DNA of 64,000 nt, from contig NZ_CP012600.1 of assembly GCF_001278705.1 (NCBI RefSeq), positions 124,190 to 188,189 of the forward strand, written 5' to 3'. Made by a program: the position numbers and the translations under genes. The DNA comes from Bacillus gobiensis (GTDB taxonomy: Bacteria > Bacillota > Bacilli > Bacillales > Bacillaceae). This document shows, in pieces, positions 1 to 64,000 of this stretch; the stretch's first letter is position 1, and each line of letters begins with the position of its first letter. Under the pieces are notes generated by a model. It was not told the origin of the DNA. It saw only the letters and a program-made list of their open reading frames with translations, and made no database searches.

Positions 1-116
1 CGATGATAAATGAGCTTCAAAGGCAGGCTGATGGCTTGCAAAAAGCAAAACTGACAGAAAAGCGGGCAAAAATTCAACAATTTGTATGGCAGCCAGATAA
101 AAAAACAGTTGATTAG
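1..116 (+). CDS. C-terminal end of a SsuA-type sulfonate-binding protein (partial)
   Basis: An open frame enters from the left edge and stops at TAG 114-116. Its last 38 residues end in the stretch FVWQPDKKTVD. The next gene ends in DYIWQP, and both have a preceding lysine/leucine-rich helix, so this looks like the C-terminus of a paralogue of the following substrate-binding protein. Two tandem binding proteins for one ABC transporter would follow. The stop lies 11 bases before the next start, so the two genes are almost certainly co-transcribed. The N-terminus and any SsuB ATPase lie outside the window. Confidence 0.6.
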   Translation, partial: MINELQRQADGLQKAKLTEKRAKIQQFVWQPDKKTVD

Positions 117-127
117 GAGAAAATCGT

Positions 128-1090
128 ATGAAGAAGAGGAGTCACGTAAAAATAACAATTTTTTTCGTTTTCATTTTCTTGTTCACCTTAACCCTGTCGG
201 CCTGCGGGAGCGGGAATTCCAACGCAGAAACTAAAGGGACCATAAAAATTGGCTATCAAAAAAACGGCACGACATTGCTGCTGAAAGAAAAAAAGGAATT
301 GGAAAAAGAACTGAATCAAGATGGTTATCAAGTAGCGTGGTCTGAATTTAGCACGGCAAGCTCGATACTAGAAGCGTTGAATGCCGGAAGCATTGATTTT
401 GCAAATGCGGGAGATGCCCCATCCATTATGGCACTTTCAAAGGGGATGGATTTTAAATATATTGCCAGTGAGCCGTCCGCGCCAAATACGGAAGGGATTC
501 TTGTAAGAGGTGATTCTGCGATTCAGTCGATTAAGGATTTAAAAGGGAAAAAGGTAGCTTACAACCAGGCGTCCATTGCCCAATATCTATTAAATCAAAC
601 TTTATCATCTGCAGGACTAACCATAGATGACGTGAATTCGGTTATTTTGAACCCTCCGGATGCCAGTATTGCATTTGAAAAAGGCGATGTAGATGCATGG
701 GTCGTTTGGGATCCTTACTTGACGGTCTCAGAAGCGAAAGGCAATAAAATCATATCAACGGCAGAAGGTATCGTACCTTTTCGTTCTTTTTATTTTAGTA
801 CGAGTAGGATAGCAGAAGAGAACCCGGAGGTCGTGCAAAAAGTTGTTGATCATCTGAATAAAGCAGGGAAAGGCATAAATGAAAACCCTCAAGAGGCCGC
901 AAAAGTACTTGAAACAAATACGAAAATACCGGCTGAAACATGGATAAATGTGCTGAAGCGAAAAGACTCGAATGCTGTGATTATCGATCAGCAGGCAATT
1001 GATGATTTAACGCAACAAGTAAAAGAGCTTAAGAGAATTCAGTTAATAAAGAAATCTATAAAAATAGAAGATTATATTTGGCAGCCATAG
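128..1090 (+). CDS. ssuA: Aliphatic sulfonate ABC transporter, substrate-binding lipoprotein (SsuA family)
   Basis: This is a 320-residue extracellular binding protein expected to deliver alkanesulfonates or a similar sulfur source to the SsuC permease encoded next. Residues 1-25 form a lipoprotein signal peptide with lipobox LSAC (lipidated Cys26). The mature part has NitT/TauT/SsuA-family features: IKIGYQK at the start, DFANAGDAPS in the ligand-binding cleft region, DLKGKKVAYN, and DAWVVWDPY. The start has a GGAGAAAAT ribosome site. It is followed by a GTG-started permease 22 bases downstream and by a flavin monooxygenase, the usual sulfonate uptake and desulfonation order. The exact ligand (taurine, alkanesulfonate, sulfate ester) cannot be decided from sequence. 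Confidence 0.85.
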   Translation: MKKRSHVKITIFFVFIFLFTLTLSACGSGNSNAETKGTIKIGYQKNGTTLLLKEKKELEKELNQDGYQVAWSEFSTASSILEALNAGSIDFANAGDAPSIMALSKGMDFKYIASEPSAPNTEGILVRGDSAIQSIKDLKGKKVAYNQASIAQYLLNQTLSSAGLTIDDVNSVILNPPDASIAFEKGDVDAWVVWDPYLTVSEAKGNKIISTAEGIVPFRSFYFSTSRIAEENPEVVQKVVDHLNKAGKGINENPQEAAKVLETNTKIPAETWINVLKRKDSNAVIIDQQAIDDLTQQVKELKRIQLIKKSIKIEDYIWQP

Positions 1091-1112
1091 TTTAAAAAAG
1101 GAGGAAACCCAG

Positions 1113-1898
1113 GTGAAATACAAACGCACTTCGAACCTATATAATCAGTTTGCCCCATGGCTGATTCCTTTGATATTGCTTCTGCTGTGGCAGTTTACTT
1201 CATCGATTGGATTGCTTGCCGAAAATATCCTGCCATCTCCGGCGGAAGTTGTACTTGCCGGCATCGGGCAAGCCCAATCGGGGGCGCTGTTTGCAAATGT
1301 TCAAGTAAGCTTTTCCAGAGCTTTTGCAGGCTTTCTGATCGGAGGAGGGCTCGGCCTCGTGCTAGGGCTTTTAAACGGAGTTTCTCCTTTCGCCCAAAAA
1401 CATTTAGATACAACGATTCAGATGCTTCGCAACATCCCTCATCTTTCCTTAATCCCAATCGTTATTTTATGGTTTGGTGTAGGAGAGGAAGCGAAAGTTT
1501 TCCTTGTATCCATCGGCGTTTTCTTTCCGATTTATATTAATACGTATCATGGGATTCGTACGGTTGACAAAGGATTAATCGAGATGGGAAAGGTGTATGA
1601 GTTATCGAAATATCATCTGTTTTCGAAAGTGATCTTCGCCGGAGGCCTTCCTTCTATTTTAGTTGGCATCCGATATGCCCTTGGTGTCATGTGGATCACG
1701 TTAATCGTAGCAGAGACTGTGGCAGCAAGCTCCGGTATCGGTTACATGGCTATGAATGCTAGAGAGTTTATGCAGCTGGATGTCGTTGTTCTGGCAATTC
1801 TTCTTTATGCATTATTAGGGAAAGCGGCTGACTCATTAGCCAAATTGCTTGAACGATATTTGTTGAAATGGAATCCGGCTTATCAAAAAATTAAGTAA
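1113..1898 (+). CDS. ssuC: Aliphatic sulfonate ABC transporter permease (SsuC family)
   Basis: This 261-residue inner-membrane permease belongs to the BPD_transp_1 family and has about six membrane helices. It carries the permease EAA-type loop around residues 155-175 (EMGKVYELSKYHLFSKVIF) that docks on the ATPase. The start is GTG, chosen because AAGGAGG lies 8 bases upstream. It sits between the binding protein and a flavin-dependent monooxygenase with short gaps (22 and 13 bases), so it is part of the same operon. No ATPase gene lies downstream, so SsuB must be encoded upstream of the window or elsewhere. Confidence 0.87.
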   Translation: MKYKRTSNLYNQFAPWLIPLILLLLWQFTSSIGLLAENILPSPAEVVLAGIGQAQSGALFANVQVSFSRAFAGFLIGGGLGLVLGLLNGVSPFAQKHLDTTIQMLRNIPHLSLIPIVILWFGVGEEAKVFLVSIGVFFPIYINTYHGIRTVDKGLIEMGKVYELSKYHLFSKVIFAGGLPSILVGIRYALGVMWITLIVAETVAASSGIGYMAMNAREFMQLDVVVLAILLYALLGKAADSLAKLLERYLLKWNPAYQKIK

Positions 1899-1911
1899 AA
1901 GGAGTATATAA

Positions 1912-3246
1912 ATGGCGAAACGAAAAATGAAGCTGGGGCTTTTCTTGATGGGAGCAGGCCACCATATTGCTTCGTGGAGGCATCCAAATGTAAGGGCAGA
2001 CGCCTACGAAAGCATTGAATTCTACACCGAAACGGCAAAGATCGCTGAAGCAGGAAAATTAGATATGCTTTTTATGAGTGACGGGCTTTCCATTAATGAG
2101 TTGTCGCATCCTTCAGAACTTGTTCGATTTGAGCCATTAACTTTGCTTGGAGCTCTTTCTATGGTGACGAAAAACATCGGGCTTGCCGCAACAGCATCAA
2201 CCACATACAATGAACCTTTTCATATCGCCAGAAAATTTGCCTCGATTGATCATATGAGCAGCGGGAGGTCTGCCTGGAATGTGGTGACTTCCTATTATGA
2301 GGGGGAAGCAAGCAATTTCAGCAGAAAACAGCATTTAGACCATGAGACGAGATACGAACGGGCACGAGAATTTGTCGATGTCGTCTTAGGGTTATGGGAC
2401 AGCTGGGATGAAGATGCGTTAGTCAGAAATAAGGAGACCGGAGTATATTTTGACAGAGAAAATCTGCATACTCTGAATCATAATGGTACTTATTTTTCTG
2501 TAAAAGGGCCGCTTAATGCTTCCAAATCAGTTCAAGGGCATCCGGTGATCATTCAAGCCGGTTCTTCTGATTCAGGCATTCAACTCGCATCAGAAACGGC
2601 AGAAGTTATTTTCACCGCACAGCAAACGTTAGAAGAGGCACAGAAATTTTATCAAAAAGTAAAAAACAAAGTGAGAAGCGCAGGACGAAATGCTGATCAC
2701 GTCCTGATTCTTCCAGGGATTACGCCTATTATTGGAGAGACAGAAGAGGAAGCCCGGGCAAAATTTGAAGAGCTTCAAGATTTGATTGTGCCTGAAGTTG
2801 GGCTCGATTTTCTATCGGATTATCTGGGAGGCATTGATTTTTCAAAATACCCGCTGGATGGCCCGCTTCCGGAGAAAATACCTTCGACTAACGGAAATCA
2901 AAGCAGACGGCAGCTGATTATTGATTTAGCACGAAGAGAGAACCTCACAATCAGGCAGCTATATAAGCGGGTAGCTGGTTCCCGGGGGCACCGGATGATT
3001 TTCGGAAGTCCGATTCAAATTGCCGACAAATTAGAAAAATGGTTCCGTAACAGCGGAGCAGACGGATTTAATTTAATGTTTCCCTACTACTCTGATTTGC
3101 TGGTTGAATTTGTTGAAAAGGTTGTGCCAATTCTCCAGGAAAGAGGATTGTTCCGCGAGGAGTATGAAGGAACGACATTGCGAGAGAATTTAGGTTTGCC
3201 AAAGCCAGCATCGAGATATGAAAAGGACTTTTCTAAGATTCAGTAG
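1912..3246 (+). CDS. FMNH2-dependent monooxygenase, NtaA/SnaA/DszA family
   Basis: This 444-residue LLM-class flavin-dependent oxygenase belongs to the nitrilotriacetate/dibenzothiophene-sulfone monooxygenase branch. Family features seen are GLFLMGAGHHIASWRHP near the N-terminus, SMVTKNIGLAATASTTYNEPFHIARKFASIDHMSSGRSAWNVVTS split over residues 83-127 (flavin-binding barrel strands), and the C-terminal FRNSGADGFNLMFP. Such enzymes use FMNH2 from a separate reductase to cleave C-S or C-N bonds. Directly after the sulfonate transporter it most likely desulfonates the imported compound. It is longer than classical SsuD (about 380 residues) and closer to NtaA/SnaA enzymes, so the substrate may not be a simple alkanesulfonate. 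No flavin reductase is encoded nearby. Confidence 0.85.
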   Translation: MAKRKMKLGLFLMGAGHHIASWRHPNVRADAYESIEFYTETAKIAEAGKLDMLFMSDGLSINELSHPSELVRFEPLTLLGALSMVTKNIGLAATASTTYNEPFHIARKFASIDHMSSGRSAWNVVTSYYEGEASNFSRKQHLDHETRYERAREFVDVVLGLWDSWDEDALVRNKETGVYFDRENLHTLNHNGTYFSVKGPLNASKSVQGHPVIIQAGSSDSGIQLASETAEVIFTAQQTLEEAQKFYQKVKNKVRSAGRNADHVLILPGITPIIGETEEEARAKFEELQDLIVPEVGLDFLSDYLGGIDFSKYPLDGPLPEKIPSTNGNQSRRQLIIDLARRENLTIRQLYKRVAGSRGHRMIFGSPIQIADKLEKWFRNSGADGFNLMFPYYSDLLVEFVEKVVPILQERGLFREEYEGTTLRENLGLPKPASRYEKDFSKIQ

Positions 3247-3258
3247 ATATATTATCTG

Positions 3259-3287
3259 AAAAAAACTTCCTAAAGGAGGTTTTTTTC
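3259..3287 (+). terminator. Rho-independent terminator of the sulfonate operon
   Basis: The stem AAAAAACTTCC / GGAGGTTTTTT has one G-U type mismatch, a four-base loop (TAAA) and a run of seven T. It begins 13 bases after the monooxygenase stop codon. Confidence 0.7.
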
Positions 3288-3333
3288 TGTCTTGAGAGCA
3301 CTTTTATTAAATATTCTAAATGCTTTATTTGAC

Positions 3334-3387
3334 TTGATTCCAAATTATATGTAACATATAAATTACATAAAGTAATATATATGTTAC
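3334..3387 (+). promoter_or_regulatory. Promoter of the XRE regulator overlapped by a long palindrome
   Basis: A -35 TTGATT (3334-3339), a 17-base spacer and a -10 TATAAA (3357-3362) are present. A near-perfect inverted repeat covers the -10 and the start region. Its arms are GTAACATATAAATTAC (3351-3366) and GTAATATATATGTTAC (3372-3387), with one mismatch in 16 and a 5-base centre. The position suggests autorepression by the XRE protein encoded 37 bases downstream; that is inference. Confidence 0.6.
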
Positions 3388-3423
3388 TTTTAGTAGTATA
3401 TAAATTCCATAGTAGGTGAGTGT

Positions 3424-3618
3424 GTGAAAAATAGAGTAAAACTCGCACGCGTTGAAAAATCATTGACGCAGGAACAATTAGCTCGTCGGGTGAAGGCGAC
3501 TCGACAGACTATCGGTTTAATTGAAAAAGGGCAGTACAATCCAAGTCTTCAGCTCTGCGTAGCGATAGCAAAGGAATTAGACAAAACGCTGGATGATTTA
3601 TTTTGGGAGGTTGATTAA
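3424..3618 (+). CDS. Small XRE-family HTH regulator (YozG-like)
   Basis: This 64-residue protein is almost entirely one Cro/C1-type helix-turn-helix domain. The recognition region reads LTQEQLARRVKATRQTIGLIEKG and is followed by YNPSLQLCVAIAKELDKTLDDLFW. Very short XRE proteins of this form commonly sit before a small membrane protein and control that pair. The start is GTG with a weak GGTGAG ribosome site. The following membrane-protein gene starts one base after its stop, so they form a two-gene unit. The palindrome over its promoter is the likely operator. Confidence 0.85.
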   Translation: MKNRVKLARVEKSLTQEQLARRVKATRQTIGLIEKGQYNPSLQLCVAIAKELDKTLDDLFWEVD

Positions 3619-3619
3619 G

Positions 3620-4078
3620 ATGAAAAAATCATGGATCTCAATTTTGCTGCCAAATGACGAATATAAGAAACAGAAAATGGTATATTTTTTCGCTGAATCT
3701 TCACTCGTCCTTTTAGTTGTTCTTATCATTTTATTTGGTTTAGTTCAAATGTTTCCTAGTTGGGATCTTGGAACGGATCACGTTATAGGAATATGCATCA
3801 TCACTTTTCTCCTTTATGTGGGAGGAAGATATACATTTTCCGGGATTGAATTTACGGAAATAGCTACTGAAAAAGCATTTCAGAGGGAGAAAAAGCTGAT
3901 TATCTTTAAATCAATTAGTTTTGTCGTGATTTTTTTAGTGCTTTATTTGTTGTTTTATAGAATACCTGGCACAAGAGAAATTTTATTTGTTCTTCTAAGT
4001 GGTTTTTTCATGTTTTTATCAAGCTATATTTCTCTTAAGCGATCCTATAATAAAAATAAAGAAATATTAGAGGACTAA
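3620..4078 (+). CDS. Four-helix membrane protein of unknown function, partner of the XRE regulator
   Basis: This is a 152-residue protein. The internal ATG was chosen over an in-frame ATG 27 bases upstream because GGGAGG lies 9 bases before it and the upstream choice would overlap the regulator. After a short basic N-terminus (MKKSWISILLPNDEYKKQK) there are about four hydrophobic segments, near residues 18-38, 50-66, 90-110 and 116-135. The end is charged (SLKRSYNKNKEILED). I do not recognise the family. The genetic pairing with a short XRE regulator is common in Bacillus and suggests the regulator controls this protein. Confidence 0.7.
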   Translation: MKKSWISILLPNDEYKKQKMVYFFAESSLVLLVVLIILFGLVQMFPSWDLGTDHVIGICIITFLLYVGGRYTFSGIEFTEIATEKAFQREKKLIIFKSISFVVIFLVLYLLFYRIPGTREILFVLLSGFFMFLSSYISLKRSYNKNKEILED

Positions 4079-4203
4079 TAGATGTAGAGCATTGCCTGAT
4101 TATTTTATAAAAATGTAAGACTTTTTTAAGACTTTGTTTTTATAGAAGTAAGATTTACTCTTTATGACGAAGCATATCAAAGGAATAAAGGAGAGAAGAA
4201 AAA
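4079..4203 (+). other. Intergenic leader with a short direct repeat
   Basis: This AT-rich gap contains two copies of AAGACTTT (around 4116 and 4129) about 13 bases apart upstream of the small lipoprotein gene. No convincing promoter hexamers were identified. The ribosome site AAGGAGA lies at the right end. Confidence 0.3.
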
Positions 4204-4374
4204 ATGAAAACTTTGAAAGCTTTACTCATGATGATGTCATTAACAGGTGTGATGTTTTTAGGGGCTTGCGGGAGTAGCGGAACGGGCGACTCTAACTCAG
4301 ACGATATGAGTAAGGAAAACGAAATGGGAAACTGCGGCGACATGAATAAAGAAAGCGATATGGATAACAATTAA
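4204..4374 (+). CDS. Small lipoprotein, 56 residues
   Basis: This short gene has a good ribosome site (AAGGAGA, 9 bases upstream). Residues 1-21 form a lipoprotein signal ending LGAC (lipidated Cys22). The remaining 34 residues are acidic, hydrophilic and methionine-rich (SNSDDMSKENEMGNCGDMN), with one extra cysteine. The Met/Asp/Cys content could suit metal binding, but that is speculation. I do not recognise the family. It converges with another lipoprotein gene and shares a terminator hairpin with it. Confidence 0.6.
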   Translation: MKTLKALLMMMSLTGVMFLGACGSSGTGDSNSDDMSKENEMGNCGDMNKESDMDNN

Positions 4375-4396
4375 AAAGAAGTATTACTTTTGCACA

Positions 4397-4431
4397 ATTC
4401 AACCAGCTTCTATCTAAGAAGCTGGTTGAAT
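4397..4431. terminator. Perfect 15-bp hairpin between convergent genes
   Basis: The arms ATTCAACCAGCTTCT and AGAAGCTGGTTGAAT pair perfectly around a 5-base loop. It lies between the stops of two convergent lipoprotein genes and can serve both. The T-runs are weak on both sides. Confidence 0.6.
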
Positions 4432-4436
4432 GATGT

Positions 4437-5042
4437 TTACTTATCCAATTTGGCATAATAAAGGACGGCATCGTCGTATTTTAGCAGACTATCTTTCGAT
4501 TTGTTTGTAATTGAGCTCTCGATTGATAGATTATCTCCTTTATCACGTATGCTAAATCCTATTAGCATCGGCTCTCCGTACTCCACGTTTTGAGGCATCT
4601 GTGCCATTCCGCTAATCCCATGCTCACTAAAACCATTTGAGATAAGAACTGGTCCTGCGGAGGAAACTCCATTTTCCTCTAAGATTCCAAATTTCAGATA
4701 GGATTTTTTTTCAATATCGAAGTTCAGGTAAGCAAGTTTTAATTCTTTAGGTGCCGGATATTTTTCATCGAATGAAATAGTCATGGCATCAATTGTATCC
4801 ACAAGTTTTCCTTCATGATGATGCTCAGCATAAACCGTAATCGACTTCAAATCGTTTGGAACATGATTGATTGTGGCCATTATTGAACCCGTACCCATCA
4901 ACGTTAAGAGGTTTTTTTCTGTTGCAGTAAGCTTTGATTGATCGATATTCATTTGCTTCGATTGGTTTGAAGCATTCTCACTGCACCCTGCTACCATACA
5001 AATAAGAATCAATAATAATAGAAAACGTCTGAAAATAAGAAT
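4437..5042 (-). CDS. Lipoprotein of unknown function; start codon probably ATT
   Basis: The mature part is about 180 residues after a lipoprotein signal ending MVAGC. No ATG or GTG gives a complete signal peptide. A TTG start at 5012 would leave only MILICMVAGC without a basic n-region. Reading further up, in frame, gives a normal signal (FRRFLLLLILICMVAGC). The only start at good spacing from the GAGGTGG ribosome site is ATT at 5042 (a second ATT lies at 5036), and a stop follows just upstream. Either a rare ATT start is used or an ATG was mutated. The mature chain looks like a beta-rich soluble domain (ITVYAEHHHEGKLVD, GEPMLIGFSIRDKGDN). The family is not recognised. Confidence 0.6.
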   Translation of the reverse strand: MLIFRRFLLLLILICMVAGCSENASNQSKQMNIDQSKLTATEKNLLTLMGTGSIMATINHVPNDLKSITVYAEHHHEGKLVDTIDAMTISFDEKYPAPKELKLAYLNFDIEKKSYLKFGILEENGVSSAGPVLISNGFSEHGISGMAQMPQNVEYGEPMLIGFSIRDKGDNLSIESSITNKSKDSLLKYDDAVLYYAKLDK

Positions 5043-5048
5043 AACCTA

Positions 5049-5420
5049 CCACCTCTGGAAATGAATAGATTGATTATATCATTTTACAGGTGTTAGTTAA
5101 ATATCAAAGTAGTATTCAACCATCTCTCCTCCATAGATGAAGCATTGCCACTTAAGTAGCTGCGAACCATCTAAGGGGAGATACACATAAATCTTGTAAT
5201 ATAGCAGGGATCATCAAATATTTTTCGTCACATCACACTTTCAGGAATTGTTCGTATGAAAATTAATTTTTGAGAATTATAGCCCCCTGGACACATAGGT
5301 AGAGTCTCCGTCTGATTCCCCGAAGTTTCAGCTTACTGAAACGAGTTATTACGACTCCTATAGCATCAGTACTCATGATTGAAATCTCCATGCATAAAAT
5401 GCCATAAAGGGGTGTTTCAC
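5049..5420. other. Intergenic region, no gene seen
   Basis: This stretch holds the ribosome site of the leftward lipoprotein and a perfect short inverted repeat, GTTTCAG-CTTA-CTGAAAC, at 5325-5342. That repeat is a possible operator for the hydrolase gene downstream. Otherwise I see nothing supportable. The ribosome site AAAGGGG at 5406-5412 belongs to the hydrolase. Confidence 0.4.
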
Positions 5421-6226
5421 ATGGGGTACTATGTAAGAACGGATCAAGGGACAAAGCTGTTTGTTGAAGATATCGGAAAAGGAAGGCCCGTTCTCTTTAT
5501 CCATGGCTGGCCCCTGAATCATAAAATGTTTGAATATCAGTTTGATGTTCTGCCGACCTACGGAGTTCGGTGTATTGGCATTGATTTAAGAGGATTTGGA
5601 AGGTCTGACCGACCGTTTTGCGGTTATTCCTATTACCGGTTGGCTGATGATATAAAAAATGTAGTTGATGCTTTAAGGTTAACGTCGTTTACACTTGTAG
5701 GGTTTTCAATGGGTGGAGCAATAGCGATTCGTTACACTAGCAGGCATGGGAAGGGACGTATTCGTCAACTGATTTTAGCAGGTGCTGCAGCGCCGGTTTT
5801 TACACGGAGACCTGATTCCCCATATGGTATGCCTGTGGAAGAGGTCAATAAATTAATCAAACAAGCCTATGAGGATCGGCCAAAAATGCTAGCTGAATTC
5901 GGTAAATTATTTTTTGCAAACCCGATAAGCGACAGCTTTCAAACATGGTTTTCGGATTAAACTTAGATGCAGCAGGCCATTCGACGATCCATACTGCCGT
6001 TTCATTGCGAGATGAAGATTTACGACCAGATTTAAAACATATCCATGCCCCGACTTATATCTTGCATGGAAAAAAGGATCGGATTTGTCCATTTGAGCTC
6101 GCATTGCAAATGAAGGCTTCCATTCCATATTCAGCTTTAGTCCCATTCGAAATGAGCGGACATGGTTTGTTTTATGAAGAGCGGGAGAAATTTAATCGTG
6201 AATTGTTGAAGGTGATTTGGAGTTAG
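5421..6226 (+). pseudogene. Alpha/beta hydrolase (haloperoxidase-like) split by a frameshift
   Basis: Two frames join into one roughly 268-residue alpha/beta hydrolase. The first part has the oxyanion HGWPLN motif, DLRGFGRSDRP and the nucleophile elbow GFSMGG, and stops at 5960. The second part carries the remaining catalytic region, with an acid in the HGKKDRICP segment and a His in MSGHGLFYEE. The break lies at a run of four T (5949-5952). One extra T would give WFFGLNLDAAG and restore the frame. The start was set at the ATG with AAAGGGG 8 bases upstream. The short first product would lack the catalytic His, so the gene is inactive unless the base loss is a sequencing error or slippage rescues it. 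Confidence 0.8.
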
Positions 6227-6270
6227 GAAAAGTTGATCACTATAGTTTAAAGAAATTAAGGAGGATAGTT

Positions 6271-7191
6271 ATGAAAGCAATTGTTTGCACAAAATACGGT
6301 TCACCCGATGTTCTGAAACTCAAAGAGGTAGAAAAACCTGCTCCAAAGGACAATGAAATACTGGTAAGAGTTCATGCAACAACAGTAGCTTCAGGGGACA
6401 TAAGAGTCAGGAGGTTCAATTGTCCTCTTTTGTTATGGGTCCCCATGCGAATATTTTTGGGTCTGAGAAAACCGAGAAAACCAATACTTGGCGTGGAGCT
6501 AGCTGGGGAGATAGAGGAAATTGGGAAGAGTGTGAAACAATTTAAAGTAGGTGACCAAATTTTTGCCATGACGGGAATGAATTTTGGGGCTTATGCCGAA
6601 TACACGTGTTTGTCTGAAAACAGGGCTGTGGCATTAAAACCTGTTAATGTGACCTATGAGGAAGCAGCTGCTGTTTCTTTTGGGGGAACCTCAGCACTGC
6701 ATTTTCTTAGAAAAGGAAATATCCGGGACGGACAAAAAGTTCTTATTTATGGGGCTTCCGGTGCAGTAGGGACTTCCGCGGTACAGCTTGCTAAATGCTT
6801 TGGGACAGAAGTTACCGGGGTATGCAGTGCTGCAAATTTTGAATTGGTGAAATCGCTTGGAGCCGATAAGGTAATAGATTATACGAAAGAGGATTTTTCA
6901 AAAAGAGAAGAACGTTATGATCTCATCTTTGATGCAGTAGGGAAAATCTCAAAATCAAATTGCAAGAAAGCACTGACTCCGAATGGGACATATGTATCAG
7001 TTGAAGGGCAGGGGATAGCAAAGGAACGAACTGAAGATTTAATTTTCCTCAAAGAGCTTATAGAGTCAGGAAAGATAAAACCGGTCATTGATAAACGCTA
7101 TCCGCTGGAACAAATACCCGAGGCTCATAGATATGTAGAAAAAGGACACAAAAAGGGAAATGTAGTTATTACTTTGGATGATCAAGACTAA
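6271..7191 (+). CDS. NAD(P)H:quinone oxidoreductase-like medium-chain dehydrogenase
   Basis: This 306-residue MDR-superfamily enzyme lacks the structural-zinc cysteine cluster, so it belongs to the zinc-independent quinone oxidoreductase/enoyl-reductase-like branch. The N-terminal GroES-like fold runs to about residue 125 ([21 protein letters not shown]). It is followed by the Rossmann motif [15 protein letters not shown] (about residues 145-160) and the typical tail [35 protein letters not shown]. The start was chosen at the ATG 6 bases after AAGGAGG; an in-frame ATG further upstream overlaps the hydrolase end. The substrate is unknown. It lies close behind the broken hydrolase and may share its transcript. 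Confidence 0.85.
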
Positions 7192-7277
7192 ACTTAACAA
7201 AGCTTTGGACTCGACAGCGCCAGTCTTGGTCATTATGTTTCCAAACTAGTCTAACTTGCGACATTTCATTTGATTTT

Positions 7278-8075
7278 TTATTGATTGCTAATTTGGCGAA
7301 CTCGTTTAAGGTAATTATTCATCAACAGTGGAAGAGAAATCAGGATTGGCGGATCGTCCAAGCGGGGAGCACGAAGCATAACCTTTTGATGTAAAAGTGA
7401 AGTATCGTGATCAACGATGATCGGCTCCTTTGATCGGGTACGTAAGGTTGAATATGGAAGTAGAATATCCGTAGGCTGCATCCCCCAGGGTATCGATGTC
7501 GCCATAAGGTAATAAGTGCCCGGTTTAACGTTCGGAAAGCAAAAATTACCCAAAGAAGGAAGCAGCGTTCCGTATAATGGGGGGCCTTCAGGAATTGGTT
7601 TAGGGAATAAGCCGATTAGGATGACGCCCTCAAAAGGAATTTCTGCTTGGACAGTCCCTTCTACTACTCTGACATGCTGAGTTGCAGCAGGATATGACAT
7701 TTGCCAATCGCTGAGCCTCTTTAAGGATTGAAAGTGGTTGTCAGCTTGCTGTGTCGAGTTGCGAAACTGAGACGGCGTCACACCTACCCGTTCCGTAAAT
7801 CGAGTGGTAAATGTCCCCAGACTTTGTTGACCGATGTCCAACCCGATATCTCGCACACTTAAATCAGTCCGCAATAACATTTCTTTTGCCTTTTGCAGAC
7901 GAAGGGAAGAAACATAGTATAATGGCGGGAGTCCAATTCTTTCTTTAAAAATGCGCGTGAGATGGTACGGACTATAAGCTACATGACCAGCCAACCGAGA
8001 AAGAGAAATGGGTTCAAAAATATTTTGATGAATATATGAGATTACCTCGTCTATTTCTGAATATCGGTCAGTCAT
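7278..8075 (-). CDS. AraC-family transcriptional regulator
   Basis: This 265-residue regulator has its two helix-turn-helix motifs at the N-terminus (about residues 8-105): ISLSRLAGHVAYSPYHLTRIF and LSVRDIGLDIGQQSLGTFTTRF. They are followed by a roughly 150-residue C-terminal domain rich in beta strands and prolines (VEGTVQAEIPFEGVILIGLF, VKPGTYYLMATSIP). That DNA-binding-first order is less common than the sensor-first order in AraC proteins. The start was placed at the ATG behind AAAGGAG, because the longer frame has no ribosome site. The gene converges with the dehydrogenase. The inducer and target are unknown. Confidence 0.85.
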   Translation of the reverse strand: MTDRYSEIDEVISYIHQNIFEPISLSRLAGHVAYSPYHLTRIFKERIGLPPLYYVSSLRLQKAKEMLLRTDLSVRDIGLDIGQQSLGTFTTRFTERVGVTPSQFRNSTQQADNHFQSLKRLSDWQMSYPAATQHVRVVEGTVQAEIPFEGVILIGLFPKPIPEGPPLYGTLLPSLGNFCFPNVKPGTYYLMATSIPWGMQPTDILLPYSTLRTRSKEPIIVDHDTSLLHQKVMLRAPRLDDPPILISLPLLMNNYLKRVRQISNQ

Positions 8076-8448
8076 AATTTCTACTCCTTTCGATTTCTGC
8101 CTTCCAGCAAGTATCCAGCAGCAACCCAATTGCTTACCTATTAAAAGGTCCAAAGGCTCCTTTATATAGTCATGCTATAAATTAATTGTAAATCCCATGT
8201 GATAGCGTTTTCAAATATTGCGCGTTATCTTTCTTTATTTTAAGCTACTTGAAATTTTGGTGAATCTAAAAGTATTGCAGTCTTTTTAATAACTAAATGG
8301 ATAGGGATAAATATTTCTCCTTCATTCACGGAAAATTTACAAATTAATTACAAAATTATTGTATTTTCTGACAAGATTTTCATCTAGTCTTTTTATAGGC
8401 CTTTTTGAATGGATCGAAGATAGGCCGAATTATTTCAGGAGGCGAAAG
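8076..8448. promoter_or_regulatory. Divergent intergenic region with possible Pho-box-like hexamers
   Basis: Between the AraC gene and the surface protein lie three hexamers at exact 11-base periodicity: TTTACA (8336-8341), ATTACA (8347-8352) and ATTGTA (8358-8363). This resembles the TT(A/T/C)A(C/T)A-N5 repeats bound by PhoP in Bacillus, the third being poor. A possible -10 (TATAGG) is near 8391. AT-rich sequence makes chance matches likely. Confidence 0.3.
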
Positions 8449-10632
8449 ATGAAAAACTCGAGAAACAAGATTTTACATAGTATTGGTGCTCTATCTTTAG
8501 CAGGTACTTTTTTATTTTCAACGAATCTATCTGCAAATGCGGCAGGTCCTTCGTTTTCGAATACGATGGAAGTTGAAAAAATCGCTGGTTACAAAACGGG
8601 CCTCACCGATGAAGAGGGTGGGGTAGCCGAAATTGTTAAGTATAATTCTGCTAATAAGAAATTTTATGTGATCAATGGCAAAAACCAAACCATTGATATC
8701 GTGAGCCTGTCCGGTCTTACTTCTCAAAAAGATCAGCAATTGCAAAAAGAGAAATCGATTAATATCGCGGCTGCGGTAAATACAGATAGCTTTACATATG
8801 GTGACTTAACAAGTATTGACGTGAATCAAAAGGAAAAAATTATTGTAGCAGCTGTACAAGATAAAGATTATACGAAAAATGGCAAGATTGCCGTCATGGA
8901 TTATGATGGGAAAATTATAAAGACCTTTAATACTGGCGTTCAGCCGGATATGGTGAAAATCTCTTCAGACGGAAAGTATATTTTAACGGCAGATGAAGCA
9001 GAACCGAGAGAAGGGCTTGAAAATGGCGTTGATCCTCAAGGCTCTGTCACAATAGTAAACTATGAAACAGGCAAAAGTAACGTCGTTAAATTTGACAATC
9101 CAAGTGTGATCGATGATGACGTACATATCCGCAACAAGGAAGCTGTCAATGATTTCGAGCCTGAATACATAGCTTTGTCTACTGATGGGAAAAAGGCATA
9201 TGTTACGTTGCAAGAAAATAATGCAATTGCAACAATTGATGTTGCTAACGGCAAAGTGGATTCTGTAAAGTCGTTAGGCTATAAAGATCACTCGCTGCCG
9301 GGAAATGAGCTAGATGCGGCGAGAAATGGCAAAATTGAGATTGAAAATCTTCCTCTTCTCGGTGCATACATGCCGGATTCTGTTCAATATATTTCGATCG
9401 GCGGTGTTAATTATCTTGTAACAGGGAACGAAGGCGATGCAACTGAATGGGAAGAGTTTGAAAATATCGCAGACTTTGAAGATATAAAAGAAAGCATCAT
9501 CCTTCAAAGTGATTTGTTTAAAGGAATGACTGAATCAGAAGCACAGGCTGCACTTGATAAAATGAAAAAATCCTCTGATTACGATAAGCTGGAAGTATTG
9601 ACAGACCGGGGGAACAATGCAGTTTATACATTGGGCGGGCGTTCATTCTCTATTTGGAACGCTGATACGATGGAGCTTGTGTATGACAGCGGAAGCGATT
9701 TTGAGAAAATTACTGCGGAACGGTATCCGGAAGTGTTTAACTGGTCAAATGATGATGATGAAATGGACAAGCGAAGTGCGAAAAAAGGTCCGGAACCTGA
9801 AGATTTAAAGGTCGGCATGATTGGTGATGAGCTGTTCGCTTTTGTCGGATTGGAAAGAATCAGCGGTGTCATGGCCTATAACATTTCAAATCCTGCGAAC
9901 GGAAAATTTGCAAACTATCTAAATACGAGAGATTTTTCAGATAAGATAGCAGGGGATGTTGCACCGGAAGGACTTGATTTTGTTTCTGCCGAAGCCAGCC
10001 CGACAGGACGTCCGCTCGTATTGGCAGGAAATGAAGTAAGCGGAACGGTTGCTGTTAATGAAGTACAAGTGGATCCTGTTAAGCCGATTGAAAGTATAAC
10101 ACTTAACCAAACATCGGCAAAGCTTGAAATCGGCAAGACTTTACAGCTGACTGCAAGCATTCAGCCTGAAGATACTACGGAGAGCAAGGAGCTTACTTGG
10201 ATGAGCTCAGATGATAAGGTAGCAACCGTTACGAATAAAGGAATGGTTTCAGCGGTAGGAGAAGGGACTGCAACAATCACAGCTCTTACAGCCGATGGAA
10301 AACATAGCGCCGCAGCAGAAATTACGGTAACGAAAGCTCCGGCACCAATTGATGACAACAAAGATGACAACAAGGATGAAGAGAATAAAAAACCAGATCC
10401 GGTTAACGAAGAAGAAACAAATACTAAAAATCCGGACACGAATACAAACACAGATAATAATGAGACACCGAACAATGAGAGCAATGATCAAACGGAAAAT
10501 ACTGAAACCAGCAACAATGAATTACCTGATACAGCGACCAATCACTACCAATTTCTATTGTGGGGACTGGTAATCATAGCAGCAGGCGGAGTTCTGTTCA
10601 TAGGTTATAAACGAAAAAAGATAAATGAATAA
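8449..10632 (+). CDS. LPXTG cell-wall surface protein, choice-of-anchor I family with Ig-like domain
   Basis: This 727-residue secreted protein is covalently anchored to peptidoglycan. The order is: Sec signal peptide (about 1-31, ending SANAA), a beta-propeller-like choice-of-anchor I domain (about 35-540; DGKYILTADEAEPREG and APEGLDFVSAEASPTGRPLVLAGNEVSGTVAV split over the strands), a bacterial Ig-like (Big_2) domain (about 545-625; ITLNQTSAKLEIGKTLQLTA, WMSSDDKVATV), a low-complexity Asn/Asp/Glu/Thr spacer (about 630-690), sortase motif LPDTA, a hydrophobic helix and the tail KRKKINE. The start is the ATG behind AGGAGG; the frame is open 90 bases further upstream. Ligand and activity are unknown. 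It is likely housekeeping sortase dependent. Confidence 0.88.
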   Translation: MKNSRNKILHSIGALSLAGTFLFSTNLSANAAGPSFSNTMEVEKIAGYKTGLTDEEGGVAEIVKYNSANKKFYVINGKNQTIDIVSLSGLTSQKDQQLQKEKSINIAAAVNTDSFTYGDLTSIDVNQKEKIIVAAVQDKDYTKNGKIAVMDYDGKIIKTFNTGVQPDMVKISSDGKYILTADEAEPREGLENGVDPQGSVTIVNYETGKSNVVKFDNPSVIDDDVHIRNKEAVNDFEPEYIALSTDGKKAYVTLQENNAIATIDVANGKVDSVKSLGYKDHSLPGNELDAARNGKIEIENLPLLGAYMPDSVQYISIGGVNYLVTGNEGDATEWEEFENIADFEDIKESIILQSDLFKGMTESEAQAALDKMKKSSDYDKLEVLTDRGNNAVYTLGGRSFSIWNADTMELVYDSGSDFEKITAERYPEVFNWSNDDDEMDKRSAKKGPEPEDLKVGMIGDELFAFVGLERISGVMAYNISNPANGKFANYLNTRDFSDKIAGDVAPEGLDFVSAEASPTGRPLVLAGNEVSGTVAVNEVQVDPVKPIESITLNQTSAKLEIGKTLQLTASIQPEDTTESKELTWMSSDDKVATVTNKGMVSAVGEGTATITALTADGKHSAAAEITVTKAPAPIDDNKDDNKDEENKKPDPVNEEETNTKNPDTNTNTDNNETPNNESNDQTENTETSNNELPDTATNHYQFLLWGLVIIAAGGVLFIGYKRKKINE

Positions 10633-10637
10633 CGCAG

Positions 10638-10669
10638 AAAAAAGCAGATTCAGCTGGATCTGCTTTTTT
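10638..10669 (+). terminator. Rho-independent terminator of the surface protein gene
   Basis: The perfect 12-bp stem AAAAAAGCAGAT / ATCTGCTTTTTT encloses an 8-base loop and starts 6 bases after the stop codon. Confidence 0.85.
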
Positions 10670-10736
10670 CTCACGTTCATTTTGCCAATCATCAGGGTAT
10701 AACATAATATATCTAAATCTAGAAAGAGAGGAATAC

Positions 10737-11219
10737 ATGATGGTTGCTATCACCCATATTGGATTGACAGTACCAGACCTGGATAAAGGAATCCAGTGGT
10801 ACGAGAACGTGTTAGGATTTGAACTGATAGCCGGACCTTACACGATGAAAGCGGAAGAAGCAGAGCCTGACAGCATGGGGCAGGATTTGTTTGGACCGAA
10901 TGTGAAGAAAAAAAGAAACGCCCATATGAGCGCATCCAATCAGGTAGGTATTGAACTCTTTGAATTTGATGTACCGAAAACTGAAGGAGCCGATAAGAAT
11001 CCAGTCTGGAGCCCGGGCTATTTTCACATTTGTGTCGTTTATAAGGACGTAGATGCGTTAGCGAGAAAAATAGTTGATAATGGCGGAGAACGAATCAGCA
11101 AGACTTGGAATACCTACCCTGGAAAACCGTATTATCTAGTGTATTGCAAAGACCCTTTCGGTAATATGATCGAAGTATATTCACATAGTACTGAACAGAT
11201 GTATGCGAATAGAGATTAG
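10737..11219 (+). CDS. VOC-family (glyoxalase/dioxygenase-like) protein
   Basis: This 160-residue protein is a vicinal-oxygen-chelate fold with the two babab modules. It starts ITHIGLTVPDLDKGIQWYENVLGFEL (metal-ligand His near residue 7). It ends with GYFHICVVYKDVDALARKIVDNGG and YCKDPFGNMIEVYS, which supply the other likely metal ligands (His and Glu). Such proteins include lactoylglutathione lyases, dioxygenases and resistance proteins, and the reaction cannot be assigned. Two adjacent ATG codons are possible starts; the GAGAGG ribosome site suits either. It converges tightly with the next gene. Confidence 0.8.
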   Translation: MMVAITHIGLTVPDLDKGIQWYENVLGFELIAGPYTMKAEEAEPDSMGQDLFGPNVKKKRNAHMSASNQVGIELFEFDVPKTEGADKNPVWSPGYFHICVVYKDVDALARKIVDNGGERISKTWNTYPGKPYYLVYCKDPFGNMIEVYSHSTEQMYANRD

Positions 11220-11223
11220 AACT

Positions 11224-11610
11224 TCATGCTGATTTATTTTCCTTCCAAGTTTGAAATGCCAGGTAACATGATGCGAAAGAAAAAACGAGCATTGCCATCT
11301 CCATTGTCCAAGCTCCCGTTGCTTCATTGACTTGCAACGAGAGAGCAAATATCAATAAAGCACTAGTGCCAAAAATAAACGGCGTACTTCTTTTTCGTTT
11401 CAAAACAGAAATAAATATTGTCAACAATCCGAGAAATCCCAAAGGAATACATGCTGCCAGTTCTTGACTAGGGAAGTCATTATGCCCCGAATTCAAGGCA
11501 TTCCCGAGTCCATATCCTAATAAAGCAAGAAATACGAGAAATCCTGTACTTAATAGTAAAGTAATTCCCATTGCAATTCCTATAAAACGAACCAATCCGC
11601 TATAACGCAT
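11224..11610 (-). CDS. Small four-helix membrane protein of unknown function
   Basis: This 128-residue protein has four hydrophobic helices, near residues 9-33, 48-67, 78-92 and 100-120. Charged loops include KRKRS, and the tail is WKENKSA. I do not recognise the family. It starts 20 bases after the stop of the class D beta-lactamase gene on the same strand, with ribosome site AAAGGA, so the two are probably one operon. Whether it has any part in beta-lactam response is unknown. Confidence 0.7.
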   Translation of the reverse strand: MRYSGLVRFIGIAMGITLLLSTGFLVFLALLGYGLGNALNSGHNDFPSQELAACIPLGFLGLLTIFISVLKRKRSTPFIFGTSALLIFALSLQVNEATGAWTMEMAMLVFSFASCYLAFQTWKENKSA

Positions 11611-11630
11611 AAGGGTTTCCTTTCACTTTC

Positions 11631-12425
11631 TTATATGATTTTCAGCTTCTTTAAACATTCAAGAGTAATATTTTTTGCTGTTGTTCCACTTCCGTCGACG
11701 TTTGTAGCAAATACCCATGTTCCTTTTTTCGTCTCTACAAATCCGATATACCAGCCAAGTCCCAAGTCTGACAATCTAGTACCTGTTTTCCCGTGGATGG
11801 TGTAAGTATCTTGCTCATTGTCTATCATCATTCTTTTGACTGTTTTAAGGTTTTGCTCCATGAATGGGAGATCCTCTTTGACCAGCTTTTCTACAAATTC
11901 TACCTGTTCCTGGGCAGAGATTTTCAAGCTGCTGTTCAGCCAGAATGTATCAATTCCCCCGGAAATATCATTGTTTCCATAGCTGATTTTAAGCAGGTTT
12001 TGCTGCATTCTTTCCATTCCTATATCTCGGGCCATATCCTGATAAAACCATATAGCTGAGTACCTCATTGCTGAAGCTAACGAGTGGTCTGTATTCCAAG
12101 TCTCAAACTCTCTGACCACGCCGTCCCATCTTTTCACTTCATATTCATCTTTTACTGCCTTTTCTTCAAGCCCTATCAACGCATTCGGAACTTTAAAGGT
12201 AGACTCTGGCGTAAACCGAATCTTGCTTCTCTCATCATTATAGATATACATTTTATCAGATTTCAGATTTTTTATGACCATTGTCCCTTCTTTTCCATTG
12301 AACAATTCATCAACTTTAAGCTCCTTCGCCCTAGGAGCTTCAGCACTTGCCAATAGGCTGCCTGTCGATCCTGTAATCATTAGTACGATTAGAAAAAGAA
12401 CCAGCACCTTTGTTTTTTTCATCAC
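11631..12425 (-). CDS. Class D beta-lactamase (OXA-type, Bacillus chromosomal)
   Basis: This 264-residue secreted serine beta-lactamase has a signal peptide of about 28 residues (ends LLASAEA). Class D motifs present are S75-T-F-K78 (acyl-ester serine and the lysine that is carboxylated in the family), S123-A-I125 in the SxV position, Y149-G-N151, WLNSSL around 162-167, and K213-T-G215. The valine of SxV is replaced by isoleucine. Chromosomal class D enzymes are known in B. pumilus and B. subtilis relatives and often have narrow, weak activity, so a resistance phenotype should not be assumed. It is divergent from a MocR regulator, with about 110 bases between them that hold possible operators. 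Confidence 0.88.
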   Translation of the reverse strand: MMKKTKVLVLFLIVLMITGSTGSLLASAEAPRAKELKVDELFNGKEGTMVIKNLKSDKMYIYNDERSKIRFTPESTFKVPNALIGLEEKAVKDEYEVKRWDGVVREFETWNTDHSLASAMRYSAIWFYQDMARDIGMERMQQNLLKISYGNNDISGGIDTFWLNSSLKISAQEQVEFVEKLVKEDLPFMEQNLKTVKRMMIDNEQDTYTIHGKTGTRLSDLGLGWYIGFVETKKGTWVFATNVDGSGTTAKNITLECLKKLKII

Positions 12426-12460
12426 GCATCCTCCTTGTCATCTATTAGACTGCAATTTCA

Positions 12461-12518
12461 AGTATACTTATACACGTAATAATCTAAATGATTGTTTTCT
12501 TGTTCTGTACCCATACAG
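12461..12518. promoter_or_regulatory. Operator-like repeats between the beta-lactamase and MocR genes
   Basis: The divergent gap contains the palindrome AGTATACT (12461-12468) followed by ATACAC (12470-12475). It also has the perfect inverted repeat CTGTA-CCCA-TACAG (12505-12518) just before the MocR ribosome site. An ATACAC element recurs upstream of the DUF817 gene after MocR. Binding by the MocR protein is inference. Confidence 0.4.
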
Positions 12519-12535
12519 ATGAGGAGGATGAATAT

Positions 12536-13900
12536 ATGAAATATGCCATGATTGTGAAGGAGATTGAAAAACGAATAGCGGATGGCTATTTGAAGCCGGG
12601 AAGTAAGCTGCCATCCATTAGGGCTTTATCGGAAGAATTTTCCTTCAGTAAAAATACAGTCATCAAAGCATATCAGAAAATGGAAAAATCACATTTGATA
12701 TATTCTGTACCTAAGAGCGGTTTTTACGTGGTGGAGGACTTTCTTTTTCGAAGAGAGGGAAGTAAAGAGAAGATTACGATTGATTTTTTGTCTGCCGGCC
12801 CTGATAAACAGGCAATGCCTTATCTAGACTTTCAGCACTGCATCAACCAGGCAATTGAAACGTATAAAGAAGATATGTTTACATATTCAGAGCTTCAAGG
12901 CTTGTATTCGCTCCGCGAACAGCTGGCCGATCAATTGCAAGATCTCCAGGTATTTACCGTACCCGAAAGAATAGCAGTTGTTACCGGCTCTCAGCAGGCG
13001 CTTCATCTCTTTGTTTCTCTGCCTTTTCCAAACGGAAAGAAGAATATTTGCGTCGAACAGCCTACTCATGCCAGTTTTATCGAATCTCTCAGACTCCAGA
13101 ACGCTGTTGCTGTCGGAATCGAGCGAACGAGCTCCGGAATCGATTTGGATCGATTAGAGGAAATATTTAAACATCAAGACATCAAGTTTTTCTATACAGT
13201 TTCACGATTTCATAATCCTACCGGAAACAGCTATACCAATACAGAAAAGAAAAGAATCGTAGAATTAGCTCGAACCTATGATGTGTATATCATTGAAGAT
13301 GACTATATGGGAGATCTTGATCCCGACCTGAAGCAGGATCCAATGTTTGCCTACGACACTTCAGGGAGAATTATTTATACAAAAAGCTTTTCGAAAATTA
13401 TGCTGCCAGGCTTGAGGCTCGGATTAACTGTTATTCCTGAGACGATGAAAAAGGATTTTTTGCGTGCCAAATTTGCCGCGGATATACATACGCCGGTACT
13501 TACACAGGGTGCTCTTGAAATCTATTTGAAGAACGGAATGTTTGCAGCCCATGTAAAAAAGTTAAGGAATAAGTATCGGAAAAAAGGAATAATTTTGCAA
13601 AAAGCATACAACGAGTATTTGCCGCCTTCCGCTACTTATTCAGGATCATTATCCGGCTTTTACTCAACAATCGAATTATCCAATAATCTAAAAGCTTATC
13701 AGCTGATCGATCAATTAAAACAGGTGAATGTGCTTGTGGACAATGCTGCAAAAATGTACTTACCGGAATTCAAAAAAGATAATGTTGTGAGACTTAGTGT
13801 TTCTCAAGTTCGGGATGAATGGATCAGTGCGGGGGTACAAAAAATTGCCGAGGGAATTATGGAGCTGATTAAGAAAAAGCAAATTATGAAAGTATTTTGA
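12536..13900 (+). CDS. MocR-type regulator (GntR HTH fused to aminotransferase fold)
   Basis: This 454-residue protein has an N-terminal GntR winged helix (about residues 1-70; LKPGSKLPSIRALSEEFSFSKNTVIKAYQ) joined to a fold-type I aminotransferase domain. The PLP-binding lysine lies in YTKSFSKIMLPGLRLG (about residue 284), and the aspartate of IIEDDY is present. MocR proteins bind PLP and act as transcription factors of nearby metabolic genes. The start is the ATG 8 bases after GAGGAGG; the longer frame upstream lacks a ribosome site. Divergent to the beta-lactamase and 75 bases before a DUF817 membrane-protein gene, either of which may be its target. Confidence 0.87.
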   Translation: MKYAMIVKEIEKRIADGYLKPGSKLPSIRALSEEFSFSKNTVIKAYQKMEKSHLIYSVPKSGFYVVEDFLFRREGSKEKITIDFLSAGPDKQAMPYLDFQHCINQAIETYKEDMFTYSELQGLYSLREQLADQLQDLQVFTVPERIAVVTGSQQALHLFVSLPFPNGKKNICVEQPTHASFIESLRLQNAVAVGIERTSSGIDLDRLEEIFKHQDIKFFYTVSRFHNPTGNSYTNTEKKRIVELARTYDVYIIEDDYMGDLDPDLKQDPMFAYDTSGRIIYTKSFSKIMLPGLRLGLTVIPETMKKDFLRAKFAADIHTPVLTQGALEIYLKNGMFAAHVKKLRNKYRKKGIILQKAYNEYLPPSATYSGSLSGFYSTIELSNNLKAYQLIDQLKQVNVLVDNAAKMYLPEFKKDNVVRLSVSQVRDEWISAGVQKIAEGIMELIKKKQIMKVF

Positions 13901-13913
13901 TATTCTTGAAACC

Positions 13914-13947
13914 ATACACAATAATACATCGTCGTAATTAAGTGTAT
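13914..13947. promoter_or_regulatory. Inverted ATACAC / GTGTAT pair before the DUF817 gene
   Basis: ATACAC (13914-13919) and GTGTAT (13942-13947) are inverted copies in the 75-base gap between MocR and the DUF817 gene. They match the ATACAC element at 12470-12475 upstream of MocR. A common MocR target is possible, but the motif is short. Confidence 0.35.
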
Positions 13948-13975
13948 AAACATATCAATCTTAAGGAGTATTCGT

Positions 13976-14782
13976 TTGAGACACTTCATCAACCTATTGC
14001 ATTTTGGCTTTCAGCAGGCTCGATCTTGCCTGTTTCCGCTAGTTATTTTTCTGGCGCTGGCTGTTACCAAATTCGTCGAAATTCCATTTATCCCCCGCTA
14101 TGATTTGATTTTATTCATTTGCTTAATGACACAGATCCTTATGATCGTCTTTAAGTATGAAACGATCGATGAGCTGAAAGTGATTTGTGTGTTTCACCTC
14201 ATCGGACTGGCATTGGAGCTTTATAAAGTACATATGGGATCTTGGGTCTATCCGGAAGAAGGATGGACAAAATTTTTTGGCGTGCCGTTGTACAGCGGCT
14301 TTATGTACGCAAGTGTGGCGAGCTATATTTGCCAGGCATGGAGAAGGTTTGATTTGCGAATCAGGAATTGGCCGCCGTCTTGGCTCGTTGTGATTCTTAG
14401 TGCGGCCGTTTATTTTAACTTTTTTACCCACCATTTTATCCCTGATTTGCGCTGGGTGTTAAAAGTACTGGTCATCCTTTTATTCTTACGGACATTCGTT
14501 TATTTCACGGTTAATAATACGACCTATCCGATGCCGCTGTCTTTGTCATTTGTGCTTATCGGCTTTTTTATCTGGATTGCCGAAAACATTGCCACGTTTT
14601 TTGGTGCATGGGCTTATCCGAACCAAGAACAAACATGGAGTCTTGTCCATATTGGGAAAATCAGCTCGTGGCTTTTGCTGGTAATCGTGAGCATTATGAT
14701 TGTGGCGCTGTTAAAACGGTTGAAAGGGAAACGTGAAGAAGTGAAGAGTAACACGTACAAAAGCTGGCTCAAAAACGTATAA
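13976..14782 (+). CDS. yoaT: DUF817 family membrane protein (YoaT-like)
   Basis: This 268-residue membrane protein has about eight hydrophobic segments. Conserved DUF817 stretches are LELYKVHMGSWVYPEEGW, GVPLYSGFMYASVASYICQAWRRFDL and FGAWAYPNQEQTWSLVHIGKISSW, here broken by helices. The family is found in B. subtilis as YoaT and has no known biochemical role. The start is TTG, set by AAGGAG 7 bases upstream. It follows the MocR regulator in the same direction and may be under its control. The stop codon overlaps a terminator hairpin shared with the convergent CapA-like gene. Confidence 0.82.
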   Translation: MRHFINLLHFGFQQARSCLFPLVIFLALAVTKFVEIPFIPRYDLILFICLMTQILMIVFKYETIDELKVICVFHLIGLALELYKVHMGSWVYPEEGWTKFFGVPLYSGFMYASVASYICQAWRRFDLRIRNWPPSWLVVILSAAVYFNFFTHHFIPDLRWVLKVLVILLFLRTFVYFTVNNTTYPMPLSLSFVLIGFFIWIAENIATFFGAWAYPNQEQTWSLVHIGKISSWLLLVIVSIMIVALLKRLKGKREEVKSNTYKSWLKNV

Positions 14783-14798
14783 CGCGATCCTGAGCCAG
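14764..14798. terminator. Terminator hairpin between convergent genes
   Basis: CTGGCTCA (14764-14771) pairs with TGAGCCAG (14791-14798), followed rightward by TCTCTTTTT. The left arm lies inside the DUF817 coding end. It probably terminates the rightward gene and may slow the leftward one. Confidence 0.55.
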
Positions 14799-14805
14799 TC
14801 TCTTT

Positions 14806-16260
14806 TTATAGGAAAGGATCAAAATAATCATAAGACGTGACGCCGTTTTCAACTGGTGTGCTGATTCGAACAAGTTCATTTACGATTTTCTCTGCTTCTT
14901 TGCCAAAGACAGGAAGCGGCTGATAATTATTTTCTGTTGTGCTGCCATCTGAATTTTCTAAAGTAGGTACGATCGTCATTCTCTTCATGACCACTTCACT
15001 GTTTTCTTTTGCAAAATGCAATCGGAACATGGAGGTCATCCGTGAAAGTAAGGTAGGATCAGCACCAAATGCAAAGTCACCCATACTATATACGATGTAT
15101 TTGTCATTATAAAGCTCTACGCTTTCCAGCCGATGAGGGTGGGATCCCATGATAATATCTGCTCCTGCGTCTATAATGGCCCGACCGAATTGTTTCTGGT
15201 AATCAACCGGTGTTTCACGATATTCAACACCCCAATGCATATTTACGATCACCAAATTATCTGGTCGTTTATATTGCTTTACTTCGCGCTCGATTCGCGC
15301 CAAATAGTCTGCGGAAAATTGGCTCATTCGGCAATCATAGCCTAGAAAAATCGTTTCGATACCGCCTATCGTCTGAACAAGCGGCATTCCATCGTTAAAA
15401 ACGTCTGTATCATTTGCTTTAAAAGCCGCGAGTGTATCTTTGTACCCGACTTCGAAATAATCCATCGTGTGATTATTTGCGAGATTTGCTGCCTCGACAC
15501 CGCTTGCCGGCAAAAAAGCAACGTGTTCCGGGTCGCTCTTAATCCGCCACATCTTATTTTCAGCCTTAGTTGCCGATGTAAAGGCGCTTTCCGTATTGAT
15601 AATTGTGAAATCATCAGAGTTGAACCAAGGAAGACAATTTTTGAAGACATACAAATTATCGCCATTGTTTTTGGCGAAGACATTGTCAAATTTCAAATGC
15701 TCCGGCGTCTCCGGGTAAGTACCGAAGGAGGTGTCTCCTACCATGGTCAGTGTCATTTCACCTTCTTGCTTTCGTCCCTGTTCGTATGAAGCCGCTGCAG
15801 CGTAAAACCATTGATATTGGGTCGGCTCGCTTAGCTGGATGTCCGGAACTTCCTTTTTTAATTGAGTTATAGCGGAAACATAGTCGGGATAGACATGACC
15901 TAACGCCTTTTCATCCGAATTCCCGTGTGCATAAGATTGAAGGGCTTCCAAACATGCTGTCAGTTTTTTTATGTAATTGCTTTTCGGATCATCTTGAAGG
16001 GAGTATTGATCCGTACTCTTCAACAAATCCTCCAGCTGCTTCTGAGCTTTTGCAGCTCCGCCGGTTTCTGCAAGGTTATCTAATATCTCCGCCGAACGTA
16101 TCGATAGTTTTTCGACATCTTTATCTGTTGCCTGCTTGGTTTGAACTACTCGATCCTTTGGCGCTGAAGCCTGCTGATTTTGAAATTGTCTTACCGTTAA
16201 AACTCCAGTAACTCCCAATGCAAAAATAAAAATAATGAATAGGGATTGATAGTGCCTCAT
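14806..16260 (-). CDS. CapA-family membrane-anchored metallophosphoesterase-like protein
   Basis: This 484-residue protein has one N-terminal membrane helix (about 7-24) and an extracellular helical linker (about 30-165). The PGA_cap/CapA domain spans about 175-430. Its metallophosphoesterase-type motifs are MVGDTSF, NTESAF, LANNHTMDY, NMHWGVEY and GSHPHRLE, followed by VYSMGDFAFG. CapA/PgsA proteins take part in poly-gamma-glutamate synthesis and export. Here no capBC/pgsBC genes are adjacent, so this is a stand-alone paralogue of unknown role. The gene diverges from katE. Confidence 0.8.
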   Translation of the reverse strand: MRHYQSLFIIFIFALGVTGVLTVRQFQNQQASAPKDRVVQTKQATDKDVEKLSIRSAEILDNLAETGGAAKAQKQLEDLLKSTDQYSLQDDPKSNYIKKLTACLEALQSYAHGNSDEKALGHVYPDYVSAITQLKKEVPDIQLSEPTQYQWFYAAAASYEQGRKQEGEMTLTMVGDTSFGTYPETPEHLKFDNVFAKNNGDNLYVFKNCLPWFNSDDFTIINTESAFTSATKAENKMWRIKSDPEHVAFLPASGVEAANLANNHTMDYFEVGYKDTLAAFKANDTDVFNDGMPLVQTIGGIETIFLGYDCRMSQFSADYLARIEREVKQYKRPDNLVIVNMHWGVEYRETPVDYQKQFGRAIIDAGADIIMGSHPHRLESVELYNDKYIVYSMGDFAFGADPTLLSRMTSMFRLHFAKENSEVVMKRMTIVPTLENSDGSTTENNYQPLPVFGKEAEKIVNELVRISTPVENGVTSYDYFDPFL

Positions 16261-16421
16261 CCAAAATTTTTCTGTTTTGTCAGGATTAAGAGTGTGTTTA
16301 AGAGAATAGTACTATGATCATATCAATATGTCTATCAGGATTTAACAAATGTAGAGATTGGTAGAAACCTCAGTGGGCAGGTTCCTATGAAAGCCTGTTT
16401 TTATTTTTCGCTTATTATGAT

Positions 16422-16447
16422 GTTTGCCAGAGGGCTCAGTCGGGTAC
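16422..16447 (+). promoter_or_regulatory. Sigma-B-type promoter of katE
   Basis: GTTTGC (16422-16427), a 14-base spacer and GGGTAC (16442-16447) closely fit the Bacillus sigma-B pattern GTTTaa-N12-15-GGGTAT. It lies 42 bases before the katE start. General-stress control of this catalase matches known regulation of katE in B. subtilis. Confidence 0.75.
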
Positions 16448-16488
16448 AGGATGACAAATATGCTTTTACATAAGGAGGAACCTACCGA

Positions 16489-18534
16489 ATGAGCAATGAC
16501 CGCAAAGTGAACGAAAACAGTAAAAACGAGCAGTTGGAAACGTTCCGTGTTGATGATGAAGGCAAAAAGCTGACAACGAATCAAGGAGTAAAGGTATCGG
16601 AGGATGAGTTTTCCTTAAAAGCAGGTGAACGAGGACCAACGTTGATGGAGGATTTTCATTTCCGTGAAAAAATGACGCATTTTGATCATGAGCGGATTCC
16701 CGAGCGGATTGTACATGCCCGTGGTTTTGCAGCCCATGGAGAGTTTCAAGTTTATGAATCAATGAAGGAATTTACGAAGGCAAAATTTCTGCAGGATCCT
16801 TCTGTGAAAACACCGGTTTTCGTCCGTTTTTCAACTGTGGCCGGCTCACGGGGATCGGCTGAAACAGTCCGTGACGCGCGCGGTTTTGCGACGAAGTTTT
16901 ATACAGAAGAAGGGAACTATGATCTAGTAGGCAACAACATCCCTGTCTTTTTTATTCAAGATGCTGTTAAATTTCCTGATCTAATTCATGCAGTCAAACC
17001 AGAACCTCATAATGAGATTCCGCAGGCTGCATCTGCACATGATACATTTTGGGATTTTGTCGCCAACAATCAGGAATCGGCCCATATGGTGATGTGGACA
17101 ATGTCGGATCGGGCAATTCCAAGAAGCTTCCGAATGATGGAGGGCTTTGGGGTGCATACCTTCCGATTAGTCAATGACGAAGGAAAAGCCCACTTTGTGA
17201 AATTTCATTGGAAGCCAGTGCTTGGTTCACATTCTCTCGTATGGGATGAAGCGCAAAAAATCTCCGGAAAGGATCCTGACTTTCATCGCCGGGATTTGTC
17301 GGAGGCGATTGACAATGGAGATTATCCGGAATACGAGCTTGGAGTGCAGATTATTAAGGAAGAAGATGAATTTAACTTTGACTTTGATATTCTCGATCCA
17401 ACGAAGCTTTGGCCGGAAGAAGACGTACCTGTTAAGATCATTGGAAAAATGACGCTGAATCGCAACGTTGACAATGTGTTTGCGGAAACGGAGCAAGTCG
17501 CATTTCATCCAGGAAGTGTGGTGCCGGGCATAGATTTTTCAAATGACCCGTTATTGCAAGGCCGCCTGTTTTCTTATACAGATACGCAATTAATCCGCCT
17601 TGGCGGCCCGAATTTCCATGAGCTGCCGATTAACAGACCCGTTTGTCCGTTCCACAACAATCAGCGTGACGGTTATGGAAGACAAACGATTAACAAAGGT
17701 CAAGTGAGCTATCACCGGAATTCACTTGCGGCCAATACACCATCGCCTGCAAGTGAAGAAGAAGGCGGCTATGTGCATTACCAGGAAAAAGTAGAAGGTC
17801 GTAAAGTGCGGGCCAGAAGTAAAAGCTTTGAAGATCATTTTTCTCAAGCGGCGATGTTTTGGAACAGCATGAGTGATGCAGAAAAGCAGCATATCATTGA
17901 TGCATTCAGCTTTGAGCTTGGGAAAGTGAAAAGCAAATCTGTTCAGCAGCAGGTAGTAGACATGTTTGCAAATGTGAGCCTGGAATTAGCGACAGGCTTT
18001 GCGGAAGCGATCGGGGCGAACCCGCCTTCAAGCGAAGGTTCGCAGGTGACAAAATCCTCGCCTGCACTCAGCATGGAAAACACAAAGAAAAAACCGGCAA
18101 CACGGAAGGTCAGTGTGATCATCGCCAATGATTTTAACGGACCTGAAGTCTCATCCATCCTTGACTCGTTAAAAGCCGAGGGCATCCAACCGGAAATCAT
18201 TAGCGAAAAGCTGGGAATAGTAAAAGGCTCAGATAACTCGGAGCTGGAAGCGGCGCATACGTTCCTAACAGCTGATTCCGTCTTATTTGACGCCATCTAT
18301 GCAGCTGGAGGGATAGCGAAAAATAAAGCATTTTATCAGGATGCATCCTCCTTTATTAATGAAGCCTTTCTACACTTTAAGCCGATCGGTGTTACTCATG
18401 AAGGAAAAACATGGATAAAAAAAGAGGTTGAGAACAGTAAAGGAGTAGTCGTTGGAGAAAATAGCAGCGGATTTGCGGAAGAATTCATCGAGGCGATTAC
18501 AGCCCATCGATTTTGGGATCGACAAATCGTTTAA
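16489..18534 (+). CDS. katE: Catalase, large-subunit clade 2 (KatE/HPII type)
   Basis: This 681-residue cytoplasmic heme catalase splits H2O2 into water and oxygen. The catalytic His lies in VHARG (H76). The distal Asn is in the DLVGNNIPVFFIQD region, and the proximal heme-ligand Tyr is in RLFSYTDTQLIRLG. The extra C-terminal flavodoxin-like domain of large catalases follows (about 530-675; KVSVIIANDFNGPEVSSIL, YAAGGIAKNKAFYQD). The length fits the family (about 680-750). The start is supported by AAGGAGG about 9 bases upstream. A sigma-B-like promoter precedes it, so it is a general-stress catalase rather than the PerR-controlled vegetative KatA. Confidence 0.95.
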   Translation: MSNDRKVNENSKNEQLETFRVDDEGKKLTTNQGVKVSEDEFSLKAGERGPTLMEDFHFREKMTHFDHERIPERIVHARGFAAHGEFQVYESMKEFTKAKFLQDPSVKTPVFVRFSTVAGSRGSAETVRDARGFATKFYTEEGNYDLVGNNIPVFFIQDAVKFPDLIHAVKPEPHNEIPQAASAHDTFWDFVANNQESAHMVMWTMSDRAIPRSFRMMEGFGVHTFRLVNDEGKAHFVKFHWKPVLGSHSLVWDEAQKISGKDPDFHRRDLSEAIDNGDYPEYELGVQIIKEEDEFNFDFDILDPTKLWPEEDVPVKIIGKMTLNRNVDNVFAETEQVAFHPGSVVPGIDFSNDPLLQGRLFSYTDTQLIRLGGPNFHELPINRPVCPFHNNQRDGYGRQTINKGQVSYHRNSLAANTPSPASEEEGGYVHYQEKVEGRKVRARSKSFEDHFSQAAMFWNSMSDAEKQHIIDAFSFELGKVKSKSVQQQVVDMFANVSLELATGFAEAIGANPPSSEGSQVTKSSPALSMENTKKKPATRKVSVIIANDFNGPEVSSILDSLKAEGIQPEIISEKLGIVKGSDNSELEAAHTFLTADSVLFDAIYAAGGIAKNKAFYQDASSFINEAFLHFKPIGVTHEGKTWIKKEVENSKGVVVGENSSGFAEEFIEAITAHRFWDRQIV

Positions 18535-18559
18535 AAGAGAGGGAAATCCTCTCTTTTTT
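18533..18559 (+). terminator. Rho-independent terminator of katE
   Basis: The perfect stem AAAAGAGAGG / CCTCTCTTTT has a five-base loop and extra T residues. It overlaps the stop codon. Confidence 0.85.
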
Positions 18560-18691
18560 CATTTGATTTTGGCTTAGAGTAGACATTGACAGCGAATGCT
18601 TTTTCAAAGAAAAAATATAATAGATTTATAAGTTTTTATAGAGGAAATTGAAGATTAATAATAAGAGTGGTAAATTAATAAAATATAAATT

Positions 18692-18710
18692 ATACAATAT
18701 ACAATATACA
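18692..18710 (+). promoter_or_regulatory. Operator-like repeat upstream of the PLP lyase gene
   Basis: ATACAATATACAATATACA, nearly three tandem ATACAAT units, lies about 100 bases before the lyase start. An identical 19-base copy stands upstream of the permease gene at 22075-22093. It is a likely binding site for the GntR regulator encoded between them (inference). The rest of the 18560-18813 gap is AT-rich with no other clear element. Confidence 0.55.
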
Positions 18711-18813
18711 ATGTTATATTCTTTTGCTGTTGCAAGGAAATGTATTTTGTATATGTAAAGCAATAAAATTAAGAATTTTTTTCAAAATTAGATGACACTT
18801 AGGAGGAGATAAA

Positions 18814-19992
18814 ATGAATCAAAACTTTAAGACAATGGTTACAAGATTAGGCAGCCATAATCCAACATCATTATCAGTGCCAGAAAACATTCCGATCACT
18901 ATGAGTTCGGTATTTGCTTTTGACGATGTTGAAAGTTTAAATAAAGTTTACAACGGTGATGCGGAAGGCTTTATTTATTCAAGAATGACAAATCCTGTTC
19001 ATGAAGCACTAAAAGAAGTCATGTTTTCAATAGACGAAGGGGAAGACGCTCTCGTTTTCTCTTCAGGGATGGCAGCAATTACTTCAACTTTAATCACTCA
19101 CCTGCATTCAGGTGACCATGTATTGGCATCTCATGTGTTATACGGTGAAACTTATGAATTTTTAAAATATCAATTAAAAAAATTCAATATTGATGTCACC
19201 TTTGTTGATTTTTCTAATGACAATTGGGAGCAGTATTTCACACCAAAAACGAAACTGGTCTATACAGAAACGATTTCAAACCCGATGATGGCTGTGGATA
19301 ATTTGACGGAAATAGCGAATATCGCTCATGATTATCACGCGAAATTAGTAGTTGATAATACGTTTGCCACACCTATAGTTTGTCAACCATTAAATCTTGG
19401 AGCAGACATTGTTGTCTATAGTGCTACAAAGTATTTATGCGGACACGGCGATGTAACTGGCGGCATTGTCGTATCGAACAAAGAGACGATTAGTGCCATT
19501 GATAAGGTAGGGACGCTTTATGGCGGCTGTATAAGTCCGTTTGATGCTTGGATTCTTATTCGAAGCTTAAAAACGTTGGAGCTGCGAATGAGAGAACATT
19601 CTAACAATGCTTTGAAATTAGCTGATTTCTTTGAGGGCCATCCAAAAATCAATAAGGTCTATTATCCGGGGCTGCAATCGTCTCCTTCATTCAATCCGGC
19701 TAGTTCTTTTTTTAACAATGAGCTATATGGCGGCATGTTATCAGTAGACCTAAAAGGAAACGACGAAAGCTATCGAACTTTTATTGACAACTTAGAAGGA
19801 ATAAAATTCGTGCCTAGTTTGGCAGATGTGAAAACGTCTGTTTGTTCACCAGCTATCACTTCTCATCGGAATTTAAGCGATAACGAGCTCAAACAAGCAG
19901 GAATTTCGAAAGGTTTAATTCGGATATCTACAGGTCTTGAAAATATAGATGATCTCATTTCTGAATTCGATAAGGTTTTAAATCTTATTTAA
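18814..19992 (+). CDS. PLP-dependent Cys/Met metabolism lyase (methionine gamma-lyase-like)
   Basis: This 392-residue fold-type I PLP enzyme belongs to the cystathionine gamma-synthase/methionine gamma-lyase family. Motifs are YSRMTNPVHEALKEV near residue 50, SSGMAAITSTL, DNTFATPIVCQPLNLGADIVVYSATKYLCGHGD (split; PLP lysine in SATK, about residue 206) and the C-terminal LIRISTGLENIDDL. Family members either make cystathionine or degrade methionine/homocysteine to a thiol, ammonia and a 2-keto acid. With a homocysteine methyltransferase, permease and GntR regulator next to it, a catabolic methionine or S-methylmethionine role is the better guess. Ribosome site AGGAGG is present. Preceded by the 19-bp operator-like repeat. 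Confidence 0.83.
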   Translation: MNQNFKTMVTRLGSHNPTSLSVPENIPITMSSVFAFDDVESLNKVYNGDAEGFIYSRMTNPVHEALKEVMFSIDEGEDALVFSSGMAAITSTLITHLHSGDHVLASHVLYGETYEFLKYQLKKFNIDVTFVDFSNDNWEQYFTPKTKLVYTETISNPMMAVDNLTEIANIAHDYHAKLVVDNTFATPIVCQPLNLGADIVVYSATKYLCGHGDVTGGIVVSNKETISAIDKVGTLYGGCISPFDAWILIRSLKTLELRMREHSNNALKLADFFEGHPKINKVYYPGLQSSPSFNPASSFFNNELYGGMLSVDLKGNDESYRTFIDNLEGIKFVPSLADVKTSVCSPAITSHRNLSDNELKQAGISKGLIRISTGLENIDDLISEFDKVLNLI

Positions 19993-20098
19993 TCAGAAAC
20001 TTTTCAAGTAAAAAAGCCAAACATTAAAGATACCCTCGTGGCAATTACGGAAGACAAATAGTTTATAGAAAAAACTTAAAGGGGGAAGTGCTCTAGTT

Positions 20099-20144
20099 AA
20101 AAACCGGCATGGGTCAGATTTAATTGAACTCATGCCGGTTTTTT
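20099..20144 (+). terminator. Rho-independent terminator after the PLP lyase
   Basis: The stem AAAAACCGGCATG / CATGCCGGTTTTT is perfect, with a 19-base loop and T-run. It lies about 105 bases after the stop, in a leader with no further gene. Confidence 0.8.
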
Positions 20145-20169
20145 AGTGTATTTGTAGGTAAAGAATTAA

Positions 20170-20213
20170 AAGAGAACTGGACCTAATAATTTTATTTTCG
20201 TGTCCAATCCTCT
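20170..20213 (-). terminator. Possible terminator of the homocysteine methyltransferase gene
   Basis: AAAGAG…GGAC and GTCC…CTCTTT form a two-part stem with an internal mismatch just after the leftward stop codon. The pairing is imperfect. Confidence 0.4.
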
Positions 20214-21206
20214 TTAAAGAAACTTCAACTTGTTGTTCGAACCATCTCCCATATTTTTATCACGGGCCCATTCTTTAATATGACGAATATCTTTCGGGGT
20301 TGTTCTGCAACAGCCGCCTATTAAACTTGCTCCATTTTTATACCAGTCCTTTGAAATAACGCCGAAATTTTCATACTGTTGTTCCTTAGACCACGATTTT
20401 GTTTGAGGGTCATATTGTTCACCTGAATTCGGATAAATAATGATTGGTTTCGTCGTCACATTTTTCAGGTTTGATATCACCTTTGGAATACGCGAGACTG
20501 AAGTACAATTAACGCCGATTGCACAAATATTAGAATGTTGATTAAAATAAGACGCAGCCTCATCCAGTGCAGTTCCATCGCAAAGTTGCTGATCATTTGC
20601 AATACTGAACGAAATCCATGCTGAGGTGTCCGGAAAAGCTGTTTCAAGTAACTGGGCAAGAGCCATGCTTTCGTGAAAATGGGGAATGGTTTCAAAAGCA
20701 AATATATCAATCCCAGCCTCTTTTAATAACTTCATTCGAGATAAATGAAATTGCTGAAACTCTTCTATGGATAAATCATATTTTCCTGTATACTCCGAGC
20801 CGTCTGCAAGAAATGCTCCGTACGGGCCGATGCTGCCGGCAACTAATGGATAAGGTCTTGCTAGCTTCTCTTGTTTCGTCAGGCTTGTCCAGAATTCATC
20901 ACGTGCCTCTTTCGCCAGCAATACAGCTTTTGTCATAAGGTGCCTCGCGTCTTCATCGGTCCATCCATGTTTTTTAAACCCTTCGATGTTGGCCTGATAA
21001 GTGTTTGTCGTTGCGATATCTGCTCCGGCTTTAAAATAGTCAAGGTGGACTTCCTTAATTAAATCGGGTGTATCGATAATGGCTTTGGCAGACCATAAAT
21101 CATCTTTAATATCCAGACCTTTTTTCTCAATTTCTGTTGCCATTGCTCCATCTAATAATACGACTTGAAATTGTTTAATCATTTGTTGAATTCGATTATC
21201 GTCCAT
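20214..21206 (-). CDS. mmuM: Homocysteine S-methyltransferase (MmuM/YbgG type)
   Basis: This 330-residue zinc enzyme transfers a methyl group from S-methylmethionine (or SAM) to homocysteine to give methionine. Family motifs are LLDGAMATEIEKKG at the N-terminus, TNTYQANI, AGSIGPYGAFLADGSEYTG, FETIP, and the zinc-binding cysteines GVNCTS and GGCCRTTP near the C-terminus. The ATG was chosen over the preceding TTG by spacing to GGTGGAGG. It is the same pair (methyltransferase plus AAT-type permease) as ybgG/ybgF of B. subtilis and mmuMP of E. coli. It is leftward, 40 bases downstream of the GntR gene, so co-transcribed with it. Confidence 0.9.
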   Translation of the reverse strand: MDDNRIQQMIKQFQVVLLDGAMATEIEKKGLDIKDDLWSAKAIIDTPDLIKEVHLDYFKAGADIATTNTYQANIEGFKKHGWTDEDARHLMTKAVLLAKEARDEFWTSLTKQEKLARPYPLVAGSIGPYGAFLADGSEYTGKYDLSIEEFQQFHLSRMKLLKEAGIDIFAFETIPHFHESMALAQLLETAFPDTSAWISFSIANDQQLCDGTALDEAASYFNQHSNICAIGVNCTSVSRIPKVISNLKNVTTKPIIIYPNSGEQYDPQTKSWSKEQQYENFGVISKDWYKNGASLIGGCCRTTPKDIRHIKEWARDKNMGDGSNNKLKFL

Positions 21207-21248
21207 CAAACCTCCACCTTCTTCAGAATTACAATCACTAATTTGAAG

Positions 21249-21890
21249 CTAAATCATGTCTTTATGTTTAATTTCCCAATGCTTCTTAATCAGATGCTCT
21301 AATTGATTTCCATCTTGCTTTTTAAAATGCATGATGATTTCTCTATGATCCTCATTCATTTGCTTTGACACGGAAAAAAGTTTGCCTTCATCATCGCTTG
21401 AATAAACTTGTCTGACAAAACTATTTTGCAAACTCGCCAAAATATCTGTAAGGGTTGAATTGTTGCATTTTTTAAGATAAACATTATGGAACTCTTTTTG
21501 ATATTTTTGATAGTCCGAATAGTTTTTTTCTGAAATAGCAATGTCTATTTTATTTGTGTACTCTTCCATTTCTTTGATATCGTTCTCCGTAATTTGCTCC
21601 AAAGATAAGGTAGCTGCTAAAGCATCCAGTACGCTGACGACTTTAAATACATCGAGCTTCTTTTTTGTATCAAGTTCTTTTACAATAAATCCTCTTCTGG
21701 GAAGATACTCGAGATAATTCTCTGAAGCTAATTGGATCAAAGCCTCTCTCACAGGGGTTCGGCTGACTTCTAATTTTTTGCTTAATTCAACCTCATTAAT
21801 TTTATGGTTAGGAAGTAAAGTGCCATTTTGGATTTCAGTGGCGATGTAGTCATAAACATGGTCTTTTAATGATTGATATACCTTTTTAAT
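21249..21890 (-). CDS. GntR-family (FadR-type) regulator with an ATT start
   Basis: This 213-residue regulator has an N-terminal winged helix (IATEIQNGTLLPNHKINEVE, LSKKLEVSRTPVREAL) and a helical FCD sensor domain (about 85-205; LDALAATLSLEQITENDIKEMEEYTN split). No ATG, GTG or TTG gives the full DNA-binding domain; the first is a GTG inside the recognition helix. In frame, GAGGAGG is followed 7 bases later by ATT at 21890, with a stop codon just upstream. ATT is therefore the only start that yields an intact HTH. It probably controls the adjacent methyltransferase, lyase and permease genes through the shared 19-bp repeat (inference). A low-efficiency start would keep its level low. Confidence 0.78.
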   Translation of the reverse strand: MKKVYQSLKDHVYDYIATEIQNGTLLPNHKINEVELSKKLEVSRTPVREALIQLASENYLEYLPRRGFIVKELDTKKKLDVFKVVSVLDALAATLSLEQITENDIKEMEEYTNKIDIAISEKNYSDYQKYQKEFHNVYLKKCNNSTLTDILASLQNSFVRQVYSSDDEGKLFSVSKQMNEDHREIIMHFKKQDGNQLEHLIKKHWEIKHKDMI

Positions 21891-22074
21891 CGTTCTTCCT
21901 CCTCAAAATGGATTTAATATTAAATACATTATATAATATATCTGTTGTGAAAACAGGAAGTCTTCTATTATAGAAACTACCTTCTAATTTATCTTTGCTG
22001 TATAGAACGTTTGCTGTTATATTTTCTGACCTATTTGTTGTGTATTCATTATATTAGTGTTAATTTCTTAAATA

Positions 22075-22093
22075 ATACAATATACAATATACA
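22075..22093. promoter_or_regulatory. Operator-like repeat between GntR and permease genes
   Basis: This 19-base ATACAATATACAATATACA is identical to the copy upstream of the lyase gene. It lies in the divergent region of the GntR regulator and permease. A likely permease -10 (TGTTATACT) is near 22190. A further weak match (AATACATTATATAAT) lies around 21925. Confidence 0.55.
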
Positions 22094-22250
22094 GTATTAC
22101 AGGGTGAAAAGCTTTGAAGCCATTTGACTAGCTCTAGTATTATTTTTTGATTTGTGACAGAAGTGAAATTTTATTTTACTGAATTTTTGTTATACTCATA
22201 GCTTGTACTGTTTTTTTAATACCATATGAAATATTAGAGGGAGTAATCAG

Positions 22251-23675
22251 ATGCTGGAGACAAAAAACACAACTGATGGTCAATTAAAACGAACAATGAA
22301 AAGCAGGCATTTATTTATGATTTCACTTGGAGGTGTCATAGGAACAGGGCTTTTTCTTAGTTCAGGGTACACGATCAATCAAGCAGGTCCGGTAGGTACG
22401 CTGCTCGCTTACCTCGTTGGATCTGTTATCGTGTATCTGGTGATGCTCTGTTTAGGTGAATTAACCGTAAAAATGCCTATGACCGGCTCTTTTCATACAT
22501 ATGCCACTAAATATATCGGCCCTGGAACTGGTTTTACTATGGCATTGCTTTATTGGTTAACATGGACAGTGGCACTTGGTTCTGAATTTACTGCCGCTGG
22601 TTTAATTATGCAAAGCTGGTTTCCGACAACAACAGTATGGGCATGGAGCGCCTTTTTTATTGTTTTCCTTTTTTGCTTAAATGCTTTTTCTGTCCGCTTT
22701 TTTGCAGAAACAGAATTTTGGTTTTCCAGTATTAAAGTGATAGCGATTATTTTGTTCATATTAATTGGTGGGTTGGCGGTATTTGGTATTATCCCGGTGG
22801 ATGGGTACACAGAAGCTCCTTTGTTCACTAATTTTGTAAAAGATGGGCTTTTCCCGAATGGATTTGGTGCTGTTTTCCTGACGATGCTGGCTGTTAACTT
22901 TGCTTTTTCGGGTACGGAATTAATTAGTGTAGCTTCTGGAGAAACAGCTGAACCGGAAAAAGTAATCCCGAAAACGATCCATACAACGGTTTTACGGTTG
23001 ATTGTATTTTTTATAGGAAGCATATTTGTTATTTCAGCCTTAATTCCTTGGAAGGAAGCAGGGGTCGATCAAAGCCCATTTGTCACCGTATTTAATAACA
23101 TAGGGATTCCATATGCCGGTACCATAATGAATTTTGTTGTTTTAACTGCCATTCTATCATGCGCAAATTCCGGGTTATATGCTGCCACTCGTATGCTTTG
23201 GTCGTTATCAAATGAAAAAATGATCTCGAAAGCCTTTGGAAAAGTAAATAAAAATGGGATTCCGATGAAGGCGCTAATTGTCACCACTTTTGGCGGAGTG
23301 TTATCTTTGATCTCTAGTGTTATACCTGCTCAAACCGTTTATATCGTATTAGTTTCTATTTCTGGATTAGCAGTGGTAATTGTATGGATGGGTATCGCTG
23401 CTTCACAATTTATGTTCCGTCGTACTTATTTGAAGGAGGGCAATAATATAAAGGATTTGAAATTCAAAACGCCTTTGTATCCAATTGTACCTATTGCAGC
23501 GTTTGTATTATGCTTCTTGTCATGCGTGTTAGTTGTTTTTGATCCATCACAACGAATGGCATTATTTTATACTATACCATTTGTTGCCTTATGTTATATT
23601 TTTTACTATATGAGACAAGCCATTCTAAAGAGGAAACTAAGCTTGAAAGAGGGAGTTTCAAGTATTCGATCATAA
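22251..23675 (+). CDS. AAT-family amino acid permease (S-methylmethionine permease-like)
   Basis: This 474-residue transporter has twelve membrane helices. The amino-acid/polyamine/organocation signature occurs early ([20 protein letters not shown], residues 16-35), followed by [13 protein letters not shown] and [17 protein letters not shown]. It resembles YbgF/MmuP permeases that import S-methylmethionine. That specificity is inferred from the adjacent mmuM-type gene. The start is supported by GAGGGAG. Divergent from the GntR regulator with a shared operator-like repeat. Confidence 0.85.
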
Positions 23676-23722
23676 ATCTCTTATCGAAAAAAGGAAGGAG
23701 AAAAATAAATTTACAGAATGTG

Positions 23723-23754
23723 TACAGAGAGGAACCTCCTCTCTGTATTTTTTT
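23723..23754 (+). terminator. Rho-independent terminator of the permease gene
   Basis: The stem TACAGAGAGG / CCTCTCTGTA is perfect, with a five-base loop followed by seven T. Confidence 0.85.
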
Positions 23755-23942
23755 ATACATGATTGGTGATATGATTCTATGCAACCAAACCAGCTACTGC
23801 GATTTAAAAAGGTGCTATTAAGGAATTTAGAAGTAATTAGTTCTCGAAATTCAATGTATTTCCGGGGAAATTGTCATCTGAAAAGATTTACAAAAATAAA
23901 ATCATTTTTTTATGTTTTTTGAAATAGGAGTTTGGTACGATT

Positions 23943-23969
23943 ATTATCGCTCAAAGATTATCGCTCAAA
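23943..23969 (+). repeat. Tandem 14-base direct repeat before the CHR transporter gene
   Basis: ATTATCGCTCAAAG occurs twice in tandem, the second copy ending AAA. It lies about 60 bases upstream of the transporter start. A regulatory role is possible. Nothing else of note lies in the 23755-24027 gap. Confidence 0.45.
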
Positions 23970-24027
23970 ATATACGAGCTAGTTAAAGAAATTAAAGGAA
24001 ATAGAATTTGGAAGGGAGAATAATAGT

Positions 24028-25233
24028 GTGGGAAGTAAAGCGTTAAATAAAGAAAATGGCGGGGCTTCCATTCGATCTTTGTTAGAAATATTAATCGTTT
24101 CAACAAGACTTGGTTTGACTTCTTTTGGAGGTCCAATTGCCCATTTAGGATATTTTCATGAAGAATATATTCGCAGAAGAAAATGGATGGATGAAAAGAG
24201 CTATGCTGATTTAGTCGCTTTATGCCAATTTCTCCCCGGTCCTGCCAGCAGCCAGGTTGGTATTGGCATCGGAGTCATGCGTGCAGGTGTAATTGGTGGA
24301 ATCGTTGCTTTTCTTGGCTTCACATTACCCTCAGTTATTGCACTCATTATGATGGCATTAATTTTGCAAGGACTGCAAATTGGAGATGCAGGCTGGATAC
24401 ATGGATTGAAAATGGTTGCTGTAGCAGTTGTTGCACACGCCATTATCGGAATGGCGCAGAAGTTAACCCCGGATGTAAAACGAAAAACGATTGCACTAAT
24501 CGCATTAGTAGTAACGCTATTATGGCAGACGGCATACACACAGGTGGGGATCATTTTATTATCTGCAATGATTGGATATTTTATTTTTAAACAGCCTGAA
24601 GAAAAAGATGATTCCAGAATTCATTTCCCTATTTCACGTCGTTTTGCAATTTTTTGCTTATTATTATTTTTTGGATTGCTTGTTGGTCTCCCTATTTTGA
24701 GGGACATTACTTCATTACAATGGGTTGCTATGGTGGATAGCTTCTATCGCTCAGGCTCTCTTGTGTTTGGAGGAGGACATGTTGTCTTGCCGCTTCTTGA
24801 GCGTGAATTTGTACATCCTGGATGGATAAGCAAAGAAACCTTTCTTGCCGGATATGGCGCTGCACAAGCCGTTCCAGGTCCGCTATTTACATTTGCAGCA
24901 TATTTAGGGACGATCATGAATGGCTGGCTTGGCGGGTTATTAGCGACGGTTGCCATCTTCTTACCAGCTTTTCTACTGATTTTTGGCACACTGCCATTTT
25001 GGGAAAGTTTACGTCGAAACGAAAAAGTTAAAGGTGCACTAATGGGCGTCAATGCAGCAGTGGTGGGGATATTAATCTCTGCATTTTATGAACCAATCTG
25101 GACAAGTTCTATTCTGGCACCAATTGATTTCGCCTTCGCTGCTATCTTATTTAGTATGCTGGCTTTTTGGAAGCTGCAGCCGTGGATGATCGTAGTCTTT
25201 GGGGCGATTGGCGGATTTCTTATCAACCTATAA
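24028..25233 (+). CDS. chrA: Chromate-ion-transporter (CHR/ChrA) family protein, long-chain
   Basis: This 401-residue membrane protein is a fusion of two homologous CHR domains. The N half has TRLGLTSFGGPIAHLGYFHEE and FLPGPASSQVGIGIG. The C half has FYRSGSLVFGGGHVVLPLLE and GAAQAVPGPLFTFAAYLG. The paired FGG and PGP motifs mark the family. Some members export chromate, while many have no shown substrate. The start is GTG with GAAGGGAG upstream. It stands alone, preceded by a tandem direct repeat. Chromate resistance should not be assumed without tests. Confidence 0.88.
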   Translation: MGSKALNKENGGASIRSLLEILIVSTRLGLTSFGGPIAHLGYFHEEYIRRRKWMDEKSYADLVALCQFLPGPASSQVGIGIGVMRAGVIGGIVAFLGFTLPSVIALIMMALILQGLQIGDAGWIHGLKMVAVAVVAHAIIGMAQKLTPDVKRKTIALIALVVTLLWQTAYTQVGIILLSAMIGYFIFKQPEEKDDSRIHFPISRRFAIFCLLLFFGLLVGLPILRDITSLQWVAMVDSFYRSGSLVFGGGHVVLPLLEREFVHPGWISKETFLAGYGAAQAVPGPLFTFAAYLGTIMNGWLGGLLATVAIFLPAFLLIFGTLPFWESLRRNEKVKGALMGVNAAVVGILISAFYEPIWTSSILAPIDFAFAAILFSMLAFWKLQPWMIVVFGAIGGFLINL

Positions 25234-25244
25234 ATAAAATAAGG

Positions 25245-25277
25245 GCTGGTTCGTCAATTTTATACTGACAATCCAGC
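25245..25277 (+). terminator. Possible terminator after the CHR transporter
   Basis: GCTGG and CCAGC flank a second short pair GTCA / TGAC, with AATAAA-like arms outside. There is no strong T-run, so support is weak. Confidence 0.35.
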
Positions 25278-25287
25278 ACTTTATTAA

Positions 25288-25446
25288 TTAGTTGTCATCA
25301 GAATTTTGTTCCACAAAATCTAGTATTCTCTCATTTATCTCGTTCGGAAATTCGCCATGCAACGTATTAAAGAAGGTTTGATCTGGAAAGTTTAGAATGA
25401 ATTGTTCATGATGAAGGATCAGAACGAATTTTATTTCTTGTGTCAC
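25288..25446 (-). pseudogene. Short ORF, possibly a gene remnant
   Basis: A leftward GTG-started frame of 52 residues has protein-like composition (EIKFVLILHHEQFILNFPDQ, ending RILDFVEQNSDDN). It looks like the C-terminal end of a larger enzyme, perhaps a hydrolase. No ribosome site is seen, and a stop precedes it. It may be a decayed fragment; I cannot name the parent. Confidence 0.3.
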
Positions 25447-25633
25447 TCATCGCAGAAGGCGGGGATGAACAAACAAATAATCTGATAAAAAAATTAATTT
25501 TTTTGTGAGATGAATAATGAAAGATGGCGGTATTATCCAAAGCAAGTTGTAGGAAAAAAGCATAGGAGTTATGTGAAGATGAGGTAATAACCAATTTGTA
25601 TCTATATTTGAACGATTGTTTTCAAAAAAGACG

Positions 25634-25665
25634 AAGGGACTAATCACTAGAGCGATTAGTCCCTT
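25634..25665 (-). terminator. Rho-independent terminator of the GH31 gene
   Basis: AAGGGACTAATC and GATTAGTCCCTT form a perfect 12-bp stem with an 8-base loop. On the minus strand it is followed by CGTCTTTTTT. Confidence 0.8.
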
Positions 25666-25674
25666 ATAAAAAAA

Positions 25675-28230
25675 TTAATTAAATTTGATCTGGACTTTTT
25701 TGCTTTCTTCTACAGGAATATTGATATAAATCGTTTTGGTTTCTTCATCGTAGAAATAGGAACGTTTAGTCTTTGTCATGTCTTTTAAAGAATCAACTGC
25801 TTTATAATTGTTGCGTGCTGCATATACTTTTTCCGGAGCTTCTTCATTATTGAGCTTAAGCGTATATTGCTCAATGTCAGAATCGAAGCGATCAGCTTCC
25901 ATTGATTTCTTGAATTCGATTTTGTTTCGTTTTTCTTCAATGCTGAAGTTTGTTATATCGAATTCGCCTTTTTTGTGGTTAAGCGATTTGCCGTCGTCTT
26001 CGTAGAAGCTATAGTTTGCTTCGTCGTCTACGTAAGTATCAAGAACAAGGTTTGTTAATTCTTTTTCACCTGTGTATTGCTGTACCTCGCGAGTTGGTAC
26101 GATTGAATCTTCTTTCATAAAGATTGGCAAATGATCAAGCGGAGCATCGACAGTAATCGTTTGGCCGCCTTTATATTCTTTTTTCGTCCAGAAATCGATC
26201 CATGTTTCTCCTTTAGGCAAGTAGACCTTACGGCTTGTTTGACCTTTCTTGACAACCGGAGCAAGCATCATGGAATCACCGAACATAAATTGGTCGCTGA
26301 CGTTATAGGTTTTCTCGTCTTCTTGGAAGTGATAAACAAGCGGCTGCTGAACAGGTTTGCCCGTTTCGGAAGAGTCTTTAAATGCATTGTACAGGTATGG
26401 CAAGAGCTTGTAGCGCATTTCAATATACTTTTTCGAAGTTTTTTCTGCTTCCGGTCCAAATCTCCAAGGCTCCTGACCGTAATTCTTCGGATCCGGCATG
26501 TAGTGAATCCGGGAAAATGGAAGGAAAGCGCCGACTTCGATCCAGCGTGTGAAAAGTTCGCTGTCCGCACTGGATGCGAAACCGCCAATGTCATTTCCGA
26601 CAAAGGATACTCCTGATAATCCGATATTCATGTTCATCGGCATGGACATTTGCAAATGCTCCCAGTTGCTTGTATTGTCTCCTGTCCATATCGCTGCATA
26701 GCGTTGAGAACCTGCAAACATATCACGCGTTAAAATAAACGGACGTTCATTCGGTTTATACATGGACCATGCTTTATGGGTTCCTTCGTTTTCTCGATGG
26801 CCAAACAAATTATGGAATTCTGTTGAGTAAATTTTGTTTTCATCTGATCCAAAGTAAGTATCCAGCGGCATCGTGTTGTTGTGTTTGTCGTCATCCCTAA
26901 ACACAGACGGTTCATTCATGTCGTTCCAGATGCCGTCAATTCCTGCATCAAAAAGGGGTTTATGGCTTTTTGCCCACCAATTGCGAACTTCTTCTTTTGA
27001 AAAATCAGGGAACACGGAATCGCCTGGCCAAACCGGACCCACAAAATTGCTGCCGTCAGGGTTTTTCGCCCAATAATCTTTCGCTGTTCCTTCCTTATAA
27101 ACGCTGTAATTTTCATCTTTCTTTACACCAGGATCATTAATAGCAATGGCATGGAAGCCTTCCATCTGTTTTAATCGCTTCAACGCATCTTTGTATTTTT
27201 GATCCCACGTAAATACCCTGTAATCTTGCATGTAATCAATGTCGAAATGCATCGTATCTAACGGAATCTTTTTCTCCCGGTAGGTTTTCGCGACATTCAC
27301 AATCTCATCAGGTGTATATTCCCATTTGCTTTGATGAAGACCCAGTGTCCATTCGGCCGGCAGATCCATTTTTCCGGTAAGTTCTGTATATCGATCAATC
27401 ACGTTTGAAATTTCCGGACCGTACATGAAGTAATAGGTGAGCGGGCCGCCGTTTGCATAGAAGTAATAGTAATCATCCGACTCACTGGCCATTTCATAGT
27501 AGGAACGATGCGAGTTATCAAAAAGAATACCGTAAGCTTTTTTATCCTTCAGACCCATAAAGAAAGGAATGGAAGTGTAAAGATACTTTGTATCCTTTGA
27601 ATAGCCGAAGGCATCCGTATTCCACATTCCGACACTTTTGCCGCGTTTATTTAAGTTTAATCCTCCTTGTTCCCCGAAGCCGTAAAAGTTTTCCTCTTTA
27701 TTTGTCTTTTTAAATACGTACGGCTTTCCATTTTCATATCCTGAGGAAGCGCCATTTTTCATGTAATCTTCATTGATGACGTTTCCTTGCTTGTCTAAAA
27801 ATTTCACACCAAACTTGGATTTATTGATTTTAATCGTAAGCTCTTTTGTTGTAATCGTATACTCATCTTGTCCATCCGACGTTTCGAAGCTAGGTGTTTT
27901 CCAATCCTTTTTATGAATGGCCGGAGAATCAAACTCCTTTTGCCCATTTTTTAAAACGGAAACTTTCGCTAGATCTTCTGAATATAGACGAATGAAAGCC
28001 TTATATTCGCCTAAATCAAATTGAACGCCATTCTTTAAATTTTTGACACCGGTTACAGTAAACGTTTGCAAATTATCCTTATTAAGGGGAGTATCCGGTT
28101 CAGGCTGAGCTGCCGGTGTTTGCCCCCCTGCTGGCGCCGCAAACGTTGTTGTAATGGTTGAAGGCAAGGATACAACCATTACTAGAGCTGCTGCAATCAT
28201 GACTCTGAATAATTGTGTAAGTTTTAGCAT
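25675..28230 (-). CDS. Secreted glycoside hydrolase family 31 alpha-glucosidase-type enzyme
   Basis: This 851-residue extracellular enzyme has a signal peptide of about 31 residues and a Pro/Gln-rich linker. An N-terminal beta-sandwich covers about 55-280, a (beta/alpha)8 barrel about 285-640, and beta domains form the C-terminus. The GH31 nucleophile motif GIWNDMNEP places the catalytic Asp at 437. ILTRDMFAGSQRYAAIWTGDN and FTRWIEVGAFLPFSRIH are other family landmarks. GH31 includes alpha-glucosidases, alpha-xylosidases and alpha-glucosyltransferases, and sequence alone does not choose. Monocistronic, with a strong terminator. A cre-like element (TGTTAGCGCTTAAT, about 28344) upstream hints at carbon catabolite control. 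Confidence 0.9.
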   Translation of the reverse strand: MLKLTQLFRVMIAAALVMVVSLPSTITTTFAAPAGGQTPAAQPEPDTPLNKDNLQTFTVTGVKNLKNGVQFDLGEYKAFIRLYSEDLAKVSVLKNGQKEFDSPAIHKKDWKTPSFETSDGQDEYTITTKELTIKINKSKFGVKFLDKQGNVINEDYMKNGASSGYENGKPYVFKKTNKEENFYGFGEQGGLNLNKRGKSVGMWNTDAFGYSKDTKYLYTSIPFFMGLKDKKAYGILFDNSHRSYYEMASESDDYYYFYANGGPLTYYFMYGPEISNVIDRYTELTGKMDLPAEWTLGLHQSKWEYTPDEIVNVAKTYREKKIPLDTMHFDIDYMQDYRVFTWDQKYKDALKRLKQMEGFHAIAINDPGVKKDENYSVYKEGTAKDYWAKNPDGSNFVGPVWPGDSVFPDFSKEEVRNWWAKSHKPLFDAGIDGIWNDMNEPSVFRDDDKHNNTMPLDTYFGSDENKIYSTEFHNLFGHRENEGTHKAWSMYKPNERPFILTRDMFAGSQRYAAIWTGDNTSNWEHLQMSMPMNMNIGLSGVSFVGNDIGGFASSADSELFTRWIEVGAFLPFSRIHYMPDPKNYGQEPWRFGPEAEKTSKKYIEMRYKLLPYLYNAFKDSSETGKPVQQPLVYHFQEDEKTYNVSDQFMFGDSMMLAPVVKKGQTSRKVYLPKGETWIDFWTKKEYKGGQTITVDAPLDHLPIFMKEDSIVPTREVQQYTGEKELTNLVLDTYVDDEANYSFYEDDGKSLNHKKGEFDITNFSIEEKRNKIEFKKSMEADRFDSDIEQYTLKLNNEEAPEKVYAARNNYKAVDSLKDMTKTKRSYFYDEETKTIYINIPVEESKKVQIKFN

Positions 28231-28828
28231 ACAATCACCTCATCGAATAGAATTTTAGTACGTACTTAACCTACCAATTCCTTCAAAAACGAACAATACG
28301 ACGAATGATAGAAATTAAGAAGATTCCTTGTACCTATCCAATTGTTAGCGCTTAATTTTCCGGAGATTTTGGTATAATTGTCAGAGTAAAAAAAGGGACG
28401 AAGCGACGGATAATTAATGAAAATGTAATATATGAGAGGTCTTTAGTAATAAGAGTAAACGTTTTCTCTATTTAATTTTTTTTGGAGGAATTATTGAAAT
28501 TATGAGCTGAATAATTAAGTAAGGAAACTGTTCAACTAGATAAATGACGTTTTTAGTACGAGGAGATGGTTTTATTTAGGAGGTAATGTGATGAAAAATT
28601 AGTATAGCGTAAACGATTTCTAAACTGACTTTTTCCGAAAACACTAATTGGCTGCTGAAAATGACAGTATACTGATTTGGTTTTTGAATTGTTGGGAAAA
28701 AGAGCTACCTGAATGTCGAAGGGAGAGGGTAGGTTCGGTTTCGCTGTTATACGTTATAATAAACGCATAAATCTTTATAATCATTTTGTAAACTGGCGAA
28801 GCGATTGCTGATATTTTTTACAAATGGA
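28231..28828. other. Intergenic region with a cre-like site and orphan ribosome sites
   Basis: TGTTAGCGCTTAAT near 28344 resembles a CcpA cre site, with its last two bases off. Three strong Shine-Dalgarno sequences lead only to stop-interrupted frames of two to four codons: TTTGGAGGAATTATT near 28479, and AGGAGG near 28580 followed by ATG AAA AAT TAG. They may be remnants of lost genes. No real ORF was found. Confidence 0.4.
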
Positions 28829-28870
28829 TTGACTATTTCTTTCGTTGTAATTATACTTGTTACAACGAAA
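28829..28870 (+). promoter_or_regulatory. Promoter of the Rrf2 gene with overlapping operator
   Basis: TTGACT (28829-28834), a 17-base spacer and TATACT (28852-28857) form a near-consensus promoter. An inverted repeat, TTTCGTTGTAA (28840-28850) and TTACAACGAAA (28860-28870), covers the -10. Its core GTTGTAA-N9-TTACAAC recurs twice downstream of the gene. Autorepression by the Rrf2 protein is the simple reading. Confidence 0.75.
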
Positions 28871-28880
28871 GGGTGATTCC

Positions 28881-29321
28881 ATGAGAATTAGCAACCGGTT
28901 CACGATCGCCGTTCATATGTTATCTCTGATAGCGGTCCGTACAGACCTTCTTACTTCAGAGCAAATCGCGGACAGCGTAAATACGAATCCTGTGATTATC
29001 CGTCAAATCAGCAGGTTACTAAAAAAATCAGGATTGATTGATGTGAGAAGGGGTTCGGGAGGAGCATATTTATTAAAAGATGCTAGCGATATTTCCTTAT
29101 ATAATGTATATAAAGCAGTTGATGTCGTTTTGGAAGGCGAGCTTTTCCACACTCATGAAAATCCGAACCCGAATTGTTGGGTCGGAGCAAATATTAATCA
29201 GGTTCTGGAGCTTTTTTTATTAAAAGCGCAAACAGCCATGGAGGATATACTAAAGGAAGTTTCAATACAAGAAATAACTGAGTTTATTATCCAAAAAAAG
29301 AATGCTTCTCAGGAAGCATAA
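28881..29321 (+). CDS. Rrf2-family regulator (YwnA-like)
   Basis: This 146-residue winged-helix regulator begins RISNRFTIAVHMLSLIAV. Its recognition region is LTSEQIADSVNTNPVIIRQISRLLKKSG and its wing VRRGSGGAYLL. It lacks the three-cysteine cluster of iron-sulfur Rrf2 proteins such as IscR and NsrR. Only one Cys (in NPNCWVG, sensor helix region) is present, as in redox- or electrophile-sensing members. The ATG was chosen because it follows the AAAGGG ribosome site; a frame extension lacks one. Three copies of one operator form flank the gene, two of them before the alpha/beta hydrolase downstream, which is the likely target. Confidence 0.87.
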   Translation: MRISNRFTIAVHMLSLIAVRTDLLTSEQIADSVNTNPVIIRQISRLLKKSGLIDVRRGSGGAYLLKDASDISLYNVYKAVDVVLEGELFHTHENPNPNCWVGANINQVLELFLLKAQTAMEDILKEVSIQEITEFIIQKKNASQEA

Positions 29322-29334
29322 TCTTTTTAACAAT

Positions 29335-29357
29335 GTTGTAATATTTTTGTTTACAAC
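29335..29357. promoter_or_regulatory. Rrf2-type operator, second copy
   Basis: GTTGTAA-N9-TTACAAC, the same 23-base format as the operator over the Rrf2 promoter, lies 14 bases after the Rrf2 stop codon. Confidence 0.65.
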
Positions 29358-29406
29358 GGGTTGGAGCTATTGCCGTAAAATATCAAATAGGTCAGCTTCT
29401 CTCATT

Positions 29407-29429
29407 GTTGTAATGGGTTTGATTACAAC
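29407..29429. promoter_or_regulatory. Rrf2-type operator, third copy
   Basis: GTTGTAA-N9-TTACAAC, followed by GAAAT as in copy one, lies about 120 bases before the hydrolase start. Between it and the gene, AGGAGGTGAGG is followed by a two-codon frame (ATG AAA TAA, near 29466) and a small hairpin, AGCAAATT-GAG-AAATTGCT. Confidence 0.65.
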
Positions 29430-29549
29430 GAAATCATTCGTTGCCATTTTAGGAGGTGAGGAAAAATGAAATAAATCCCGGCACAGCAAATTGAGAAATT
29501 GCTGCACACCTTTTATTTTTAAGATTACATTTGAGGAGGAGAAAGGAAA

Positions 29550-30458
29550 ATGGCGGATATCAGCAATGCAGATTCAGAAATTAAAGTTCTAGATTGGGAG
29601 CAAAACATTAATTCCTATGTCCAATTGATTCCAAATATTGAGTTTTCAAACGTAGAGGGTACGTCATTGAAGCTAAATTTATTAGTATATAGAAACCCTA
29701 TGGATGCGTTATTTAACAGGGATGGTAACCAAGAAAAATATCCTTTGATTATTTATTTGCAAGGCAGTGGATGGGGATGGACGGAGCAGGATACTTTTGG
29801 CTTCTTGCCGCAGCTTGTTGATTTTGCGAAACAAGGCTACGTCATCGCGAGTGTGCAATACAGAGGGAGCAGCGAAGCTATTTTCCCTGCGCAAATTCAG
29901 GATGTAAAAACTGCTGTACGTTTCTTAAAAGCAAATGCCTTCCAATATAACATTGATCCACAGAAAGTAGGTGTATGGGGAGATTCTTCAGGCGGGCATT
30001 TGGCTCTTTTACTGGGATTAACAGAAGGAATTGAAGAGTTTGATGGAGATCGGGAATATCCCCACGAATCTACTCACGTTCAAGCTATTGTAGACTGGTT
30101 TGGTCCGACAGAAATCCTCACCATGAGCCAATTCCCGTCAGCCTTTGACCATGATTCTCCCCAATCGCCGGAATCTAAGCTTATTGGCGGGGCTGTTCAG
30201 GAAAACAAAGAGAAAGCGAGAAAAGCTAGTCCAATTGAATACGTGCACCCTGATGCACCACCCATTTTAATGATGCATGGGGATCAAGACGATGTCGTAC
30301 CATATGAGCAAAGCGTACAATTTTTTAAAGCACTTAAACAAGCAGGAAATGACGCAACCTTATATAAAATAACAGGTGCCGGACATATAGCTTTTACTCA
30401 ACCCCACACGCTTGAAACAGTTAAATCATTCTTTTATTCACATTTGATAGAGTCGTAA
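29550..30458 (+). CDS. Alpha/beta hydrolase (esterase/BD-FAE-like)
   Basis: This 302-residue, apparently cytoplasmic serine hydrolase has the oxyanion region IIYLQGSGWGW (QGSG in place of the usual HGGG) and the nucleophile motif GVWGDSSGGHLALLLG (Ser near residue 149). The catalytic acid lies in HGDQDDVVPYEQS and the His in GAGHIAF. It fits the acetyl-esterase/carboxylesterase family. Ribosome site GAGGAGG is present. Two Rrf2-type operators upstream suggest induction when the Rrf2 sensor is modified, for example by an electrophilic or oxidising compound that the enzyme helps remove (inference). Confidence 0.83.
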   Translation: MADISNADSEIKVLDWEQNINSYVQLIPNIEFSNVEGTSLKLNLLVYRNPMDALFNRDGNQEKYPLIIYLQGSGWGWTEQDTFGFLPQLVDFAKQGYVIASVQYRGSSEAIFPAQIQDVKTAVRFLKANAFQYNIDPQKVGVWGDSSGGHLALLLGLTEGIEEFDGDREYPHESTHVQAIVDWFGPTEILTMSQFPSAFDHDSPQSPESKLIGGAVQENKEKARKASPIEYVHPDAPPILMMHGDQDDVVPYEQSVQFFKALKQAGNDATLYKITGAGHIAFTQPHTLETVKSFFYSHLIES

Positions 30459-30501
30459 AACAGTCAGCCCTATGTTTTCGAGCTTATGAAGTCTGCTTAA
30501 T

Positions 30502-30530
30502 CAGAGTGTCTATATTGGCACTCTTTTTTT
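30502..30530 (+). terminator. Rho-independent terminator of the hydrolase gene
   Basis: The stem AGAGTG / CACTCT has a 10-base loop followed by seven or more T. Confidence 0.75.
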
Positions 30531-30691
30531 GCATACTAACTAACACATATTTATGGTAATCATGTATCGATTCTTGACTGTATCATCCGCTTATTTCACT
30601 TATCTAAAAATTGATGAATATTTCAATTTCACATATACTGTTTACGAAGATGTTGTACATAGCTATTTATCAACAGAAACGGAGAAATGAA

Positions 30692-32089
30692 ATGACTGTT
30701 TTGCAAGATATAAAACCTAACTTTACCAGTATACGTCTAAATGTAATGGCAGGTATTACAACCGTTCTCGCACTAATCCCAGACTCCTTGGCTTTTGCGT
30801 TTATTGCCGGTGTGAATCCGATGATCAGCATTTATTCGACCATCAGCATCCTAATACTCATTTCAATTTTCGGCGGAAGGCCGGGAATGGTCTCAGCAAC
30901 TGCCGGCTCAATGGCGGTATTAATGACAGCTCTGGTGGCTGAAAATGGTATCGAATACTTATTTGCTGCAACGATACTTACGGGAATTATTCAATTATTG
31001 ATGGGAGCATTTCGACTAGGGAAGCTCATGAGGTTTGTGCCGCATTCGGTTATCACTGCATTTGTTAATTCTCTTGCTATTCTTATTTTTTTAGCACAGC
31101 TGCATTACTTTGAAGATCAATCCTGGGGAATGTACGTTATGATTGCTGGAACACTCCTTGTAATTTATTTAATACCGAAATTTACCTCGGTCGTACCGTC
31201 GCCGCTTGTTGCTATCGTGATTATGACGCTTGTCTACTCTTTTTTACCAGGAGGGAATTTGCAGACAGTAGGTGATCTGGCTAATTTATCAACGTCTCTG
31301 CCGCTTCCGCATGTTCCGAATATTCCTTTTACCCTTGATACGCTTTGGGTAATCCTCCCAACGTCTCTGTCACTCGCAATTGTCGGATATGCAGAGACTT
31401 TACTTACGCAATCAAAGATTGATGAAATGACGGATACGAAGACGAGTAAAGACAAGGAAATAAGAGGACAAGGGATTGCAAATACAGCCACCGGATTCAT
31501 CGGAGGGATGGCAGGCTGTGCATTGGTTGCTGAATCCTATCTGAATGTGAAAAATGGTGGAACAACAAGGCTGTCTACGATCGTTTCAGGGGTTGTGTTT
31601 CTATTATTTATTTTTGTATTTAGTGATCTTGTTTCTATGATTCCGATTGCTGCACTCGTTGGAGTGATGTTTTATGTATGCAGCGAAATTTTCGATTGGG
31701 ACTACTTACGCAATATCCGGAATACCCCGATCTCCGAAGTGGTTATCATGGTCACGACGGTACTGGTTGTTCTCGCTACACATAACCTGGCAATTGGTGT
31801 GCTCATTGGTGTATTGCTAAGTGTCTTACAATATGCTTATAAATCTGCAAAGCTGGAAGTAACGAACGATTGGAACGGGGAAGAAAAGGTCTATCACGTA
31901 AAAGGGCAGCTCTTCTTTGTAACGGCAGAGACTTTGAAGGAAAAGATTGATTTGACTGATAACTCGAAAATGGTTTGTATTGATCTAAGCCTTGCCCACG
32001 TATGGGACCATTCCGCTCATATGGCTTTGGATAATATCAGTTCCAGTCTTGTTGATAAAGGGAAAAAAGTAAGGTTTCACGGCTGGTAG
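30692..32089 (+). CDS. SulP-family anion transporter with C-terminal STAS domain
   Basis: This 465-residue membrane transporter has 10-12 helices. It begins with the SulP stretch NVMAGITTVLALIPDSLAFAFIAGVNP, followed by RPGMVSATAGSMAVLMTALV. A short STAS domain sits at the C-terminus (about 385-465; VYHVKGQLFFVTAETL, MVCIDLSLAHVWDHSAHMALD). SulP proteins carry sulfate, bicarbonate or dicarboxylates, and the substrate here is unknown. The ATG 7 bases after CGGAG was preferred to an ATG 81 bases upstream, whose N-terminus is not family-like. Confidence 0.85.
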   Translation: MTVLQDIKPNFTSIRLNVMAGITTVLALIPDSLAFAFIAGVNPMISIYSTISILILISIFGGRPGMVSATAGSMAVLMTALVAENGIEYLFAATILTGIIQLLMGAFRLGKLMRFVPHSVITAFVNSLAILIFLAQLHYFEDQSWGMYVMIAGTLLVIYLIPKFTSVVPSPLVAIVIMTLVYSFLPGGNLQTVGDLANLSTSLPLPHVPNIPFTLDTLWVILPTSLSLAIVGYAETLLTQSKIDEMTDTKTSKDKEIRGQGIANTATGFIGGMAGCALVAESYLNVKNGGTTRLSTIVSGVVFLLFIFVFSDLVSMIPIAALVGVMFYVCSEIFDWDYLRNIRNTPISEVVIMVTTVLVVLATHNLAIGVLIGVLLSVLQYAYKSAKLEVTNDWNGEEKVYHVKGQLFFVTAETLKEKIDLTDNSKMVCIDLSLAHVWDHSAHMALDNISSSLVDKGKKVRFHGW

Positions 32090-32095
32090 AATATA

Positions 32096-32124
32096 TTGAC
32101 AGCAAAAACATTCTATGATATTAA
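32096..32124 (+). promoter_or_regulatory. Promoter of htpG
   Basis: TTGACA (32096-32101), a 17-base spacer and TATTAA (32119-32124) lie 49 bases before the htpG start. There is no CIRCE element, so HrcA control is not indicated. The GAAAAGG element known downstream of the B. subtilis htpG promoter was not found. Confidence 0.65.
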
Positions 32125-32172
32125 AAAAGTGATTATCTTTAAGTGCTTGTTGTAAAGAGAGGAGATTCTTTA

Positions 32173-34053
32173 ATGGAAAAAATACAATTTAAAGCAGAGT
32201 CTAAACGGTTGTTAGAAATGATGATTAACTCGATTTATTCTCAAAAAGAGATCTTTTTAAGAGAGTTAATTTCAAATGCAAGCGATGCAATCGACAAAAT
32301 CTACTACAAAGCTTTAACCGATGACACTTTAACGTTTGAGCAGGGCAATTATTACATAAAAGTGGATGCTGACAAGGAAAATCGAACGCTAAAGATTTCT
32401 GATACAGGAATCGGCATGACAAAAGAAGAGCTTGAAGATCACCTTGGAGTGATTGCCAAGAGCGGCTCGCTTGCCTTTAAAAAAGAAAATGAAATGAAGG
32501 ATGGCCAGGATATCATCGGGCAATTTGGTGTCGGATTTTATTCATCCTTCATGGTAGCTGACACGGTTACCGTCATCACAAAAGCACTCGGCAGTGATGA
32601 AGCGTATAAGTGGGAATCTCAAGGTGCGGATGGTTACACGATAGATACGCATCCAAAAGAAACTGTGGGAACAGAGATTATTTTAAAAATCAAAGAAAAT
32701 ACAGAAGATGAAACGTATGATGAGTATTTAGAGGAGTATCGTTTACAATCGATCATAAAAAAATACTCTGATTTCATTCGCTACCCGATTAAAATGGACG
32801 TGACTGAAAGGAAGCCGAAAGAAGACAGCGAAAATGAATTTGAAGATATACAAGAAGAAAAAACAATCAATAGCATGGTTCCAATCTGGAGAAAGAATAA
32901 AAATGAGCTTAAGGACGAAGATTACGAGAATTTTTATTCGGAAAAGCATTACGGGTTTGACAAGCCTTTAAAGCATATTCATATCAGTGTTGATGGAGCT
33001 GTGAGGTACAATGCCATTTTATTTATACCTGAGCAAATTCCGTTTGACTATTATTCAAAGGAATTTGAAAAGGGATTAGAGCTTTATTCGAATGGCGTAT
33101 TAATTATGGAAAAATGCGCTGATTTGCTTCCGGATTATTTTAGCTTCGTTAAAGGAATGGTCGACTCTGAAGACTTATCACTTAACATTTCAAGAGAGAT
33201 TTTACAGCAAGACCGCCAGTTGAAGCTTATCGCGAAAAACATTAAGAATAAAATCAAGAGTCAATTGCAAGGATTATTAAAAGACGATCGTGAGAAGTAT
33301 AAAAAGTTCTATGAATCCTTTGGAAGACAGTTGAAATACGGGGTATACAGTGACTATGGCAGTCATAAAGATGTGCTGCAGAACTTATTGATGTTCTATT
33401 CATCCAAAGAGAAAGAGCTTGTCACTTTAGATGAATATGTATCAAGAATGCCTGAGGATCAAAAATACATTTATTACGCTTCCGGAGAAAGCCATGAACG
33501 GATTGAAAAACTGCCGCAGACGGAAATCGTAGCAGAAAAAGGGTATGAAATTTTATATTTCACCGATGAAGTGGATGAATTCGCAATCAGAGTGCTGACA
33601 AATTTTAAAGAAAAAGAATTCAGATCTGTCTCAAGCGGTGATCTAGGAATTGAAGTAAAAGAAAGCGAGACGGATACAGAGTCAGAGGAGAAGGACAACA
33701 AAGACCTCTTTGAATATATGAAAACGACGCTGTCCGGCAAAGTAAAGGATGTACGGGTATCAAAACGATTAAAGACCCATCCAGTCTGTTTATCCACTGA
33801 TGGCGAAGTAAGTATCGAAATGGAAAAAATCCTGAAATCGATGCCGAATAACCAAAACATTCAAGCGGAAAAGGTTTTGGAAATTAATACGAATCATGAA
33901 GTGTTCAAGTCATTACAGGAAGCATTTGAAACTGATAAAGAAAAAGTCAATTTATATACAAATCTATTGTACAATCAAGCGCTTCTTATTGAAGGATTGC
34001 CGGTCAACGATCCCGTCGAGTTTACAAACGACATTTGCAAGATCATGGTGTGA
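32173..34053 (+). CDS. htpG: Molecular chaperone HtpG (Hsp90)
   Basis: This 626-residue cytoplasmic Hsp90 homologue shows the GHKL ATPase motifs in order: [17 protein letters not shown] (ATP/Mg Asn), [18 protein letters not shown], and [15 protein letters not shown]. These are followed by middle-domain landmarks ([30 protein letters not shown]) and a C-terminal dimerisation domain. Length is normal. The start is the ATG after GAGAGGAG; an in-frame upstream GTG/TTG extension is not needed. Monocistronic, with its own promoter and terminator. Confidence 0.96.
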
Positions 34054-34099
34054 TAAAAAAAGATTTATGAAAATCTAATAAAAGTAATTGATAATCAAT

Positions 34100-34142
34100 A
34101 AAAAGCAGGGGAATTCCATGAAGGATTCTAGCCTGCTTTTTT
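34100..34142 (+). terminator. Rho-independent terminator of htpG
   Basis: AAAAAGCAGG and CCTGCTTTTT form a perfect stem with a roughly 22-base loop, followed by a T-run. Confidence 0.75.
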
Positions 34143-34409
34143 ATTAGCTGCAAAGAAATAAGTTCTCTAAAGCCCTCGCTATGATATAGAAAAGCCATCT
34201 CTTTTTCATACTTCATTTCTAAATAATAAACATTAGTTACAGTTATTTATATATTTATATAAATAATAGAAGATACTCTATTAGATTTCCATTTCCTTTG
34301 TAATAGTAAGTTAGAATCAGATTTTGACGATTTCTTAGGGAAATAGACTATTAAAATAAACAAATTAATGGTAATATAAAGACTTGAAATTAGAAAAGGA
34401 GAGATCAAT
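34143..34409 (+). other. Intergenic region upstream of the levansucrase gene
   Basis: This AT-rich stretch ends in AAAAGGAGAG, the ribosome site. A possible -10, TAATATAAAG, is near 34372. The sacB-type antiterminator target (RAT) seen in B. subtilis was not recognised, so SacY-type control is not supported. Confidence 0.35.
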
Positions 34410-37055
34410 TTGAAGAAGGTTTTTCTGCGCGCATTAGCTTTTAGTTTATGCCTAGTATTTAGCTATGCATTCTTACATACTGCAGCTGAGGCTAAAACAC
34501 AAAAAACAAGTAGTTATTATGTAGTAAAAACGTCGAATCTATATGACACAACCACAAGCAAAAAACGAAAAATTACTACTATCCCTGTTAATACTAAACT
34601 TTCAACGACAAGTTCAAAGTCATCTAGCATGTATAAAGTTACATATAAGGGACGGACCGGATACGTATATAAATCGAATCTTGCTGATAAAGCAAAACCG
34701 GTCACGAAATATATCGTAAAAACATCAAATCTATACTCTTCAAATACGAGTAAATCAAAAATACTTGCGTCGGTTCCTGTCAATGTAAAACTATCAACGA
34801 CGAGTCCTGTTTCTGATAAAATGTACCAAGTGAAATACAAAGGCAAAACCGGATATGTTTATCGCGGGAACACGGGAGACAAGCCGAAAGCGGTTGAGAA
34901 GTATACTGTAAAAACGTCAAATCTATACTCTTCAAATAAGAGTAAATCAAAAATACTTGCGTCGGTTCCTGTTAATGTTAAACTATCAACGATGAGTCCT
35001 GTTTCTGATAACATGTACCAAGTGAAATACAAAGGCAAAACCGGATATGTTTATCGTGGGAACACGGGAGACAAGCCGAAAGCGGTTGAGAAGTATACCG
35101 TAAAAACGTCAAATCTATACTCTTCAAATAGCAGTAAATCTAATATCATCACGTCAATTCCTGTTAACCATAAGCTGACAACTACTAGTCCAGTATCTGA
35201 TAATATGTACCAAGTGAAAATTAACGGTAAAACAGGATATGTTTATCGTGGGAATCTAAGCGGCAAGCCAAAGGCTATTGATAAGTTCGTTGTAAAAACA
35301 ACGAATCTATATGATTCATACAAGGGGAATAAAAAAATAATCGCGTCAATTCCTCTAAATAATAAACTAACAACGACAAGTCCAGTGTCTGACAACATGT
35401 ACAAAGTTACATATAAGGGGAAAACGGGCTATGTTTATCGTGCGGATCTGGGAGACAAAGCGAAACCTATCACTAAATATGTAGTCAAGAAGTCAAATTT
35501 ATACGATACAACTTCAAGTGATAAACGAATTATTACTTCAATTGATATCAATAATAAAGTAACTACAACGAGTCCGGATAACTCCAGTATGTATCAGGTA
35601 ACTTATAACGGAAGAACGGGATTTGTCTATCGTTCCAATTTAGGTGATAATTTTGTCTCCTATACAAATAAATACAATACCTCACAAATCACTAGGTATG
35701 ATATTTCCCGGATTCCTTTTCAGGAAAAAAATTCTCAATATAGAATGCCTAATTTCAATGCTGATGAAATAGCCAATATTCCTTCAGCTAAAAGATATTC
35801 AGATTCTGAAGCACCAATTGATTTGGATGTATGGGACAGCTGGCCGCTTCAAAACCCGGATGGAACTGTTGCTGAATATAACGGCTACCATATTGTATTT
35901 GCTCTTGCTGGCAAGCCAAGAACGAATGAAACATTTATTTATATGTTTTATCAAAAAATCGGAGAGACTTCGATTGACAGCTGGAAAAATGCCGGACGAG
36001 TATTTACGGATGCCGATAAATTCAATGCAAATGATCCGATTTTAAAGCATCAAACGGAAGAATGGTCAGGCTCAGCTGCATTAATCGATCATAAGATCCG
36101 CCTTTTTTATACAGATTTCTCAGGCAGCATGGCTCTTGGCGGCACTGGTGATAGCAAACAAACTTTAACTACAGCTCAAGTAAATGTTGGTTTACATGAT
36201 GAATCATTAACCATTGACGGTGTACAAGACCATAAATCAATCTTTGATGGTGATGGGAAAATCTATCAGAATGTTTCTCAATTTCATGATGAAGGAATGT
36301 TTTCTTCCGGAGATAACCATACTTTGAGAGACCCTCATTATGTAGAGGATAATGGCCGTAAATACCTTGTATTTGAAGGAAATACAGGATCCGATAATGG
36401 TTACCATGGAGATTTATCTTTATATAACAAAGCATTTTACGGTGGAGATGATTACTACTTTCAATCAGAATTTCAACGTATTATGTCTAGTCCTAAGAAA
36501 AAGTTAGCGACATTAGCAAACGGTGCTCTGGGCATTATTGAAATCAACGATGATTTCACACTAAAAAAGGTCATGAACCCATTAATTACATCCAATTTGG
36601 TGACAGACGAAATTGAACGTGCGAATGTCTTTAAATTAAAAGACAAATGGTATCTATTCACAGATACAAGAGGTGCGAAAATGGGGGTAGATAACATTTC
36701 GCCGAATATGATCTATATGTTGGGGTATGTATCTGACTCATTAACAGGACCATATACACCGCTTAATGATACTGGTCTTGTCATCGCGTCTGATGAAGAC
36801 TTCAACAGCCGTACCTTTACGTATTCGCATTATGCTTTATTGCCAAAGAATCCTAACGACAATAATGTAGTAGTAACAAGCTACATGACAAATCGTGGAG
36901 CATCTAGTATCAATCATTCTACATTTGCTCCTAGCTTCTTGTTGAATATTGATGGAGATAAAACCTATGTCCGTCAACACGACATTCTTGAACAAGGACA
37001 ATTAACTACAGATACTCCTACAAGCGCTAATGAAAGTAACTATTCAGGGAACTAA
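34410..37055 (+). CDS. Levansucrase (GH68) with six N-terminal SH3 cell-wall-binding repeats
   Basis: This 881-residue secreted enzyme makes levan from sucrose. After a signal peptide (about 1-28, ending TAAEA) come six SH3b-type repeats of about 64 residues (about 35-420). Each has the pattern VKTSNLY, IPVN.KL.T, SPVSDNMYQV and GKTGYVYR. The GH68 domain follows from about 425 and carries the nucleophile motif VWDSWPLQ (near 475), EWSGSA, the transition-state stabiliser LRDPHYVE (near 640) and the acid/base DEIERANVF (near 736). Classical Bacillus SacB is about 470 residues with no SH3 repeats, so this enzyme is probably retained on the cell wall. It has its own terminator. Confidence 0.93.
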   Translation: MKKVFLRALAFSLCLVFSYAFLHTAAEAKTQKTSSYYVVKTSNLYDTTTSKKRKITTIPVNTKLSTTSSKSSSMYKVTYKGRTGYVYKSNLADKAKPVTKYIVKTSNLYSSNTSKSKILASVPVNVKLSTTSPVSDKMYQVKYKGKTGYVYRGNTGDKPKAVEKYTVKTSNLYSSNKSKSKILASVPVNVKLSTMSPVSDNMYQVKYKGKTGYVYRGNTGDKPKAVEKYTVKTSNLYSSNSSKSNIITSIPVNHKLTTTSPVSDNMYQVKINGKTGYVYRGNLSGKPKAIDKFVVKTTNLYDSYKGNKKIIASIPLNNKLTTTSPVSDNMYKVTYKGKTGYVYRADLGDKAKPITKYVVKKSNLYDTTSSDKRIITSIDINNKVTTTSPDNSSMYQVTYNGRTGFVYRSNLGDNFVSYTNKYNTSQITRYDISRIPFQEKNSQYRMPNFNADEIANIPSAKRYSDSEAPIDLDVWDSWPLQNPDGTVAEYNGYHIVFALAGKPRTNETFIYMFYQKIGETSIDSWKNAGRVFTDADKFNANDPILKHQTEEWSGSAALIDHKIRLFYTDFSGSMALGGTGDSKQTLTTAQVNVGLHDESLTIDGVQDHKSIFDGDGKIYQNVSQFHDEGMFSSGDNHTLRDPHYVEDNGRKYLVFEGNTGSDNGYHGDLSLYNKAFYGGDDYYFQSEFQRIMSSPKKKLATLANGALGIIEINDDFTLKKVMNPLITSNLVTDEIERANVFKLKDKWYLFTDTRGAKMGVDNISPNMIYMLGYVSDSLTGPYTPLNDTGLVIASDEDFNSRTFTYSHYALLPKNPNDNNVVVTSYMTNRGASSINHSTFAPSFLLNIDGDKTYVRQHDILEQGQLTTDTPTSANESNYSGN
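34513..35655 (+). repeat. Six in-frame repeats of about 190-195 bp encoding SH3 domains
   Basis: Repeats 2 and 3 are almost identical at the DNA level. For example, the GTGAAATAC block at 34830 recurs at 35022, exactly 192 bases (64 codons) later, with only scattered differences across the unit. Repeat 4 shares part of this, while repeats 1, 5 and 6 are diverged. This indicates recent duplication or gene conversion in the middle of the array. Confidence 0.8.
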
Positions 37056-37092
37056 AGTGTTCTTAAAAGTGTTTGTAAATTAAAAGATAATT

Positions 37093-37138
37093 AAAAGAAC
37101 CGCAGAAAACTTTTTAAAGTTTGATCTGCGGTTCTTTT
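37093..37138 (+). terminator. Rho-independent terminator of the levansucrase gene
   Basis: AAAAGAACCGCAGA and TCTGCGGTTCTTTT pair perfectly over 14 bases with an 18-base loop, followed by further T residues. Confidence 0.85.
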
Positions 37139-37170
37139 ATTTTTCTAATCGGACTAATGACAAATATTAA

Positions 37171-37203
37171 GGGAGACGAATAGATGGAGTCAATTCGTTT
37201 CCC
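37171..37203 (-). terminator. Terminator hairpin of the leftward organophosphate operon
   Basis: GGGAGACGAAT and ATTCGTTTCCC pair at 10 of 11 positions just after the PHP gene stop. On the minus strand it is followed by a modestly T-rich sequence. Confidence 0.55.
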
Positions 37204-37209
37204 TAAACA

Positions 37210-38022
37210 TTAATTGGTGACTAATTTCTTTACCGCTGTTTCAGCCCACTCCGGAATCTCCACACTTCCAATTGGAAATGGATTCCTTGATACAGGCCCA
37301 TGAAAATCACTTCCGCCGGAAACAGTCATGCCGAATCGTTCAGCTTGCTTCTCCCAGTATTCAACATCAGCCGAACTGTGCTTAGGATGCCAAACTTCAA
37401 TTCCATCTAAACCTGCAGCAACAAGTTCTTCTAATGAAAATGGTTTTATATAAATGCCTGGGTGGGCGAGAAAGGCTTCTCCTCCTGCTTCATGGATGAG
37501 ATCAATCGCATTTACAGCGGAAAAGGGACTACGTTCGACAAACCCGGGCTTTCCTTTTTTCAGCAATGCTTGGTGTGCTTCCTTCCAATTAGGGAAATAA
37601 CCGGCGGCAGCAAGCTCCTCGGCGATGTGAGTACGCACGAGAACACCTTTCCCGACACGGTCGAGACATTTATCAAATGAAATCGTATATCCAAGTTCAT
37701 TCAATCGATCAACAATCTTTTTTCCCCAGTCTTTTCGTTCTTGAGATCTCCAGGAAATATGCCCTAGCATACTAGGGTGTTCCGGATCGAAGTTATATCC
37801 GAGTATGTGCAGTTCACCGTAGACACCGTCTGTATTGAGCTCGATGCCGGAGATCAGGTTCAAGTTTGATGGAGCAAGCTTCTTTGCTTCTTGATAGCCT
37901 TGAATCGCGTCATGGTCGGTAATTGCGATATCAGTAAGCTTCTTTTTCTGGGCGTCTGCAATGATTTCTTCCGGTGTCCAATGTCCGTCAGAGAACACGG
38001 AATGAATGTGCAAATCGATCAT
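37210..38022 (-). CDS. PHP-domain phosphoesterase (YciV/TrpH-like)
   Basis: This 270-residue metal-dependent phosphoesterase has the PHP metal motifs in order: MIDLHIHSVFSDG (N-terminus), ITDHDAIQG, SGIELNTD, FLAHPGIY and SGGSDFHGP. Close relatives hydrolyse 3',5'-nucleoside bisphosphates or short RNAs. The ATG at MIDLH was chosen because the family starts there and AAAGGAG precedes it; an upstream in-frame ATG lacks a ribosome site. Its first 35 bases overlap the end of the ATPase gene in another frame, so it is translationally linked to the transporter. With SurE in the same operon it points to stepwise dephosphorylation of an imported compound. Confidence 0.85.
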   Translation of the reverse strand: MIDLHIHSVFSDGHWTPEEIIADAQKKKLTDIAITDHDAIQGYQEAKKLAPSNLNLISGIELNTDGVYGELHILGYNFDPEHPSMLGHISWRSQERKDWGKKIVDRLNELGYTISFDKCLDRVGKGVLVRTHIAEELAAAGYFPNWKEAHQALLKKGKPGFVERSPFSAVNAIDLIHEAGGEAFLAHPGIYIKPFSLEELVAAGLDGIEVWHPKHSSADVEYWEKQAERFGMTVSGGSDFHGPVSRNPFPIGSVEIPEWAETAVKKLVTN

Positions 38023-39088
38023 TGGTTTTATTATCTCCTTTCTTTTTTTCAACTGCCAAAGTCAGTCCAACAATATCACCAGGCTGGTACCGCTCTTGAA
38101 AAGCTGGTGAATAAAGAGTGAGCATTTGCTTTTCTATTTTAACATTATAATGGATTTCGTTTCCTTGAAATTGGACAAATGATACCACACCGACAATACT
38201 GTTTTCCGTGGGGTCGCCGATTTTCCATTGCTCCGGTCTTACAGGGAAGAGGTTCTGATTCTTAAGTTCTTGTGAAATGCCGATATCCTCCCATTCTACC
38301 ATAGGGAAACCATCCGGAATAAATACATTTTGCTTCGTCCACTGTCCTTGGATCAGGTTGCTTTTGCCCACAAATGTTGAAACGAAGACAGTTTCCGGCT
38401 TAGTATAGATCACTTCAGGAGTGTCTGCCTGTTCAACGATTCCGTTATTCATGACGATGATTCTATCAGCCATGGCGAGTGCTTCACTTTGGTCGTGGGT
38501 GACATAGACAATTGTTGCTTTTGTCTGTTGATGGATGGATTGAATTTCTTTCCTCATTTCCATTCTGAGCTCTGCATCGAGGGCACTCAACGGCTCATCC
38601 ATCAAAAGCAGGACAGGTTCCGGCACGATGGCTCTTGCCAGTGCGACCCTCTGTCTTTGGCCTCCGGAAAGTTCAGAAGGATACCGGTGTTTAAAGGCTT
38701 CCATTTCCACCATTTTCAGAACGTCGTGAACGCGTTCCTCTTGCTGCTGTTTGGATTGGTTTTTGGTAAACCTGTGGTGTTTAAGGGCAAATTCAACGTG
38801 CTCTTGCACGGTTAAATGCGGCCAAAGCGCGAATGATTGAAAAACCATGCCTATATTTCGTTTTTCAGGCTTTACAAGCCGTTTAGGCGAGGCAATTTCT
38901 TCTTCGTTTAGAAAAATGCTGCCTTCACTCGGTTTGATAAATCCGGCCAGAAGCCTGAGCAGGGTCGTTTTTCCACAGCCAGAAGGACCAAGGATCGCAA
39001 TAAATTCTCCTTCTTTAAATGAAAGGTTAATATGATTCAATGCAGAAAACGAACCATATTGCTTGCTCACGCCGTTAAGTTCAATCAT
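37988..39088 (-). CDS. ABC transporter ATP-binding protein (Fe3+/2-aminoethylphosphonate type)
   Basis: This 366-residue ATPase has Walker A GPSGCGKTT, signature LSGGQRQR, Walker B LLLMDEP and switch His in VTHDQSEA. A C-terminal TOBE-like regulatory domain covers about 240-350. It belongs to the FbpC/PotA/PhnT group (CUT1-like). It overlaps the permease gene by 8 bases and the PHP gene by 35. Sequence does not separate iron, spermidine and phosphonate/phosphoester substrates. The neighbouring SurE and PHP genes favour a phosphorylated substrate. Confidence 0.88.
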   Translation of the reverse strand: MIELNGVSKQYGSFSALNHINLSFKEGEFIAILGPSGCGKTTLLRLLAGFIKPSEGSIFLNEEEIASPKRLVKPEKRNIGMVFQSFALWPHLTVQEHVEFALKHHRFTKNQSKQQQEERVHDVLKMVEMEAFKHRYPSELSGGQRQRVALARAIVPEPVLLLMDEPLSALDAELRMEMRKEIQSIHQQTKATIVYVTHDQSEALAMADRIIVMNNGIVEQADTPEVIYTKPETVFVSTFVGKSNLIQGQWTKQNVFIPDGFPMVEWEDIGISQELKNQNLFPVRPEQWKIGDPTENSIVGVVSFVQFQGNEIHYNVKIEKQMLTLYSPAFQERYQPGDIVGLTLAVEKKKGDNKTNDRFAHSFRVL

Positions 39089-40808
39089 TTTTCAAGCTCA
39101 CTCGCTTTCCTATAAAATTTTGAAAAAGCATCAGGCTGACACCGCCAATCAGGATGGCTAAGACAATCAATGTAGAAAAAGCGGTTGAATATGTGCTGTA
39201 GCCTGCCTGTTCAAAGCTGAAAATCATGACGCCGATCGTCTCTGCGCCGCTTGACCATAGGAGGCTTGAGACAGTAAGCTCAGCTAAAGCCGTAAGAAAT
39301 ACGAGAAATGCTCCGCTCATTATTCCTGGCAGCAGCAGGGGAAGCAAAATGCTTCTCCATTTGGTAAACCCGGATGCTCCCGACGTCTGTGCTGCTTCCT
39401 CCATGCTGGGATCAAGCTGGGAGAAGGCTGTCAGGCTTCCTCTGAATTGGAGCACGAGAAATCTTGTCAAATAGGCGATTAGCAAGATCCAGATCGTTCC
39501 GTACACGCCTGGGTACCATCCTGGGACAGGCTGCATCCACATCAGAATCATGCTCAAGGCCAAAACCGTTCCGGGGAGAGCATAAGGCAATGTGACGATT
39601 CCTTCTGCTGCTCGTGTCCAGAGATTTGGTTGTTTAAATCGAACATATGCGAGCAAGGTTCCTGCGAAAAGGCAAGTGATCACTGTGGCCAAGCCTAACA
39701 TAATGCTATTGCTTACCGAACGCGCTACCTTGCTGTCTGTAAACAAATAAAGATAGTTTTTGAACGAAAGATTTTCCCACGATAGTGATAGACCGTATGC
39801 CTTGATCAAGGAGGTGGCTGCCATTGCCAGAAACGGAACTAGGCTTGTCAACAGCAAAAAGCTCCAAAGACTGGCTTGAATCAATCGCCTGGATCTTGTT
39901 GACACGTAGTAACGGGGCTCCATATCGCGCTTTGTCGTTTCATTTGCTTTGCTTTTTCTTACAATGATCGCTTGAATGATAGTACCTGCCAAAGCGATAA
40001 CGCCGAGCATTACTGATAATACTGCAGCTCTGGCAAATGCGCTGGGGCCGTAACCGATGATTTGCTCGTAAATATAGGTGCTCAGTACGCGAATGTTTGA
40101 TGGAATGCCTAAAAATGCAGGTACACCGAAGTTGTCTAAGTTCGATAAAAATGCAAGCAAAGCACCGCTTCCTATTCCCGGAAGAGCCATGGGGAAAATA
40201 ATTTTCCGAAAAGCAGTCCATCTGCCGGCTCCGGAAACCATCGCCGCTTGCTCCGCGTCGCGGGGAATTTTTCGAAAGACATCGACACTCATAAGATAGA
40301 CGACCGGGTAATGGGAAATGCCGAGAACAAAGATAATTCCTCCCATCCCGTAAAGATTAGGCAGCATCTCATCTCCAAACAACATCGCAAGCGGTCCTGA
40401 ACCGCTAAAAAACTGAACCCATGCGAGGGTAGTAATATAGGAGGGGATGATAAAAGGGAGATAGATAAACAGCTGCATTGCTTGTTTGCCGCGGATATCC
40501 ACATAGGCCATAATCCAGGCCGTGCTGACACCAAGCACGACGGAAAGCAGAGTACTAAAAGCTGTAATCCAAACCGTATTTTCAATGGATTTCCACGTAG
40601 CGGGATCTGTAAGCACCTCTTCATATACCCCAAAACTTAAAGCACCTTCTGCTCCAAAGCTTAAGCTTATTAAACGGACGATAGGCATCAGAAATAGAAA
40701 GAGGAGAACAGCAAAACCGATAATTTTCCAGGTCAAAGTATGAAAAGATAGGAAAGAAAGCGAAAAAACGGGTTTCGCTTTCTGTTCAATAGAAGATTTA
40801 AATAGCAT
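39081..40808 (-). CDS. ABC transporter permease, two fused permease domains (FbpB/PhnU-V type)
   Basis: This 575-residue membrane protein consists of two BPD_transp_1 domains in one chain, with about twelve helices. The two ATPase-docking loops are visible as DAEQAAMVSGAGRWTAFRKIIFP (about residue 185; split here) and SMEEAAQTSGASGFTKWRSIL (about residue 475). Fused permeases of this kind occur in Fe3+ and 2-aminoethylphosphonate importers. It lies between the binding-protein and ATPase genes with a 26-base gap and an 8-base overlap. Confidence 0.88.
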   Translation of the reverse strand: MLFKSSIEQKAKPVFSLSFLSFHTLTWKIIGFAVLLFLFLMPIVRLISLSFGAEGALSFGVYEEVLTDPATWKSIENTVWITAFSTLLSVVLGVSTAWIMAYVDIRGKQAMQLFIYLPFIIPSYITTLAWVQFFSGSGPLAMLFGDEMLPNLYGMGGIIFVLGISHYPVVYLMSVDVFRKIPRDAEQAAMVSGAGRWTAFRKIIFPMALPGIGSGALLAFLSNLDNFGVPAFLGIPSNIRVLSTYIYEQIIGYGPSAFARAAVLSVMLGVIALAGTIIQAIIVRKSKANETTKRDMEPRYYVSTRSRRLIQASLWSFLLLTSLVPFLAMAATSLIKAYGLSLSWENLSFKNYLYLFTDSKVARSVSNSIMLGLATVITCLFAGTLLAYVRFKQPNLWTRAAEGIVTLPYALPGTVLALSMILMWMQPVPGWYPGVYGTIWILLIAYLTRFLVLQFRGSLTAFSQLDPSMEEAAQTSGASGFTKWRSILLPLLLPGIMSGAFLVFLTALAELTVSSLLWSSGAETIGVMIFSFEQAGYSTYSTAFSTLIVLAILIGGVSLMLFQNFIGKRVSLKND

Positions 40809-40834
40809 GTCATTTCGCTTCCTTTCTTTTACGA

Positions 40835-41875
40835 TTACTTGCCAAATAGGTCACCGAATTTTTTCTTATCGTCTTCTCTGGATTGATAAAGCTCGTTGAT
40901 ATCCGTTTTGAGTACTTTCATTTTGTCAATGGTTTGTAAGCCTTCAGGGGCAGAGATTCCTTCACGGATCGGTGTATAGCCGAATTCAACTGCAAGCTCT
41001 TGGCCATCCTCTGATAAGACGTAATCAACGAACGCTTTAGCGGCCGCTGCGTTTTTTGCATCCTTCATAATTCCAATCGGTTCTGTGATGACTGGAACGC
41101 CTTCTTCAGGATATACGAGATCAACCGGAGAACCCTCAGCTTTTGCACGAGCCACAATAAAATCTACAACCATTCCGTACGATTTTTCTCCTGAAGCAAC
41201 GGCTTTTAATACATCGCCATTTCCTTTTGTAACAACTGCATTATTGCCTTTAATGCTTTCATAAAAATCCCAGCCGAAATCATTTTGGCGAGTGAAAACA
41301 CCTAAGTTATACGCCGCAGCTCCGGAATAAAGCGGGCTTGGCATGATGACCTTGTCCTTTGCATCTGCTGATGTGAGAGCTTCCCATCCTTTAGGCAGGC
41401 TTTTGACCTTATCGGTATTCACGGCAAGAGCGGTAGCCATTACCTTCGTTCCGAAATACATATGATCAGCATCGACAAATTCCTCAGGGATGCTGCCGGC
41501 TTCTTTTGATTCATAAGCTTGAAGCAAATCCTCTTTCTTAAGGCTTTCAAACGTAACTGAATCGGCTAATAGCATAACATCTGCTTGGACTTTTCCTGAC
41601 ATTTTCTCCGCTTTCACCTTTGAAATAACTTCTTCTGTTCCGGAACGGAAGGTTTCTACTTTGACATCCGGATATTTTTCTTTAAAGCCGGCGACCAGCT
41701 TTTCTGCGTCAGCGTCTGGCTGAGAGGTATAAAATTGAAGGGTTCCCTCTATCTTTTCACTTTTTTGTTCGTTTTGCCCGTTTTGATCGTTTGAGCCTGA
41801 AGATGAGTTGCTCCCGCATGCACTAAGTAATAAGAGAATGAGTGCGCTTAGTAAGACCGTTAATTTTTTTCTCAT
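40835..41875 (-). CDS. ABC transporter substrate-binding lipoprotein (FbpA/PhnS-like)
   Basis: This 346-residue lipoprotein has lipobox LLSAC (lipidated Cys20), then a Ser/Asn/Gln-rich linker. The mature fold has family stretches GTLQFYTSQPDADAEKLV, VQADVMLLADSVTF and a C-terminal FGYTPIREG. It belongs to the extracellular solute-binding family 1 branch that binds ferric iron, phosphonates or phosphate esters. The paired tyrosines that hold iron in FbpA are not evident near the usual place. It overlaps the surE stop by 4 bases (ATGA). Confidence 0.83.
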   Translation of the reverse strand: MRKKLTVLLSALILLLLSACGSNSSSGSNDQNGQNEQKSEKIEGTLQFYTSQPDADAEKLVAGFKEKYPDVKVETFRSGTEEVISKVKAEKMSGKVQADVMLLADSVTFESLKKEDLLQAYESKEAGSIPEEFVDADHMYFGTKVMATALAVNTDKVKSLPKGWEALTSADAKDKVIMPSPLYSGAAAYNLGVFTRQNDFGWDFYESIKGNNAVVTKGNGDVLKAVASGEKSYGMVVDFIVARAKAEGSPVDLVYPEEGVPVITEPIGIMKDAKNAAAAKAFVDYVLSEDGQELAVEFGYTPIREGISAPEGLQTIDKMKVLKTDINELYQSREDDKKKFGDLFGK

Positions 41876-42675
41876 AATTGTTGAACTCCTTTAAAGGTTT
41901 GGAATGTATGTTTGTTGAACCATCGATCGATTTGTTCTTGTTTTTTCTTATAATGAGTTCTGAATTCGATTGGCGAGATAGTAATATAGCCTTCCCGCAA
42001 TAGCTGAAAATCACTTTCACTATCAAGGTTATCCAGTTCGGGCATTAGATCCTTCAGCCAATAATAAATGTGTCCATGCGGGTCATTAAGGCCGACATAT
42101 CGGTAGCGGGATACAGTCATGTCAAGCGGAATCACCTTTACCCCTTTGCACTGCTCTTTACTCAAATATGGCAGATTAATGTTTAGAAAAGCAGTGTTGG
42201 GAAGCTTGTTTTGAATCAATACCTCCGCCACTTTGTAAAATAGCTGTGAAACCTTTGTGAAGTTCACTTTTTGACTTGAAAACGCATTAAGAGAAACGGC
42301 AGCTGAAGGAATTCCGTAAAGAACTGCTTCTGAAGCGCCTGCTATTGTTCCGGAGTAGTAAAGATCCCTGCCGAGATTCGGTCCAAGGTTAATGCCGGAA
42401 AACACAAAATCGGGCGGCTCTTTCATCAACACTTCGATGCCAAGCTTTACACAATCGACAGGTGTTCCATTAATGCACCAGGTTCCCTTGGTTCCGGGGA
42501 AAATATCGAGCGGCATCGCTTTGATCGGCTGGCGCAGCGTGATGGAATGACTGACGGCGCTTCTTTCTTGATCTGGGCAAATAACATACACATCGGCAAA
42601 ATGCTGTAAAACCTGTACCATTGCTTCTAAGCCGGGAGCAAATATGCCATCATCGTTGGAAACTAATATTTTCAA
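41872..42675 (-). CDS. surE: SurE-family 5'/3'-nucleotidase
   Basis: This 267-residue metal-dependent phosphatase shows all SurE motifs: ILVSNDDGIFAPG (metal-binding Asp pair at residues 7-8), RSAVSHSIT, NGTPVDCVKLG, SGINLGPNLGRDLYYSGT and AGASEA. SurE removes phosphate from nucleoside monophosphates and short polyphosphates. It overlaps both neighbours by 4 bases. Placement inside an ABC importer operon is unusual for SurE, which in many bacteria sits with pcm or stationary-phase genes, and suggests a catabolic or phosphate-scavenging role here. Confidence 0.9.
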   Translation of the reverse strand: MKILVSNDDGIFAPGLEAMVQVLQHFADVYVICPDQERSAVSHSITLRQPIKAMPLDIFPGTKGTWCINGTPVDCVKLGIEVLMKEPPDFVFSGINLGPNLGRDLYYSGTIAGASEAVLYGIPSAAVSLNAFSSQKVNFTKVSQLFYKVAEVLIQNKLPNTAFLNINLPYLSKEQCKGVKVIPLDMTVSRYRYVGLNDPHGHIYYWLKDLMPELDNLDSESDFQLLREGYITISPIEFRTHYKKKQEQIDRWFNKHTFQTFKGVQQL

Positions 42676-43505
42676 CCGAACACCTCCTGTTCTTCGGGTA
42701 AGAAGAGCTTCCTTACGTAATAAAGGTTAATATGCCACCAATCAAGAGATGGCGATGGATCCAAGCCTTCAATAACAATAGGAAGAGGTACTTGGGTGAG
42801 AAAATAATGAATTGACTCCCGATCGATTATGCCGGTGCCAAGCGGGACGTGCAGACGAGTGTTCAAATTGTCACTTAAATGGATCTTATCGACTCTTGCT
42901 GTTTCAGCAAAAGCGGCAACGGGATCTTGCGAGCTCTTAATATGTGCGACATCAAACGTGGTGCGAAGAGCTGTGTGACAGGACTGAATGAAATGATTCA
43001 ATACAGTAGGTGATGTAATGAATTCTTTCGGTTTTTCTTCCATTAGCTCAAGCGACATTGTTTTTCCGTATTGTTTTGCTTTCTGAACAATTTTGTCCAC
43101 GGATTCAAGCAGAATTTCTTCATAATACTCAGTTCCCAAGACAGGAAGTGTAGCTTGTCCGGGATGAAACGTAATAGAACCTGCACCAATCCGGTCCGCT
43201 AGTTCAATGGAATGAAAAATTCTTGCAATCGAAGCCTCTCTGATTTCCTGGTCTAATGATGCGATGTTTAAATCCCAGCTTGGCGCATGCAGTGTAAAGT
43301 TCAATTCGAAGTTATTATTCTTGTGAATAAGCTGAGGATCCGAACGATAATGCCACACGTGCTCAGACCAAATCTCCAATCCGTCGATGCCGGACGCTTT
43401 TGCAAAAGGTACTATTTCTTCAACCGGAAGTGACCAAGCGAGAGTTGAGGAAAAGAGAATTTGAGGCACTAGGTTCATCATTCCCTTCTTCGTTATATTT
43501 GTCAT
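42672..43505 (-). CDS. Xylose-isomerase-like TIM-barrel protein (sugar phosphate isomerase/epimerase family)
   Basis: This 277-residue AP_endonuc_2/TIM-barrel protein has family landmarks KASGIDGLEIWSEHVWHY, LHAPSWDLN, GSITFHPGQA, SLELMEE, TTFDVAHI and KIHLSDN. These supply the usual Glu/His/Asp metal ligands. Its reaction is unknown; relatives are epimerases, isomerases and endonucleases. It is the first gene of the six-gene operon. The exact start is uncertain, since codons for two further Met lie at residues 9-10 with AGAAGGG just before them. The stop overlaps the surE start by 4 bases. Confidence 0.78.
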   Translation of the reverse strand: MTNITKKGMMNLVPQILFSSTLAWSLPVEEIVPFAKASGIDGLEIWSEHVWHYRSDPQLIHKNNNFELNFTLHAPSWDLNIASLDQEIREASIARIFHSIELADRIGAGSITFHPGQATLPVLGTEYYEEILLESVDKIVQKAKQYGKTMSLELMEEKPKEFITSPTVLNHFIQSCHTALRTTFDVAHIKSSQDPVAAFAETARVDKIHLSDNLNTRLHVPLGTGIIDRESIHYFLTQVPLPIVIEGLDPSPSLDWWHINLYYVRKLFLPEEQEVFG

Positions 43506-43546
43506 CTTAAGTTTACTATCCAGATATTTTGTTAAATTAACGAAAC

Positions 43547-43574
43547 GTTATAGGCTTTGTTATCGTTTTGTAAA
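43547..43574 (-). promoter_or_regulatory. Promoter of the organophosphate operon with Pho-box-like repeats
   Basis: Reading leftward, TTTACA (43569-43574), a 16-base spacer and TATAAC (43547-43552) form a plausible promoter. The same stretch reads TTTACA-N5-ATAACA-N5-TATAAC, hexamers at 11-base steps like PhoP sites in Bacillus. The first matches the consensus and the second has one mismatch. PhoP control would suit the operon's gene content but is unproven. Confidence 0.5.
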
Positions 43575-44067
43575 CAAGAACAGAGTTGATTTAGCAGGGA
43601 ATTTACACCAAAGATTGGAGTGATGAGGTTTAAGTCGGTTTGATTGTAAATATACCGTAAAAAATTTACATGAAATTAAACTTTGAAGAGAAATGAATGA
43701 TGTAAGTATTCTAGGTAGCTTAACTAATGAATGAGGAAATAAAGTACACAGAATAGATTTTTCAATAGTTGTTTCGAACTATTTATGATAAATATTTACA
43801 AATGATATTATCAAGAAAACAGTACAGCAGGGATGAAATAATCATGTAAAGATATTTAATTTAACAGCTAATTTTTGGTTGTTATATTCTTTTACTAGTA
43901 TTTTCGCTGTGAATTTAGAACCCTGTTTTTATTTTTAGTGTCAACTCCTTTATTCATTAATCTATCTAATAGAGGTAAAGTAACGGTCATTCTATGAAAA
44001 ACGCACCTCGGAAACTGGTATTTCTCCAAGATGCATTTTTTAGGGAATTGGATGTTGAATGCTTTGA
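43575..44067. other. Intergenic region, about 490 bases, no gene seen
   Basis: This AT-rich sequence has no ORF above noise. An imperfect hairpin (AAACGCACCTCGG … CAAGATGCATTTTT) at about 43997-44040 could terminate the leftward LysR gene. Confidence 0.4.
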
Positions 44068-44904
44068 TTATGATTGTAAAAAATGAATGAATTTTTTTAA
44101 ACTATGGCGCTGCTGCTTTCTCTGTTTAATAACAAATTCAATTTTTATTTTCTCTTTTAGTTCTTGAAAATGGATTGTATTTTCTTTTCGATTTTGAGCA
44201 ACATCCGCTGGCATTAAACTAATCCCAAGGCCTTCACTGACAGCTTGCAGAATGGCTTCAAGCGAATCAAATTCTATAATTGCTGGCTCTTTATCATTTC
44301 GTTTCCTCCAAAAATCGAATAATGTATTTCTATAAACACAGCTCGGATCGCTGTTAACTAGTAAAGTTTGTTCATGCTGTTTCTTTAATTGATCATGAGT
44401 GAGTGAAATTAACGTGATGTTTTCAAAATAAGAATAGACGGCTTCAAACTGAGAATGATTGTATTCACCATTAATAAAAAGCCCATCAAGTTCTCCATAA
44501 GAAAGCATTTCTAGTAATTTTAACTTCTCACTTGTCCTTATTTTCACATCCACAGTATGATTTGTTTTTAAAAATGCGGAAACCAATTGAGGTATTTTAA
44601 CAGCAGAAATTGTTTGACTTGCTCCTATTGTTAAAGGCTCTCTCCATTTATGAGGATTGATTGCCGCTTTTGCTTCTTCCATTAAAACGGTCATTTGGTT
44701 TACATAATTCAACAAAATTTTCCCTTCGTTCGTCAATGTTACGCCACGGTTATTACGTATAAATAATTTAACTCCGAGCTCAACCTCCAACCCTTTCAGT
44801 CGTTGGGAGATATTAGGCTGTACATAGCCTAATTTTTCAGCTGTTTTTGACATTGATTGCAGTTGTGCAACATGTTTGAAAATCCTTAAATCATGACTTT
44901 CCAA
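44068..44904 (-). CDS. LysR-family transcriptional regulator
   Basis: This 278-residue regulator has an N-terminal winged helix (LRIFKHVAQLQSMSKTAEKL, YVQPNISQRLKGLEVELGVKLF) and a substrate-binding co-inducer domain (about 90-278; LTIGASQTISAVKIPQLV). The start is TTG, chosen by GGAGG 9 bases upstream. It is divergent from an SDR gene with a perfect palindrome between them. It lacks the extended C-terminus of longer LysR proteins but is within the usual length range. Confidence 0.87.
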   Translation of the reverse strand: MESHDLRIFKHVAQLQSMSKTAEKLGYVQPNISQRLKGLEVELGVKLFIRNNRGVTLTNEGKILLNYVNQMTVLMEEAKAAINPHKWREPLTIGASQTISAVKIPQLVSAFLKTNHTVDVKIRTSEKLKLLEMLSYGELDGLFINGEYNHSQFEAVYSYFENITLISLTHDQLKKQHEQTLLVNSDPSCVYRNTLFDFWRKRNDKEPAIIEFDSLEAILQAVSEGLGISLMPADVAQNRKENTIHFQELKEKIKIEFVIKQRKQQRHSLKKFIHFLQS

Positions 44905-44920
44905 GATTCCATTCCTCCAT

Positions 44921-44943
44921 TGATATCATTAAAAATGATATCA
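44921..44943. promoter_or_regulatory. Perfect 10-3-10 palindrome between LysR and SDR genes
   Basis: TGATATCATT-AAA-AATGATATCA is a perfect inverted repeat. It overlaps the leader of the LysR gene and lies 67 bases before the SDR start. It is the natural candidate for the LysR operator, although LysR sites usually have the T-N11-A form, and TGATATCA-type arms can be read that way. Confidence 0.6.
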
Positions 44944-45009
44944 GTCTCATTATTCAGTATTATACCTCTTATGCGACAAGCAGGTAAAATTAAGCGAGGA
45001 GGAGATCAA

Positions 45010-45750
45010 ATGAAGTTAAAAGATAAAGTAGTGATTATAACAGGCGGCGGAACTGGAATTGGAAAAGCAACAGCGTTAAAAGCAGCAGAAGAGGGAGCGA
45101 AAGTGGTCATCAATTACAGTCGCTCAGAAAAAGAGGCAGAGGAAGCAGTCGACGAGGTTACAAAACGAGGAGGCACCGCACTCGCTGTAAAAGCAAATGT
45201 ATCGATAGAAAAAGAAGTGGAACAGATGGTATCCCGGACTGTCAACACATTTGGGACAGTTGATTGTTTAGTAAACAATGCGAGTATAACTGCTCAAATA
45301 CCAATAGAAGACTTACATTCAGCTTCGGATCAAGTGTGGGATACACTCTTCAATGTAAACGTAAAAGGAATGTTTCATTGTGTTAAAGCTGTCGTTCCTT
45401 ATATGAAGGAGCATAAATCCGGTGCTATCGTCAATATGGGAAGTGTTGCAGGCGTTACAGGCATTGGTTCATCTATCCCATATGCCGCTACAAAATCAGC
45501 GATTCACACGATGACTAAATCGCTGGCAGTTGCATTAGCACCAAGTATTAGAGTAAATTGTATCGCGCCTGGCGCAGTCGATACGAGATGGTGGGCTGAT
45601 AATCGCGAAAAAATGTATCAACTCGCCGGTGATTTGCCGCTAAATAGAGTATCCATGCCGGATGATATTGCAGAGGCAGTTCTTTTCCAATTAACCCAAG
45701 AATCGATTACAGGTCAAAAATTTACGATCGATAACGGACAGACACTTTGA
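45010..45750 (+). CDS. Short-chain dehydrogenase/reductase (FabG-like)
   Basis: This 246-residue classical SDR has the cofactor motif TGGGTGIGKA (residues 11-20), NNAS, catalytic Ser in GSVAGVTG and the YAATK active-site Tyr-Lys. NYSRS after strand 2 suggests NADP(H) preference. The end reads ITGQKFTIDNGQTL. The ATG behind AGGAGGAGAT was chosen; the frame is open further left but overlaps the LysR gene. The substrate is unknown. It is divergent from and probably controlled by the LysR protein. Confidence 0.87.
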   Translation: MKLKDKVVIITGGGTGIGKATALKAAEEGAKVVINYSRSEKEAEEAVDEVTKRGGTALAVKANVSIEKEVEQMVSRTVNTFGTVDCLVNNASITAQIPIEDLHSASDQVWDTLFNVNVKGMFHCVKAVVPYMKEHKSGAIVNMGSVAGVTGIGSSIPYAATKSAIHTMTKSLAVALAPSIRVNCIAPGAVDTRWWADNREKMYQLAGDLPLNRVSMPDDIAEAVLFQLTQESITGQKFTIDNGQTL

Positions 45751-45770
45751 TATTTAGGAGTGTCTTTTTT
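45741..45770 (+). terminator. Terminator of the SDR gene
   Basis: GACACT and AGTGTC pair across the stop codon, followed by TTTTTT. Confidence 0.6.
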
Positions 45771-45957
45771 ATGTAATTAAATATTAAGATTTTATGGGAT
45801 TGTTTAATGTTAGACTATTTTAATGAGATTTACCATTTTTCAAATTAGATACAAACGTTCTAACTTACTAATCATACCTATTTCGTATATCTGATAGATT
45901 AAAAATGTCACAATCTAAATCATCCGTTAACAATTTCGCCAAACTTACGTCATAGAA

Positions 45958-46038
45958 TGTTCAATACTGAGCAATTGAAACAGGAAAAAAGTCGTATATA
46001 ATAAAGACAAAATCAAAAGTTTGTTCAATACTGAGCAA
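45958..46038 (+). promoter_or_regulatory. cydA promoter with two Rex-like operators
   Basis: TGTTCAATACTGAGCAA occurs identically at 45958-45974 and 46022-46038, 64 bases apart. Extended by a T, the second reads TTGTTCA-ATAC-TGAGCAA, an imperfect dyad of the TTGTGAA-N4-TTCACAA Rex type. Between them is TTGAAA (45975-45980), 16 bases, TATAAT (45997-46002). One site abuts the -35 and the other lies downstream of the start point, as expected for redox repression of cydABCD. Confidence 0.7.
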
Positions 46039-46081
46039 ACTTTTTCATTATATATTAATCTGTAGAAAGAAGGCTGTAAAA

Positions 46082-47482
46082 ATGGATGTAATCGAGCTTT
46101 CTCGTATTCAATTCGCGTCTACCACACTTTTTCACTTTCTATTTGTGCCGCTTTCAATAGGGCTTGCGTTTATCATCTCAATAATGGAAACGATGTACGT
46201 TGTGAAAAGGGATGAACAATATAAGAGACAGGCAAAGTTTTGGGGGCATTTGTTTTTAATTAACTTTGCTGTCGGTGTCGTCACAGGGATTCTGCAGGAG
46301 TTTCAATTTGGAATGAACTGGTCAGAGTATTCCCGGTTCGTAGGAGATGTGTTTGGCGCTCCGCTTGCGATTGAGGCATTGCTTGCTTTCTTTATGGAGT
46401 CCACGTTTTTAGGATTGTGGATTTTCGGCTGGGACCGGCTGCCGAAGTGGGTGCATTGTTTATGCATTTGGCTCGTCTCTTTAGGAACGATTTTCTCTGC
46501 ATTCTTCATTTTGGCCGCCAACTCGTTTATGCAGCATCCTGTTGGTATGGTGCTTCAAAACGGGCGCTTGGAAATGAATGATTTCTTTGCGATTTTGACA
46601 AACGGCCAGCTATGGGTGGAGTTCCCTCATACAGTATTCGGCTCTTTTGTGACAGGAGCGTTCTTTATTACCGGCGTAAGTGCGATCATGCTTCTTAGAA
46701 AAAAACATATCGAATTTTATAAAAAGTCGTTTCAAATTGCCATTACAGTCGGTTTGATCTCGGCTTTAGGCGTAGCGCTTTCGGGACACGAACAGGCGCA
46801 GTATTTAGTCGAAACCCAGCCGATGAAAATGGCTGCCAGTGAAGGCCTGTGGGAAAACAGCGAAGATCCGGGTGCTTGGACGGTTACAGCAAACATCAAT
46901 GTCGATAAAAAAGAAAATACTGCAGAATTTAAAATTCCGTATTTGTTGAGCTACCTTTCTTACGGAGACTTTTCCGGATCGGTGACAGGGATGAACGAGC
47001 TGCAAGAGAGGTATGTAAAAATGTATGGCAACGGGGATTATATCCCGCCTGTCAAAACGGTGTTCTGGAGTTTTCGGATCATGGCAGGTCTTGGAGGAGT
47101 ACTTGCTTTCTTAAGTATTTGCGGCGCTTACTTAATGGTTCGCAAAAAATTAGAAACGAGCAAGTGGTTTTTGCGAATTATGATCGCGGCAATCTCCTTT
47201 CCGTTTATCGGAAATTCGGCAGGCTGGATTATGACAGAAATCGGCCGTCAGCCTTGGGTCGTCTTTGGTTATATGCAAACGGAGGATGCCGTTTCTGCAA
47301 ATGTAACCGCCGGACAGGTTTTGTTTTCACTGATCACATTCTCCGCGTTCTATTTGATTCTTTTAGGTGTCATGGTCACTTTGTTTGTTCGTGAAATTAA
47401 AAAAGGACCGTATCATGAAGCGGAGGAAAAAGAAGAGAATAAAGATCCATTTACGAAGGAGGGTCAACATGCTTTCTCTTAA
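46082..47482 (+). CDS. cydA: Cytochrome bd quinol oxidase subunit I
   Basis: This 466-residue membrane subunit binds the three hemes and oxidises quinol in low-oxygen respiration. The N-terminal SRIQFASTTLFHFLFVPLSIG carries a heme-ligand His (residue 18). Other landmarks are the GFLLE-equivalent early helices, the short Q-loop found in Gram-positive enzymes (QYLVETQPMKMAASEGLWE, the conserved loop region) and the C-terminal GRQPWVVFGYMQTEDAVS. Length is normal for Bacillus. It is the first gene of cydABCD and overlaps cydB by 14 bases. Confidence 0.95.
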   Translation: MDVIELSRIQFASTTLFHFLFVPLSIGLAFIISIMETMYVVKRDEQYKRQAKFWGHLFLINFAVGVVTGILQEFQFGMNWSEYSRFVGDVFGAPLAIEALLAFFMESTFLGLWIFGWDRLPKWVHCLCIWLVSLGTIFSAFFILAANSFMQHPVGMVLQNGRLEMNDFFAILTNGQLWVEFPHTVFGSFVTGAFFITGVSAIMLLRKKHIEFYKKSFQIAITVGLISALGVALSGHEQAQYLVETQPMKMAASEGLWENSEDPGAWTVTANINVDKKENTAEFKIPYLLSYLSYGDFSGSVTGMNELQERYVKMYGNGDYIPPVKTVFWSFRIMAGLGGVLAFLSICGAYLMVRKKLETSKWFLRIMIAAISFPFIGNSAGWIMTEIGRQPWVVFGYMQTEDAVSANVTAGQVLFSLITFSAFYLILLGVMVTLFVREIKKGPYHEAEEKEENKDPFTKEGQHAFS

Positions 47483-48485
47483 TGAGTTTTGGTTCATCAT
47501 TGTTTCCTTTATGTTTGTCGGCTTTATTTTTCTCGAAGGTTTTGACTTTGGAGTTGGTATGTCGGGGAAAATTGTAGCGAAAAGCGATGCGGAACGTAGA
47601 GTATTCATCAATACTATCGGTCCGTTTTGGGATGCGAATGAAGTGTGGCTGATTACCGCGGTAGGAGCGATGTTCGCCGCGTTTCCGAACTGGTACGCTA
47701 CACTATTAAGCGGATTTTATCTTCCTTTCGTCATTTTACTGCTAGCCTTGATTGGCAGAGGTGTAGCATTTGAATTTAGAGGAAAAGCGGAGAATCCGGT
47801 GTGGAGAAGTGTATGGGATTGGATTATTTTCTTCGGAAGTCTGATCCCTCCGCTTGTTTTCGGAATCGTGTTCTCAGCGCTGGTCAGAGGGGTTCCGATT
47901 GATAAAAATATGCAAATTCACGCGGGGCTAACTGACATCGTAAATGTCTATACTGTTCTTGGCGGCATTACCTTAACGATGCTTTGCTTATGGCATGGTC
48001 TGCTCTTTGCCACACTTCGTACGGTTGATTTGCTTCGTACTCGCTGCCGAAAAGCGGCAAAGAGGTTGCTGCCGATCAACGCGCTTTTGCTGGTTGTCTT
48101 TTTGGCTGCGACTTTCTTTACAACTGACGTGTTTGATGCACACGGAATGATATTAGAATACTTGTTTGTACTGGGAATCCTCGTCTATTTGCTTTCCGGA
48201 TGGTTCATAACGATAAAAAGAGACGGCTGGGCATTTTTCATGTCCGGAATGATTTTAATCCTGCTTACGAGCTCAGTGTTCATTGGACTATTCCCGAGGG
48301 TGATGATCAGCACTATCAGTGATACGTATCATTTAACGATTCAGAATGCCGCTTCAGGACCATACTCTTTACAGGTAATGACCTATTTAGGCCTCGGTTT
48401 ATTGCCGTTTGTTCTGGGATATCAAATATGGAGCTACTATGTATTTCGTAAACGCGTTGATCATAGGGAGCATATGGAGTACTGA
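47469..48485 (+). CDS. cydB: Cytochrome bd quinol oxidase subunit II
   Basis: This 338-residue membrane subunit begins LNEFWFIIVSFMFVGFIFLEGFDFGVGM, split by helices. It has the conserved WDANEVWLITAVGAMFAAFPNWYATL region (parts of which are seen at residues 55-80). The start is the ATG behind GAAGGAGGG inside the cydA end; longer in-frame starts lie deeper in cydA. Its stop overlaps the next start (TGATG). Confidence 0.94.
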   Translation: MLSLNEFWFIIVSFMFVGFIFLEGFDFGVGMSGKIVAKSDAERRVFINTIGPFWDANEVWLITAVGAMFAAFPNWYATLLSGFYLPFVILLLALIGRGVAFEFRGKAENPVWRSVWDWIIFFGSLIPPLVFGIVFSALVRGVPIDKNMQIHAGLTDIVNVYTVLGGITLTMLCLWHGLLFATLRTVDLLRTRCRKAAKRLLPINALLLVVFLAATFFTTDVFDAHGMILEYLFVLGILVYLLSGWFITIKRDGWAFFMSGMILILLTSSVFIGLFPRVMISTISDTYHLTIQNAASGPYSLQVMTYLGLGLLPFVLGYQIWSYYVFRKRVDHREHMEY

Positions 48486-50200
48486 TGGGAAGAAATTTAA
48501 TGGCCTACCAAGGAATAAAGATTGTCCTTGCCGTTGTGTCAGGACTCATTTTGCTTCAAACCGCGGCCATTATCCTTCAAGCGAAATGGCTGTCTGATGT
48601 CATTACCTCATTGTTTCACGGAGAATCATTAGGATCAAAGGTACCTTCAATCTGCGGCTTTATAGTCGCCTTTCTTGCCAGGCAGTTTTTTGCATTCGCT
48701 GTAAAGAAGGTGTGTCTCAGATTTGGAGAAAGGACTGTGGAGCAACTGCGGACGGATTTGCTGGAAAGCATTTTTGCTCTCGGCCCAAGGTTTACCAAAA
48801 AAGAAGGCACGGGAAATTTAGTGACCTTTTTAATCGAAGGATTATCCAAGCTGCGAAATTATCTAGAGCTCTTCATTCCGAAAATGGCAGCGATCGGTAT
48901 TACGCCTTGGATTCTTCTTGCTTACGTTTGGATGAATGATTCGTTATCTGGTCTTATTTTACTTGTTACAATGCCGATTCTTATTATTTTTATGATCTTG
49001 CTGGGCTTGGCCGCGAAAAAGAAAATTGACGATAGGTGGGATTCATACCGGGTGCTATCCAATCATTTTGTCGATTCCTTACGCGGATTAGAAACCTTGA
49101 AATTTCTCGGCAGAAGCCGCGGACATGCGGAGACGATCGAAAAAGTGAGCGGCAGATACCGTAAATCGACGATGGGAACGCTGCGAATTGCGTTTCTTTC
49201 GACTTTTGCTTTAGATTTTTTTACGATGCTGTCCGTTGCGATTGTAGCAGTAACACTAGGGTTGCGCCTCGTTGATGGAACTTTATTGTTAGAACCTGCT
49301 TTGCTTGTGCTTTTATTAGCGCCGGAGTATTTTCTGCCGATTCGCGAGGTGGGAAACGACTATCACGCTACGCTGGATGGGAAGGAAGCAGGAGACGCGA
49401 TTTTAAAAGTGATCAAACAAGCAGAAACTGTATCACGAGCTGGGGCGGCGCCGGAATGGAAGGCGGATAGCTCTTTGGAATTAAAATGTGTGGCAGTTTG
49501 TCATGAAGGTCATGATGAACCTGCTTTAAAAGATATTTCTTTGGCGATAAAAGGAAACAAAAAGGTTGGGATTGTCGGAGCGAGCGGTGCCGGGAAATCG
49601 ACATTTGTCGATGTTCTTAGCGGGTTTCTTTCAGCTAATAAAGGACAGATATGTGTGAATGAAAAAGAGGTGAAGCTTGCTTGTCAGGATTGGCAGCAGC
49701 AAACGGCATATATCCCGCAGCATCCGTTTATTTTTCAAGGGACGATTAAAGAAAACATTCGGTTTTACTGTCCGAACGCGACTGATGAACAAGTCTTAAG
49801 TGCAATTGAACTAGCTGGATTAACAGGAATTGTCAATAAATTTCCGAACAAAGAAGATGAACTCATCGGTGATGGAGGTAGAGTCTTGAGCGGTGGCCAG
49901 GCTCAGCGTGTTGCGCTGGCACGGGCATTTCTGAGCAATCGTCCGTTATTGCTGCTTGATGAACCGACTGCCCAGCTCGACATTGAAACAGAATATGAAT
50001 TAAAAGATGTGCTGCTGCGTTTAGCGGAAAATAAATTGATGTTCTTCGCTTCTCACCGCTTGCATTGGATGAAGGACATGGACGTGATTGTTGTCATGGA
50101 TAAGGGAAGAATTGTGGAAACAGGAACACATTACGAACTGCTTCATCGACAAGGAGCTTACTATCGCTTGCTGAGAGTGCAAATGGGGGATGCATCATGA
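48485..50200 (+). CDS. cydC: Thiol-exporting ABC transporter half, first subunit of the CydCD pair
   Basis: This 571-residue half-transporter has six N-terminal helices (about 15-300) and an ATPase domain with Walker A GASGAGKST, signature LSGGQAQR and Walker B LLLLDEP. The pair exports glutathione or cysteine in E. coli and is needed for cytochrome bd assembly. In B. subtilis naming the third gene of the operon is cydC, while by homology some schemes call this subunit CydD. The start overlaps the cydB stop by 1 base, and the end overlaps the next gene by 4 bases. Confidence 0.9.
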   Translation: MGRNLMAYQGIKIVLAVVSGLILLQTAAIILQAKWLSDVITSLFHGESLGSKVPSICGFIVAFLARQFFAFAVKKVCLRFGERTVEQLRTDLLESIFALGPRFTKKEGTGNLVTFLIEGLSKLRNYLELFIPKMAAIGITPWILLAYVWMNDSLSGLILLVTMPILIIFMILLGLAAKKKIDDRWDSYRVLSNHFVDSLRGLETLKFLGRSRGHAETIEKVSGRYRKSTMGTLRIAFLSTFALDFFTMLSVAIVAVTLGLRLVDGTLLLEPALLVLLLAPEYFLPIREVGNDYHATLDGKEAGDAILKVIKQAETVSRAGAAPEWKADSSLELKCVAVCHEGHDEPALKDISLAIKGNKKVGIVGASGAGKSTFVDVLSGFLSANKGQICVNEKEVKLACQDWQQQTAYIPQHPFIFQGTIKENIRFYCPNATDEQVLSAIELAGLTGIVNKFPNKEDELIGDGGRVLSGGQAQRVALARAFLSNRPLLLLDEPTAQLDIETEYELKDVLLRLAENKLMFFASHRLHWMKDMDVIVVMDKGRIVETGTHYELLHRQGAYYRLLRVQMGDAS

Positions 50201-51948
50201 GACAGCGAGACTGGATCGTGCCATACGTGAAACAATATAAATACCGCATGCTGTCCATCTTGCTGCTTAGTATGTTGACGGTGGGATCTGCCGGTGCATT
50301 AATGTTTACATCTGGATATTTGATTTCTAAAGCCTCCTTACAGCCGGAGACTATTTTGCTAGTTTACGTACCAATTGTCCTCGTTCGTGCATTTGGTTTG
50401 GGACGGTCCGTCTTTCGCTACTCGGAGCGGTTGGTTAGCCATGATTTTATTCTCCGTGTGCTTGCGAAAATGAGAACTCGTCTTTATCACCTGGTGGAAC
50501 CAAAAGTGGGGGCAAGCCTGCGCTATAAAACGGGAGAAATACTCGGCGTTTTAGCTGAAGACATTGAAGGATTGCAGGATTTGTTTTTACGAACGGTGCT
50601 TCCGACTGCTTCAACCTTATTGCTCTATATTCTCACGGTGATCGGGCTCGGCTTCTTCAGCATTCCGTTCGCTCTCTTGATGGCCATGTATCTGTTTCTG
50701 TTAGTCGTTGCTATGCCGTTATTTTCTTTGTTCCATATGAAAGCTGTACATCAAGCCTACAAAAAACAAAAGAACGATGTGTACCAGTATGTCACAGACG
50801 GCTTTCTTGGGATTAGCGACTGGCTGATGAGCGGACAGAAAAAGAATTTTTTTGACCGATATTATCAAATGGAACAGAGGCTTGACCAAATGGGTAGGCG
50901 TACGAAAACTTGGACGTACTACCGTGAATTTGTTGGCCAGCTAGTGATTGCGGCTATGATCGTAAGCATGATTTGTTTTGCAGCATCATTGGTTTCGAAC
51001 GATCAATTGGCGGGCGTATTTATTGCAGCCTTCGTGCTTGTCGTATTTCCTTTGTCAGAAGCCTTGCTGCCTGTTTCAAATGCGGTAGAAAAATATCCGC
51101 GGTACGAGGAATCCTTAAATCGGGTCACACAGCTTGAAAACGAATGTGCAGAATCAGTTTCTGGTGTGAATAAACAAGAAGCATACACTGCATCTTTATC
51201 TGATATCACGATTAACATGAACGGGCTGCATTTCAGTTACGAAGGCGATACGATGGAAGCTTTAAAAGATGTTACGTTTTCCGCAAAACAGGGAAAGAAA
51301 ATCGCGATCATCGGAAAAAGCGGTGCCGGAAAATCAACGCTGCTTAAACTTTTGCAGGGGGTGCTAAGTCCAACAAATGGCACAGTATCGATTAACGGGT
51401 TTGAAGCCTCTGCGATTACAAATGATACGCCGAAGCTCATTTCAGTGCTGAATCAAAATCCGTACCTTTTTTACACGAGTGTAGCCAATAATTTATTGCT
51501 GGCGAACGAACATGCGTCAGAAGAAGAAATCATCGAAGTCATGAAAAAGGTCAAGCTCCATGATTACATTCGTTCCTTGCCTGACGGCTACAATACCTCC
51601 GTGCACGAAACGGGTCAACGATTTTCAGGTGGAGAGCGGCAGCGGATTGCTCTGGCCCGCGTTTTGCTTCAGGACACACCAGTTGTCATGCTGGATGAGC
51701 CGACGGTAGGGCTTGATCCGATAACTGAGCATGATCTATTGTCTACCATTTTTCGGACGCTTGAAGGCAAAACATTGATTTGGGTTACACACCATTTAGT
51801 CGGTATGGAGAACATGGATGAAATCGTGTTTTTCGAAGAAGGAAGGATAAAAATGCGTGGATCGCATCAAGAGCTCTTGCACGAATCCGAGCATTACCGA
51901 AAGTTGTATGAGCTAGATCACCCGATGCATTTAGAAGAGGTAAAATAA
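50197..51948 (+). CDS. cydD: Thiol-exporting ABC transporter half, second subunit of the CydCD pair
   Basis: This 583-residue half-transporter has six helices (about 18-300) with the family stretch SERLVSHDFILRVLAKMRTRLY. The ATPase domain has Walker A GKSGAGKST, signature FSGGERQR and Walker B VVMLDEP. It forms a heterodimer with the preceding subunit. Named cydD in the B. subtilis operon order, called CydC in E. coli-based schemes. Last gene of the operon, followed by a terminator hairpin. Confidence 0.9.
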   Translation: MRQRDWIVPYVKQYKYRMLSILLLSMLTVGSAGALMFTSGYLISKASLQPETILLVYVPIVLVRAFGLGRSVFRYSERLVSHDFILRVLAKMRTRLYHLVEPKVGASLRYKTGEILGVLAEDIEGLQDLFLRTVLPTASTLLLYILTVIGLGFFSIPFALLMAMYLFLLVVAMPLFSLFHMKAVHQAYKKQKNDVYQYVTDGFLGISDWLMSGQKKNFFDRYYQMEQRLDQMGRRTKTWTYYREFVGQLVIAAMIVSMICFAASLVSNDQLAGVFIAAFVLVVFPLSEALLPVSNAVEKYPRYEESLNRVTQLENECAESVSGVNKQEAYTASLSDITINMNGLHFSYEGDTMEALKDVTFSAKQGKKIAIIGKSGAGKSTLLKLLQGVLSPTNGTVSINGFEASAITNDTPKLISVLNQNPYLFYTSVANNLLLANEHASEEEIIEVMKKVKLHDYIRSLPDGYNTSVHETGQRFSGGERQRIALARVLLQDTPVVMLDEPTVGLDPITEHDLLSTIFRTLEGKTLIWVTHHLVGMENMDEIVFFEEGRIKMRGSHQELLHESEHYRKLYELDHPMHLEEVK

Positions 51949-51949
51949 G

Positions 51950-51982
51950 TCCCCAGGATAGCGGCATCTGCTAATCTGGGGA
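51950..51982 (+). terminator. Terminator hairpin after cydD
   Basis: TCCCCAG and CTGGGGA pair perfectly around a 19-base loop, followed by TTTCTG. It starts right at the cydD stop. Confidence 0.6.
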
Positions 51983-51989
51983 TTTCTGA

Positions 51990-52026
51990 TTGACACATCG
52001 AAAATATTAAATTATAATAATTATAA
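51990..52026 (+). promoter_or_regulatory. Consensus promoter with a perfect PerR box, upstream of hemH-dps
   Basis: TTGACA (51990-51995), a 17-base spacer and TATAAT (52013-52018) match the sigma-A consensus at all twelve positions. TTATAATAATTATAA (52012-52026) matches the PerR box TTATAATNATTATAA at every base and covers the -10. This layout is like that of mrgA in B. subtilis and predicts strong peroxide-inducible expression. Confidence 0.85.
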
Positions 52027-52096
52027 ACTAATAATTATGATTAAAAAATATAATTTTTAATAACTAAACAAATGCTGCGAAATTGGAGTGAATGAC

Positions 52097-53041
52097 ATGG
52101 GAAGCAAGAAAATCGGGCTGCTCGTGATGGCTTATGGCACACCTGAAAGCCTCGATCAGGTGGAATCCTACTACACGCACATACGTCATGGCAGAAAGCC
52201 TTCAGATGAATTACTGGAAGACCTGAAGGATCGATACAAAGCAATTGGCGGAATTAGCCCACTTGCAAAAATTACGAAAGAGCAAGGGGAACAATTGGAA
52301 TCCCGGCTAAATCAAACGTTCCCTGATACTCAATTTGTTTTGTACTTAGGACTTAAACATACAGCTCCTTTCATTGAGGATGCTGTTCAACAAATGAAAA
52401 ATGACGGGATCGAAAAAGCGATTAGCATTATTCTTGCACCACACTATTCGATTTTTAGTGTCAAAGCATATAATGAACGGGCAAAAAGCATGTCTGAAAA
52501 AATTAACGGACCAGAAATCCATACGATTGATTCATGGTATGACGAACCTAAATTTATTTCGTATTGGGCAGAGAAAATTAAAGAGACGATGTCGTCTATT
52601 AAAGACGAAACAAAATCGGTCGTTATTTTTTCTGCCCACAGTTTACCAGAAAAAATATTGCAAAATGGTGACCCGTACCCAGATCAGCTGAAAGAAACAG
52701 CGAAGAGGATTTCGTATTTGGCGAATGTGAAAAATTACGCGATCGGCTGGCAAAGCGCCGGACAAACAGGGGAGCCTTGGATAGGCCCGGATGTACAGGA
52801 TTTGACGAGAACCCTGTATGAAGAAAAGGGATACGAGTCTTTCATCTATTGTCCAGTCGGATTTGTAGCCGAGCACCTTGAAGTTTTATATGATAACGAT
52901 ATTGAATGCAAAGCAGTCACAGACGAGCTGGATGTTCACTATTACCGGCCTAAGATGCCAAATGCAGATCCCGTATTCATCGAAGGTCTTGTGAATGCTG
53001 TCTCAAAAGAAATAAAAAATCTAGAGCTAATTACTTTATAA
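52097..53041 (+). CDS. hemH: Ferrochelatase (coproporphyrin III type)
   Basis: This 314-residue enzyme inserts Fe2+ into coproporphyrin III, the last shared step of the Gram-positive heme pathway (HemH/CpfC). Family motifs are [36 protein letters not shown], the metal-site His in [11 protein letters not shown] and the Glu region [17 protein letters not shown]. The ATG 8 bases after GGAG is preferred to a GTG three codons earlier. No other heme genes are adjacent. It is followed 15 bases later by a Dps gene and sits behind a PerR-controlled promoter, so it may be a stress-inducible second copy rather than the housekeeping hemH. Confidence 0.92.
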
Positions 53042-53056
53042 AAGGGAGAGATTTTC

Positions 53057-53509
53057 ATGGAAACTACTGTTACTTTAAGTGTTAAAGAAATCCTAAATCA
53101 TCAAATCGCTAACTACAATGTGTTATATACAAAATTGCATCAATTTCACTGGTATGTCAAAGGACCGCATTTTTTCACATTACATGAGAAATTTGAAGAG
53201 CTTTACAATGAAGCAGCCGAAGCTTTTGACGAATTAGCTGAACGGCTTCTGTCTATCGGCGGCAAACCGTTCTCAACACTAAGTGAATATCTTGCAAATA
53301 CAAGCTTAGTCGAGTCAACAAACGTAGATCGGCAAAGCGGTGAATTTGTACAAGAATTAGTAGAGAACTATGAAGCCATCCGTAATGAACTGATCCAAGC
53401 GATTACCGTCGCCGGTGATGAAGGCGACGATGTTACAGAGGATTTGTTTATCGGATTAAAAGCAAATATAGATAAACATATTTGGATGCTAAAAGCGTAT
53501 CTTGGATAA
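53057..53509 (+). CDS. dps: Dps/MrgA-type iron-storage DNA-protecting protein
   Basis: This 150-residue four-helix ferritin-like protein forms a 12-mer that oxidises and stores Fe2+ with peroxide. The intersubunit ferroxidase ligands are present at H31, H43, D58 and E62 (YTKLHQFHWYVKGPHF, FDELAERLLSIGG). In Bacillus mrgA is a PerR target. Here the gene shares a transcript with ferrochelatase, so iron is both stored and put into heme. Ribosome site AAAGGGAGAG; strong terminator downstream. Confidence 0.93.
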   Translation: METTVTLSVKEILNHQIANYNVLYTKLHQFHWYVKGPHFFTLHEKFEELYNEAAEAFDELAERLLSIGGKPFSTLSEYLANTSLVESTNVDRQSGEFVQELVENYEAIRNELIQAITVAGDEGDDVTEDLFIGLKANIDKHIWMLKAYLG

Positions 53510-53532
53510 TTAGTATAGTAATAGAAAAAGTA

Positions 53533-53572
53533 AGAGGACTTCTCGTATGGACTAAAAAACGAGAAGTCCTCT
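53533..53572 (+). terminator. Rho-independent terminator of hemH-dps
   Basis: AGAGGACTTCTCG and CGAGAAGTCCTCT form a perfect 13-bp stem with a 14-base loop and seven T. Confidence 0.92.
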
Positions 53573-53579
53573 TTTTTTA

Positions 53580-53833
53580 TGAAAAAAACGACGATTGTAT
53601 ACCTATGGAGACTCTACTCTATCTGATTGGAAGCTTCACATAGAGGCTGGTAGTCTTAACCCTTTAAAACTTTTTAAAGATAAATTAGGTGTTTGAATCA
53701 GTAACAATACCCAACTGTATTTCATATTTTGTTTGGGTAAGTATCCTAAAGTGTTAATTGATCTCCCTGTTTATGATTTCCCCTTTTTGATGTGCGCATC
53801 ATTTTGCCAAATTTTATTATGGAGGTTATGAAA
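53580..53833 (+). other. Region upstream of the TOMM precursor, with a possible gene remnant
   Basis: A frame from 53583 to 53697 reads about 37 protein-like residues (YGDSTLSDWKLHIEAG, then LNPLKLFKDKLGV and a stop). It lacks a good start and may be the tail of a lost gene. The precursor's ribosome site GGAGG is at 53821-53825. No clear promoter hexamers were identified for the precursor. Confidence 0.3.
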
Positions 53834-54136
53834 GTGAACAATTTTCAAAATGAACTTCAATCGTTAAATGTTGGAGAATTTCAAGCAAATGAGGCAGTTC
53901 CTTGGGATCAAAACCAGTATTACATTGATCAGGCTCGACAATTCGGCGGTGCCAGCTGCTTTAGATGCTTCAGTTGTTTTAGTTGCTTTAGCTGCTTTGT
54001 TTGCTTTAACTGTTTTAATTGCTTCCGATGTTTTAACTGCTTTAGATGCGGAGGCCGCTGCGGAGGTAATTGTGGAGGCAATTGCGGGGGACGATGCGGA
54101 GGCAATTGTGGCGGCGGTGGCCGCTGCGGAGGTTAA
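53834..54136 (+). CDS. TOMM precursor peptide, heterocycloanthracin/sonorensin-like, two-part Cys core
   Basis: This 100-residue ribosomal precursor starts at a GTG 8 bases after GGAGG; ATGs upstream are too close to or before the ribosome site. The leader (about 1-36) fits the heterocycloanthracin type: NNFQNELQSLNVGEF, then VPWDQNQYY and QARQFGGAS. The core is Cys-rich in two blocks: ten Cys-Phe-X triplets (X = R,S,S,S,V,N,N,R,N,R), then seven Cys-Gly-Gly units mostly spaced CGGX, for 17 cysteines. Cysteines should become thiazoles by the enzymes encoded downstream. Phe-thiazole runs differ from the Gly- or Trp-type cores I know in the family. A DNA-level repeat of GGAGGCAATTG-like units underlies the second block. 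Confidence 0.9.
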   Translation: MNNFQNELQSLNVGEFQANEAVPWDQNQYYIDQARQFGGASCFRCFSCFSCFSCFVCFNCFNCFRCFNCFRCGGRCGGNCGGNCGGRCGGNCGGGGRCGG

Positions 54137-54186
54137 TACATTCTATTTTTCTTACGAAAGTATAGGTTGTCTTAGGAGAAGTACCT

Positions 54187-54220
54187 GCCCCTTGCAGAAT
54201 TTGTTGCAGGGGCTTTTCTC
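54187..54220 (+). terminator. Hairpin with T-run between precursor and modification genes
   Basis: GCCCC-T-TGCA and TGCAGGGGC pair with one bulge, followed by TTTTCTC. It probably lets precursor mRNA exceed that of the enzymes, a common RiPP arrangement. Confidence 0.65.
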
Positions 54221-54317
54221 TTGAGGAATAGACATAAGAGACAAATTGCTTTACATAGGATGAAATTGAAAGTAATGATGCAGATATGAGTACAGCTTAC
54301 GGTTAAGGAGGAGCGAA

Positions 54318-56270
54318 ATGACAATTTTAACCCCATCTATGCGTCTGAAAGTAAGAAGAGATACTTTTTTTCTCCCTGATCCAAAAAGCGGTGTGTATTT
54401 TCGGAACAACGTCAGTTCTTTCCGTATGGAAGGAAGCATGATTGATCAGTGGGTAGAAAAGCTGATACCTATGTTTAACGGAGAGTATACGCTGGGGGAT
54501 TTAACAGACGGATTGCCGGGACTATACCGGGATCGGGTGTACGAAATAGCGGAAGTGCTGTATCGAAACGGATATGTTCGAGATGTAAGTAAAGACCGCC
54601 CTCATCAATTGACAGAAGAGGAATTAAAAAAGCATGCATCTCAAATTGAATTTTTGAACAGCTTTGGCGATTCGGGTGCGTACCGTTTTCAAGCCTATCG
54701 ACAAGCAAAAGTGCTGGCAGTTGGTTCCGGTTCTTTTTTTATTTCTTTGGTTTCTGCGTTACTTGAATCCGGATTGTCTAAGTTTCATGTATTGATCACA
54801 GACTCGATACCAACTAATAGAGACCGGATAACGGAACTTACGGAACATGCACGTCAAACAGACCCCGGGGCATCCATAGAGGAAGTTACACTGCATAAGG
54901 AGAGGGAGAGTTCTTGGGCAGAAATTTTACAGCCGTTTCATTCGATTTTGTATGTATCACAGGAGGGTGATATAGAGGAGCTGCGGGGTATTCATTCGTA
55001 TTGCCGAAAAGAGAAGAAGCTGTTTCTCCCCGCCGTATGTTTTCAGCAGGCAGGTATGGCAGGGCCGCTTGTCCATCCTGATTCAGAGGGTTGCTGGGAG
55101 TCTGCGTGGAGACGCCTGCACAAATCGGTGATGGCCAAAAACCAGCAGTATTCTAATACAGCGAGTGCGATGCTGGCCAATGTCATCGTCTTTGAACTAT
55201 TTAAAAAGCATACCGAAGTGGAAGACTCGGAACAGAGGAATCAATTTTTCCTGCTTGATCTGGATACATTGGAAGGAAACTGGCATTCATTTTCACCTCA
55301 TCCACTGGTAACTGGACATGCGGCAGCCCAATGGGTTCAAGATTTTGATCGGCGGCTCGAACAGACCTCGAGTAAAGGTGAGCCAAGCAGACTGTTTCTT
55401 TACTTTAGTCAGTTGACATCTGCCGAATCAGGGATTTTTCATATTTGGGAGGAGGGGGATATAATTCAGCTGCCGTTAGCCCAATGCCAAGTTCAGGCGG
55501 TAGACCCAATGTCGGAGGGACCAGCTGAGCTGCTGCCAAATATAGTCTGTTCAGATCTGACACATGAGAAGGCAAGGAGAGAAGCGGGTTTAGCAGGAAT
55601 TGAATCGTATGTGTCGCGAATGGCCGGTTTGCTCATTCCGACTTTACCGCCACATCAGGATGTAATGGGAAGCATGGCAGGTCAACGAGAATTTATAGGT
55701 GTCGGAGCAGGAGAAACGTTTTCAGAAGGTGTTTGCCGAGGGCTGGAAAAGTGTTTGGCCGAGAAACTGAGTAAGGTGCAAGCCGGTCGGGAAACCGATG
55801 TCTTGCAGGTGCGGTTAACTGCTGTTGAAGATGAACGATGCCGCTTTTATTTGCAGGCACTGACCACGATGCAGGGTGAACCGATCATTGCTTTAGGAGA
55901 GAAAGTGTTTGGTTTTCCTGTGGTATGGGTCGGTACGAACAACAGCTGGTATGCAAATATCGGTTTGAATATAACTATGGCGTTGCAGAAATCGTTACAA
56001 CAAGCGCTATTGAATGCACAAAACAAAACAGAACACACTACGTGGGAGCCGTTGGAGGTTTCACCTGTCCTTCTTGGTGAGAAGGTACCCCAAAGCCTTG
56101 TCATTCACGAAAGCGAAGAGATAACAAAAGCTGAGGTTTTACAGTCCGCCATGAAGGTCTTAAAACAGAACCAAAAGCGCCTATTAATCTTTGATCTAGC
56201 CGTTGAACCATTTATGCAAGAGGAACTAGAAGTATTTGGAGTGTTGATACGAGAGGAGGAATCCCGGTGA
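54318..56270 (+). CDS. Thiazole-containing bacteriocin maturation protein (ThiF/Ocin-like, leader-binding)
   Basis: This 650-residue protein belongs to the putative thiazole-containing bacteriocin maturation family. Residues 1-95 resemble a PqqD-like leader-recognition domain (VEKLIPMFNGEYTLGDLTDGL, YEIAEVLYRNGYVRD, with breaks). About 110-330 is a degenerate Rossmann/E1-like domain (VLAVGSGSFFISLVSALLESG). The rest has no motif I can name. It lacks the zinc-binding CxxC pairs of true E1-like cyclodehydratase subunits, so it probably presents the precursor to the cyclodehydratase (family knowledge). Ribosome site AAGGAGGAG; its stop overlaps the next gene by 4 bases. Confidence 0.83.
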   Translation: MTILTPSMRLKVRRDTFFLPDPKSGVYFRNNVSSFRMEGSMIDQWVEKLIPMFNGEYTLGDLTDGLPGLYRDRVYEIAEVLYRNGYVRDVSKDRPHQLTEEELKKHASQIEFLNSFGDSGAYRFQAYRQAKVLAVGSGSFFISLVSALLESGLSKFHVLITDSIPTNRDRITELTEHARQTDPGASIEEVTLHKERESSWAEILQPFHSILYVSQEGDIEELRGIHSYCRKEKKLFLPAVCFQQAGMAGPLVHPDSEGCWESAWRRLHKSVMAKNQQYSNTASAMLANVIVFELFKKHTEVEDSEQRNQFFLLDLDTLEGNWHSFSPHPLVTGHAAAQWVQDFDRRLEQTSSKGEPSRLFLYFSQLTSAESGIFHIWEEGDIIQLPLAQCQVQAVDPMSEGPAELLPNIVCSDLTHEKARREAGLAGIESYVSRMAGLLIPTLPPHQDVMGSMAGQREFIGVGAGETFSEGVCRGLEKCLAEKLSKVQAGRETDVLQVRLTAVEDERCRFYLQALTTMQGEPIIALGEKVFGFPVVWVGTNNSWYANIGLNITMALQKSLQQALLNAQNKTEHTTWEPLEVSPVLLGEKVPQSLVIHESEEITKAEVLQSAMKVLKQNQKRLLIFDLAVEPFMQEELEVFGVLIREEESR

Positions 56271-58210
56271 GTGCTATTGTGGCTGTTGTTGGAGAAGGAG
56301 TATTGGCGGATCGCGTATGTAAGGATCTTTCAAGTAAATACGAGGTAGTCCGTCAGCCCGATTTCGAGGCAGGAATACCCGAGGCGGCTAATTTGGTTCT
56401 AGTGGTGCACGATGCCTGGATTCCTTCCGTTCATCTTAAGGCGGAAGAAGTAATACGTCCAACCGGAATTCCTTGGCTTCGAAGCTTCGTTTCTTTTGGC
56501 GAAGGTGTCGTTGGACCGCTGGTGCGACAGGATAAGCAGGGGTGCTCTCAATGTGCGGACACGCGGCGCCTTATGGCAGGACGCGACCGTAAAGAGATGT
56601 GGGAGCTGCAGCAAAGGCTGGAGGAGCAAGATAGAGTTGAGCGTGACGTCTGGGGATCGCGTTTGGGACTTTTACAGTTGGCTTATTTACTCGAATCTGA
56701 AGCAGATAAGGTGTTGCAAGGGATCTCGGCCAATTTGGAGGAACAGGTATTTTTAATTAACATGAAAACACTGAAAAGTTCACGGCATTCCTTTATTCCC
56801 GACCCGTTGTGTACAGTTTGCGGCGGATTACCCGACGATTCACCGGATTTGGCTCGCATTTCTCTGCAGCCAAGTTTAAAAATCAGCACAGACAGTTATC
56901 GCTGCCGCTCGATGGATGACCTGAAAGAAGTACTTGTTAAAGACTATCTTGATCACCGAACGGGATTTTTGAATGATAAAATGTATGACCTCATCCCGCC
57001 ATTTGCAGATGTCAGTGTCAATCTGCCTTTGTTTAATGGTGACGAAGGAGTAGCGGGCAGAACTCATACGTATGCTGTAAGCGAAGTGACTGCCATTTTG
57101 GAAGGTTTGGAGAGATCCTGCGGTCTAGCGGCCCGCGGCAAACGGACAGTTGTCCATGATAGTTTCAGTAACCTGAAAGATCAAGCTCTTAACCCAGTCA
57201 AAGTAGGGATCCATACAAAGGAGCAGTATGCGCAGCATGATTTTCCGTTCAAACCGTTCACTCCTAATCGTCCGATAAATTGGGTGTGGGGATATTCGTT
57301 ATTGCAAGAACGTCCAATTCTAGTTCCAGAGCTGCTCGCCTATTACAGTTTGGGATGCGGACACGGTTTTGTCTATGAAACTTCCAACGGTTGTGCGCTA
57401 GGCGGAAGTTTGGAGGAGGCTATTTTCCACGGTGTCTTGGAAATTGTGGAACGTGATTCATTCCTGTTGACCTGGTACGCCCAGTTGCCGCTCCCGCGTA
57501 TTGACCTTTATTCTGCAAACGATGAAGAGTTACATTTGATGGTCGACCGTGTTCGGGCGGTGGCGGGATATGATCTGTATTTGTTTAACTCGACGATGGA
57601 AAACGGAATTCCAAGCGTTTGGGTGATGGCAAAAAACAGGAAAGAAAAAGGATTGAATATTATTTGTGCCGCCGGAGCTCACTTAGACCCAGTACGTGCA
57701 GTGAAAAGTGCCATACATGAATTGGCTGGCATGATGCTTACGCTTGACGAGAAACTTGAGTCAAACCAGGAGGAGTATGTCAGCATGCTGCAAGATTCAT
57801 CTCTAGTGCGGAAGATGGATGATCATGGCATGCTGTACGGATTGCCGCAAGCAGAGGAGCGGTTGCAGTTTTTGCTGGACGATAATCGTCCTGTGCGAAC
57901 GTTTGAGGAGGAATTCAATTGGAAGGGGAAGCATACAGACCTGACCGCTGATCTTCAAGACGTATTTCAAAAATTTCGTCGATTGAACCTCGATGTCATT
58001 GTTGTGAATCAAACGACATCAGAAACGATACGAAACGGACTGCATTGCGTGAAAGTACTGATTCCGGGGATGCTGCCGATGACATTCGGACATCATCTTA
58101 CCCGCGTAACTGGGCTGGAGAGGGTGCTTAGAGTACCATGGGAGCTTGGATATGCAAAACAACCGCTGACTATTGAAGAGCTTAATCCATATCCGCATCC
58201 GTTTCCGTAA
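56267..58210 (+). CDS. Fused E1-like/YcaO cyclodehydratase (SagC-SagD type)
   Basis: This 647-residue enzyme uses ATP to cyclise core cysteines to thiazolines. The N-terminal E1-like part (about 1-210) has zinc-type cysteines in GCSQCADTRR and LCTVCGG. The YcaO domain (about 215-647) has ATP-site stretches SNGCALGGSLEEAIFHGVLEIVERDSFLLTWY (split) and SAIHELAG. The C-terminus is proline-rich, LNPYPHPFP, the PxPxP tail needed by azoline-forming YcaO enzymes. The start is GTG with GAGGAGGAA upstream, overlapping the previous gene by 4 bases. It is followed 23 bases later by the dehydrogenase, together forming a complete thiazole synthetase. Confidence 0.92.
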   Translation: MSAIVAVVGEGVLADRVCKDLSSKYEVVRQPDFEAGIPEAANLVLVVHDAWIPSVHLKAEEVIRPTGIPWLRSFVSFGEGVVGPLVRQDKQGCSQCADTRRLMAGRDRKEMWELQQRLEEQDRVERDVWGSRLGLLQLAYLLESEADKVLQGISANLEEQVFLINMKTLKSSRHSFIPDPLCTVCGGLPDDSPDLARISLQPSLKISTDSYRCRSMDDLKEVLVKDYLDHRTGFLNDKMYDLIPPFADVSVNLPLFNGDEGVAGRTHTYAVSEVTAILEGLERSCGLAARGKRTVVHDSFSNLKDQALNPVKVGIHTKEQYAQHDFPFKPFTPNRPINWVWGYSLLQERPILVPELLAYYSLGCGHGFVYETSNGCALGGSLEEAIFHGVLEIVERDSFLLTWYAQLPLPRIDLYSANDEELHLMVDRVRAVAGYDLYLFNSTMENGIPSVWVMAKNRKEKGLNIICAAGAHLDPVRAVKSAIHELAGMMLTLDEKLESNQEEYVSMLQDSSLVRKMDDHGMLYGLPQAEERLQFLLDDNRPVRTFEEEFNWKGKHTDLTADLQDVFQKFRRLNLDVIVVNQTTSETIRNGLHCVKVLIPGMLPMTFGHHLTRVTGLERVLRVPWELGYAKQPLTIEELNPYPHPFP

Positions 58211-58233
58211 GCAGTGACTAGGAGGCATGGAGG

Positions 58234-59808
58234 ATGAGTCTAGAGAAATATTTACACAATCTGCATTTTGACATTGATAAGGTAAGCCCTCCGGATTGGG
58301 AAGTGGATTGGGAAGATGCACCGCTTCCGTATAAGCTATATCGAGGATTGCCTGTCGTTCCGCTCTCAATGGAAGTACCGTTGACAATCGAAGGATGTGA
58401 AGCACCTGCTACGCTCGATCTTCGCAGAATCGGTCATTTTTTTTGGTATGTATTCGGTCTCACTCAAATTAGCCAGTCAGCCTTTTCAACGGAATCCAAA
58501 GAACAAGAAGTGGACCTTATGCAGTCGTATCGCCGTTTTGCTCCCTCAGGTGGAGGATTGTATCCAAGTGAGTTGTACGTGTATGTGAAGGTGGATGAAC
58601 TACCTGCAGGGGTATACCATTATGATGCAGCACACCATCGTTTGGTGATGTTGCGAGAAGGTAACTTCGATTCGTATATTGCCCGTACTCTCGGAAATCG
58701 TTGTGACGTATCCGATTGCTTTGGTACTGTTTTTGTGTCGACGATGTTTTGGAAAAATTTCTTTAAATACAATAACTTTGCTTACCGCCTGCAAGGACTG
58801 GATGCTGGGGTGCTGATCGGACAATTACTGGAAGTAGCGAAACGTTTTGGTTTTGAAACAGGGGTGTGCTTCCAATTTCTTGATAGGGCCATCAACCATC
58901 TGCTTGGGTTATCTGAAAAAGAGGAGAGCGTGTATGCAGTGATTCCGTTATCGGCGGAACCTGGAGTCTCGTTTACAAGCGAGAGTTACGTGGACGGTAG
59001 TGTCTCCTCAACCGAATTATGCCGTGAGTTGCCAGCAATTCAGCACAATCATTACGTTCGGTCACGGAAGGTCATTGAGCATCCGATGATAACCAAAGTA
59101 AATGAAGCTTCGATGCTGGAATCAACTCAATCGTTCAAGCAAATCAAGGGGATTAAGAGTGAGAATTGGGAAGTTCAAACGATAGCTTTACCAGACGTGA
59201 AGCGGTTATCATATGATCTGGCAGCTGCCTGCCGGAAGCGATTTTCACCAGACATCGATTTCGTATTAGGAAAAGTTACTCCAACACAGCTGGCCACATT
59301 GCTTCATGAGGCAACGGCTTCCTTCTCGTATCGAAATGATTTGGACTGTGCACATAATTTTGAGCCACGTGTCTCACTGTACAGCTGTTTGCATCATGTT
59401 GAAGGCATTCCGGACGGGGCTTATCATTATGATGGTCATACCCATGAATTACGTCAGGTGCATCTCGGAGATCATCGGCTACAGTTACAATCAGGAATGT
59501 CAATGTATAATGTGAATTTGTTCCAGGTTCCTCTCTGCCTGCATGTGGCTGGGGATAAGGATATCTTTATTTCAGAACTTAGTTACAGAGGATATAGAAT
59601 TCAACAAATGGAAGCAGGAATGCTTGTCCAACGCTTGCTGCTAGCTTCGTCTTCCATTGGAATGGGCGGGCATCCTCTTCTTGGATTTGATGCGAACGTA
59701 TGTGATGAGATTTACAAAATGGAATCACAAGGAAAAACGAGTTTAATTCAAATTCCGATCGGTTTCTATCGATCTCGCCCTTGGTTGAGGGGGAGCTTGC
59801 AAAGCTAG
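58234..59808 (+). CDS. SagB-type FMN dehydrogenase with two nitroreductase-like domains
   Basis: This 524-residue enzyme oxidises thiazolines to aromatic thiazoles using FMN. The N-terminal half (about 60-250) has the family FMN motif RRFAPSGGGLYPSELYVYV and AGVYHYDAAHHRLVML. The C-terminal half (about 320-520) repeats the fold (GAYHYDGHTHELRQV, YRIQQMEAGMLVQRLLLASS). It has lost the RxxPSGG motif (EPRVSLYSC instead), so it may be structural or a degenerate partner. Single-chain double-domain SagB proteins are typical of Bacillus heterocycloanthracin loci. Ribosome site AGGAGG is present. No exporter gene follows. Confidence 0.9.
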   Translation: MSLEKYLHNLHFDIDKVSPPDWEVDWEDAPLPYKLYRGLPVVPLSMEVPLTIEGCEAPATLDLRRIGHFFWYVFGLTQISQSAFSTESKEQEVDLMQSYRRFAPSGGGLYPSELYVYVKVDELPAGVYHYDAAHHRLVMLREGNFDSYIARTLGNRCDVSDCFGTVFVSTMFWKNFFKYNNFAYRLQGLDAGVLIGQLLEVAKRFGFETGVCFQFLDRAINHLLGLSEKEESVYAVIPLSAEPGVSFTSESYVDGSVSSTELCRELPAIQHNHYVRSRKVIEHPMITKVNEASMLESTQSFKQIKGIKSENWEVQTIALPDVKRLSYDLAAACRKRFSPDIDFVLGKVTPTQLATLLHEATASFSYRNDLDCAHNFEPRVSLYSCLHHVEGIPDGAYHYDGHTHELRQVHLGDHRLQLQSGMSMYNVNLFQVPLCLHVAGDKDIFISELSYRGYRIQQMEAGMLVQRLLLASSSIGMGGHPLLGFDANVCDEIYKMESQGKTSLIQIPIGFYRSRPWLRGSLQS

Positions 59809-59840
59809 ACTGGATTCAACAGATTGAAAAAAACTTCCTG

Positions 59841-60164
59841 TTAACGAACAACTTTTGTTCCAGCAATCCAATCATAAGTCGTTTTTCTCTTTTTATTCAT
59901 AAGAGGGCTTATAAAGTAGATGAAAGCTGTGAGATAGACGGCAATTAAAATCATGTAAACGGCAGTATCGGATAAGGCAGTAGGCAGCGTTACCAAGAAA
60001 AATCCTGTTAGTTCAGCTGCTGCTGGGGAATTCGAGAATAATGGAGTAATAAACGGGCGAAATATGACAGAAATAGTGCCGACTACGAAAATGCCGTATA
60101 AAACGATAATGAGATAATCAAATAAGAAAGCGTAAATACGGATTTTTAAGGGAGCGTAAGTCAT
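59841..60164 (-). CDS. RDD-family membrane protein, short
   Basis: This 107-residue protein has the RDD N-terminal helix with Arg/Asp (IRIYAFLFDYLIIVLYGIF) and the typical end PLMNKKRKTTYDWIAGTKVV. Most RDD proteins are about 140-170 residues and have a central stretch of the type SSxxQATxGKRxxGL between the second and third helices. That stretch is missing here (LPTAL runs directly into SDTAVYMIL), so an in-frame internal deletion is likely. Function is unknown, with a transport role proposed for some members. Ribosome site AAGGAGG. It converges with the TOMM operon end. Confidence 0.75.
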   Translation of the reverse strand: MTYAPLKIRIYAFLFDYLIIVLYGIFVVGTISVIFRPFITPLFSNSPAAAELTGFFLVTLPTALSDTAVYMILIAVYLTAFIYFISPLMNKKRKTTYDWIAGTKVVR

Positions 60165-60212
60165 TCTTTGGGACTTCCTCCTTTTTTCGATTCAGTTAAA
60201 TAAGAGCTGCAA

Positions 60213-60257
60213 AAAAGAATCCACACTTTGAGCTTAATGAGGAAAAGGTGGATTCTT
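60213..60257 (-). terminator. Leftward terminator hairpin in the leader of the RDD gene
   Basis: AAGAATCCAC and GTGGATTCTT pair around a 23-base loop. On the minus strand this is followed by TTTTTTG, 50 bases before the RDD start. Since no gene precedes it in that direction, it could be an attenuator in the RDD leader. A possible promoter with TATAAT lies near 60325 on the minus strand. Confidence 0.5.
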
Positions 60258-60409
60258 ACTTCGTGTAACTGTATTTTATTGTCTGTTCGGTTGTATCAAC
60301 ACGAGCGGTTTTTTAATCATTATATTCGACATTTCTGAAAAAGAGAACAAGGTTTGTGCCTTAAAAAAAGCGAGAAGAGAAGTGTTGTTCAATCGATGAA
60401 GGAAGATAA

Positions 60410-60439
60410 TTGACTACATAGAATTACTATGTATATAAT
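60410..60439 (+). promoter_or_regulatory. Promoter with a perfect inverted repeat in its spacer
   Basis: TTGACT (60410-60415), an 18-base spacer and TATAAT (60434-60439). The spacer is filled by TACATAG-AATTA-CTATGTA, a perfect 7-5-7 inverted repeat that overlaps the last base of the -35. This is a classic place for a repressor operator. The cognate regulator is not in view. Confidence 0.65.
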
Positions 60440-60471
60440 GAAAATCAGAACAGGATTAAGGAGAGGATATT

Positions 60472-61020
60472 GTGACCTTTATTCTATTAATTGGAACTGT
60501 TGGAGTGATACTTACTTTATTTTTTATAAAACCACTAACAGGAAAGGTTGGCAGTAATCATAAACTGGTGCACAAGCTAAAAGATACGAAATGGTTTCAA
60601 AATCATTGGCTGGCAGGAATGTTCCTGTTCATTGTGAATGCTGTACTCTTTTTTTCTACTGGACTTATACTATACGTATTTGTATTAACTTATTTTTTAA
60701 TTCCATATGTTCATTTATTTATCATGCTTTTTGCTGCAATCGTGAGTATTTTTCTATGGATATTAATTTACAAGGCATGGCAAGGGACAAAAATAAATCG
60801 TTTAAAGATGGGGTTTATCGGGAGCAGTTTTTATATTGTTTTGACTGTCATATTCGTATATTGGTTATTGACACTGAAACCTTCTTATCCAGGCGATGAT
60901 ACGTTTATGGGGGCGATAGGATTACTTTTTTCCATAATCGTTACTTCAGTTGCGTTTATTACATGTTTTGTTATTACGGGGTTTTACAAGAACGAAAACA
61001 AGCAAAGGATAGATATTTAA
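60472..61020 (+). CDS. Five-helix membrane protein of unknown function
   Basis: This 182-residue protein has hydrophobic helices near residues 2-20, 47-70, 74-98, 110-131 and 145-170, with basic loops (KDTKWFQNH, KAWQGTKINRLKMG) and the tail FYKNENKQRIDI. GTG start with AGGAGAGG upstream. No family was recognised. It is transcribed from a strong, apparently repressible promoter. As the nearest rightward membrane gene to the TOMM cluster, an immunity role could be imagined, but the intervening leftward gene makes this weak. Confidence 0.65.
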   Translation: MTFILLIGTVGVILTLFFIKPLTGKVGSNHKLVHKLKDTKWFQNHWLAGMFLFIVNAVLFFSTGLILYVFVLTYFLIPYVHLFIMLFAAIVSIFLWILIYKAWQGTKINRLKMGFIGSSFYIVLTVIFVYWLLTLKPSYPGDDTFMGAIGLLFSIIVTSVAFITCFVITGFYKNENKQRIDI

Positions 61021-61133
61021 TCACGAGAGACGCTATTCCCATTATCTGAAGAAAAACTGACTATGAAATAATATTTTTAACATCACAATTCATATTGAAT
61101 ATACAATGAAAATCCTTACTTGAAAACAACAAA

Positions 61134-61160
61134 GATCACTTCACAATCCGTGAAGTGATC
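61134..61160 (-). terminator. Rho-independent terminator of the leftward pspA-region operon
   Basis: GATCACTTCAC and GTGAAGTGATC form a perfect 11-bp stem with a five-base loop. On the minus strand it is followed by the T-rich sequence TTTGTTGTTTTC. Confidence 0.8.
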
Positions 61161-61168
61161 CATGTCCC

Positions 61169-62734
61169 CTAGTAATTCCTCCAAGCCTCTTCATACATCG
61201 GTATGATGATCGGATTCATCAATGTATTTGCTTCGTAGCTGAAAGGTTTTCCGTTTTTATCAATTATGTCTTTGTCGATATCTTTTCCGAACGTTGTCAT
61301 CCCTTGGAGGACGTCTTTAGTTAAAAATTTGGTCTTATTAGGAAGCTTCACATTATTGATGGTATTCTTCATGTTTTCTCTTTTTGCCATGACAAATCCC
61401 CAATCACCAAAGCTCGGAACATCCAAGTGCAGGTTTTTCGTGTGCAGCCCTGCTTGTTCAATAGTGTAATCGATTGTCCAATAAACCTTCGTAGCAAATG
61501 TAGGGCTTGTGGATTGAAGCATAAGCGTACCGCCTGGTCGAAGATGATTCCGGAGCAGCTGATAAAATTCAAGTGTATACAGTTTGCTCAAGGATTCATT
61601 ATTTGGATCGGGTAAATCGACAAGGATGACATCATACAATTGATCTGATTGTTCCATAAACTTAAACGCATCCTGATGGTGGACATTTACCCTCGGGTCA
61701 GAAAATGAATTTTCATTTAAACGGACGAGATCATAATCTGTTTTTGCCAGCTTGACCATGGCCGGATCGAGATCAACCAAATCAACGTTTTTCACTTCAT
61801 CATATTTCCACAGCTCCCTTAATACGAGACCATCGCCACCGCCAAGAACTAAGACACGATTAGGATTTTTTACACTTCCCATAGCAGGGAGGACAAGCGT
61901 TTCGTGATAGCGGTATTCATCGGCTGAACTAAATTGAAGCTGGCCGTCGAGAAAGAGCCGCACATCACCTTCCTCTTTCGTTAGGATGATTTGCTGATAT
62001 TCAGATTGCTCCTGGTGGATAATTGGGTCACGGTAGAGACGCTGCTCAAATGTAAAGGCAGTCTCATCTCCCCAAAAAACGCCGGACAATAAAGTAATAA
62101 ATAAGGCAATGCCTGCTGCTGCGTGCCAGCGAAAGCGGCTGATTTCTTTTTTGAAATAAAAGAGAATCCACAATGCCACGCCTACATTGATTAGCGCGAC
62201 GATAAAAGCCGATTTGACCAAGCCAAATTCGGGACGCAGCCAAAAAACAAACAACAGACCGCCAATCAACCCTCCGGCATAATCGGAGAAAAGTACTCTA
62301 GCTGTACTTTTTTTCAAGGTGACACCGATAGCGTTTGCCTTTCGAATCAATATCGGCAATTCAAGTCCAGTCAGTGCCCCAATCAATAACGTAATGAAAT
62401 ATAAAAAAAGGGCATCGGTTCCGTCCGGAAGAAAAGCGGTTACACCAAAAAACAAAAATGTCGATAAGCCGCCGATAAGACCAATGGCGTATTCGATCCA
62501 CACAAAGGACAGAATTAAATGCTTCGAGACTCGTTCACTTATGGAAGCGCCGATGCCCATTCCTGTTAAAAAAAGCGAGATGGTGAGCGTATACTGCTTA
62601 ACACCATCTCCCAAAATGTAAGAGCCTGCTGCTCCAAATAATACTTCAAAAATAATTCCGCAAATGGAGACAATCCCTGAAGCCCAATATATCGTATTGC
62701 TTTGCTTCGTGCCCAGGTCTGTCAGGTTTTTCAT
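61169..62734 (-). CDS. Membrane-anchored spermidine-synthase-like protein
   Basis: This 521-residue protein has an N-terminal membrane domain of about seven helices (about 15-230) and a C-terminal aminopropyltransferase-like Rossmann domain. The SAM-type motifs are VLVLGGGDGLVLREL, VDLVDLDPAMVKLA, HHQDAFKFM and VILVDLPDPNNESL. Spermidine synthases have these motifs, but whether this one makes polyamines is unproven. Membrane fusions of this kind occur beside DUF350 and DUF4247 genes in many bacteria. The ATG at MKNLTD follows AAGGAGT in the second copy of a tandem duplication. Confidence 0.82.
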   Translation of the reverse strand: MKNLTDLGTKQSNTIYWASGIVSICGIIFEVLFGAAGSYILGDGVKQYTLTISLFLTGMGIGASISERVSKHLILSFVWIEYAIGLIGGLSTFLFFGVTAFLPDGTDALFLYFITLLIGALTGLELPILIRKANAIGVTLKKSTARVLFSDYAGGLIGGLLFVFWLRPEFGLVKSAFIVALINVGVALWILFYFKKEISRFRWHAAAGIALFITLLSGVFWGDETAFTFEQRLYRDPIIHQEQSEYQQIILTKEEGDVRLFLDGQLQFSSADEYRYHETLVLPAMGSVKNPNRVLVLGGGDGLVLRELWKYDEVKNVDLVDLDPAMVKLAKTDYDLVRLNENSFSDPRVNVHHQDAFKFMEQSDQLYDVILVDLPDPNNESLSKLYTLEFYQLLRNHLRPGGTLMLQSTSPTFATKVYWTIDYTIEQAGLHTKNLHLDVPSFGDWGFVMAKRENMKNTINNVKLPNKTKFLTKDVLQGMTTFGKDIDKDIIDKNGKPFSYEANTLMNPIIIPMYEEAWRNY

Positions 62735-62814
62735 TTCATTCGACTCCTTACTCGGGTAGCTCTTGCTTTTTCATTTCATTCGACTCCTTACTCGGGTAGC
62801 TCTTGCTTTTTCAC
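62731..62814 (-). repeat. 40-bp tandem duplication carrying two 8-codon leader ORFs
   Basis: The segment starting TCATTTCATTCGACTCCTTA at 62731 recurs exactly at 62771, period 40, with TTTTTCATTTCA-type ends. Read leftward, each copy holds a mini-ORF MKKQELPE whose TAA stop merges into TAAGGAG, the ribosome site of the next ORF. The first mini-ORF is 62814-62788 (GTG start), the second 62774-62748 (ATG start), and the spermidine-synthase-like gene follows with an ATG in the same relative place. Confidence 0.8.
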
Positions 62815-62816
62815 GA

Positions 62817-63212
62817 TTATGTAATAGATGCGCCGATGACAAAGGCTAGGCCTACCGAAACAGCAAAGCTGATGATTCCGACTGCTATATTTCCTTGCTT
62901 TAATTGTTCTTCCACAGAAAATTTTCGAGTGAGCAATTCAAATAAGACATAAGCGATAAGCTGCAGCACAATACCAACAGCTCCCCATATCAGAGTTTCA
63001 TGCAGGGCGAGGCTGTGGTAAATCGCAAACGCTAAAATGATGCAGATCCCTACAATTTTGCCGCTGATGGAAAGCGCGACGGCCTTATTTCCATTTAAGA
63101 TTTCGTCCCAATCCTTATATTTCCTTGTCAGCAATTCAAAAATAGCAAGGCTTGCGACAACGATAATAATCGCAATTACAAAGTACATGATAGTCAGCAA
63201 AAACGGTTGCAT
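62817..63212 (-). CDS. DUF350 family membrane protein
   Basis: This 131-residue protein has four helices arranged as two similar halves. The repeat ELLTRKYKDWDEILNGNKAVALSISG and ELLTRKFSVEEQLKQGNIAVGIISFA (parts) is diagnostic of DUF350. No function is known. It lies between the DUF4247 lipoprotein and the spermidine-synthase-like gene in one leftward operon. Relatives of all three occur together near PspA-like genes. Confidence 0.85.
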   Translation of the reverse strand: MQPFLLTIMYFVIAIIIVVASLAIFELLTRKYKDWDEILNGNKAVALSISGKIVGICIILAFAIYHSLALHETLIWGAVGIVLQLIAYVLFELLTRKFSVEEQLKQGNIAVGIISFAVSVGLAFVIGASIT

Positions 63213-63236
63213 ATTTTAATAATCCCCTTTCTTGTT

Positions 63237-63836
63237 TTACTTGCCTGTGCCGGGCCCGCCTCCGCGAACCGAGGATGAACCGCCACGTACTGAAGGAGTG
63301 CCTTTTTTTCCGGCAAACCCTCCGGAAGAATTGTAGCCTCCATAGCAATGATCCGGGTTCACACGGCACGCCTGATTTCGATCTCTGCTCCAATTGTTTC
63401 CGAACAGATTGTTAATAAAAGATGCCAATAAATAACCTTGAAAAAAGCTTGGCCGGTAATTGTGACGGACAAAATCCTCATCCGCTACTTCCACCAACGT
63501 ATCAGCGGAATTTTCTTTTGATTTAGTCAATGTAACAAACTGATCGTCATAGACGAGAATTTGTTTATCGTCCTTTAACTCACTCATTTCTGTCGGCTTT
63601 GAATGGTTCTGAAGCTTTTTTGCGACAGCAGAGATATCCTGATTATCCGCAAGATAGATTGTTGAAAAATTACCGCTGTTTTCCGTGGATGAAACGGTAT
63701 CATAAAGCTGATAGTTATCACTGATAAAGTCTTCAATATCTTCACTGAAGGTTGAACCTGATCCGTTCCCGCATGCGGCTAAAAAAACGAGCACACCTGC
63801 AATGATAACGGACACTAACGCCCTCTTCACGATCAT
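63237..63836 (-). CDS. DUF4247 family lipoprotein
   Basis: This 199-residue lipoprotein has lipobox LAAC (lipidated Cys22). The DUF4247 domain covers about 30-150 (FISDNYQLYDTVSSTENSGN, ending EDFVRHNYRPSFFQGYLLAS, with breaks). A Gly/Ser/Arg-rich low-complexity tail (SVRGGSSSVRGGGPGTGK) contains two cysteines before it. The ATG at MIVKR was chosen because it begins the signal peptide; the longer frame adds a non-signal N-terminus. No function known. It precedes the DUF350 gene by 24 bases. Confidence 0.83.
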   Translation of the reverse strand: MIVKRALVSVIIAGVLVFLAACGNGSGSTFSEDIEDFISDNYQLYDTVSSTENSGNFSTIYLADNQDISAVAKKLQNHSKPTEMSELKDDKQILVYDDQFVTLTKSKENSADTLVEVADEDFVRHNYRPSFFQGYLLASFINNLFGNNWSRDRNQACRVNPDHCYGGYNSSGGFAGKKGTPSVRGGSSSVRGGGPGTGK

Positions 63837-63895
63837 CACCCGCTTTCCTAAACAATACAAAAATCTGTCCCGCAAAAAAGCAGGGCAGACTTTAA

Positions 63896-63920
63896 GAAAG
63901 GATCTTTTCAAAATCCTTTC
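63896..63920 (-). terminator. Short hairpin between the PspA-like gene and the DUF4247 gene
   Basis: GAAAGGAT and ATCCTTTC form a perfect 8-bp stem with a 9-base loop. T-rich sequence lies on the plus-strand side and only TT on the minus side. It could be a partial terminator or a processing site inside the operon. Confidence 0.4.
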
Positions 63921-63932
63921 TTTTTGTATACC

Positions 63933-64000
63933 TTATTTTCCTAATTTTTTCTTGAGTGCCGCTAATTCGTCTTCGACGCCATTATCGTCTAACGCATCTA
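63933..64000 (-). CDS. C-terminal end of a PspA/IM30-like protein (partial)
   Basis: The last 21 codons read DALDDNGVEDELAALKKKLG-K and stop. The ending ELAALKKKLG is typical of PspA/IM30-family membrane-stress proteins of Bacillaceae. The neighbours DUF4247, DUF350 and the spermidine-synthase-like gene fit that identification. The rest lies beyond the window. Confidence 0.55.
   Translation of the reverse strand, partial: DALDDNGVEDELAALKKKLGK

Follow-up and report, generated by a model that had tools for sequence, protein, structure and literature searches.

A four-gene TOMM cluster of the heterocycloanthracin/sonorensin (HCA) class lies in the window, by which we mean the whole 64,000-nucleotide stretch of Bacillus gobiensis DNA analysed here, and we put at about two in three the probability that it is a minimal cluster of this class that works during sporulation, in the mother cell. 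The cluster is one more member of the known HCA family, and its thiazole-forming enzymology, as predicted from homology, is near certain. What looks new is its predicted regulation, namely two conserved promoters of sporulation type; judging from these promoter sequences, sporulation control of the cluster is quite likely.

Materials and methods

Relatives were collected from a protein search (35 proteins, many of them already named heterocycloanthracin or sonorensin in public records), from a scan of contigs for the F protein (67 loci, 57 of them with a Cys-repeat precursor) and from family genomes, which added 16 precursors, read on the + strand and at 17 of 30 loci. The query for the F scan was a set of six 8-residue words taken from the F protein of the window, which biases the resulting loci towards relatives of that protein. 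The survey of cores covered 109 rows (35 proteins, the window, 16 family loci and 57 contig loci), corresponding to 105 distinct cores; L025, which is the window itself, and one spurious ORF of L075 were omitted. Rows share ancestry in all of the counts given below, which are therefore not independent. Both promoter elements were found by conservation first, and sigma forms were looked for afterwards.

Results

All four genes score above the NCBIfam curated cut-offs (Table 1), which upholds the first-pass annotation in its assignment of a complete TOMM cluster to the HCA class. Its description of a precursor with ten Cys-Phe-Xaa (CFX) units followed by seven Cys-Gly-Gly (CGG) units was likewise confirmed, in both the open reading frame and the repeats. 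About 41 residues precede the first Cys, and residues 72-100 read CGGR CGGN CGGN CGGR CGGN CGGGGR CGG. An alternative in-frame ATG start is possible at 53828, though it lies nearly on top of the GGAGG site. The 17 Cys codons in the core comprise 12 TGC and 5 TGT, and the Phe codons 8 TTT and 2 TTC; since silent bases vary across the repeats while Cys and Phe stay constant, it is the peptide that is kept, not a chance repeat. A conserved Arg35 is present in 86 of 107 leaders. The copy of Pfam that we used held no family matching the precursor. A 118-aa ORF in another frame (53868-54224) was rejected as an Ala/Val-rich shadow of the repeats.

Table 1. Cluster genes and candidate regulatory features, in window coordinates.
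Feature	Position	Strand	Details
GerE-like box RWWTRGGYNNYY, start of precursor element	53683..53694	+	TRGGY there in 83/90 element-bearing upstreams
Conserved 49-nt precursor promoter element (sigma-K-like)	53686..53734	+	90/103 distinct upstreams
AC, 17 nt, CATATTTT	AC 53704-53705; CATATTTT 53723-53730	+	inside 49-nt precursor element
Inverted TRGGY half-site (ACCCA on +)	53709..53713	-	RCCYA-like in 70/84 distinct elements
Ribosome-binding site GGAGG	53821..53825	+	read from sequence
Precursor peptide, 100 aa	53834..54136	+	GTG start; TIGR03601 62.8 bits (cut-off 35)
(Cys-Phe-X)10 core part, residues 42-71	53957..54046	+	
Seven Cys-Gly-Gly units, residues 72-100	54047..54133	+	
Terminator-like hairpin, precursor/enzyme gap	54187..54214	+	
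Conserved 34-nt enzyme-operon promoter element (sigma-E-like)	54231..54264	+	101/114 distinct upstreams of F
ATA, 17 nt, CATAGGAT	ATA 54234-54236; CATAGGAT 54254-54261	+	inside enzyme-operon element
GAGACAAAT	between ATA and CATAGGAT	+	SpoIIID-like, GGACAAA-like stretch
F protein (ocin_ThiF_like)	54318..56270	+	TIGR03693 770.2 bits (cut-off 561.9)
Fused cyclodehydratase (E1-like part + YcaO)	56267..58210	+	TIGR03604 418.5 (219.25); TIGR03882 151.4 (36.9); PF02624
SagB-type dehydrogenase, two nitroreductase-like stretches	58234..59808	+	TIGR03605 211.7 bits (cut-off 78.4)

Residues 10-90 of F match PbtF (8t19, E 3.1e-6), over a piece that we take to be the leader-binding RRE. Pfam found YcaO and nitroreductase domains among the cluster enzymes. 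The YcaO part of the cyclodehydratase matches LynD, TruD and MusD, and the proline-rich end of this protein is kept in relatives. The dehydrogenase matches 3eo7, a nitroreductase, and has weaker matches to azole-forming oxidases, McbC among them; its Lys178-Tyr179 pair, kept in 54 of 54 rows, is presumably catalytic. TIGR03693, TIGR03601 and TIGR03604 each have a single match in the genome, and two TIGR03605 stretches both fall inside the single dehydrogenase gene. This anatomy agrees with published work on HCA, where a fused, truncated cyclodehydratase has the leader presented to it by F (PMC4603692, PMC10634744, PMC7470986). The earlier suggestion that up to 17 thiazoles could form stands as a possibility, given 17 core Cys and homologous F, YcaO and dehydrogenase enzymes.

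The gene content around the 67 loci is correspondingly small: F recurs in 67, YcaO in 67, the dehydrogenase in 54 and the precursor in 57, and the next groups are an ABC-ATPase superfamily (20 of 67 loci, at scattered positions) and a short-chain dehydrogenase group (10). None of the 30 widest gene groups of these loci (genes of at least 70 aa) was an exporter, a protease or an immunity gene in a consistent place; some of the contigs end inside the cluster. Cox et al. gave the same minimal gene list for HCA (PMC4603692). The upstream neighbours in the window (46082-53509) are cydA, cydB, cydD, cydC, a ferrochelatase gene and a Dps/ferritin-like gene, with cydA and cydB named by eye; a second ferrochelatase gene of the genome lies at C1:566749. 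Elsewhere, genes resembling thiamine salvage (named by eye) lie within about 10 kb of the cluster in L069, L072, L073, L076, L078, L079, L085 and L049, and TPP riboswitches were found in L073 and L049. A Paenibacillus clade (L080, L088, L090, L096, L100, L101 and L103) carries F and a divergent YcaO gene, and neither dehydrogenase nor precursor was found at these loci. The F match begins only at residue 80-95, beyond most of the leader-binding stretch, in L096, L100, L101 and L103.

Conserved elements precede both the precursor and F. A -35 AC is described for sigma-K and ATA for sigma-E, with similar CATA-type -10 sequences and a spacing of 16-18 bp (PMC517825, PMC3789822). On these terms AC-N17-CATATTTT ahead of the precursor has the sigma-K form and ATA-N17-CATAGGAT ahead of F the sigma-E form, in -35, spacing and -10 alike; the chance of the former in a random 49-mer is 1.4%, and that of the latter in a random 34-mer 0.2%.

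The precursor element begins 114-187 nt ahead of the start codon and was found, at 20 or fewer mismatches over 49 positions, in 90 of 103 distinct upstreams compared with 1 of 2,060 shuffles; the other 13 lack it. These are counts per distinct upstream, and the distinct elements number 84. With a matrix built without the window, the window's site scored 56.3 bits, against -12.7 for the runner-up in the 64 kb. At the contig loci the second-best place always had at least 19 mismatches to the consensus. Counted independently of the element, 78 of 103 upstreams have AC-N16-18-CATANNNT no more than 250 nt ahead of the start (shuffled mean 5.6, maximum 12). The box opening the element would fit a GerE consensus. 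The element as a whole carries 55 bits, which exceeds the expected requirement of a sigma-K site plus a GerE site and may point to binding by a further factor.

The enzyme element lies 60-108 nt before F and was counted up to 12 mismatches over 34 positions, where the shuffled minimum was 13. In 92 of 114 upstreams ATA-N16-18-CATA stands no more than 150 nt ahead of F (shuffled mean 3.0), and the AC form of sigma-K over the same distance in 3 of 114 (shuffled 5.0). It was the absence of a sigma-K-like pattern ahead of F, at all 60 loci examined for it, that led to the sigma-E reading of this promoter. The GGACAAA-like stretch GAGACAAAT within it resembles a SpoIIID site. A hairpin separates precursor and enzymes in 37 of 58 related gaps, compared with 1, 4 and 4 in three shuffles. 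The sigma-E-like element is also retained in L096, L100, L101 and L103, the loci of the Paenibacillus clade in which the F match starts late.

Controls on other genes were mixed. The sigma-K pattern occurred in 15 of 30 cotY/Z upstreams (shuffled mean 3.8, maximum 9) and in none of 30 hemH upstreams, but in only 1 of 30 cotX/V upstreams, and it was not found upstream of cotZ and cotX in the genome itself. Of two sets of 30 coat upstreams, one had no case of the joint geometry of GerE and sigma-K sites and the other a single case, and the HCA matrix scored none of the coat upstreams above -23.7. Among known coat promoters, then, the pattern marks only some. Homologues of SpoIVA, CotY/Z and CotX are present in the genome. 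Of 397 genomes of the order, 94 have a TIGR03601 match, which exceeds the curated cut-off in 81. All 94 have SpoIVA, and the 15 genomes that lack SpoIVA are without TIGR03601 (hypergeometric 0.016, from few lineages). In B. cereus, HCA genes are up in biofilm cells, where sporulation genes are also up (PMC6962202), which fits the sporulation model, if weakly.

The first-pass annotation singled out the two-part core as the best candidate in the window for an undescribed product and proposed a search for the same combination elsewhere. That search found it to be common: under a strict rule of at least four CF/CY units followed by at least two CGG units, with 95% order consistency, 40 of 105 distinct cores from several genera share the order, and many of them are already named as heterocycloanthracin or sonorensin in public databases. 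As a mark of a special or undescribed product the two-part core does not hold. More broadly, in 97 of 104 scored cores (that of L018 was left unscored) the mean position of the aromatic residues precedes that of Arg, His, Lys, Asn and Gln; the order is significant against shuffled units (p 0.05) in 76 and significantly reversed in two (P0036 and P0028), and a flat or reversed order was seen in seven (P0036, L108, P0028, L083, P0013, L067 and P0031). The core of P0036 has CGGQ/CFGR repeats first and CFX units at its end. Several Paenibacillus clusters have CF and then CHN blocks.

In a tree of F (92 rows, omitting L107, L109 and L111, whose F matches were too short), the window falls in a 50-row clade (support 96) with mostly CFX cores. 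Nine same-genus rows form a separate group (support 100), the four of their cores that were read all being of CWS type, and another same-genus F, L011 (= L129), sits elsewhere on a long branch. The window's F is 46-51% identical to those of same-genus genomes, 58-66% to genus g3, 69-70% to genera g2 and g6 and 72% to Aneurinibacillus. Horizontal gain of the cluster would be one reading of these identities, yet htpG, used as a control gene, likewise has its nearest matches in g2 (80-83%, compared with 75-80% for full-length g1 matches). Single TGA codons inside the matched F frame were seen in G062, G063, G066 and G067 (genus g3), and a second short F fragment lies about 2.6 kb from the intact gene at G009:C11:40327-40482.

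Discussion

Sigma-E and sigma-K are both active in the sporulating mother cell. On the strength of the conserved promoters, we propose that sigma-E polymerase would transcribe F-YcaO-SagB from their own promoter and that sigma-K polymerase, perhaps with GerE, would later transcribe the precursor, the terminator parting the two units. By homology to studied systems, the N-terminal domain of F would bind the leader, YcaO with ATP would turn core Cys into thiazolines, and the dehydrogenase would oxidise these to thiazoles. The leader might then be cleaved near the conserved Arg35, and the thiazole-rich peptide, aromatic half first and Gly/Arg half last, could be deposited on the spore or released by lysis of the mother cell. 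Cut after Arg35, the 65-residue product would have a monoisotopic mass of 6680.46 if unmodified and 6340.02 with 17 thiazoles. On the spore it might serve either as surface material or as an antibiotic that the spore carries. Cleavage at the conserved Arg by the coat protease YabG was considered and set aside; no support for it was found in PMC10681294.

If enzymes are made under sigma-E and then their substrate under sigma-K, in a cell that is going to lyse, neither exporter nor immunity would be needed; the lack of a consistently placed gene for either among the 30 widest gene groups is what would be expected of a product released by lysis or deposited on the spore. Under successive mother-cell sigma factors the local gene content would make sense, and sporangia and spores, rather than growth media, would be the place to look for the product. 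We extend this only tentatively to the HCA/sonorensin family at large, which may consist mainly of mother-cell products, block-type polythiazoles with an aromatic half followed by a cationic/polar one, made by sigma-E enzymes from a sigma-K precursor and located on or in the spore surface, and not mainly of secreted bacteriocins.

A classical bacteriocin of growing or stationary cells, exported by a transporter encoded elsewhere and with both elements serving a stationary-phase regulator, would suit the family name and the reports of sonorensin as antibacterial and membrane-permeabilising (PMC4544038), and the surplus information in the 55-bit element could be the footprint of such a binding protein. 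We consider it rather unlikely, as -35/-10 sequences of the kinds used by mother-cell sigma factors occur in two separate elements at rates far above shuffled ones and the 30 widest gene groups include no consistently placed exporter or immunity gene. The conserved stretch ahead of the precursor might instead be a regulatory RNA leader, given about 100 nt that would remain untranslated after the predicted transcription start and some inverted repeats (TRGGY and RCCYA). RNAalifold, however, gave no consensus fold, and nothing in Rfam reached gathering score, either across the window or, in six relatives, at the precursor; the matches admitted by a limit of E 10 did not rise above chance. We give this reading very little credence.

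The remaining alternatives concern the peptide itself. The core of the window is cleanly divided into (CFX)10 and seven CGG units, which might suggest a natural product distinct from the HCA peptides already known, but the frequency of this order among publicly named relatives makes that highly improbable. Equally, 17 Cys at CXX spacing could belong to an unmodified peptide for metal binding or cross-linking, with the enzymes acting elsewhere. Against this, the precursor adjoins F in 57 of 67 loci and has the TIGR03601 leader family, and HCA cyclisation has been reported in vitro (PMC4603692), so that we see hardly any room for an unmodified product. Control by the mother-cell sigma factors remains our preferred reading.

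Relation to known systems

HCA clusters are common (254 in PMC4603692), and clusters with ThiF-like partners have been surveyed (PMC7136475). The available text on HCA reports cyclisation in vitro and an antibacterial preparation, and we found no solved native product there; nor did we find, in open-licence literature, a link between the family and sporulation sigma factors, though such a report may exist.

The window shares with heterocycloanthracin (BA_2677 family, TIGR03601; Haft 2009, PMC2674419) the leader family, the Cys-Xaa-Xaa repeats, F, the fused cyclodehydratase and the dehydrogenase. In that system the precursor is encoded at a distance from the enzymes and has a CGG-rich core, whereas in the window it is adjacent to them and has CFX and then CGG units. 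The Parageobacillus four-gene LAP locus (PMC11270796) has the same three enzymes and a TIGR03601 peptide of 74-113 aa. Clusters of the B. licheniformis type belong to the same family and also have the precursor beside the enzymes, and weaker forms of both elements were seen in the five loci checked, with L002 just past the limit for the enzyme element; they differ in their CWS/CAS cores, in an F only 46-51% identical to that of the window and in forming a separate clade of the tree. Closest in architecture are the CFX+CGG clusters of Priestia, Metabacillus, Neobacillus and others, which share the two-part core, gene order and upstream elements, and differ in sequence details and in CSN units that often break the CFX block. 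For the promoter, the nearest likeness is to the sigma-K exosporium genes of B. thuringiensis (PMC4750369), which have a C-type -35, 16 nt and a CATAT -10, and of which bclA and bclB have a long untranslated leader like that predicted for the window's precursor; those genes encode spore-surface proteins, whereas the gene in the window encodes a RiPP precursor.
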